The position numbers and the translations under genes were made by a program. The notes under the pieces are model-generated. The model saw only the letters and a program-made list of their open reading frames with translations, was not told where the DNA came from and ran no database searches. Of a stretch of 32,022 bases of DNA, positions 1 to 32,022 are shown in pieces (position 1 is the stretch's first letter; every line of letters begins with the position of its first letter). The stretch is from assembly GCA_016787295.1 (NCBI GenBank), contig JAEUUX010000293.1, forward strand, positions 1 through 32,022. Reading direction: 5' to 3'. Source of the stretch: Chitinophagales bacterium (GTDB lineage Bacteria; Bacteroidota; Bacteroidia; Chitinophagales; UBA2359).

Positions 1-126
1 AATATCTCATTGTAAGGGAACAATATCTCATTGTAAGGGAACAATATCTCATTGTAAGGGAACAATATCTCATTGTAAGGGAACAATATCTCATTGTAAG
101 GGAACAATATCTCATTGTAAGGGAAT
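1..126. repeat. 21-bp tandem repeat array, six visible copies
   Basis: Six head-to-tail copies of a 21-bp unit that begins AATATCTCATTGTAAGG and ends GAAC. They occupy 1-21, 22-42, 43-63, 64-84, 85-105 and 106-126. All are identical except the last base of the sixth (C to T). The array runs off the left edge, so the true copy number is unknown. Each unit contains a short dyad, CAAT-N5-ATTG. A lone seventh unit lies at 471-491, beyond a non-repeat stretch. No gene is associated with it inside the window. Confidence 0.95.
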
Positions 127-470
127 AATTAAATAACGACATTAAAAAGTGGTATTGCAAAAAGGATAACGGTAAAAATGCTAGGGCAAATAACCCCGTC
201 GGGGTGAAATGATGTCATATTTTGTCGAATAATGTCACCCCGTCGGGGTTTATGTTAATTATTCTATTATTTTGAGGCTATAAACGTGTCACCCCGTCGG
301 GGTTTTTATTATTTTGAGCTTGTAATCTTGTCAACTAATTGGGTTTGTTTTGATAATAACAAATAACACCTTGATAAGCTTGTTATCAGCGTGTCATTAT
401 CAAAATATCAGGCATTTGTCATTTTTTTACAACAACACAAGCTAAAACCACTTTTTAATGTCGCTATCAA
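127..470. repeat. Inverted-repeat-bounded non-coding segment interrupting the array (MITE-like candidate)
   Basis: The segment between the sixth repeat unit and the lone unit at 471-491 carries inverted repeats near both ends. The left arm is 133-153, containing CGACATTAAAAAGTGGT at 137-153; the right arm is 447-467, containing the exact reverse complement of that 17-mer at 447-463. Extended to 21 bp, the arms differ at one position. No open reading frame of note lies between them. The interior holds three GC-rich palindromes and a TGATAA-N5-TTATCA hairpin near 373-389. Units of the array on both sides suggest a small element inserted into the array. No clear target-site duplication was seen, and a structured spacer is an alternative. 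Confidence 0.45.
193..303. repeat. Three identical 13-bp palindromes ACCCCGTCGGGGT
   Basis: The perfect 13-bp sequence ACCCC-GTC-GGGGT occurs at 193-205, 237-249 and 291-303, start to start 44 and 54 bp apart. The second and third share extra flanking sequence (GTC before, TTT after). They stand out as GC-rich islands in very AT-rich DNA. Each could form a 5-bp-stem hairpin or be a symmetric protein-binding site; the sequence does not decide which. Confidence 0.85.
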
Positions 471-491
471 AATGTCTCATTGTAAGGGAAC
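471..491. repeat. Isolated copy of the 21-bp array unit
   Basis: One unit matching the array at 1-126 with a single change (AATGTCTC in place of AATATCTC). It lies seven bases beyond the right inverted-repeat arm and about 12 bp before the first GC-rich dispersed element. Its presence is the main reason to think that 127-470 was inserted into an older, longer array. Confidence 0.85.
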
Positions 492-502
492 AATTGGTTA
501 TT

Positions 503-704
503 GTAGCGTTCTATTTTATCTATTTTGTTGGAAAAAACTGTTTTTGCCATAGAAAAATAACGATACTTTTGTTCGAATGGCGAAGCGCGTTAGGGATGCG
601 GAGGGTGGCGTTAGCCAGTGCGGAGAGCAACGCAGCACCAAGCGTAGCGAAGCCCGCAGCAGCCCGACCCGCAGGGAAACGCCCAAATAAATCAATGTAT
701 TATT
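503..704 (+). repeat. Dispersed GC-rich element, copy 1
   Basis: The first of three related intergenic elements. The GC-rich core spans 571-684, beginning GTTCGAATGGCGAAGCG and ending GGGAAACGCCC. An AT-rich left flank shared with copy 3 (TTCTATTTTATCTATTTTG, about 509-527) and a right flank with AAATCAATG extend the similarity. The core contains TGGCGTTAGCCA (a short palindrome) and GCGTT/AACGC arms that could fold. Open frames cross it on both strands but do not look like genes. There is no transposase and no clear target duplication, so it may be a REP/MITE-type element or a structured RNA segment. Copies 1 and 3 have the same orientation; copy 2 is inverted. Confidence 0.85.
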
Positions 705-780
705 GGACTTTGATAAGGACATTAGAAGAAAGTAAGTCTAAATCTTCGAGATTTTTTGCTATTGCTATATTGGGGCATCT

Positions 781-828
781 AAAAAAGAGATAGCCCACTA
801 ACAAAAAATGTTAGCAGGCTATCTCTTT
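781..828 (-). terminator. Rho-independent terminator after fabI
   Basis: Read on the minus strand, AAAGAGATAGCC and GGCTATCTCTTT are perfect arms with an inner CTAACA/TGTTAG stem, followed by a run of six T. It lies about 35 bp after the fabI stop codon. Plus-strand transcription from the left would meet the same stem with only a short T tract. Confidence 0.85.
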
Positions 829-860
829 GAAAAAGTATTCGTTGTCTTATCTATTCCAAC

Positions 861-1664
861 TTAATTGTCCAACAACAAAGGACTAAGCCCCATAGCAGAA
901 AAACCGCCATCGTGGTATAAATTTTGCATTGTTACCATGCGACTAAGGTCACTAAACAAACTAATGCAGTAATCGGCACAAGCCTCCGACGAAGCGTTGC
1001 CCAAAGGTGACATTTTTTCGGCATAACCAAAAAAATCATCAAAACCTTTGATACCTGTTCCTGCTGTGGTGGCGGTGGGTGATTGCGAAATGGTGTTGAT
1101 ACGCACCTTTTTTTTCACGCCATAGTGATACCCAAAACTACGAGCAATGGACTCGAGAGTGGCTTTGGCATCTGCCATATCATTATAGCCCGGAAATGTT
1201 CGTTGGGCAGCAATGTAACTTAATGCCACTACTGAACCCCATTCATTCAAGGCATCTAAATGATAGCAGGTCTGCAAAATTTTGTGGAGCGAAAGAGCAG
1301 AAACGTCTATTGTTTGGCTATAAAAAGTGTAGTTCAAATCGGTATAATCGCGCTTTTTTCGCACATTGGGCGACATGCCAATGGAGTGCAACACAAAATC
1401 GAAAGTGCCACCAAAGTGTTCCATCGATTTCTCGACCAAATTTTTTAGGTCATCGGCATTAGTGGCATCGGCGGCAATGACGGGTGCCTGACAAGCCTCA
1501 CCCAACTGATGAATGCTTCCCATGCGCAGTGCCACTGGTGCGTTCGATAAAACTAATTGCGCCCCTTCTTGATAGGCTCGTTCTGCTACTTTCCACGCAA
1601 TAGAATTGGCATCTAAAGCACCAAAAATGATGCCTTTCTTGTTTTGCAATAATTTATGACTCAT
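861..1664 (-). CDS. fabI: Enoyl-[acyl-carrier-protein] reductase (NADH), FabI
   Basis: Catalyses the last reduction of each fatty acid elongation cycle, turning trans-2-enoyl-ACP into acyl-ACP with NADH in the cytoplasm. The 267-residue product is a full-length short-chain dehydrogenase fold. The N-terminal strand and glycine-containing nucleotide region are at residues 8-20 (KKGIIFGALDANSIAW). The FabI catalytic signature is visible as Y150 and Y160 with K167 in SYIAAQ...GYNDMADAK, matching the Y-x6-K arrangement of the family. The later SQSPTATTAGTG stretch is the substrate-loop region in the form I associate with Bacteroidetes FabI. The start is the ATG at 1664. The transketolase half-gene ends 57 bp upstream on the same strand, so the two may be cotranscribed, with a strong terminator just after fabI. 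Confidence is high. Confidence 0.96.
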   Translation of the reverse strand: MSHKLLQNKKGIIFGALDANSIAWKVAERAYQEGAQLVLSNAPVALRMGSIHQLGEACQAPVIAADATNADDLKNLVEKSMEHFGGTFDFVLHSIGMSPNVRKKRDYTDLNYTFYSQTIDVSALSLHKILQTCYHLDALNEWGSVVALSYIAAQRTFPGYNDMADAKATLESIARSFGYHYGVKKKVRINTISQSPTATTAGTGIKGFDDFFGYAEKMSPLGNASSEACADYCISLFSDLSRMVTMQNLYHDGGFSAMGLSPLLLDN

Positions 1665-1721
1665 GTAATAAGGAATTTACCAAATTGTATTTGATGGGTT
1701 GGAAACAAGGTAACAAGTTTG

Positions 1722-2564
1722 TTAATAATCACCCAAAGTTTCGCGCAATTCTGCCAAAGCGGTTGCTAATTGTGCATCGTTGGGTGCAATACCATGCCAT
1801 TCGTGGCTGCCTTCCATAAAGCTAACGCCTTTGCCCATAGCTGTTTTCATCAAAATCATGATGGGTTTGCCTTGTTTGCTGCTGTTTTTGGCAGTTTGGA
1901 GGGTGTTGCGAAGGGCGGCTATATCGTGTCCGTCTGTTTGCAATACTTCCCAGCCAAAGGCTTCCCATTTTGCGGGCAAGTTGCCGAGTGACATGATTTT
2001 GTTGGTGGGACCATCAATTTGTTGCCCGTTCCAGTCGACGGTTGCAATGAGGTTGTCCACTTTGTGGTGGGCAGCAAACATCGCCGCTTCCCAGATTTGT
2101 CCTTCTTGCAACTCTCCGTCACCATGCAACGAAAACACCCAACGGTCATCACCATTTTGTTTTTTTGACAATGCTGCGCCAATGGCAACCGACAGTCCTT
2201 GTCCCAACGAACCTGAAGCAATGCGAATGCCGGGCAGGTGTTCGTGTGTGGCGGGGTGTCCTTGTAGGCGCGAGTTCAGGCGGCGGAACGTGGATAGTTC
2301 GGCAGTTGGGAAATAACCCGACCGTGCAAGTATACTATAGTATACGGGAGAAATATGTCCGTTGGACAAGAAAAACAAATCTTCGCCAATGCCGTCCATA
2401 GAAAAATCGGGGCGGTGTTGCATGATTTCGAAAAACAAAACGGTCATAAAATCAGCACAACCCAGCGAGCCGCCAGGGTGTCCCGATTGACAAGCATGTA
2501 CCATACGCACAATATCGCGCCGTACTTGCGAAGCTATATCTTGTAACTGCTGTGTATTAGGCAT
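1722..2564 (-). CDS. Transketolase, N-terminal (thiamine diphosphate-binding) subunit
   Basis: The product is 280 residues and corresponds to the first half of a classical transketolase of about 650 residues. In the pentose phosphate pathway transketolase moves two-carbon units between sugar phosphates. The visible motifs are SGHPGGS at 27-33, SNGHISP at 67-73, GSLGQGLS at 118-125, and the thiamine diphosphate/metal motif starting GDGELQEG at 148 and ending with N179. It ends LRETLGDY, so it is a natural split subunit and not a truncated gene. The C-terminal partner, carrying the pyrimidine-binding half, normally follows directly; here fabI follows and no partner is found in the window. The start ATG at 2564 gives the standard length. 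The upstream gap holds dispersed element copy 2. Confidence 0.93.
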   Translation of the reverse strand: MPNTQQLQDIASQVRRDIVRMVHACQSGHPGGSLGCADFMTVLFFEIMQHRPDFSMDGIGEDLFFLSNGHISPVYYSILARSGYFPTAELSTFRRLNSRLQGHPATHEHLPGIRIASGSLGQGLSVAIGAALSKKQNGDDRWVFSLHGDGELQEGQIWEAAMFAAHHKVDNLIATVDWNGQQIDGPTNKIMSLGNLPAKWEAFGWEVLQTDGHDIAALRNTLQTAKNSSKQGKPIMILMKTAMGKGVSFMEGSHEWHGIAPNDAQLATALAELRETLGDY

Positions 2565-2654
2565 GTTTATGGGTCAGAAAAAATAAAAAAATGATAGAAT
2601 TGTGCGGTGTGTGTGGAGGGAAATGTTATTATTAGTGTTTTATTTTAGGATACG

Positions 2655-2847
2655 ATTACATTAGATTTTTTGGGCGTTTCCCTGCGGGTCGGGCTGTTCT
2701 GGGCTTCGCTCCGCTTCGGTGCTGCGTTGCTCTCCGCACTGGCTAACGCCACCCGCCACATCCCTAACGCGCTTCGCCACTCGAACAAACTTATCATGTT
2801 CTTCCGAATAATAGCACTTTATTCCGACAAAATAGGTAAAATATAAC
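2655..2847 (-). repeat. Dispersed GC-rich element, copy 2 (inverted relative to copies 1 and 3)
   Basis: The core spans 2672-2785, starting GGGCGTTTCCCTGCGGGTC and ending CCACTCGAAC, which is the reverse complement of the core in copies 1 and 3. Similarity continues past both core edges: CATTAGAT at 2659-2666 corresponds to ATCAATG in the others, and CAAAATAGGTAAAATA at 2828-2843 to TATTTTATCTATTTTG. It fills most of the gap between the dioxygenase stop codon and the transketolase start, so it is probably within the transcript of one of them. Confidence 0.85.
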
Positions 2848-2851
2848 AGTA

Positions 2852-3736
2852 TTACGAAATTTTAACCGAAGTCATGGTGAGCGAACCTGCTACGGCTTTG
2901 TCGTTATATAAGCTAATAGATTCGTCTTCTTCTTGCAAGGCAATGGTATAGAGCAAAGGCAGATAGTGTTCGGGAGTAGGAATAGCTAATTGAAAAGCCT
3001 TGCCTTGTTGTTGATAATTAATGAGAGACTCGTGTTGGCGATTTTGAAGGTATTGTTTCATTTTTTGCGCGGCTTCTATTGCCCAGTCATAGCCATAATT
3101 GTCGGCATTGAGTTTATCCCAAGCCAAGATATTGAGGTTGTGTACCATATTACCACTACCGACAATTAGCACACCTTTTCGGCGCAAACTTGCCAATTGT
3201 TTTGCCAACTCGTAGTGATAAAGGGGTGGTTTGGTATAATCCAAACTCATTTGCAAGGTTGGCACATCGGCATTGGGGTATAGGTGTTTGACAACACTCC
3301 AACAGCCATGGTCTAATCCCCACGTATAGTCCAAGCCTACAGTGGTGCTGGTTATGGCACTTTGGGTTTGTTTTGCCCATTCGGGGCTGCCTGGGGCGGG
3401 GTACTGCACGGCAAATAAAGCATCGGGAAAGCCTCCAAAGTCGTGTATTGTAGGTGGTTTTTCCATCGCTGTTACCAATGTGCCTTTGGTTTCCCAATGT
3501 GCCGAAATGCACAAAATAGCGGTAGGTTGGGGTAATGTTTGTGCAATGGTGCGGAAGCCTTGCACAAATTCGTTTTCTTCTATGGCATTCATTGGGCTGC
3601 CATGTCCCAAAAACAAGACAGGCATACGAGGAGTAGAGTCTAATTTTTGGCTAATTGGATATAGGTCTTTTAGTTGCATGATACCACCTAATATTGGTAG
3701 AGTAAGAAGATATTGGATAAATTGACCTCTTTTCAT
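2852..3736 (-). CDS. YgiD-like 4,5-DOPA extradiol dioxygenase family protein (LigB fold)
   Basis: Members of this class III extradiol dioxygenase family are small iron or zinc enzymes that open catechol rings; E. coli YgiD acts on DOPA. The 294-residue product has the family landmarks: LGHGSPMN (H45), CISAHWE (H80), IHDFGGFP (H98), LDHGCW (H143), GSGNMVHN (H199) and TPEHYLPLLY (H257), covering the expected metal and acid-base histidines. An N-terminal extension with a hydrophobic stretch at residues 8-20 (QYLLTLPILGGIM) precedes the family core, which begins near residue 38; it could be an export signal, or translation could start later. It is a single-gene unit with its own promoter box upstream and the GC-rich repeat just after the stop. 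The physiological substrate cannot be read from the sequence. Confidence 0.9.
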   Translation of the reverse strand: MKRGQFIQYLLTLPILGGIMQLKDLYPISQKLDSTPRMPVLFLGHGSPMNAIEENEFVQGFRTIAQTLPQPTAILCISAHWETKGTLVTAMEKPPTIHDFGGFPDALFAVQYPAPGSPEWAKQTQSAITSTTVGLDYTWGLDHGCWSVVKHLYPNADVPTLQMSLDYTKPPLYHYELAKQLASLRRKGVLIVGSGNMVHNLNILAWDKLNADNYGYDWAIEAAQKMKQYLQNRQHESLINYQQQGKAFQLAIPTPEHYLPLLYTIALQEEDESISLYNDKAVAGSLTMTSVKIS

Positions 3737-3768
3737 TATCGGGCAATTTTAGGAAACAAAATAAGGCG

Positions 3769-3776
3769 CAAAGGTA
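3769..3776 (-). promoter_or_regulatory. Bacteroidetes-type -7 box for the dioxygenase gene
   Basis: The minus strand reads TACCTTTG, a full match to TAnnTTTG, 33 bp before the ATG at 3736. I saw no convincing -33 TTTG box. Confidence 0.6.
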
Positions 3777-3910
3777 AGCAATTTTGTTGGATTTTATGAT
3801 ACTATGATATTTTTTGTGGATACGTAAAAAATGGTTTCAGATTTGCAAAACTATGCAATATCATTTTTCTAATCCACAATGCCCTGTATTGTAGGTGACA
3901 AATAACGACA

Positions 3911-3950
3911 AAAAAACCGCCTCGATAGAGAACTATGGAGGCGGTTTTTT
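3911..3950 (-). terminator. Terminator downstream of rpsA
   Basis: AAAAAACCGCCTC and GAGGCGGTTTTTT are perfectly complementary, with a 14-base loop. It lies about 40 bp after the rpsA stop, and T runs on both sides make it usable in either direction. Confidence 0.9.
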
Positions 3951-3988
3951 GTATATATGTTGTTCGCCGTCGAGCAACCAAGTTTGGT

Positions 3989-5842
3989 TTATTCTTCGGT
4001 GGTTGTTTCGCTATCAACAGCATCTGCTTTCAATTTAGCCAATGCTTCGTTGTCGGCTAATGTAGCAGTAGTTGTGTTTTGCGTGTTGTTTTCTTCGATT
4101 TGTTTAGCAACTTCGGCGATAGAGGCTTCTAGTTCTGCTTTTTTGCGAGCGCGTTCTGCTTCGGCATACGAGGCGATGATGCGTCTTTCGGTACGGTCAA
4201 AATCCATGATTTGGACGTTGATAGTATCGCCTACTTTGACAACATGGTTGTCATCGGTGCGCAATTGTTTAGCAGGGATATAGGCTTCAAGACCATGTTG
4301 CAATTGTACAATAGCTCCTTTGTCGTCGCGTTTGATAACAGCACCTTCGTGTTCGCTACCAATTGGGAATACAGTAGAGAATGTATCCCATGGGTCGTCT
4401 TCGATTTGTTTGTGACCCAATGACAATTTGCGGCTTTCGCGGTCGATACCCAATACCACCACTTCGAGCGGGTCGCCTTGGTGTACATATTCGTTGGGGT
4501 GACTATAGCGGCGTGTCCAAGATAGGTCGGAGATGTGTACCATACCGCCAATACCTTCTTCCAATTCCACAAATACACCATATGGCGTAATGTTTTTCAC
4601 TTCGCCTTTGAAGCGGCTACCAACAGGATAACGTTCTTCGATGTTTGCCCAAGGGTCGTCTTGCATTTGTTTGATAGACAAAGACATTTTGCGGTTTAGG
4701 CGGTCGAGGGTTACTACTTTGGCTTCGCATTCGCCATTCAAAGTAAAGTATTCACGTGGGTTGATAGGTTGGTTTGACCAGCTTACTTCCGAAATGTGAA
4801 CCAAACCTTCTACGCCCGGCATGATTTCGATGAATGCACCATAGTCTTCGATATTCACTATGCGACCTTTGATGATAGAACCTTCTTCGATACTTTCTGC
4901 CAATACGTCCCAAGGCATAGGCATCAGTTGTTTTAGACCCAAGGAAATACGGCGTTTGGCATCATCAAATTCAAGCACAACGACATTGATTTTTTGGTTC
5001 ATCTGCAATATTTCGCTGGGGTGATTGATACGTCCCCAAGAAATGTCGGTGATGTACAACAAACCATCTACGCCACCCAAGTCGATGAATGCACCAAAGT
5101 CGGTGATGTTTTTGACAGTACCTTCCAATACTTGTCCTTTTTCGAGCGAGGCGATGATGCGTTGACGGTGGTCTTCGATATCGCTTTCGATAAGGGCTTT
5201 GTGAGATACCACTGCGTTTTTAATAACATCGTTAATTTTAACGACTTTAAACTCCATGCGTTTGCCCAAATATGAATCGTAATCCACAATAGGACGAACG
5301 TCGATTTGAGAGCCGGGTAGGAATGTTTCCAATCCCAATACATCGACGATAAGACCGCCTTTGGTTTTGCTGCTTACTACACCTTGTACAACGGTGCCGT
5401 CTTTGTGAGCTTGGACGATGCTTTCCCACGCACGCAATTGTTTTGCGTTTTTGCGCGAAAGTACCATTTGTCCTTTGCCGTCTTCTTTTGATACCACATA
5501 CACTTCAACCTCGTCACCTACTTTAAGGTCGGGGTTGTCGCGAAATTCTGATGTAGCTACAATACCGTCTGATTTTGAACCCAAGCCCAATACTACATCA
5601 TTGCCACTAATGGCTTCTACGCGACCACGAACGATTTCGTTTTCGTTGATGGTTTTGAAGGTACTCATGTAAGTATCTTCATATTGTGCTATTTGTTGGC
5701 CATCATAGATAGCTTTGGAACGTTTGCCCATCGTCCAGTCAAAAGAATCGTGTGACGCAGGCTCTTTGCGAGCAGGTTTAGCTGCTGAATCGGTAGTTTC
5801 TACTGCATTGTCAGTAGAGTTTACATTTTCTTGTTCAGTCAT
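3989..5842 (-). CDS. rpsA: 30S ribosomal protein S1
   Basis: S1 binds mRNA on the small ribosomal subunit and helps initiation, which matters in Bacteroidetes because their mRNAs usually lack Shine-Dalgarno sequences. Six S1/OB-fold repeats follow each other. Their starts are marked by EIVRGRVEAI, TVVQGVVSSK, QVLEGTVKNITDFGAF, SIIKGRIVNIEDYGAF, RFKGEVKNITPYGVF and EHEGAVIKRDDKGA, with the central three closest to consensus. The N-terminus is acidic and threonine-rich, and the C-terminal tail is Ala/Glu-rich and ends ETTTEE. An upstream in-frame TTG (5875) would add eleven residues, but the ATG at 5842 (MTEQENVNS) is preferred. The product is 617 residues. The leader from the promoter box is about 105 nt, long enough for autoregulation, which is known for S1 in enterobacteria but unproven here. 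Confidence 0.96.
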   Translation of the reverse strand: MTEQENVNSTDNAVETTDSAAKPARKEPASHDSFDWTMGKRSKAIYDGQQIAQYEDTYMSTFKTINENEIVRGRVEAISGNDVVLGLGSKSDGIVATSEFRDNPDLKVGDEVEVYVVSKEDGKGQMVLSRKNAKQLRAWESIVQAHKDGTVVQGVVSSKTKGGLIVDVLGLETFLPGSQIDVRPIVDYDSYLGKRMEFKVVKINDVIKNAVVSHKALIESDIEDHRQRIIASLEKGQVLEGTVKNITDFGAFIDLGGVDGLLYITDISWGRINHPSEILQMNQKINVVVLEFDDAKRRISLGLKQLMPMPWDVLAESIEEGSIIKGRIVNIEDYGAFIEIMPGVEGLVHISEVSWSNQPINPREYFTLNGECEAKVVTLDRLNRKMSLSIKQMQDDPWANIEERYPVGSRFKGEVKNITPYGVFVELEEGIGGMVHISDLSWTRRYSHPNEYVHQGDPLEVVVLGIDRESRKLSLGHKQIEDDPWDTFSTVFPIGSEHEGAVIKRDDKGAIVQLQHGLEAYIPAKQLRTDDNHVVKVGDTINVQIMDFDRTERRIIASYAEAERARKKAELEASIAEVAKQIEENNTQNTTTATLADNEALAKLKADAVDSETTTEE

Positions 5843-5954
5843 TGCTGAATAATGAAATTTTAAAAAGTTAAACAATAGGGTTTACAACGTGCGATAAAAA
5901 GTTGTAGGAGTATCTGGTTTTATTTGAGGTTTTTATTCTTGGAGGGAGTTGGTG

Positions 5955-5962
5955 CAAAGGTA
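5955..5962 (-). promoter_or_regulatory. Bacteroidetes-type -7 box for rpsA
   Basis: The minus strand reads TACCTTTG followed by CACC. The predicted transcript start near 5948 leaves a leader of about 105 nt before the rpsA ATG, containing a weak ACAAC/GTTGT hairpin at 5884-5905. Confidence 0.65.
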
Positions 5963-5987
5963 AGTATTGTGTGCGAAATATAAAAAT

Positions 5988-6599
5988 CTAATCCTGTATA
6001 ATCTTTATTAAACGATGGTTAATTGTTTTATTTTCCTCCTCCGAAACAAAAAAGCAATTTTTTGCACCTATTTGCCATTTTTCTATGGATAACGGTTTAT
6101 CGGCGCGTGCTTTTTTCACTATATGAAAATAGTTTTGTTTATCCTCAAAAACAAAATAACCGTCTACGCAATTTTCATTAGTAAAAAACAACTTAAGTTG
6201 TTCCTTCGTTTTCTTAAATCCGTACAAAGACGTATAAAAACCATTACAACGGATGGATACAAACAATAAGCTATCATTATGAATATAGACTTTGCGCGAC
6301 TGTAATTGGTTTTGCTTGTATTCATAAAGAGTGGTATCAATCAAATCTTCTCCGCCTATGGTTCTCATAGTAGTACAAGCATTATCATAACAAATATTTA
6401 GTTGGATTTGACTAAGTGAATTATTATGTGCATCTTTTAAAACAAAAACACTATCCAAAACTATACTAATTTTCTTATTTGCCACGATGGTATCAAGAAT
6501 ATTTTCTTTGGGAGCGCAAAAAAAGCCATTTTGTGTCGTAAAACACGATGCAAACATTACTGCAATGGCAATGTTAATCCCAAATACTAGGTGTTTCAT
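5988..6599 (-). CDS. Putative lipoprotein of unknown function
   Basis: The 203-residue product has a short basic start, a hydrophobic stretch and a lipobox-like MFASC ending at C19, so export and lipidation are likely. I recognise no family. The mature part has several cysteines (around NICYDNACTT, ISIRCNG-like and TNENCVDG regions) and ends in a lysine- and isoleucine-rich helix-like tail, RLIKIIQD. Its ATG overlaps the stop of the upstream gene by four bases (ATGA), a strong sign of translational coupling and of a shared task. A fossil closely matching its last 18 codons lies upstream at 7323-7376, showing that a second copy once existed. Confidence 0.75.
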   Translation of the reverse strand: MKHLVFGINIAIAVMFASCFTTQNGFFCAPKENILDTIVANKKISIVLDSVFVLKDAHNNSLSQIQLNICYDNACTTMRTIGGEDLIDTTLYEYKQNQLQSRKVYIHNDSLLFVSIRCNGFYTSLYGFKKTKEQLKLFFTNENCVDGYFVFEDKQNYFHIVKKARADKPLSIEKWQIGAKNCFFVSEEENKTINHRLIKIIQD

Positions 6600-7321
6600 T
6601 GGGTTTTTACTTTTATTGCTCGTTTTTTGGCAATTCTATATTTATTGTCACTTAAACTCCATTTTGCATTTTTTGAATTATAGGAATAGTAGTAGTATTG
6701 ACAAGAGGGGTCATTATCCACAATTACTAAAGCTGTCGAGTATTTGAGGTTTATAATTATATCTGACGGAATTCCTTTGCTATAAAACAAATACATATTG
6801 TCATTACCTTTTGAACGATTTTTTGTTCGTATCATCTCTTCTTTTATCCTTAATCCTCCTTGACAATTATTTTCTAAATAAAAATGTGGTTGAAACTGTT
6901 TTTGAATATAAGCGGTAGATATCGAATCTTTTAGATACGTTTTACTAAGCAACGAATCTAATTCATTGGATAAACATAAAGCATTGTTTAAAAAATCATT
7001 AGTTTTTATGCACCGAAAATCTATTTTTTTGTAATTAAAAGCAAAATGAAAGAAATGTGGTTCTTTTTTTCTTTTACAATTAATTAAATGACAATTTAAT
7101 CCTTCAGGAAGTAGCAAAACGGTTGTATCATCTATCTGGTGCTTTAGAGATTCTTTAAAAAGGTTTCTGATAAGTGCTAGTGTATCTTCTGAATAAACAC
7201 AATTTGGCAGCGAGATTTGATAGCTTTTTAATAAACTATCACATTGTTCTGAAAATAAAACATTTTGAGCTTTTACAGAAAAATAAAAACAGAAAAATAG
7301 TATTGATATGATTAGTTGCAT
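6596..7321 (-). CDS. Exported protein of unknown function, family B copy 2
   Basis: The product is 241 residues with a signal peptide (MQLIISILFFCFYFSVKAQ) and probable cleavage after AQ. It is a clear paralog of the gene at 7397-8125. Both share the frame CDSLL/VDSLI, then SEDTL-LIRxL, LPEGLNCxLINC, FNYxKIDxRCxKT, FLNNxLCLS, DSLLSxTY, YFYYSKxIPxDI, and a final STAxVIVDN with an aromatic run. Cysteines at LNCHLINC, FRCIK, LCLS and NNCQGG suggest disulfides in the periplasm or outside. It is translationally coupled to the downstream lipoprotein. The function is unknown. Confidence 0.8.
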   Translation of the reverse strand: MQLIISILFFCFYFSVKAQNVLFSEQCDSLLKSYQISLPNCVYSEDTLALIRNLFKESLKHQIDDTTVLLLPEGLNCHLINCKRKKEPHFFHFAFNYKKIDFRCIKTNDFLNNALCLSNELDSLLSKTYLKDSISTAYIQKQFQPHFYLENNCQGGLRIKEEMIRTKNRSKGNDNMYLFYSKGIPSDIIINLKYSTALVIVDNDPSCQYYYYSYNSKNAKWSLSDNKYRIAKKRAIKVKTQ

Positions 7322-7322
7322 G

Positions 7323-7376
7323 CTACATAATTAGCATTATTAAGCGATTTTTAATTGTTTCATTTTCCTCCTTCGA
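7323..7376 (-). pseudogene. Fossil 3' end of a second copy of the 203-residue lipoprotein gene
   Basis: The spacer between the two family B genes reads, on the minus strand, SKEENETIKNRLIMLIM and a stop codon. This matches the last residues of the lipoprotein at 5988-6599 (SEEENKTINHRLIKIIQD) at both protein and DNA level; over about 40 bases only a handful differ. It sits where a lipoprotein gene would follow the upstream family B gene if a two-gene unit had been duplicated. There is no start, and only about 54 bp remain. Confidence 0.7.
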
Positions 7377-7396
7377 ATAATTGAGGATAATAAAAA

Positions 7397-8125
7397 TTAA
7401 TTCTTTTTAAGTTTTAAAATATCCTTCCTTCTGGCAGCCCTTTTGAGGCTTATATTTAAAATGTCCCATTTTTCTTGTTTGGAATTATACAAAAAATGGT
7501 ATTGTTTATCCAAATTGTTATCTACGATAACCATTGCAGTAGAATGTCGAAAATCTATTGCAATATCGGTAGGAATAAATTTGCTGTAGTAAAAGTACTT
7601 TATTGGTGTATTCTTGTATGGAAATTTTACCGACACAATACTGTCCTTTATTCTGAAGTTTTCGTATCTATCCCAATAGTGTCTATTGTTAAACTTATGC
7701 TCTATGTGCTTTCTGCAAGAGCTGTCTGTGGTATATGTTATGCTCAATAAAGAATCTATTGTATAAGATAGGCACAAAGAGTTGTTTAGAAAAGTAGCTG
7801 TTTTCAAGCATCGGTAGTCTATTTTTCTATAATTAAATATAAACTCATAAAAGTTAAATTCTTTTTTTTCAGCACAATTAATCAAACGACAATTCAAACC
7901 TTCAGGTAAATATAAGGTATCGGAATCGAACACTCCTTGTTGTTGCAAAACGGTTTGTATGAGTTTTCTAATTAATCCTAATGTATCTTCTGATTGAGGA
8001 CAAACTATATTTTGATTTTGATATAAATCAATAAGACTGTCAACTTGTTGTAAAAATGAGCTATCTTGCCCTTTTGCTGCTATTGAAAATAAAGCAAAAA
8101 AATAAAATATTATACAGGTTTTCAT
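7397..8125 (-). CDS. Exported protein of unknown function, family B copy 1
   Basis: The product is 242 residues from the ATG at 8125, which places a signal peptide (MKTCIIFYFFALFSIAAKGQ) at the N-terminus and makes the length match its paralog at 6596-7321. The frame is open further upstream to 8299, but that would overlap the preceding gene and bury the signal peptide. The shared landmarks are SEDTLGLIRKL, LPEGLNCRLINC, FNYRKIDYRCLKT, FLNNSLCLSY, FYYSKFIPTDI and STAMVIVDNN. The C-terminus is lysine- and arginine-rich. It is probably cotranscribed with the genes on both sides. Confidence 0.78.
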   Translation of the reverse strand: MKTCIIFYFFALFSIAAKGQDSSFLQQVDSLIDLYQNQNIVCPQSEDTLGLIRKLIQTVLQQQGVFDSDTLYLPEGLNCRLINCAEKKEFNFYEFIFNYRKIDYRCLKTATFLNNSLCLSYTIDSLLSITYTTDSSCRKHIEHKFNNRHYWDRYENFRIKDSIVSVKFPYKNTPIKYFYYSKFIPTDIAIDFRHSTAMVIVDNNLDKQYHFLYNSKQEKWDILNISLKRAARRKDILKLKKN

Positions 8126-8210
8126 TATGTTATTTTTTGGCAATATTTTATTAAAAGGCACACAGCAAGATATTATTAGACAACAAAAGATGCCTAATAG
8201 CAGATGTAAT

Positions 8211-8720
8211 CTAATCTCTATAGCCCTCAAAAATAAAATAATACGAATTTTCTCCTGTAAGATCAATATGTTTTTCGTACTTCTCTTCTTGTCCATCAAT
8301 ATCTTTGCAAAATGTAAAGTAATACCTGATATACCTATAGATGGTGCGTCTTTTGTTATCTAATGGCATAAGAAAACAACTGTATTTATTTTCTTTAGGC
8401 TTAATTTCACCTCGAGTAAACCCATGAGGACACGCATCACCTGACCTTATTTCATTTAAATAAATGCTTACTATATCATTGTTTTTTATGTTAAAACACT
8501 TACAGTATGTGAAATACTGAATAAGTGAATCAGGATTAACATACCAATTAAATTGTATTTTTTCTCTTCCGTTGGGATAAGATAACACTAAATCAGTGGT
8601 GTCACCATAATAATAATCTTGCGGAATATGCTCATAATCCGCAAAGTAATTACGATGACTAATGTCATTTGTATTGCTCACGAACAAGCTTAGAAGAAAT
8701 AGGAAAAGGGTGTGTTTCAT
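8211..8720 (-). CDS. Exported protein of unknown function, family A copy 2
   Basis: The product is 169 residues with a signal peptide (MKHTLFLFLLSLFVSNTND region). It is paralogous to 8984-9460: both have GDTxDL near the mature N-terminus, a CFxIKNN stretch, IYLxxxxxG, a C-P-x-GF turn, then GEI/GIL-x-P-x-E-xx-Y and a late FTFC/FFRMC segment rich in acidic residues. Four or five cysteines may pair. The pattern looks like a small beta-sandwich, but no known family was recognised. It ends 85 bp before the family B gene. Confidence 0.75.
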   Translation of the reverse strand: MKHTLFLFLLSLFVSNTNDISHRNYFADYEHIPQDYYYGDTTDLVLSYPNGREKIQFNWYVNPDSLIQYFTYCKCFNIKNNDIVSIYLNEIRSGDACPHGFTRGEIKPKENKYSCFLMPLDNKRRTIYRYIRYYFTFCKDIDGQEEKYEKHIDLTGENSYYFIFEGYRD

Positions 8721-8983
8721 GATACTTACCTTTCGCTAAAAAATTAACTCGAAAAAAAGATTCGGGTATTTGGAGGCTACATTTAGCATGAAAGGGGTCC
8801 TTTTTACTCGGATGGGGTAGATTTGCTAACCGATATGTTGCATTGTTGAAGCCTATTACGACAAAAATAGCTCAGGAGTGACAGTATTTTAGCGTTCTGC
8901 TCATTATTTTCACGTATTTGAGGTGTAAAATGCGACTTTGAGCTAAGTATTTCAATTTGCTTTTTGCCAATATTTTTTAGCGA

Positions 8984-9460
8984 TTAGAACTTTCTTTTGC
9001 CTACAAATCTTTTTATGACTAACAATTTTTCTTCTTCATCTGTGTATGGGCACATACGGAAGAAAAACCCAACAGGGCGGCTAAGACTTTCTTTTCCTGC
9101 TAGGTCTAAGTGAATTACTGTGTATTGAACTTCGCCAGGATGTAGGATACCTTCATAAAAACCTTCTGGTACGCAATACCCCGCTCCTGTCTGAACGCGG
9201 TCTAAATAAATATCGAAGTTAAAATTATTTTTAATGCGAAAACATCTTACAAATGTAAAAGAATCGAATTCGTATAAACTTTTTCGCCATTCAACTTGTA
9301 TGTCTTCTTCTGTGGAATTGGGATATTTTGAAGGTTTGGGGTAAAAAATTAAATCAATAGTATCGCCTCTTTTCATATCTAAATTTCCACCAACATTGAT
9401 ATACTTATATGAGTACTGGGCTTTTAAATTAAGGGTTAAAAATAAAAGTACTACACTCAT
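8984..9460 (-). CDS. Exported protein of unknown function, family A copy 1
   Basis: The product is 158 residues from the ATG at 9460, chosen because MSVVLLFLTLNLKAQ is a compact signal peptide ending in AQ. An in-frame ATG at 9604 would add 48 residues in front of the signal and is unlikely. It shares with 8211-8720 the landmarks GDTIDL, RCFRIKNN, IYLDRVQTG, CVPEGFYEG, HPGEVQY and FFRMCP. It heads the small exported-protein cluster; a matching promoter lies at 9816-9847, leaving a leader of about 350 nt. The 263-bp gap to the next gene (8721-8983) carries a 59-codon stop-free minus-strand stretch without a start codon, which I could not identify. Confidence 0.72.
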   Translation of the reverse strand: MSVVLLFLTLNLKAQYSYKYINVGGNLDMKRGDTIDLIFYPKPSKYPNSTEEDIQVEWRKSLYEFDSFTFVRCFRIKNNFNFDIYLDRVQTGAGYCVPEGFYEGILHPGEVQYTVIHLDLAGKESLSRPVGFFFRMCPYTDEEEKLLVIKRFVGKRKF

Positions 9461-9815
9461 TAGTTTAAATATAAAATTCAAGCTAATAGCACTTAGGTAC
9501 GAGTGAACTTGATAGAGGTTGTCTATTTTATTTGCTTCGGTAGGTACTTTAAGTGTGTTCTTTACTTCTGCTAATGTTTTAAGTACTGTAAATATTTGGT
9601 GCATTTGTCTATGCTATTTTTTGTTGGTGGTAAGCTTTGACGATAGCAAGATACGCGAACCGTTTGGCAACCAAGCTAATCCTTTTCATTTTTGTCGTTT
9701 AGCAATAACAATATCGTTTTGTTTTCTGTTCTTCCGCTACCAATAGTTTTGCCGACTTCTTTACGTTTTTTGTAGTTGATGATACAGCCGAAGCTCTAAC
9801 ACAGCAAAACAGCCG

Positions 9816-9847
9816 CAAAGGTACGACTGTTTTTTGGTTCTTGCAAA
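9816..9847 (-). promoter_or_regulatory. Full Bacteroidetes promoter (-33 TTTG, -7 TACCTTTG) facing the exported-protein cluster
   Basis: On the minus strand TTTG (9847-9844) is separated by 20 bases from TACCTTTG (9823-9816). The predicted start is near 9809, about 350 nt before the first confident ATG at 9460. Nothing recognisable was seen in this leader (9461-9809). Confidence 0.7.
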
Positions 9848-9905
9848 TTGTTTGGTTTATTTTGGGTTTTTTAATGGTTTTTTTAGGTGTTTTTTTATGG
9901 CGCAA

Positions 9906-9944
9906 CTAAGCGCGTTGCTTAATTTCAATAAACAACGCGCTTAG
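9906..9944 (-). terminator. 12-bp perfect inverted repeat after the GH73-LysM gene, probable terminator
   Basis: CTAAGCGCGTTG (9906-9917) and CAACGCGCTTAG (9933-9944) are perfect complements around a 15-base loop. It sits about 20 bp past the stop codon at 9966. The T tract on the minus strand is not immediate (TTGCGCCA follows), so it may be an mRNA-stabilising hairpin and not an intrinsic terminator. Confidence 0.6.
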
Positions 9945-9965
9945 AACAAGCATAATGCTTTACTA

Positions 9966-11249
9966 TTAAGGCCAGTTAAGGGCAATTTTTAGTTTTTGTT
10001 TGACTTTGATTTCGTTGCTATCCAAGTCGTTGGTCATTCGCAGCGCCAAGACAGAAATGTTATATCGGCGCGAAATGGAATACAAAGTATCACCTTCTTT
10101 CACCACATATTTCACCACCATCGCTTTGTTTTTCTTGCCCACATTGCGCTGTGTGTTGTAGGTTTCAGGTGTTTGTTTGGTTCTTTGGTTCAATGCGAGG
10201 GTTTGTCCTGCTTTGGGTTGTGTACCATGCAAAACCTTGTTGCGTCTATACAGTTTATCTATTTGAATACCATATAAACGGGCAACAGACTCCATCGTTT
10301 CTGTTTTTTGTACGATGTGCTGATTGATGCCTTTGGGTCCTTTGGATTTGGGAGCTTCCAAAAAAACAAGAGTGTGAGCTTTCACGACTTGATCGGGAGA
10401 AAAATTATTGTAGCTCACCACTTGCGAAGGCTTTATTTTGTAGCCTTTGGCGATTTGTTCTATGCTCACATCGCAATCAAACATGACCGTTTTGGTGCCA
10501 TTGTATAGCGAAGGAGTTGCAATAATTTTTTCGCTGCACCGCTCCAATTGTTCGGGTGTGGAAGTAAGTAGTTTGTCAAACTTTTGGAGTTGATAAGTAT
10601 TGATAATCTGGATTAGCTTTTCGGCATAATCGGCATCTTCGGCATAACCTGCTTTTTTGAGACCATACGCCCATCCTACATAATCGGTCATAGCTTTTTC
10701 GAACAAAAAAGCATAATGGGGGCGGCTACTCAAAAAATTGGAATGGTCTATAAAAGAGGCATAATCGCTATGATAGGCTCGGTAGCAATACTTTTTTTTG
10801 CCTTCTGTTATATGAAATTTGTTGCCTTTCCATTGGTGGCATAGGATACCAAAATGGTTTTTACCGGTTTGTGTCAAACCACTGTTGCCAAAGCGCGACT
10901 CGAGTATGCCTTGTGCTAAGGTGATGCTTGCGGGTACGCCTGTGCGTTGCATTTCGGCAATGGCAATGGCTTGATAGCGGTTAATGTATTCGGCTACAGA
11001 CAATTTGTCTAACTGCAAATAGACAGGTGTAGGGAGTATGAGTTCGGGAGCAGTTGCAGCAGTAGCTGTGATGGTCGAAAATGTGGGCAATGGTTGAGCG
11101 GGCAAAGGGGTGGAGGTGTAACTAACAGCGAATATCGGCACGACATCACTCTGAAAGGTGGTACTATCTTTTTGAGCTTGAAGATGAACAGTTTGTAACG
11201 TCAGTACAAGATAGGCACCACTAACAAGGAGGTTTTGTTTGAGACGCAT
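9966..11249 (-). CDS. Secreted GH73 glucosaminidase with three LysM repeats
   Basis: Predicted to cut the glycan backbone of peptidoglycan (endo-beta-N-acetylglucosaminidase, FlgJ/LytG-like). The 427-residue product has a signal peptide ending VHLQAQ. The GH73 domain at about 85-225 contains ITLAQGILESRFGNSGL with catalytic candidate E117, then TGKNHFGI, YRAYHSDYASFIDHSNFL and GLKKAGYA. LysM modules that hold the protein to peptidoglycan follow at about 255-300 (weak), 312-356 and 378-427, the last ending the protein. It lies 45 bp downstream of a paralog with the same order of domains, so the two probably form an operon. Family placement is firm; its role in division, growth or turnover cannot be told. 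Confidence 0.92.
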   Translation of the reverse strand: MRLKQNLLVSGAYLVLTLQTVHLQAQKDSTTFQSDVVPIFAVSYTSTPLPAQPLPTFSTITATAATAPELILPTPVYLQLDKLSVAEYINRYQAIAIAEMQRTGVPASITLAQGILESRFGNSGLTQTGKNHFGILCHQWKGNKFHITEGKKKYCYRAYHSDYASFIDHSNFLSSRPHYAFLFEKAMTDYVGWAYGLKKAGYAEDADYAEKLIQIINTYQLQKFDKLLTSTPEQLERCSEKIIATPSLYNGTKTVMFDCDVSIEQIAKGYKIKPSQVVSYNNFSPDQVVKAHTLVFLEAPKSKGPKGINQHIVQKTETMESVARLYGIQIDKLYRRNKVLHGTQPKAGQTLALNQRTKQTPETYNTQRNVGKKNKAMVVKYVVKEGDTLYSISRRYNISVLALRMTNDLDSNEIKVKQKLKIALNWP

Positions 11250-11294
11250 AAAAGCTGATTTTAAAGACTAATAACAAGAGGTAAAACAAAGGAT

Positions 11295-13085
11295 TTAATA
11301 GGTAATAATAAGAAGGATTTCACCTGTCTTGAGACGGTGTTTGGAAGATAGGTTGTTGGCTTCGGTGATTAGTTCGGCATTGGTATAGTATTGTTCGGCG
11401 ATGCTTTGTAGGGTCTCGTGTGATTTAACAAGATGATAGGTCATTTTTTTGTTGGAATTTTCGGGCATTATTTCGTTGGTTTCCAACATAGATGTTTGGC
11501 GAAAAACAGTTTTGGCTGTGGTGGGCGTATTTTCTTGTACCGATTCGGTAGTCGTATTGCGGCGCACTTTGGGTGGATAATCGGCTTTGCCTTTCAACAA
11601 AATTGCCTCGCCATTGAGCGGTTGTGTATGGTCACGCATAGCGTTGCGTTCATACAACTCGGCTAAGGTGAGTCCATATTTTTGTGCAATATCCCACATT
11701 GTTTCATCTTTTTGGACAATGTGTTGTTTGTGTTCGCCTGCATAGCGAGCGCGTTTGGCAGACAAATAAATGTATGTTCCCGCAGGAATATTCGTATTGG
11801 GATTGTTAATTTCGTTAAATGTCAACAAATCGGGCAGAAAAATTTGATAGGTCTTTGCTACTTGGCGTAACGAAACAACATGGTTGTAGCGCACGGCATT
11901 GGCATTATTGACTTTCAAAATGGGACGTACTTGTACTTTTGTTGGTGTGGTAGTCAACAAAGAAACTGCTTGATGCTCTTTGTTCTTTTGGACTATCGCT
12001 GTGTTTGCTTGGATTTCTGCCCCGATAGCTTGGTTGGCGGCAGAATTGGCAGTGCTTTCTGTGTTTGGTAAGACAGGAGCAGGCGCGTTGGGTTTTGCTG
12101 GTACAATGGCAGTGTTATTAATGGTTGTTGTAGGAGCGACAGCTATCTCTGTGTTGATGGTGGTGCTTGTTTCGCTACTGGTGGCAGGCTCAATAGCAGA
12201 AATGGTGTTTTGTGAAGTGGGAATATGCACAGGTGGTGTGGGGTGTGTGAGTTGTTCCAAAGTATTTTTGCCAACAAAAATAACAGGTTCGCCCGACAAG
12301 ACGCGTGGTGGTTCTTCGGCAGGACGATTTTGCAAAGTTTCGGTGAGCATGGCATCAATTTGGTGGAGTTTGTTGCGATAAGTTGGCGTTATAATGGGCG
12401 CACCATATAGAGCAGCTTCTGCCATATATTCGCGCTCCAAATTAGATACCACCCAAGTATCTTCGCTGGTGGGCATTGGTTTGGTTTCTACCAATATCCT
12501 ATCATCGCTATTATTTGGAATCATATCTTCGTCATATTCATAAAGTCGAAAACGCTGGATAATAGCAATGATTTTGCTGCTATAATTGGGGTCGGTGGCA
12601 TAACCTGCTCTTTTCAGACCTTCTGCCCATGCTCTATAGTTAGTAGTTGGCAGGTTGAACAAAAAACGATAATGCGGGCGTTCTTTCAAAAAGTTGGAGT
12701 GGTCTATATAAGACTCATAAACGCTTTTGTATTTGCGAAAACACTCGTTAGGGGCATCGTCGGTATAAGCGATGGTGGCTCCTTGCCAATTATTTTTGCA
12801 CTTTATTCCGAAATGATTGTTACCCTTTAGCGCCAAATCGCTTTTTCCGAAACCTGATTCATACATGCCTTGCGCCAAGGTGATGCTGGCAGGAATGCCC
12901 GTGCGTCGCATTTCGCGTATGGCTAAATCTTTGTAACGCAGCAAATAGCTATAACCCAAAGTCCCACTACCCGACCGCAACCAAAAAGAATCGGCGGTGT
13001 GATAGTGGTATGCCCAAGAATGAAAAGAAAAAAATCCTACAACCAATAATAATACAGCAGCAAATGTGCATAGATTTCTCGTCAT
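11295..13085 (-). CDS. GH73 glucosaminidase with long linker and three LysM repeats
   Basis: The product is 596 residues from the ATG at 13085, which begins MTRNLCTFAAVLLLVVGFF, a signal peptide or anchor. The open frame extends to 13211, but that leader lacks signal features. The GH73 domain (about 45-200) has ITLAQGMYESGFGKSDL with the expected Glu, KGNNHFGIKC, YESYIDHSNFL and GLKRAGYATDPNY, closely parallel to the neighbour. A long Thr/Ala/Pro/Asn-rich linker follows, then three LysM modules at the C-terminus (starting RYNHVVSLRQVAKTY, HIVQKDETMWDIAQKYG and TYHLVKSHETLQSIAEQY). The longer linker suggests deeper reach into the wall. A CATACTA/TAGTATG inverted repeat (13083-13112) spans the start codon and could affect its accessibility. 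Confidence 0.9.
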   Translation of the reverse strand: MTRNLCTFAAVLLLVVGFFSFHSWAYHYHTADSFWLRSGSGTLGYSYLLRYKDLAIREMRRTGIPASITLAQGMYESGFGKSDLALKGNNHFGIKCKNNWQGATIAYTDDAPNECFRKYKSVYESYIDHSNFLKERPHYRFLFNLPTTNYRAWAEGLKRAGYATDPNYSSKIIAIIQRFRLYEYDEDMIPNNSDDRILVETKPMPTSEDTWVVSNLEREYMAEAALYGAPIITPTYRNKLHQIDAMLTETLQNRPAEEPPRVLSGEPVIFVGKNTLEQLTHPTPPVHIPTSQNTISAIEPATSSETSTTINTEIAVAPTTTINNTAIVPAKPNAPAPVLPNTESTANSAANQAIGAEIQANTAIVQKNKEHQAVSLLTTTPTKVQVRPILKVNNANAVRYNHVVSLRQVAKTYQIFLPDLLTFNEINNPNTNIPAGTYIYLSAKRARYAGEHKQHIVQKDETMWDIAQKYGLTLAELYERNAMRDHTQPLNGEAILLKGKADYPPKVRRNTTTESVQENTPTTAKTVFRQTSMLETNEIMPENSNKKMTYHLVKSHETLQSIAEQYYTNAELITEANNLSSKHRLKTGEILLIITY

Positions 13086-13585
13086 ACTAACTATTGTTTT
13101 ATCTATAGTATGATTTAGCTTTACAAAAACTGTTCCTTTTTTGACAAAAAAGCAGGTTTTGTAAGAAAAAAAATTATGCAAGCCCTGTTTTTGAGATAAA
13201 AAACTCTCCATAAACCATTGTTTTCTGTTATTGGATAAAACAAGGTTTTTTTATGTTGTGGATTGTCTATTGGGAGAAATAAAATGCCTAAAGCTCCTTT
13301 TAACAGATACTTACATAATGGTTTTTCTTTAACTTGTCTGCGGCGAGGTTTTTTTTCTGTCGTTTTTACTGCCAAATTACCGCAATAAAATGTTTTTTCA
13401 AAAAAAGCACTTTAAATAGCATTTTTTTTAATTTACAAACTCGCTACTTTCGTTCTAAATAGGTCATGTTTGTCTTTTTTGATTCAAAAAATCATCATGT
13501 ATCGCTCGACAATAAACCATGCGTACCAACAAACCATTGATGGATTATTGGTACACGATGGTTTTTTTATGGTCAATAATTTGTA
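13086..13585. other. Gene-poor spacer with a promoter-like box and hairpin
   Basis: No convincing gene. A TTG-started minus-strand frame (13121-13375, 84 codons) is basic at its start but has no recognised match and overlaps the neighbour's upstream frame. On the plus strand a TACTTTCG box (13445-13452) lies ahead of the hairpin at 13514-13568. The rest is homopolymer-rich AT DNA. Confidence 0.5.
13514..13568 (+). terminator. Long hairpin with T7 tract between convergent signals
   Basis: Stacked arms AAACCAT/ATGGTTT, GTACCAA/TTGGTAC and an inner CCATTGATGG hairpin are followed on the plus strand by seven T (13562-13568). On the minus strand it lies 18 bp past the stop of the type IX-secreted gene and may end that transcript, but the T tract there is short (TTTATTG). 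The stronger terminator reading is plus strand, which would need a transcript starting near 13459. Confidence 0.65.
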
Positions 13586-16500
13586 CTATTGTTTAACAAC
13601 TGTACGTGTGAGGCTATGTTTGGGTGTGGTTATTTGGACAAAATACAAACCTTTTGCGTCGGGTAGTGGCAATAGGGTAGTAGCTTGTCGACTATAATCA
13701 TATTGTTTGCTAAACACCATTTGTCCCAAAGCATTATATACCTTGATGGTGACAGGTGTGGCTTGTTCAAACACAAAATCTACCATTGCATTGTCGGTTG
13801 TGGGCGAAGGATAAACGCTTATCATGCCGTTGTTGGTGGGTAGATGAGCAATGCCAATGGCTTCGCATGGCAAATCATTGTTGTAAGGCATATTTGGCAA
13901 GTCATAGCCTATTAAAAATTGGTGATAAATACTGCCACCAAAATCAGGGTCAAAGGTGATATAGGTAGTTCCATTAGGAGCTTTTAGTTTGGCATTACCA
14001 TTGCCCTCGCCCGAAGCTGCCCACCATGACAAACCGTTGTTGCCCGCACCACTTGCCTCTTCTTCGTCCAAAAACTCTAAGACATAGCAACCAGGGTCAA
14101 GGGTAAAAACATCATTATAAGTAGCATTGTTGTTGATAGTTTGGCGCTCGGTGATGATGTTGTTAAAGGCATCTTTGAGGGTATAAGAGTTTTGGAACAA
14201 ACTACGAGCGTTGCCTTTGAATTGGAAAATCATGCCCGAATCGTAGCGCGGTGGTGCCTCAAAACGGCTTTCGGCGCGGTTATTTAGGCTATATTCATCG
14301 GTTTGGCTATTGGGTGAGTCTACCGTAACAAAGAAAACAGGATTGTTAGGGTCAAAATTAGACCAATTCATTTGAGGCAGTTTCACTTCAACTACTTCGC
14401 CAAAACGCAACTCGCCAAACCACTGATAACAAGACGGAAACGTACCAAAACCTAAACCATCTTTTACGCCATAATGTATCATACAATTGTACAACACTTC
14501 GGAGCCATTATTGCGAATGCGCACGACAGGACCATCACAAATAGGATTGCGGCGCGAATGATATTGCGTCATTGAAGGCGATACAATTTCTTCAATAGCC
14601 ACATCGTTCGCAAAACGATAGGAACTATAGCTAATCATTTGGGTTTCGATAACCCAATTGCCTTGTGGTGTGCCGGTGGCTTGTATGCCATAGTCAACAG
14701 CAAACGGTTCATCGGGAGAAATATAAGGCGTAATATCCACATCAAAAGTAGGCACGACATCGCCCGGACACCAATTGGCTCGGTCATATATCCATGTGCC
14801 ACCTTGAGGATAAACAGGATTAAAAGCGCATTCGCGTTTGAGCAATTGTGTAAAGCGCGTCACGCCATCGACTTTGATTTGATGATTTTTGTAACAAAAT
14901 TCCGCACAATTTTCCGAAGATTCCATACCGTGTCCCGTTGTGCGCATTTTGACACGCGCCGATGCCGCACCTGTAGGCAAAGAGGTCGTAATTGGCGTAC
15001 AAGCTGTATTGTTTTGGATATTGGCATAACCAAAACTACCATTCCAAAGGTTTTTGACACCCACAACATCATGAGCGGGCAAGCCGCGAATGAACGCAAA
15101 CCGCAAGTCATGTAACTCTTGTGCATTGCCCGAACGAATGTATTTGCTGCCGCGCAACAAAGGAGCATAGTCGGTCACGTCATATATCCACGTAAAACCG
15201 TTGGCTCCCAAATCTAAGTTAATGCCATATGGGGTAATGAATCGCCCAATTTCAAACTGCACAATACCACTATAGTATTCCTTATCTTGGCGTGCCAAAC
15301 TTTGCTCGGCTGCCACCAATACCGAGTCGGTTGCTATGCCGTCGGTATAGGTATAAGTGTAGGCATCTGCCTGCCAAACGCTAAGGGTATCTGTAGGAAT
15401 GGTCGGGTGATTGGGTGCATCTTCGGCGACAATAGTGCCATTAGCAGGATTATCGTACAAAATGACACTCACAGACGGATTTGGCTCGGTATAAGTCCAG
15501 AGGCTTGTTTCGGTGGTGAAATCATAGACTCCGTTTTGTTCCAAAATGACATGTGGTTTGGTGTTGCTTGCCAATAGGTCTAAAAAACTATCAGCGGCTT
15601 TGGTGGTGCGGTGAGCGGGATAACCCATCATCGTGCCGTCATTATTGTTGCCTGAAGCATCTTGAGCAATGCTGCCACTTGTTTCGTCAAATGGATAATA
15701 GACCAATAAATTGCTATAGTTGGGGTGCGTATTGTTCAAGTGGCGGTTTTTCCAATCGTGGATTGTTGTGGCATCTAAGGCTTTATTGAATACCGCAAAC
15801 TCGTCCATCGAGCCATGATAATACATCCAACCTTCGTTGAAACCGCGCGCAATACGGAATTTGGTAATACCAGCCATGCTTTTGGTTTTGCCTGCTCCTG
15901 AATGCCACAATGTTCCGTCCAAATAAATTTGCATGGAGCCTGTGGTAGCGTTTTTGACAAATGCCCAATGGTGCCAACCTCCTTCGGAGGCTGTGCCTGC
16001 CGATTTGTTAATACGGTCGTAGGAACTTGTTTGGTTGTGTCCTGCGTCCCAATACACCACGTTGTCGCTCCAAGGCAAATGCACATTCAAAACACGACGG
16101 TTTTGTGCATCAACGGCTTCGAAAGCATAAGTAGTAGTGGGCATTTCGGCAGGGTCGCCATAGCTCCAGAACATGACCGTTACCTCCTGCCCGATATTGG
16201 CGAGATTATTCACAGGCACTTCGATATAATCACCTGTCGCCAAATCGAGATGATGGTTGTCTTGTTGCGTGGCTATGCAACGAACGGAGGCTTCTGTGCT
16301 ATGATAGCTTTGCAAACTATTAACACCGTTTCCGTTATAGCTAATATCCACCACAATATCGCTCGTGCCGTTCCAAGCGAAAGGTGTGGTAAAGTAATAG
16401 GTAGCTTCGTTGGTGGCAGCAGCCGAAACAGCATTGTTGTGGTGGTATACCGTTGTGAATCCGCCGCTCATGGGTTCGCTATAGCCGTCAGGAAAAGCAC

Positions 16501-17176
16501 TTTGGTTAGTGTTTTTCATCGCAATAGTAAAATCGGTCAGGTCGGCTGCCCCTTCGAACAAGGGGAATCGCATTGCCGTAATGTTACCCGTTGCCATACC
16601 CATGCCTATCATTTCGCTTTGACTGATGATAAACTGGGTGCGGTTGCGGTTGTGAGACAAACCCAAGGGAATGTTACCATTCGCTGTAGCTGTCCCAATG
16701 GTGTGCGATGTACCGCCCAAAGTATTGCTCACATTAAGATAAGTTTGCGTTTCGTTGTAGGTGGTATAGGTAGGAGTGGAGGTGTATGAAAAAGTGTTGG
16801 GTGTTTCGCCTTTCACCGAATAGTTGACTTGTGTACGGCGTGTGGAGTCATACAAACCAGTCGAGTCGATGAGGTGTGTATAGCTCAAATAGTCCCATTC
16901 GCCACAAGGATATTGGTCTTGGTTAGTGGCTGCATCACACTTGAGGGTATAATACATCAATATCTTTTGGAACGATTCGGTGGGAGCAGGAAATTGGAAA
17001 GAGCCTTTGTACTGCTCTCCTCCGCCATAACCACCTTGCGGATTGGGCATAGAAAAATTAAAAGTATTGACCCAAACCGTATCAGGTAGGTCTTGGGCTA
17101 TAGCCATAGTTGACGATAGCAATAAGCCGCAAAAAAGTTGAAAAAAACGTAAAAAGTAAAGTTTTTTGTTTATCAT
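13586..17176 (-). CDS. Type IX-secreted protein with PNGase F-like and LamG domains
   Basis: The product is 1195 residues from the ATG at 17176 (MINKKLYFLRFFQ..., signal peptide ending AIAQ); the longer frame to 17209 only adds residues ahead of the signal. The N-terminal region resembles the first domain of peptide-N-glycosidase F-related proteins (SMPNPQGGYGG, YPCGEWDYLSY at about 89-99). A LamG/concanavalin-like domain follows at about 306-480 (YIEVPV..., GGWHHWAFVKN, MQIYLDG, GSMDEFAVFNKAL). Next comes a PNGase F C-terminal-like domain (FTWIYDVTDY at 661, RTTGHGM, NCAEFC, NPVYPQGGTW, NWCPG near 805). A type A sorting domain closes the protein (ISVYPSPTTDNAMVDF ... GLYFVQI), directing it through the outer membrane. 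Glycan binding or deglycosylation is plausible; catalytic competence cannot be asserted because the active-site acids were not aligned. Confidence 0.88.
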   Translation of the reverse strand: MINKKLYFLRFFQLFCGLLLSSTMAIAQDLPDTVWVNTFNFSMPNPQGGYGGGEQYKGSFQFPAPTESFQKILMYYTLKCDAATNQDQYPCGEWDYLSYTHLIDSTGLYDSTRRTQVNYSVKGETPNTFSYTSTPTYTTYNETQTYLNVSNTLGGTSHTIGTATANGNIPLGLSHNRNRTQFIISQSEMIGMGMATGNITAMRFPLFEGAADLTDFTIAMKNTNQSAFPDGYSEPMSGGFTTVYHHNNAVSAAATNEATYYFTTPFAWNGTSDIVVDISYNGNGVNSLQSYHSTEASVRCIATQQDNHHLDLATGDYIEVPVNNLANIGQEVTVMFWSYGDPAEMPTTTYAFEAVDAQNRRVLNVHLPWSDNVVYWDAGHNQTSSYDRINKSAGTASEGGWHHWAFVKNATTGSMQIYLDGTLWHSGAGKTKSMAGITKFRIARGFNEGWMYYHGSMDEFAVFNKALDATTIHDWKNRHLNNTHPNYSNLLVYYPFDETSGSIAQDASGNNNDGTMMGYPAHRTTKAADSFLDLLASNTKPHVILEQNGVYDFTTETSLWTYTEPNPSVSVILYDNPANGTIVAEDAPNHPTIPTDTLSVWQADAYTYTYTDGIATDSVLVAAEQSLARQDKEYYSGIVQFEIGRFITPYGINLDLGANGFTWIYDVTDYAPLLRGSKYIRSGNAQELHDLRFAFIRGLPAHDVVGVKNLWNGSFGYANIQNNTACTPITTSLPTGAASARVKMRTTGHGMESSENCAEFCYKNHQIKVDGVTRFTQLLKRECAFNPVYPQGGTWIYDRANWCPGDVVPTFDVDITPYISPDEPFAVDYGIQATGTPQGNWVIETQMISYSSYRFANDVAIEEIVSPSMTQYHSRRNPICDGPVVRIRNNGSEVLYNCMIHYGVKDGLGFGTFPSCYQWFGELRFGEVVEVKLPQMNWSNFDPNNPVFFVTVDSPNSQTDEYSLNNRAESRFEAPPRYDSGMIFQFKGNARSLFQNSYTLKDAFNNIITERQTINNNATYNDVFTLDPGCYVLEFLDEEEASGAGNNGLSWWAASGEGNGNAKLKAPNGTTYITFDPDFGGSIYHQFLIGYDLPNMPYNNDLPCEAIGIAHLPTNNGMISVYPSPTTDNAMVDFVFEQATPVTIKVYNALGQMVFSKQYDYSRQATTLLPLPDAKGLYFVQITTPKHSLTRTVVKQ

Positions 17177-17211
17177 AACATAGAATTTTGTTGGTATTCT
17201 GTTTTGCATAG

Positions 17212-17219
17212 CAAAGGTA
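17212..17219 (-). promoter_or_regulatory. Bacteroidetes-type -7 box for the type IX-secreted protein gene
   Basis: The minus strand reads TACCTTTG, 35 bp before the chosen ATG at 17176. This supports that start over the in-frame codon at 17209, which would lie at the transcript start itself. Confidence 0.65.
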
Positions 17220-17264
17220 GTAAAACTTGCTGGAATTTGGGTGTTTTGGATACCAATATTGCGT

Positions 17265-17301
17265 AAAAAAAACTGCTTACCATATAGATAAGCAGTTTTT
17301 T
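17265..17301 (-). terminator. Terminator after the cysteine-rich lipoprotein gene
   Basis: CTGCTTA (17273-17279) and TAAGCAG (17289-17295) are perfect arms, extended by A/T runs, with eight T following on the minus strand. It lies about 80 bp after the stop codon at 17384. Confidence 0.88.
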
Positions 17302-17383
17302 AGTGAGCTAAGTCGGGTGCTTTGGATTTTTATGTTGTGTCAAAAATAGAGTAATAGTGTATTGGACTTTAGCAAAACTAATT

Positions 17384-18253
17384 TTAATAACAAGCATAAA
17401 CACCACTACAATTGCTATTATTACTAGGTCCACACCATGCCCCAAAGCCACAAGTATTACTTAACCCTTGTAATCCAACAACAACATCTTGCAAAACAAA
17501 TACCGTTCTTACCCAGATATTGGGAGAAACACAACAAGGACTAATTACTGAATTACATTTAAAAATACTCGTGTTAAGATAAAAAAGGTTATTGGAATTG
17601 GTGTTTGCCCAATAGTTATCTGTTCTGGTGAAATTAGATCCACAATCCCCCACTATTTTAACAATTTTATTATTGTTCCATATAGTGCAAGGGTTACAAG
17701 CTCTACTATTGCCTTTGGAATAAAGTTGAATTTCTCCAAGATTAAAAATAGTTTTGATTTTTGTATTTCTTAGCAAGTCTACTATTTTTTCGCTTAAACG
17801 CAAATCGTAAGCAGGCAGTGTTTCTAGATCTATAGGCGAATAAATTTTGGTCAAACTGATGGAAACAAATGTATTACCGTTTGGAGACACAAAACTATTC
17901 TCATTTAGCTTAGTTCCATTGGCAGTTTCATCTTTAGAAACTTTCGATAAACACTCATTGACAGTGTTTGTATCAAGAAACTTAAACGTAATACTTGAAT
18001 TATCGAAACTTTCAAGTAGGCTAACATTGTTAGAAGATATCTTAAAGGTGAAATCATAAACACGGCTATTTTCAATACCTTTAACAGTGATTTCTTTATG
18101 ATATGGGGCATTTTCACCATTAGGAGGAAGTTGTTTACCTTCCATATCTGTAGTAACAGGGATTGTTGTCTCTACCGCTTCTTTTTGACAAGAAACAAAA
18201 CCTAAAAAAGCAATTAGCAATAAAGCTAAAACGGAGGAAATTTTTGAAAACAT
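17384..18253 (-). CDS. Cysteine-rich lipoprotein of unknown function
   Basis: The product is 289 residues with a lipoprotein signal (MFSKISSVLALLL...GFVSC, lipid-carrying C22). The N-terminal half (about 50-170) looks like a beta-rich domain with an asparagine- and serine-rich composition. The C-terminal 110 residues carry nearly all cysteines: ACNPC, GDCGS, FKCNS, SPCCVSP, NTCGFGAWCG and NCSGVYACY at the very end. This arrangement suggests several disulfide bonds in a compact surface domain. I recognise no family. It is a single-gene unit with a full promoter upstream and a strong terminator downstream. A 23-copy tandem array lies about 180 bp upstream of its promoter. Its base composition is more AT-rich than the secreted-protein gene beside it. 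Confidence 0.78.
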   Translation of the reverse strand: MFSKISSVLALLLIAFLGFVSCQKEAVETTIPVTTDMEGKQLPPNGENAPYHKEITVKGIENSRVYDFTFKISSNNVSLLESFDNSSITFKFLDTNTVNECLSKVSKDETANGTKLNENSFVSPNGNTFVSISLTKIYSPIDLETLPAYDLRLSEKIVDLLRNTKIKTIFNLGEIQLYSKGNSRACNPCTIWNNNKIVKIVGDCGSNFTRTDNYWANTNSNNLFYLNTSIFKCNSVISPCCVSPNIWVRTVFVLQDVVVGLQGLSNTCGFGAWCGPSNNSNCSGVYACY

Positions 18254-18324
18254 AAAGATAAATTTAGAAGTTAAAAAATACTCAATCTTATCATCGCTGC
18301 GCAGCTATTGTTGGATTGATGACG

Positions 18325-18359
18325 CAAAGGTAAAGCTTGATGATACTTCTAACAACAAA
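18325..18359 (-). promoter_or_regulatory. Promoter of the cysteine-rich lipoprotein gene
   Basis: On the minus strand, TTTGTTG (18359-18353) is followed after 20 bases by TACCTTTG (18332-18325). The leader is about 65 nt and includes the 10-bp palindrome GCTGCGCAGC near 18297-18306. Confidence 0.7.
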
Positions 18360-18539
18360 TAGTGATGAAAAGGCTTATTTGAGAGTCGTAATTATTTAAT
18401 CACTTTTTTGAAGGGTTTTGTCAAATGACGAATTGGGAGTTATAGTGGATAAATGGCAAAATCGGTTATTTATAAAGTTTTTTGGTGTGTGAAAAGATAA
18501 TTCCTCAGTTGTAAGAAATGATATAACTATACTATAAGT

Positions 18540-19044
18540 GGCAAAATGATTTGTACAGATGGCAAAATGATTTGTACAGATGGCAAAATGATTTGTACAG
18601 ATGGCAAAATGATTTGTACACGTGGCAAAATGATTTGTACACGTGGCAAAATGATTTGTACACATGGCAAAATGATTTGTACACATGGCAAAATGATTTG
18701 TACATATGGCAAAATGATTTGTACACGTGGCAAAATGATTTGTACACGTGGCAAAATGATTTGTACACGTGGCAAAATGATTTGTACAGATGGCAAAATG
18801 ATTTGTACACGTGGCAAAATGATTTGTACAGATGGCAAAATGATTTGTACACGTGGCAAAATGATTTGTACACGTGGCAAAATGATTTGTACACGTGGCA
18901 AAATGATTTGTACACGTGGCAAAATGATTTGTACACATGGCAAAATGATTTGTACACGTGGCAAAATGATTTGTACACATGGCAAAATGATTTGTACACG
19001 TGGCAAAATGATTTGTACACGTGGCAGAATGACTTTAGGACACG
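18540..19044. repeat. 23-copy 21-bp tandem array with one variable dinucleotide
   Basis: Exactly 23 units of 21 bp run from 18540 to 19022, each GGCAAAATGATTTGTACA, then two variable bases, then T. A degenerate 24th unit ends the array (19023-19044, GGCAGAATGACTTTAGG...). All 23 full units are identical except at the two variable bases, which are GA (5 units), CG (13), CA (4) or TA (1), in the order GA GA GA CG CG CA CA TA CG CG CG GA CG GA CG CG CG CG CA CG CA CG CG. With its neighbours the variable pair sits in CANNTG. A partial unit (ATGGCAAAATCGGTT) occurs at 18453-18467. Because 21 is a multiple of three and the unit has few stops, several frames stay open; these are not genes. Confidence 0.97.
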
Positions 19045-19051
19045 CAAAAAT

Positions 19052-19104
19052 AAAAAAACCAATCCCTTCAGAAGTTCAAAACCTCCAAAGGAATTGGGTT
19101 TTTT
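19052..19104. terminator. Imperfect bidirectional hairpin between the array and pbpC
   Basis: The arms around AACCAATCCCTT and AAGGAATTGGGTT pair with one bulge and one mismatch and are bordered by T runs on both strands. On the minus strand it would end the pbpC transcript after it has crossed GC-rich element copy 3. That would leave the tandem array outside the transcribed region. Confidence 0.45.
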
Positions 19105-19210
19105 ATGACAAATTTATTTTTTCATTTATACAAAGTCCCGATTATTACAAACAAAAAAAACAACACACAATAAACATTTGCAAGGGACAAAGAACATGGT
19201 TTGTTCAGTA

Positions 19211-19394
19211 GTAGTGTTCTATTTTATCTATTTTGCCGTAAAAAAATAAGGGTGTATTTGTTCGAATGGCGAAGCGCGTTAGGGATTGTAAGGGTGGCGT
19301 TAGCCAGTGCGGAGAGCAACGCAGCACCATAGCGAAGCGAAGCCCTGTAAAGCCCGACCCGCAGGGAAACGCCCAAAAAAATCAATGCGTTATT
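19211..19394 (+). repeat. Dispersed GC-rich element, copy 3
   Basis: Same orientation as copy 1. The core spans 19260-19374, from GTTCGAATGGCGAAGCG to GGGAAACGCCC, with the shared AT-rich left flank TTCTATTTTATCTATTTTG (about 19217-19235) and the right flank AAATCAATG. It differs from copy 1 by scattered substitutions and a shorter AT-rich segment before the core. It lies between the tandem array and the 3' end of pbpC, about 40 bp past the pbpC stop. Confidence 0.85.
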
Positions 19395-19435
19395 TATCGA
19401 AATAATTAACCAAAATGAAACGCTACTAAGTTTTT

Positions 19436-21790
19436 TCACAAAAACACCACATCGATATAAATAGTCTGTTGTCTGCCTTTGTCGTCCACACAAGTAATTT
19501 TGTTGTTGCCGACTTTGGGTACAAAAAACACGCGTTCTTTGGGAGTAGCCGCCGCAACAAAAGCATCGTTTACATACCAAAAAACTTTTGCCACTTCGGG
19601 CGAAACGGCGCAGCGCAATAGCAATTCTTCGTTATCCTTTCGGTCTATGAGGTATTTTAATTGGTGAGTCGGGTGCAAAATTCGAGGTGGCGTACCTGTC
19701 GTAAAATAGCGCTCACATTGCGGGTTATGCGGTGGTATTTTTTGATAAGGCATTTTTTCTTGTTCATAAAAAGCTATCAATTCGGGCGGCAAGTTGTTGT
19801 ACCAACGCATAACGGCATCGGCAGGCGCACAAGCAGTGCAATAGCTCATTGTTTCGGTGGTATTGACTAAGACTTGTTTGCGATGCTCGCAAATGCTATT
19901 GGTGGAGATGGTTGGCAGGTAGTAATCCATGATTTTGTTGGTGCAAAAACGCGGGTCGGGCGGCAAACCTGTCTCGCTACATACCCAGCGGCGCTCCAAA
20001 CCCGCAGGCATTGTTGCTTTGGCTGCTTTGCTTCTATAATCTATCGTGTTGAACACTTCAAACAACAAAGGTGTTGCGACATTGGTGCCGGTCAAATTCT
20101 GGTTGCCCTCACCCGAAAAATTACCTACCCAAACGCCAATTGTATAGTTTTTGTTATAGCCAATACTCCACGCATCTTTTCGTCCGTAGGAAGTACCTGT
20201 TTTCCAAGCAATGCGCGGCAGGTTAATACTGCTTGCTTCCACACCCGTAGGCAGGTCGGGGCGCGTGAGTTCGTCCAAAATGTCCGTCACGATATAGGCA
20301 GCCGATGGGCTACAAATCGTTTGTGGTGAGTTAAGGGTATCATTCACCAAATAATGGGCAGGGATAAATTGTCCTTCGTTCGGAAAAATACTATAAAGGT
20401 TGGTTAGTTCCTCCAAAGTGGTGCCACAACCGCCCAATATCAGCGAAAGTCCCAATTTAGGGGCTTTTTTTATTTCTTGGCAATGCAATTGTACCAAATT
20501 TTCCACAAATTTGCTCGTGCCATACTGCTCTAAAAGTCCGACAAAAGGCAGGTTCAAGGAATGTGACAAGGCATATTCGCAACTGATACGTCCGTTGAAA
20601 GTTCGGTCGTAGTTAAGTGGCGAATAACCCGAGAAACTCATTGGCACATCGAGCATTTTTTGTTGTGGTGTAATCAAACCTTCGTCGAATGCCAAGGCGG
20701 TGAGCAAGGGTTTTAGGGTGCTGCCCGGCGAACGAACGGCTCGAATGCCGTCGACTTGCCCTCCGTCTTCGATGTTCGCAAAATCGGCAGACCCAACATA
20801 AGCTACAATTTCGTGGGTGCGGTTGTCGATGACCAATACCGCCGCATTGTGTATTCGTTGAGCGTAATAGCGCTGCATATAATTGTAGGTGATTTGCTCT
20901 ATTTTGCGCTGTTGGTTTGCATCGATGGTAGTGTGAATAATTTTGTCGGCATAGTGTCGCTGTAGGCGCAAAGACAAATGTGGTGCCATGCGCGGCACAC
21001 TTTGTCGTTCGGCATTCAGCGGCTCCGTCATTGCTTCTGCAATACTTTGCTCCGAAAAAATGCCGCTATCTGCAAAAGTTTGTAGCCAACGGTTGCGCTC
21101 TTGTTTGTTTTTATCATTGTTTTTGCCCAATGCCAAAGAAGTAGGACGGTTGGGAATGATGGCTAAAGTAGCGATTTCGGCGGGACTCAACTGTTCGGGT
21201 GTTTTGCCAAAAAACAACACCGCTGCCGATTTGATGCCCTCAATATTGCCTCCATACGGCACCAAGTTGAGATAGTGTTGTAATATCTCTGCCTTCGAAT
21301 AGTGCCATTCTAATTGCAAAGCCCGAAACATTTCTACCAATTTGTGCCAATAGGTGCGTGCTTTGGGGTCGAGGAGGCGCGCCACTTGCATGGTGATAGT
21401 GGAAGCCCCCGATGTGCGTTTTTGTTGCAACAAATTGTTCATCGCTGCCCGCACCAAAGCAATAGGATTGATGCCCCAATGGTAGTAAAAATACTTGTCT
21501 TCTTTGTAGATAATAGCGGCGGATAATTGCGGACTAATTTCAGGCAAAGTGGTATACATTCGCCATTTGTCGTCGGTTGTTAAGAAACTGTGCAATATAG
21601 CTCCTTTTTTATCCACCACGATTGGCGAATAAGGAACATCGATTTGCAAAGGGAAAAACAAGTCTAAACAACGAAAAAAAGCAAAAAATAAAAAAAAATA
21701 CCGAAAAATTTGCCAAAGAATTGGGAATTTTTTGTGAATTTTTTTGAGCTGGGCATGAACGCGCTTTTGGTAGGGATTTTCGTATAACAT
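19436..21790 (-). CDS. pbpC: Penicillin-binding protein 1C (bifunctional class A-type)
   Basis: A 784-residue envelope enzyme with a membrane anchor at about 28-48 (IFRYFFLFFAFFRCLDLFF). The GT51 glycan-polymerising domain follows, with KEDKYFYYHWGINP (catalytic Glu at 97), SGASTITMQVARLL at 128-140 and the LNLVPYGGNIEG stretch near 175-185. The transpeptidase domain has all three penicillin-binding motifs: S357-T-L-K360 in RSPGSTLKPLL, S411-L-N413 and K530-TGT. A C-terminal BiPBP_C-like domain covers about the last 90 residues, as in E. coli PbpC. The alpha-2-macroglobulin gene that often accompanies pbpC is not in the window. The start is the ATG at 21790, about 35 bp after a full promoter. 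GC-rich element copy 3 lies in its presumed 3' region. Confidence 0.95.
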   Translation of the reverse strand: MLYENPYQKRVHAQLKKIHKKFPILWQIFRYFFLFFAFFRCLDLFFPLQIDVPYSPIVVDKKGAILHSFLTTDDKWRMYTTLPEISPQLSAAIIYKEDKYFYYHWGINPIALVRAAMNNLLQQKRTSGASTITMQVARLLDPKARTYWHKLVEMFRALQLEWHYSKAEILQHYLNLVPYGGNIEGIKSAAVLFFGKTPEQLSPAEIATLAIIPNRPTSLALGKNNDKNKQERNRWLQTFADSGIFSEQSIAEAMTEPLNAERQSVPRMAPHLSLRLQRHYADKIIHTTIDANQQRKIEQITYNYMQRYYAQRIHNAAVLVIDNRTHEIVAYVGSADFANIEDGGQVDGIRAVRSPGSTLKPLLTALAFDEGLITPQQKMLDVPMSFSGYSPLNYDRTFNGRISCEYALSHSLNLPFVGLLEQYGTSKFVENLVQLHCQEIKKAPKLGLSLILGGCGTTLEELTNLYSIFPNEGQFIPAHYLVNDTLNSPQTICSPSAAYIVTDILDELTRPDLPTGVEASSINLPRIAWKTGTSYGRKDAWSIGYNKNYTIGVWVGNFSGEGNQNLTGTNVATPLLFEVFNTIDYRSKAAKATMPAGLERRWVCSETGLPPDPRFCTNKIMDYYLPTISTNSICEHRKQVLVNTTETMSYCTACAPADAVMRWYNNLPPELIAFYEQEKMPYQKIPPHNPQCERYFTTGTPPRILHPTHQLKYLIDRKDNEELLLRCAVSPEVAKVFWYVNDAFVAAATPKERVFFVPKVGNNKITCVDDKGRQQTIYIDVVFL

Positions 21791-21826
21791 GGCTAAAATG
21801 GAGGTAAAATGGCATTTTTATGCGTG

Positions 21827-21858
21827 CAAAAGTACTGTTTTTGTCTTATTTGTCCAAA
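21827..21858 (-). promoter_or_regulatory. Promoter of pbpC
   Basis: On the minus strand TTTG (21858-21855), 20 bases, then TACTTTTG (21834-21827). The predicted leader is about 30 nt. It diverges from the plus-strand promoter at 21952-21983. Confidence 0.7.
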
Positions 21859-21951
21859 AAATACTGCATTATTCGAAAAAAGTTTGGTAAAAAGTGGTGG
21901 ATTTTGCCAAGGGTTCTTGTTATATTTCGTGAATTTGCCCAAAACTTGTCC

Positions 21952-21983
21952 TTGCAATCGGTGATTATTCAAACGTATCTTTG
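21952..21983 (+). promoter_or_regulatory. Plus-strand promoter facing the ABC transporter gap
   Basis: TTG at 21952-21954 and TATCTTTG at 21976-21983, followed by CAGTAC, give a near-consensus Bacteroidetes promoter with 21 bases between the boxes. The nearest confident downstream gene starts at 22991, about 1 kb away. No closer match was found. Confidence 0.6.
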
Positions 21984-22990
21984 CAGTACAATTCGCAACC
22001 AGTGCATAAGAATAGTAAGTATTCACTCGCTTTGTTGTTGATTTTGATATGTTACTCGGCTACTTTTAACTCGCTTCCTTTTTTATCCTTCAAAAGATAG
22101 TTTTTTAACAAGTCTTATTACTACTAAGTTTTGTTTATTTCAATCCTGCTCATGGTTCCCCTCCAACGAAATATCCACACTTGCTCGTTTATCAACTACC
22201 CTTTGCTTGTCTTTTCATCGCAACAACATACGACTCAAACTTAAGCATTGTTTAAGTTTTGTTGCTCACACTTACTTCCCAATGTAATTGCCTTAGCTCC
22301 CAATTACTTGCCCTTTGGTCATAACCTATATCTTTCAACCGTCTTGTTACTACATCTTGTATAGCTATTAAGGATATGCTACATCTATCTTTTTCCCTTG
22401 CTACTGCTTCACTTATTGTAGTGTCTGATATCAATGTTGCTTCACACTTCATTGTCTATTTGTGATACTTAACCCTGCCTTAACAAGCTATTCGTCGATG
22501 TAGACAGTCGGCTAACCAACTATTTCTTAGCCATACAGTCCTTTGTTTGTAGTTCTCTTTTTAAATACCCCTACTTACAGACGATTCTATTCCAAAATTA
22601 TAGATGGATTGTCAAGTTCCCCTTCTTTGCTAAAACTATACAATAGCATTGATTTGTAAAACTTTTGTAAGCCATGAATGCGTATGGTTAGCCACTGTTT
22701 ATTGTTGTGTTATCAAACAATTCTATAGCTACTCTTCTTGAGTATATGTTCTCATTTTTTACCTATCCTTAATGTTGTTTCCATAAGTTTTTTTCAAAAA
22801 CCACCACATTCTCTTTGCTACATTCCATCAATACTTCTTATTCCATTCGCTATATGTTCCATATATTTCGTAAAGAAAGCTATGGAACAATGTTCTTATT
22901 TTTATTGTGGTACTATTTTTTTAGTTGCGTTCCATTGCGGTATTTCCATGTAGTGTTACCCATTTTTTTCATCAATCAAATATATTCAGT
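21984..22990. other. 1-kb gene-poor region ahead of the ABC transporter
   Basis: No gene is recognised. The plus strand is pyrimidine-rich, opposite to the A-rich coding strand of the ABC gene. A 66-codon minus-strand frame at 22252-22452 (starting MKCEATLISDTTISEAV) is followed by an AAACTTAA/TTTAAGTTT hairpin near 22236-22258. Other short stop-free stretches around it, for example one of about 24 codons near 22143-22220, read like protein but lack starts. This could be decayed coding sequence on the minus strand, a long leader, or chance. Plus-strand frames at 22738-22953 and 22815-23021 look like noise. Confidence 0.4.
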
Positions 22991-25198
22991 ATGGAAACTT
23001 TTATATCATATCGACAGTTAGAACCTACAGACAATTCGTTAGTTAGCCTCCAGATTATTGCTGCTCATTATGGTAGGCAATATAGTTTGGTTACATTACG
23101 ACAAAAAATTTCCCGTTACAATTATTTGCATGTTCCTAAAGAATGGTGTAGTGCTGCTCAAAATATCGGTTTGTTCGCTACAACACATCAAATTAGGCTT
23201 AATGAACTGTTATTAGAAACTTTACCTTGTGTAATTCAATGGAAAAACGGGCAATATGCCATTTTATATAAGATAGAAGAATCTCCTGAAAGTGAATTTA
23301 GGCACTATTTTATTTCAGACCCCGAACACGGTTTAACGATGTTGCCCGAAAATATCTTTAAAATGCAATGGGCAGGGCATTATGATAATGGTATTTGTAT
23401 TCAGATAACTCCCAATAGTGATTTTAATAAAATTATTCCTCCAACAATAATAGAAAACCCACTATACTACGCTTTGCGGTCTTTTCAACAGCACCTTTCT
23501 GTTGCATATAAACATGATATTTCATTTATTGTCTTGTTAGTATCATTTAATGTTTTTTGGGCTATTATTCCCATCTTTTTACAGCAATTTATTGATAATA
23601 GCACCTTATTTAAATCTTATTCCTTATTAGTAATTCTTTTTGCAGCTCAAATTATTGCATTATTTTGCCAAAATATAGCTGCATTTTTTTTCCAAAATTA
23701 CTATATTCAGCTTGCTCAAAAATTGCATCTGCAAATAAAAAACAACTTTTTTCAAAAAGTGCTTTCCTTGCCATTAAGTTACCTAAACCTTAGCGCCCAC
23801 CAACAACATCTTCAATCATTACATCAACAAAACAGCCGTCGAGCTGCTTTTATCGACAATTTATTGTTACTAATCGTTTATTTTCCTACTTTTATCATCT
23901 TGTTGTCTTTGTTGTTTTATTATAATCATACCGTTTATGGTGTTTTTATGATACTAAACCTTATTGCATGGTATTGGCATTCGTCAAAAACCGTTGAACA
24001 ACAAAAAAATAGTTATGCTCTCAATACATTATATCATGAACAACAACAATTATTTGATAGTAGCTTGGCGAATATTAGTGACCTTAAAGTTTATCAAGCA
24101 GAGAAAAATTATTTAAATCGATATGAGCAACTGCAACAGCAAATTTCACAACTCGAAATTGAACAACAACAACAAGAACAAAATACCAATTTGTTTTTTA
24201 ATAGCTCACATCACTTTAATTTACTTTTTTCAATTGGATTAGCCACTTATTATTACCTTCAACAACAAGGATCTATTGGCACTATTGTGGTTATTGGCTA
24301 TATTGTAGCTCATTTAAATGCTATTCTTAAACAAAGTTGGAAAATTATTGTCAATATAGTCGTTAATAAACATGCTATCGACCAAATTAATCATATCCAG
24401 CAAAAAAATAATGATACTAATCCACAACAAATTTCGCCTCCAAAACTTATTAAAGAAGGTATTAGACTTAAAAATGTCTATTTTAAATACTCTAATGCTT
24501 ATTCGTCCTATACGCTTAATAATATCTCATTATTAATACCCAAAAATAAAACAACCCTCGTTCTTGGAGAAATAGGAAGTGGCAAAACCACCTTACTACA
24601 GTTGTTGGTTTGTGCTTATTATTGCGATAAAGGAGAAGTTTTGGTCGATTATGTCAATTGTGAAAACATGAATCCCGAACAATGGCGAAAATTATGTGGT
24701 GTTGTAATGCCTGATGGTTATGTGATAAATGGCACAGTAGAAGAAAATATCATTTTTGGAGACGAAAATCCCAATCGACAACGTTTAGAAGAAGCCTATA
24801 AGAAATCATGCCTTTATCAACCAACAAGTACGCTATCGTTGGAATTAGATGACTACATAGATTTCGATAACAGACCTATTACTAATTTACAACGAATAAA
24901 AATATTATTGGCTCGTTTGTTCTATAAAAATCCTACTTTTGTTTTTTTAGACGATATATGCAATATCATAGACGTTAAAAGTGAACCAGAATTATGTAAA
25001 AACCTAAAAAATTTCTGTCAGTATAAAACAGTAGTTATTTTTTCTGATAAAAAAATAGATTCTTTAGTTCCTGACCAAACTATTTTCTTACATAATGGGC
25101 AAATAATCAAAAAACCTATTAGAGAAACTGTAGTAATGCCAGAAAAAACAGAATCAACATATTATTTCGATAATTTTAATGGAGTTATGATGATTTGA
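22991..25198 (+). CDS. Degenerate peptidase-containing ABC transporter (bacteriocin-exporter type)
   Basis: The 735-residue layout matches exporters that trim and secrete double-glycine leader peptides: C39-like domain (about 1-140), ABC transmembrane domain (about 170-460), ATPase (about 488-710). The start ATG at 22991 places LEPTDNSLVSLQIIAAHYG at the usual C39 active-site position; the in-frame ATG at 22925 only adds 22 residues. The expected catalytic Cys is Asn15 and the His is Gln88 (WKNGQYAILY), while the Asp remains in SDPEHG. In the ATPase, Walker A is intact (GEIGSGKT, 526-533). However, the Q-loop Gln is lost (VMPDGY), the LSGGQ signature reads PITNLQ, Walker B ends LDD not LDE, and the switch His is Asp686 (FSDKK). 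The coding sequence is AT-rich. No membrane-fusion partner or leader peptide was found nearby. An inactive or regulatory half of a heteromeric exporter is the best inference. Confidence 0.82.
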   Translation: METFISYRQLEPTDNSLVSLQIIAAHYGRQYSLVTLRQKISRYNYLHVPKEWCSAAQNIGLFATTHQIRLNELLLETLPCVIQWKNGQYAILYKIEESPESEFRHYFISDPEHGLTMLPENIFKMQWAGHYDNGICIQITPNSDFNKIIPPTIIENPLYYALRSFQQHLSVAYKHDISFIVLLVSFNVFWAIIPIFLQQFIDNSTLFKSYSLLVILFAAQIIALFCQNIAAFFFQNYYIQLAQKLHLQIKNNFFQKVLSLPLSYLNLSAHQQHLQSLHQQNSRRAAFIDNLLLLIVYFPTFIILLSLLFYYNHTVYGVFMILNLIAWYWHSSKTVEQQKNSYALNTLYHEQQQLFDSSLANISDLKVYQAEKNYLNRYEQLQQQISQLEIEQQQQEQNTNLFFNSSHHFNLLFSIGLATYYYLQQQGSIGTIVVIGYIVAHLNAILKQSWKIIVNIVVNKHAIDQINHIQQKNNDTNPQQISPPKLIKEGIRLKNVYFKYSNAYSSYTLNNISLLIPKNKTTLVLGEIGSGKTTLLQLLVCAYYCDKGEVLVDYVNCENMNPEQWRKLCGVVMPDGYVINGTVEENIIFGDENPNRQRLEEAYKKSCLYQPTSTLSLELDDYIDFDNRPITNLQRIKILLARLFYKNPTFVFLDDICNIIDVKSEPELCKNLKNFCQYKTVVIFSDKKIDSLVPDQTIFLHNGQIIKKPIRETVVMPEKTESTYYFDNFNGVMMI

Positions 25199-25379
25199 TA
25201 GCGTACAATATAGCTTTTTTATTCAAAAAAATACTTTTAATTTTGATAAAATAGTTATTGCAATACAATTATTGATAACTGCATCTAAAAATATCCTCTT
25301 TTAAATGCTAATACACTATCTTAATGCTACTTTTTTCCTTTTCTAGGCATAATATTTTTATTTTACTATGAAGTGAAAG

Positions 25380-25418
25380 CCCCAAATCACGATGAGAAAT
25401 CAGTGGTTTGGGTTTTTT
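25380..25418 (+). terminator. Terminator after the ABC transporter gene
   Basis: CCCAAATCAC (25381-25390) pairs with GTGGTTTGGG (one G-U pair), followed by six T. It lies about 180 bp past the stop; nothing recognisable is between. Confidence 0.8.
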
Positions 25419-25619
25419 ATTTTATGCATAAAAAATAAACATTTGCTGCCTATTAACTTTTGCTCTGATAATAGTTTGTAATGTACCAAAAAACATTGCT
25501 ATGAGTAATTGTTAGTTTTCGATGGATTATTAAAAGAGTATTATTATTGTTGCCAGAAATAGGAATTCTGTAGCGTAAACTTTTATCAAACATTGTTAAG
25601 TTAGGATATAGACAGTTAT

Positions 25620-25659
25620 AAAAAAGCATTCCATTCCAAACGGACGGGAATGCTTTTTT
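25620..25659. terminator. Bidirectional terminator-like hairpin with no adjacent gene end
   Basis: AAAAAAGCATTCC and GGGAATGCTTTTTT are complementary arms with T runs on both strands. The region 25419-25620 before it has no convincing gene. It may insulate rlmN or end a small transcript. Confidence 0.75.
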
Positions 25660-25713
25660 CATGCTATCACACTATCTCCTCAAAAACACCACACAATATA
25701 CAAAGAATGTTTG

Positions 25714-25721
25714 TACCTTTG
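25714..25721 (+). promoter_or_regulatory. Bacteroidetes-type -7 box for rlmN
   Basis: TACCTTTG followed by CACC, 18 bp before the ATG at 25739, predicts a very short leader of about 11 nt. This argues for that start and against the upstream in-frame codon at 25661, which would precede the promoter. Confidence 0.7.
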
Positions 25722-25738
25722 CACCAAAATTTTTAACC

Positions 25739-26806
25739 ATGCTTCTTTCCGAATTAACAAATCCACCTGAACTTACTGATATACGTTCGCTGTCGCTACC
25801 CGACCTCAAAGAACGCATATTGTTGATGGGGGAGAAACCTTTTCGTGCTAAACAGATTTATGAATGGTTGTGGCAACGCGGCGCACATGATTTTGAGGCA
25901 ATGACCAATTTGTCCAAAAACCTGCGCCAGATGTTGCAACAACATTTCGTTATACAACATCTCCACATCGCCAAACAACAGCGCAGCTCCGATGGTACGC
26001 TAAAACTTGCTTTTGAATTGTATGACCAACATTGGGTAGAGGGTGTGTTAATCCCTGCTCCATGGCAAGACCGTTTTACGGCATGTGTGTCGTCGCAAGT
26101 TGGTTGCAGTTTGTCGTGTCGTTTTTGTGCTACGGGTAAATTGAAAATGGAGCGCAATTTGCGCGCCGACGAAATTTTTGACCAAGTGTTTTTGCTCAAT
26201 CAACAAAGCCAACAACTCCATGGACACGACCTAACGAACATTGTCTATATGGGCATGGGAGAGCCTTTGCTGAATTACAAAAACGTATTGCAGAGCATTG
26301 AGCGCATCACGGCTCCTGATGGTTTGGGTATGTCGCCGCGCCGCATTACCGTTTCTACCGCAGGTATTGCCAAAATGATTAAAAAATTGGCAGACGATAA
26401 TACCAAATTTAATTTGGCTATTTCGCTGCATGCTGCCAACGACCTCAAACGCAACGAAATTATGGCGATTAACGAAACCAATAGTTTGTCCATTTTGGCA
26501 GAGGCTTTGCGTTATTATTTCGAAAAATTGGAGCGCATGGTGACTTATGAATACATTGTGTTCCAAAATTTTAATGACAATATAGAGGACGCTAAAGAAT
26601 TGGCACGTTTCTGCAAAATTATTCCCTCAAAAGTCAATCTTATCGAGTATAATTCCGTAGATGGAGTGCTTTACACCAAGTCGGACGAGGATAGGTTGTT
26701 GGCATTCCAACAATATCTCGAAGGACAAGGCGTGACGGCTACACTACGACGAAGTCGCGGCAAAGATATCGACGCTGCTTGTGGACAATTAGCAAATAAA
26801 AATTAA
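25739..26806 (+). CDS. rlmN: 23S rRNA (adenine-C2)-methyltransferase RlmN
   Basis: A radical-SAM enzyme that methylates C2 of an adenine in 23S rRNA (A2503 in E. coli) and of A37 in some tRNAs. The product is 355 residues from the ATG at 25739. The iron-sulfur ligands are visible as C123, C127 and C130 in VGCSLSCRFCATGKL, with ACVSSQ just before. The conserved GMGEPLLNY and TVSTAGI segments follow. A C-terminal cysteine (C348 in DIDAACGQL) sits where the mechanistic partner cysteine of the family lies. It leads a closely spaced plus-strand set: the phosphatase gene starts 22 bp after its stop, so cotranscription is likely although the functions are unrelated. Confidence 0.96.
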   Translation: MLLSELTNPPELTDIRSLSLPDLKERILLMGEKPFRAKQIYEWLWQRGAHDFEAMTNLSKNLRQMLQQHFVIQHLHIAKQQRSSDGTLKLAFELYDQHWVEGVLIPAPWQDRFTACVSSQVGCSLSCRFCATGKLKMERNLRADEIFDQVFLLNQQSQQLHGHDLTNIVYMGMGEPLLNYKNVLQSIERITAPDGLGMSPRRITVSTAGIAKMIKKLADDNTKFNLAISLHAANDLKRNEIMAINETNSLSILAEALRYYFEKLERMVTYEYIVFQNFNDNIEDAKELARFCKIIPSKVNLIEYNSVDGVLYTKSDEDRLLAFQQYLEGQGVTATLRRSRGKDIDAACGQLANKN

Positions 26807-26828
26807 CACCCAGAACAAATTCCAAACC

Positions 26829-28220
26829 ATGTTTTTTTTCCAAAAAAACCTCAAAAAACTGCCTTTTTTCACTATTTTTCGCGTTTTGTGGCTGTTTACA
26901 TTCGTTTGCATAGCTGTTCCAACTATGGTAGCGCAAAACAATTTGCCACCTTTGGTAGCAGGTCCCATGCTCGGTTATACGGAGCATCGCGAAGCCCTTA
27001 TTTGGTTAGAAGTTAGCCCTTCGGTCAAAACTGTGGAAGTACAGTATTGGAAAAAAGGGCAAACCCAAACCCGCCAAAAGTTGCGTTATCGTGGCAAATT
27101 ACAACAAGAGTTCAATCCCATAAAATTTGTTCTCACCGCATTGGACATGGGAACAACCTACGAATATGCGATTTTTGTGGACAAAAAACGCCAAAAAGCC
27201 AATCAAAATTTAAGTTTTCAAACCAAAAAATTGTGGGAATGGCGCGAACCTGCTCCCAATTTTTCGTTCTTAATGGGTTCGTGCCACTATACCAACGATG
27301 AGCCTTATGACCGTCCGGGCAAGCCGTATGGTGAGGATAGCAGTATTTTTGGGCAAATGGTTCAACAACCTTCCGATTTTATGCTGTGGTTGGGCGATAA
27401 TGTTTATTTGCGCGAAGCCGATTATTCCTCGCGTTATGGCATTCAATACCGCTATCAACACACACGCCGCCAAGAGGTATTGCAAAATTTTTTGGCATCG
27501 CGCCCACAATACATGATTTGGGACGACCACGATTATGGCCCCAATGACTCCAACAGTAGTTATGAACTCAAAGAACAAGCCCTGCAAACTTTTATCGACT
27601 ATTCGGGTAACGAAAGTTATGGCACACCCAACGACAAAGGTATTTACAGCCGTTTTCAGTGGAGCGATTCTGAGTTCTTTTTGTTGGACAACCGCTATCA
27701 CCGCGACCCCGAAACTTTGCAAGATTCCAATAAAACTTATTTGGGCAAAAAACAATTAGCATGGCTCAAAAACAGCCTTCTGTCATCAAAAGCCACCTTC
27801 AAATTCATTGCTTCGGGCAGTCAGGTGCTGAACAAAGCAAACAAATTTGAGTGCTATGCCAATTATACCCAAGAATTAGACGAGCTTTTGGCGTTTATCG
27901 AGCGACACCAAATCAAAGGAGTTGTGTTTTTGAGTGGAGATCGCCATTTTTCGGAAATTATCACACAACAGCGCAACAATGCCTACACCTTGCTCGATAT
28001 CACTTCGTCGCCAATCACCTCACACACCTTTGACAAGGTGGCAGAAAGCAACGAAGGTAAAAATCCGCAGCGCATGGACGGAACTTTATTGGCAGAAAAC
28101 TCGTATATGAAACTGTCGGTATCGGGCGAAAAAGGCAAACGTGTGCTAACCGTTCAGGCTTTTGACCGCAATAATCAAGAGAAATGGCGCAAAAGTTTTG
28201 CAGAAACAGAGTTTAGGTAG
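26829..28220 (+). CDS. Exported PhoD-like metallophosphatase
   Basis: The product is 463 residues with a signal peptide (hydrophobic 12-30, then PTMVAQ), so it acts in the periplasm or outside. A fibronectin-like N-terminal domain (about 40-135) with AGPMLGYTEHREALIWL is typical of PhoD-family enzymes. The phosphatase core shows FLMGSCHY at 147-154, WLGDNVYLRE at 187-196, IWDDHDYGPNDSN at 230-242, a LLDNRYHRD segment and LSGDRHFSE near 365-373. These are the expected metal and substrate residues of the PhoD/alkaline phosphatase D group, usually a phosphodiesterase or phosphomonoesterase using calcium and iron. The specific substrate is unknown. It sits between rlmN (22 bp) and the lipid kinase gene (45 bp). 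Confidence 0.9.
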   Translation: MFFFQKNLKKLPFFTIFRVLWLFTFVCIAVPTMVAQNNLPPLVAGPMLGYTEHREALIWLEVSPSVKTVEVQYWKKGQTQTRQKLRYRGKLQQEFNPIKFVLTALDMGTTYEYAIFVDKKRQKANQNLSFQTKKLWEWREPAPNFSFLMGSCHYTNDEPYDRPGKPYGEDSSIFGQMVQQPSDFMLWLGDNVYLREADYSSRYGIQYRYQHTRRQEVLQNFLASRPQYMIWDDHDYGPNDSNSSYELKEQALQTFIDYSGNESYGTPNDKGIYSRFQWSDSEFFLLDNRYHRDPETLQDSNKTYLGKKQLAWLKNSLLSSKATFKFIASGSQVLNKANKFECYANYTQELDELLAFIERHQIKGVVFLSGDRHFSEIITQQRNNAYTLLDITSSPITSHTFDKVAESNEGKNPQRMDGTLLAENSYMKLSVSGEKGKRVLTVQAFDRNNQEKWRKSFAETEFR

Positions 28221-28265
28221 CAAAAATCGTTCTTTGTCCCATCAAGATTTAATATCCAAACTTAC

Positions 28266-29162
28266 ATGAGCAACAATCCCAAGAAAATTTTATTTATCAT
28301 CAATCCTATTTCGGGTGTAGAGAGCAAACAACACATACCACGTTTGGCAGCTCGACACTTAGATTCGGAGCGCTTTCATTACGAAATCACCTATACACAA
28401 TACCGCAATCATGCTTTCGAAATTGCACAACATGCAGCCTTGCATCGCGGGTTTGATGCCGTTATTGCAGTAGGAGGCGATGGCTCTATTAACGAAGTCG
28501 GTAGTGCTTTGGTTGGCACCGAAGTAGCTTTGGGCATTATAGCCTTGGGGTCGGGCAACGGTTTGGCGCGAAAAATGGGCTTGTATACTTCCAATGTGGT
28601 TGAGGCAATGAAGGTCATCAATAAATTTCACATAGACCATATAGATGTTGGCAAACTGAACGATAAGTATTTTTTCAGTACAGCAGGTGTGGGTGTCGAA
28701 GCCGATGTGGTGACTGATTATGCCAAAGTGCGCCAGCGCGGTATGAAAAACTATGTTCGTTTGAGTTATGACCATGCTTTTCGACACGAATCCCAACGCT
28801 ATCGCATTACCTTAGACACAGGCGAAATCATAGAAGATACTTTTTTTATGCTCACCGTTGGCAATTCAGGGCAGTATGGCTATGGTGTGGGACTTACGCC
28901 CGATTCGCAATTAGATGATGGTTTGCTCGAACTTACAATGGTGCCCGATTTTAAACAACGCCTCAAAGCCGCATGGTTAGCAGCAATGGTCATTGCCCAA
29001 AAAGGTAATTGGAGTGGCATGATGACCACTCGCCGCTTAAGTCATTGTACCATTGAAGCTCCATCTGCGGTTGCCACACAAATAGATGGCGATCCCACTG
29101 AACCAATGCAACACTTATCATTTTCGGTATTGCCACAAGCCTTGAAAATTATTGTTTCATAG
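28266..29162 (+). CDS. Diacylglycerol kinase-family lipid kinase (YegS/DagK-like)
   Basis: The product is 298 residues, the usual size for this cytoplasmic family, which phosphorylates lipids such as diacylglycerol with ATP. The nucleotide-binding motif is clear as AVGGDGSINEV at 68-78 and the following ALGSGNGLARKMG at 93-105. The N-terminal FIINPISG motif and the later GVGVEADV and LTPDSQLDDGLLEL segments match the family's second domain. The start at 28266 is the only sensible ATG. The neighbours are a phosphatase upstream and, after 115 bp, the nucleotide-sugar pair. Which lipid it uses cannot be told. Confidence 0.92.
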   Translation: MSNNPKKILFIINPISGVESKQHIPRLAARHLDSERFHYEITYTQYRNHAFEIAQHAALHRGFDAVIAVGGDGSINEVGSALVGTEVALGIIALGSGNGLARKMGLYTSNVVEAMKVINKFHIDHIDVGKLNDKYFFSTAGVGVEADVVTDYAKVRQRGMKNYVRLSYDHAFRHESQRYRITLDTGEIIEDTFFMLTVGNSGQYGYGVGLTPDSQLDDGLLELTMVPDFKQRLKAAWLAAMVIAQKGNWSGMMTTRRLSHCTIEAPSAVATQIDGDPTEPMQHLSFSVLPQALKIIVS

Positions 29163-29277
29163 AAAAAATAAGCAAGTAAACTTTTGAAACGTAACTATTT
29201 GCATATTTTAGCGTCCTAAAAATTGGCAAGATTTTTGCCATATACAAAAACAAAAATCCATTACTAACAATTAAACG

Positions 29278-30594
29278 ATGAACATAACTGTAGTTGGTTC
29301 GGGCTATGTCGGTTTGGTAACAGCCACTTGCTTTGCCGAAATGGGCAACCGCGTTATTGGCGTAGACATAGACGAACAAAAAGTAAAAAAATTGAGTTCG
29401 GGAGAGGTTACAATTTATGAGCCGGGTTTAGAAACACTATTCGAACGCAATATAAAAGCAGGTAGAATTAGTTTTACCACAGATTTAGAGCCTGCTATTG
29501 ATGCTGCTGACGTAGTATTTTTGGCTTTGCCCACGCCACCCGGTGCTGACGGTGCTGCTGACCTTAAATTTGTTTTGGGCGTTGCAAAACAATTAGGACA
29601 TATCCTCAAATCTTACAAAGTTATTGTCAACAAAAGTACTGTACCTGTCGGAACAGCCGATTTGGTGCGTCAAGCCATTGCCGAAAATGCTACTGTTCCT
29701 TTTGATGTGGTGTCGAACCCCGAATTTTTGCGCGAAGGCGTTGCGGTAGAAGACTTTATGAAACCCGACCGTGTTGTCGTTGGCACACAATCTCCCAAAG
29801 CTGCCAATGTCATGAGCAGGTTGTATGAGCCTTTTGTGCGTCAGGGCAACCCCATCTATTTGATGGACGAACGATCTGCCGAAATGACCAAGTATGCCGC
29901 CAATGCGTACTTAGCAACCCGTATTACGTTTATGAATGAAATCGCCAATTTGTGCGAAAAAGTAGGAGCCGACGTAGATATGGTGCGCAAAGGTATGGGT
30001 AGTGACCACCGTATAGGTAGATATTTCCTTTATCCTGGTGTGGGTTTTGGTGGTAGTTGTTTTCCCAAAGACGTATCTGCTTTGGGCATGATAGCCAACA
30101 AATATGCCTACGATTTTCGTTTGCTTAAATCTGTTATTAGTGTTAACGAACACCAACGCATTATTTTGGTAGATAAAATAAAAGACTATTTTAGCTATGA
30201 CCTCAAAGGCAAGCATTTTGCGATGTGGGGTTTGGCATTCAAAGCCAATACCGACGACATTCGTGAAGCATCTGCTTTATATATTATCAAAGAATTGCTA
30301 GATGCAGGAGCCACAGTATCGGCTTTTGACCCACAAGCGATGGACAATACGCGCCAAATCTATGGCGACCAAATTCAATATGCTGGTGATCCTTATGTGG
30401 CTCTCAACAATGCCGATGCCCTGATTATCGTCACCGAATGGCAAGAGTTCCGCGTGCCAAATTTTGATAGTATAGGCGAACGCTTAAAAAACAAAGTTAT
30501 TTTTGACGGACGCAACCTATACAACCTTAACGACTTACGCCAAACAGGTTTTTACTACCAAAGTATTGGACGACCTACTGTTAAACCTGAATAA
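29278..30594 (+). CDS. ugd: UDP-glucose 6-dehydrogenase
   Basis: Oxidises UDP-glucose to UDP-glucuronate with two NAD. The product is 438 residues, a full-length enzyme. The N-terminal Rossmann motif is GSGYVGLVTA at 7-16; FLALPTPPGADGAADL and NKSTVPVGTA follow in order. Then come NPEFLREGVAVEDF and the catalytic region GVGFGGSCFPKDV with nucleophile C261. The C-terminal UDP-binding domain carries GLAFKANTDDIREAS. The gene stops 43 bp before the UDP-glucuronate decarboxylase gene, whose product uses its product. Together they supply UDP-xylose, and UDP-glucuronate, for surface polysaccharides or glycosylation. Confidence 0.96.
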   Translation: MNITVVGSGYVGLVTATCFAEMGNRVIGVDIDEQKVKKLSSGEVTIYEPGLETLFERNIKAGRISFTTDLEPAIDAADVVFLALPTPPGADGAADLKFVLGVAKQLGHILKSYKVIVNKSTVPVGTADLVRQAIAENATVPFDVVSNPEFLREGVAVEDFMKPDRVVVGTQSPKAANVMSRLYEPFVRQGNPIYLMDERSAEMTKYAANAYLATRITFMNEIANLCEKVGADVDMVRKGMGSDHRIGRYFLYPGVGFGGSCFPKDVSALGMIANKYAYDFRLLKSVISVNEHQRIILVDKIKDYFSYDLKGKHFAMWGLAFKANTDDIREASALYIIKELLDAGATVSAFDPQAMDNTRQIYGDQIQYAGDPYVALNNADALIIVTEWQEFRVPNFDSIGERLKNKVIFDGRNLYNLNDLRQTGFYYQSIGRPTVKPE

Positions 30595-30637
30595 ACCTAA
30601 ACCCTATTGAATGCTAACAAAATTTTCCAATTAAATT

Positions 30638-31594
30638 ATGACAAAACGTGTATTAATAACAGGTGCGGCAGGTTTTTTAGGCTCTCATCTGTGCGACAGA
30701 TTCATTGCCGAAGGCTACGAAGTCATAGGTATGGATAACTTATTAACAGGCAATTTGGCAAACATCGAGCATTTGTTTCCATTGAAACAGTTTAGTTTTT
30801 ATCACCATGATGTTAGCAAATTTGTGCATATTCCGGGTCATTTAGACTATATTATGCACTTTGCCTCGCCAGCCAGCCCTATTGACTACCTCAAAATGCC
30901 TATCCAAACCCTCAAAGTGGGATCTTTGGGAACGCACAATTTGCTGGGGTTAGCCTTAGCAAAAAAAGCACGCATTTTGGTAGCCTCCACCTCAGAAGTC
31001 TATGGCGATCCCGAAGAACACCCACAAAAAGAAACCTATTGGGGACACGTCAACCCTATTGGCCCCAGAGGCGTATATGACGAAGCCAAGCGTTTTCAAG
31101 AGGCTATCACCATGGCGTATCACAATTTTCATGGCTTAGAAACACGTATTGTTCGCATTTTTAACACATACGGTCCGCGTATGCGTTTGCATGATGGGCG
31201 AGCTTTGCCAGCTTTCATGTACCAAGCTCTTACCAATAAAGATATTACTGTTTTTGGCGATGGTATGCAAACGCGCTCTTTCTGCTATGTAAGTGATTTA
31301 GTAGATGGTATATATCGCCTTTTGTTGAGTAATTATGTTGGTCCTGTTAATATTGGCAATCCTGACGAAATCCCTGTTAAACAATTAGCAGAAGAAGTTA
31401 TTGGATTAACCAATACCACTTCCCAAATTATCTATGAACCCTTACCCAAAGACGACCCTAAACAACGGCGACCCGATATTACCTTAGCGAGACAATTGCT
31501 GGGTTGGGAACCCAAAATAGGACGTGATGAGGGAGTGAAAATTACTTATGAATACTTCAAATCGGTATTAGAAAAAGGTGGCGAATTGCGCTAA
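30638..31594 (+). CDS. UDP-glucuronate decarboxylase (UDP-xylose synthase)
   Basis: An NAD-dependent extended short-chain dehydrogenase that turns UDP-glucuronate into UDP-xylose. The product is 318 residues. The N-terminal motif [15 protein letters not shown] binds [15 protein letters not shown] and [15 protein letters not shown] are characteristic of the UXS subgroup. The catalytic pair is Y147 and K151 in [28 protein letters not shown] and the [14 protein letters not shown] segment complete the family pattern. The position directly after ugd supports decarboxylase over a 4-epimerase. A strong terminator follows 12 bp after the stop. Confidence 0.94.
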
Positions 31595-31606
31595 TTTTTT
31601 TGTTCT

Positions 31607-31642
31607 GGGGCTAACTCTATTGTAAGAGTTAGCCCCATTTTT
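31607..31642 (+). terminator. Terminator of the ugd / UDP-xylose synthase unit
   Basis: GGGGCTAACTCT (31607-31618) and AGAGTTAGCCCC (31625-31636) are perfect 12-bp arms with a 6-base loop, followed by ATTTTTG. Confidence 0.93.
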
Positions 31643-31717
31643 GTATAAAAAATAACACACCAAAAGAGAGAGTAGATTTTTTTTTCTAAAAAAGCATTAT
31701 TTGTTCACAAAAAACCG

Positions 31718-31725
31718 TATTTTTG
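31718..31725 (+). promoter_or_regulatory. Bacteroidetes-type -7 box for the Rpn-family gene
   Basis: TATTTTTG matches TAnnTTTG and is followed by CCACC. A TTTG at 31700-31703 is only 14 bases away, closer than usual. The leader to the ATG at 31767 would be about 35 nt. Confidence 0.55.
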
Positions 31726-31766
31726 CCACCATAAGCGGCTATTTCAATCCAAACCCCACAATAACA

Positions 31767-32022
31767 ATGGAGAACGAAAACTATTTGCCCATAGACAACG
31801 GTTTTATCCCCTTTACATCTGATTATGGTTTCAAGGTCACATTTGGCAACGAAAATGACACGCGCTTCTTGCGAAAAGCCTTGCAAGCACTCATCTGTTC
31901 TCCCCATAAAATTGTCCATATAACGTTTGACAAAAACGACTTTATAGGACTAACAGATGAAAGCCGTAGTGGTATCTATGACCTTAGCTGTATTGACGAA
32001 ACAGGTGCCCATTTTATTGTAG
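31767..32022 (+). CDS. Rpn/PD-(D/E)XK nuclease-family transposase-like protein, N-terminal part
   Basis: Only the first 85 codons are in the window; the frame is open to the edge. From the ATG at 31767 it reads MENENYLPIDNGFIPF, then SDYGFKVTFGNENDTRFLRK, a hydrophobic LQALI, and later GIYDLSCIDETGAHFIV. This is the N-terminal pattern of the PD-(D/E)XK family that includes Rpn recombination-promoting nucleases, common in multiple copies in Bacteroidetes. The Asp in YDLSCID is a plausible catalytic acid; the E-x-K/Q that should follow lies beyond the window. It may be a mobile or domesticated gene. Confidence 0.82.
   Translation, partial: MENENYLPIDNGFIPFTSDYGFKVTFGNENDTRFLRKALQALICSPHKIVHITFDKNDFIGLTDESRSGIYDLSCIDETGAHFIV

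Follow-up and report, generated by a model that had tools for sequence, protein, structure and literature searches.

A tandem array of 21-bp units in a Chitinophagales bacterium and further arrays of the same period in its genome

Structure and surroundings of the array

The window, that is the whole stretch of 32,022 nucleotides from a Chitinophagales bacterium that was analyzed, contains a tandem array at positions 18540-19022 (plus strand), which is located between two genes on the minus strand. The first is an ORF of 289 amino acids (17384-18253), the N-terminus of which resembles that of a lipoprotein by eye, and the array lies upstream of its start. This ORF had no Pfam match, and its sole match in its own genome was itself. 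The second gene (19436-21790) encodes a penicillin-binding protein of the 1C type (PBP1C) with Transgly, Transpeptidase, and BiPBP_C domains, and the array lies downstream of its stop codon. Between the array and the PBP1C gene a terminator-like hairpin of 18 pairs with a T-rich tail is present (19059-19097, minus strand), one such hairpin in the region comparing with 0.7 expected in shuffled sequences. In the interval 18200-19460 one promoter of the sigma-70 type was predicted versus 4.9 in shuffles, in a search that would miss promoters of the Bacteroidota type. No Rfam family reached its gathering score in the window. Positions 13586-17209 encode a protein of 1207 amino acids with a peptide-N-glycosidase F C-terminal domain, a laminin-G-type domain, and a Por secretion tail.

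Two dispersed elements were also observed in the window. One of them, of about 120-190 bp (GAATGGCGAAGCGCGTTAGGG...), has dozens of places in the genome sample described below, and three of these are in the window, at about 19231-19421, 542-704, and 2666-2789. The other, which is characterized by CACCCCGTCGGGGTT motifs, occupies positions 130-470 and has more than 10 further places in the sample, several of them less than 600 bases away from 21-bp arrays.

The array consists of 23 head-to-tail copies of the 21-bp unit GGCAAAATGATTTGTACANNT, in which NN stands for CG, GA, CA, or TA, and it ends with a degenerate last copy, GGCAGAATGACTTTAGGACACG, at 19023-19044 (plus strand). Tandem Repeats Finder (TRF) reported a span of 18538-19032 with a period of 21 and 23.6 copies. 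The motif GGCAAAATGATTTGTACANNTG matched exactly 23 times, always in register from position 18540, and it was absent from the remainder of the organism's 5.42-Mb genome; the backward control had no match. All 23 units are identical at 19 of the 21 positions, and variation is restricted to two adjacent bases, which are CG in 13 units, GA in five, CA in four, and TA in one. The unit tally and the exact matches thus confirmed the first-pass annotation, which had described 23 units of 21 bp that vary at a single dinucleotide, and the search for the same unit elsewhere in the genome, which it had proposed, revealed this one place only. Bacterial minisatellites have units of about 10-100 bp, and the head-to-tail arrangement and the high identity of the units are those of a minisatellite. 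The existence of the array is far beyond chance.

The dinucleotides follow each other in the order GA GA GA CG CG CA CA TA CG CG CG GA in units 1-12 and CG GA CG CG CG CG CA CG CA CG CG in units 13-23. This order did not differ detectably from shuffles at lags of 1 to 10 units, and directly neighboring units were equal in 10 of 22 cases versus 8.2 expected (p 0.22, shuffles), so that the earlier description of unit types that are neither blocked nor strictly alternating holds. Each window of four units is unique within the array.

Five of the six reading frames are open through the array, with extensions beyond it of at most 59 codons on one side, and the frame at 18546-19211 (plus strand) had no Pfam match above the curated cut-off. 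The array is therefore taken to be non-coding, and it is not part of an ORF that has a body of its own outside the repeats.

Arrays of the same period in the genome and in relatives

To survey tandem arrays, 87 stretches of the organism's genome were read, the window included and pieces that overlapped or touched each other joined; 15 of them, at least half of which was N, were dropped, and 72 stretches with 1,302,557 bases of the 5.42 Mb were kept, including stretches of the contigs C69, C78, C174, and C151 that had been picked because they contained matches. The count comprised arrays that had three or more copies, reached a TRF score of 100, and had a period of 10 or longer. A period of exactly 21 was found for 33 of the 60 arrays; among the remaining 27, ten had multiples of 21 (42, 84, 126, 168, 336) and 17 had other periods, including 41 (once), 43 (three times), and 453 (three times). 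When the picked contigs and the window were omitted, the period was 21 for 28 of 55 arrays, which equals about 24 per Mb and leads to an estimate of some 130 such arrays per genome, a figure that is rough because most stretches begin at contig ends.

The self-similarity of the sample was in line with these counts. Per Mb, 4008 positions were self-similar at lag 21 and 4378 at lag 42, compared with 107 at lag 22, 319 at lag 41, and 364 at lag 43. Peaks were present at lags 21, 42, 63, 84, and 105, while the value was zero at lags 10, 11, 20, 31, 32, and 52 in the 1.30-Mb sample. Also diverged regions with 50-75% identity preferred this period: there were 92 at lag 21, whereas no other lag between 12 and 45, with the exception of 42, had more than 32. 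Of the 92 regions at lag 21, 66 were non-coding, compared with at most eight at lags 18, 19, 20, 22, 23, and 24; overlapping regions were not merged, and many of the 66 come from a few places, e.g., C120 and C55, which means that the number of loci is smaller.

The 33 arrays with period 21 fall into 24 unit families (at most five differences within a family). A second 21-bp array is located in the window itself, where 6.1 copies of the unit AATATCTCATTGTAAGGGAAC at positions 1-129 (plus strand) are cut by the start of the contig; related units were found on C69, C78, and C174. The A content is 0.285 in arrays and 0.297 in the sample. On C242 (75169-75292) two unit types have centers, TGCGCG and CGCGCA (between AATG and CATT), that are reverse-complementary to each other, which may be chance.

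Although 84% of the sample is covered by ORFs of 120 codons or more, 39 of the 43 arrays whose period is 21 or a multiple thereof are not part of an ORF having a body of its own. For this count ORFs were called from stop to stop, which is a rough method, and at least 100 amino acids outside of the array were required as own body. The neighbors on both sides were visible for 17 of the 39 arrays, and the ORF pairs were convergent in seven cases, had the same direction in nine, and were divergent in one, as is expected if arrays are tolerated away from promoters.

The unit of the 18540-19022 array was found in one of 20 genomes, i.e., in that of the organism itself. The PBP1C protein had a match in 19 of the 20 genomes of the family, including its own, although some matches were merely distant paralogues; it is 48% identical to the protein of a Cytophagales MAG. 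A strong and nearly full-length match was present in 14 relatives. Downstream of PBP1C, where the array begins after about 400 bases in the window, no array with a period of 20-22 was detected in any of these 14 relatives (1,433-1,500 bases each, TRF score 40), and other short repeats were present at their loci. When 23 joined unit families were compared with 19 relatives, a weak match of one family only was obtained in a single genome, G004; of the first candidates, 19 of 98 were scored in the own genome and 19 of 32 in G004. The G004 matches lie in regions rich in repeats of 7, 15, and 22 bp, and one of them (L181) has also a period of 21. In 554,968 bases from 12 relatives (nine of the family, three of the order; about 12 kb of N) two of 12 arrays, counted with the same thresholds, had a period of 21. 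They are located in two members of the family, G011 and G012; each of the two genomes has a different 21-bp array, and each array is cut by a contig end. Because of these two arrays the tendency toward 21 bp may be common to the family; as sampled, it is far stronger in the genome under study.

Other replicons were considered as a source. A query of one unit and nine additional bases had no match in viral contigs, and a phage origin was discarded. The only plasmid record that was matched, AP029160 of Pigmentibacter ruber, has a 21-bp array of eight copies (AP029160.1, 62815-62981) that is 71% identical over 41% of the query; the other rows with period 21 of this plasmid comprise only about 2-3 copies with scores of 54-74, leaving one strong array, and the match was treated as a coincidence.

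A period shared by so many arrays could have been inherited, if all of them descended from one ancestral array that spread and the units diverged past recognition. Several families indeed have members at more than one place (e.g., C174, C241:1, C69, C78), from which it follows that some arrays have spread rather than originated locally, and diverged arrays retain the 21-bp frame. In addition, five of 276 pairs of families differ at no more than seven positions versus 1.5 expected, and 14 of 276 at no more than eight versus about 6.4 in shuffled units. However, the distances between families are otherwise close to those of shuffled units, and in the sample the left flank of the 18540-19022 array is unique, while only two short copies of its right flank are present. 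Common descent of the whole set is thus regarded as unlikely.

Confined variation and possible protein binding

The first-pass annotation had argued that random decay would scatter changes over the unit, and it had offered either recent amplification and homogenization of four unit types or selection on the 19 fixed positions as an explanation. The argument presupposes many mutations. CG, GA, and TA are each one substitution away from CA, and thus three substitutions are sufficient to generate all unit types. Three random substitutions fall into one adjacent pair of positions in 147 of 9261 placements (0.016), which makes the restriction to two neighboring columns no more than a mild surprise; with this probability and an estimated 130 such arrays in the genome it is unremarkable. 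Other arrays of the genome have no variable column at all (e.g., C30, C43, C46), one variable column (C2, C250, C260), or, in the case of C15, two adjacent variable columns that are AA or GG, while four to six more scattered columns vary in the arrays of C6 and C174. That one array varies at just one dinucleotide is therefore ordinary, and of the two explanations the recent spread of four unit types fits the results.

Across arrays the variable columns are nevertheless closer together than under random placement. In 20 arrays with 2-10 variable columns, in which every variable column was counted, 33 adjacencies were observed versus 20.9 expected (p 0.001), and the span was also reduced (p 0.0008). 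With one array per family (n = 18) the p-values for adjacency and span were 0.0028 and 0.0008, and after removal of the 18540-19022 array (n = 17) they were 0.006 and 0.002. The effect was weaker when only columns common to at least two units were used (adjacency p 0.054, span p 0.007; 12 arrays). Of the 14 arrays with at least two such columns, 12 were included in this test; C10 and C32 were omitted because just four of eight and nine of 24 units, respectively, were in register. Without the 18540-19022 array the values were 0.13 and 0.015, and without this array and that of C54 they were 0.24 and 0.040. Confined variation was not retained as a general rule. The clustering itself counts against a minisatellite, and some units may contain a segment that is constrained or hypervariable, so that some constraint is possible.

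One form of constraint would be a binding-site cluster, in which a protein would recognize TGTACA-NN-TGGCA from one face of the helix, with NN as a free spacer between two half-sites and the remaining bases under selection. The variable bases sit between CA and TG, about two helical turns separate each of the 23 sites from the next, and the clustering of variable columns in other arrays points in the same direction. Symmetric units are common in binding sites of the iteron or centromere type, although they are not required. Dyad symmetry was not above shuffles in the 24 unit families, the summed best arm being 72 versus 74.7 in shuffles (sd 3.6, p 0.82), and for the unit of the 18540-19022 array alone the best arm was 4 (p 0.51). 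Palindromic units with a variable loop, which had been suspected by eye for this array and those of C174, C78, C7, C100, and C15, were discarded on the basis of the same lack of a dyad excess. The core TTTGTACANNTGGCAAAA had 35 places outside of the array with up to two mismatches versus 10 for the backward control, and a weak genome-wide excess of near-copies is possible. With up to one mismatch, however, it had only three places in the genome outside of the array, and two of these are 126 bases apart on C201, amid further copies with two mismatches. That contig carries at 2918-3437 the near-copy TTTGTACATTTTGCAAAA and variants thereof five times, at steps of 125-126 bases, or about 6 x 21, and this regular series accounts for five of the 35 places. 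Moreover, the mostly unrelated units of the other arrays would require a separate protein for each. The symmetry result and the scarcity of near-copies elsewhere, together with the sufficiency of three substitutions and with arrays that vary at none, one, or several columns, argue against the selection on 19 fixed positions that had been put forward earlier, and a function of the array as a protein-binding cluster appears improbable.

Origin of the array and of the 21-bp period

Intergenic tandem units of a similar length are known from the same phylum. According to its published description, BrickBuilt of Porphyromonas gingivalis is an intergenic 23-nt minisatellite of 1 to 22.8 copies within a MITE; its single unit family occupies 19 sites, of which 11 have a leader and a tail, and it has small inverted-repeat ends (PMC4596501). 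It resembles the 18540-19022 array in its occurrence in Bacteroidota, its intergenic location, its head-to-tail units of about 20 bp, and the concentration of non-conserved sites in one half of the unit (PMC4596501). A location of the array within a MITE-like mobile element could be envisaged by analogy, also because the two dispersed elements occur near arrays in the window. Yet 24 mostly unrelated families of one length are present here, no pair of flanking inverted repeats was found around the array at a 9-base seed, and the unit occurs at a single place. A comparison of the flanks with the 1.30 Mb revealed neither a leader and tail nor many copies; the right flank matched over just 36 and 32 bases, the latter match being 13 bases away from the C100 array. 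The element at 19231-19421 was rejected as a carrier, because its other places are mostly more than 1 kb away from an array or in array-free stretches, and only a few are within 200 bases. A mobile element as the origin is disfavored and very unlikely.

Many arrays of unrelated units across one genome, as found here, have been described for the Borg elements of Methanoperedens archaea. According to that report, the Borg arrays are recent, independently formed, and often terminate contigs; they have several unit lengths, are perfect and enriched in A, and about half of them lie in ORFs (PMC9879509). The arrays analyzed here differ in that their length is almost fixed, their units carry substitutions (four unit types in the 18540-19022 array), A is not enriched, and most of them are non-coding. 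Many mostly unrelated units of one length are described for neither BrickBuilt nor Borg repeats (PMC4596501, PMC9879509). Among the matches listed in the open-licence literature, none was a nearer known system than these two, and none dealt with arrays of a strict 21-bp period in Bacteroidota.

That an assembler generated the array by looping through a short repeat is extremely unlikely, because diverged regions keep the 21-bp lag, and also the four interleaved unit types with their unique 4-unit windows and the internal position of 18 of the 33 arrays speak against it, even if the other 15 stop at a contig end and 21 is a frequent k-mer size of assemblers. Exact internal repeats do not exceed 107 bases in the 18 contig-internal arrays and 83 bases in 16 of them, while they exceed 83 bases in 12 of the 15 arrays at contig ends and are shorter or equal in three. 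The separation is not clean, but it fits with an assembly that passes arrays chiefly at places with a locally unique unit order. Short-read assemblers pass a locally unique order more easily, and therefore the mixed order of unit types may partly be an ascertainment effect, i.e., a condition for the visibility of the array. Use of the unit order as a strain fingerprint, as had been suggested, is possible.

Taken together, the results favor, with reasonable confidence, the explanation that the array is a non-coding minisatellite and one of a genome-wide, mostly intergenic set of strict 21-bp arrays with mostly unrelated units. A function of its own is improbable, and the array is probably just tolerated in the intergenic space. 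It can be read as a young array in a lineage with a register of 21 bp, with slippage or unequal exchange keeping its units uniform. A short local sequence would have been duplicated in this register, and units would then have been gained and lost by replication slippage or unequal exchange in steps of one to few units. The CG, GA, and TA units in their mixed order could go back to an ancestral CA unit, in which three single-base changes arose that were then copied widely. With bacterial VNTR/MLVA minisatellites the array shares the tandem structure, the presumed slippage or unequal exchange, and the potential as a strain marker; to our knowledge, no period common to loci is expected for them.

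The array alone is an ordinary minisatellite, and the notable feature is the shared period. The period itself suggests that the register probably stems from a fixed-length duplication step rather than from the sequence of the unit. A constant slip length may be set by a complex that acts in replication or repair, perhaps together with the helical phase of the DNA. Geometrically, the earlier equation of 21 bp with two turns of the helix is reasonable, but the peaks at lags 21, 42, 63, 84, and 105 with nothing at 10, 11, 31, 32, and 52 imply that helical phase alone is insufficient, and a fixed slip length or footprint is just as likely as two helical turns. It is tentatively proposed, as a possibility on the speculative side, that intergenic arrays arise de novo in this lineage through a process that does not depend on sequence and has a fixed step of 21 bp. 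If this were true, a molecular ruler of replication or repair would be visible as a single-length duplication spectrum in the genome.

One exact period in more than half of the sampled arrays, in spite of mostly unrelated sequences, is unexpected under free slippage. The 21-bp arrays may account for break points in assemblies of the lineage, and the origin of a minisatellite unit length, by a fixed-length duplication step or by spread from one ancestor, has become testable.
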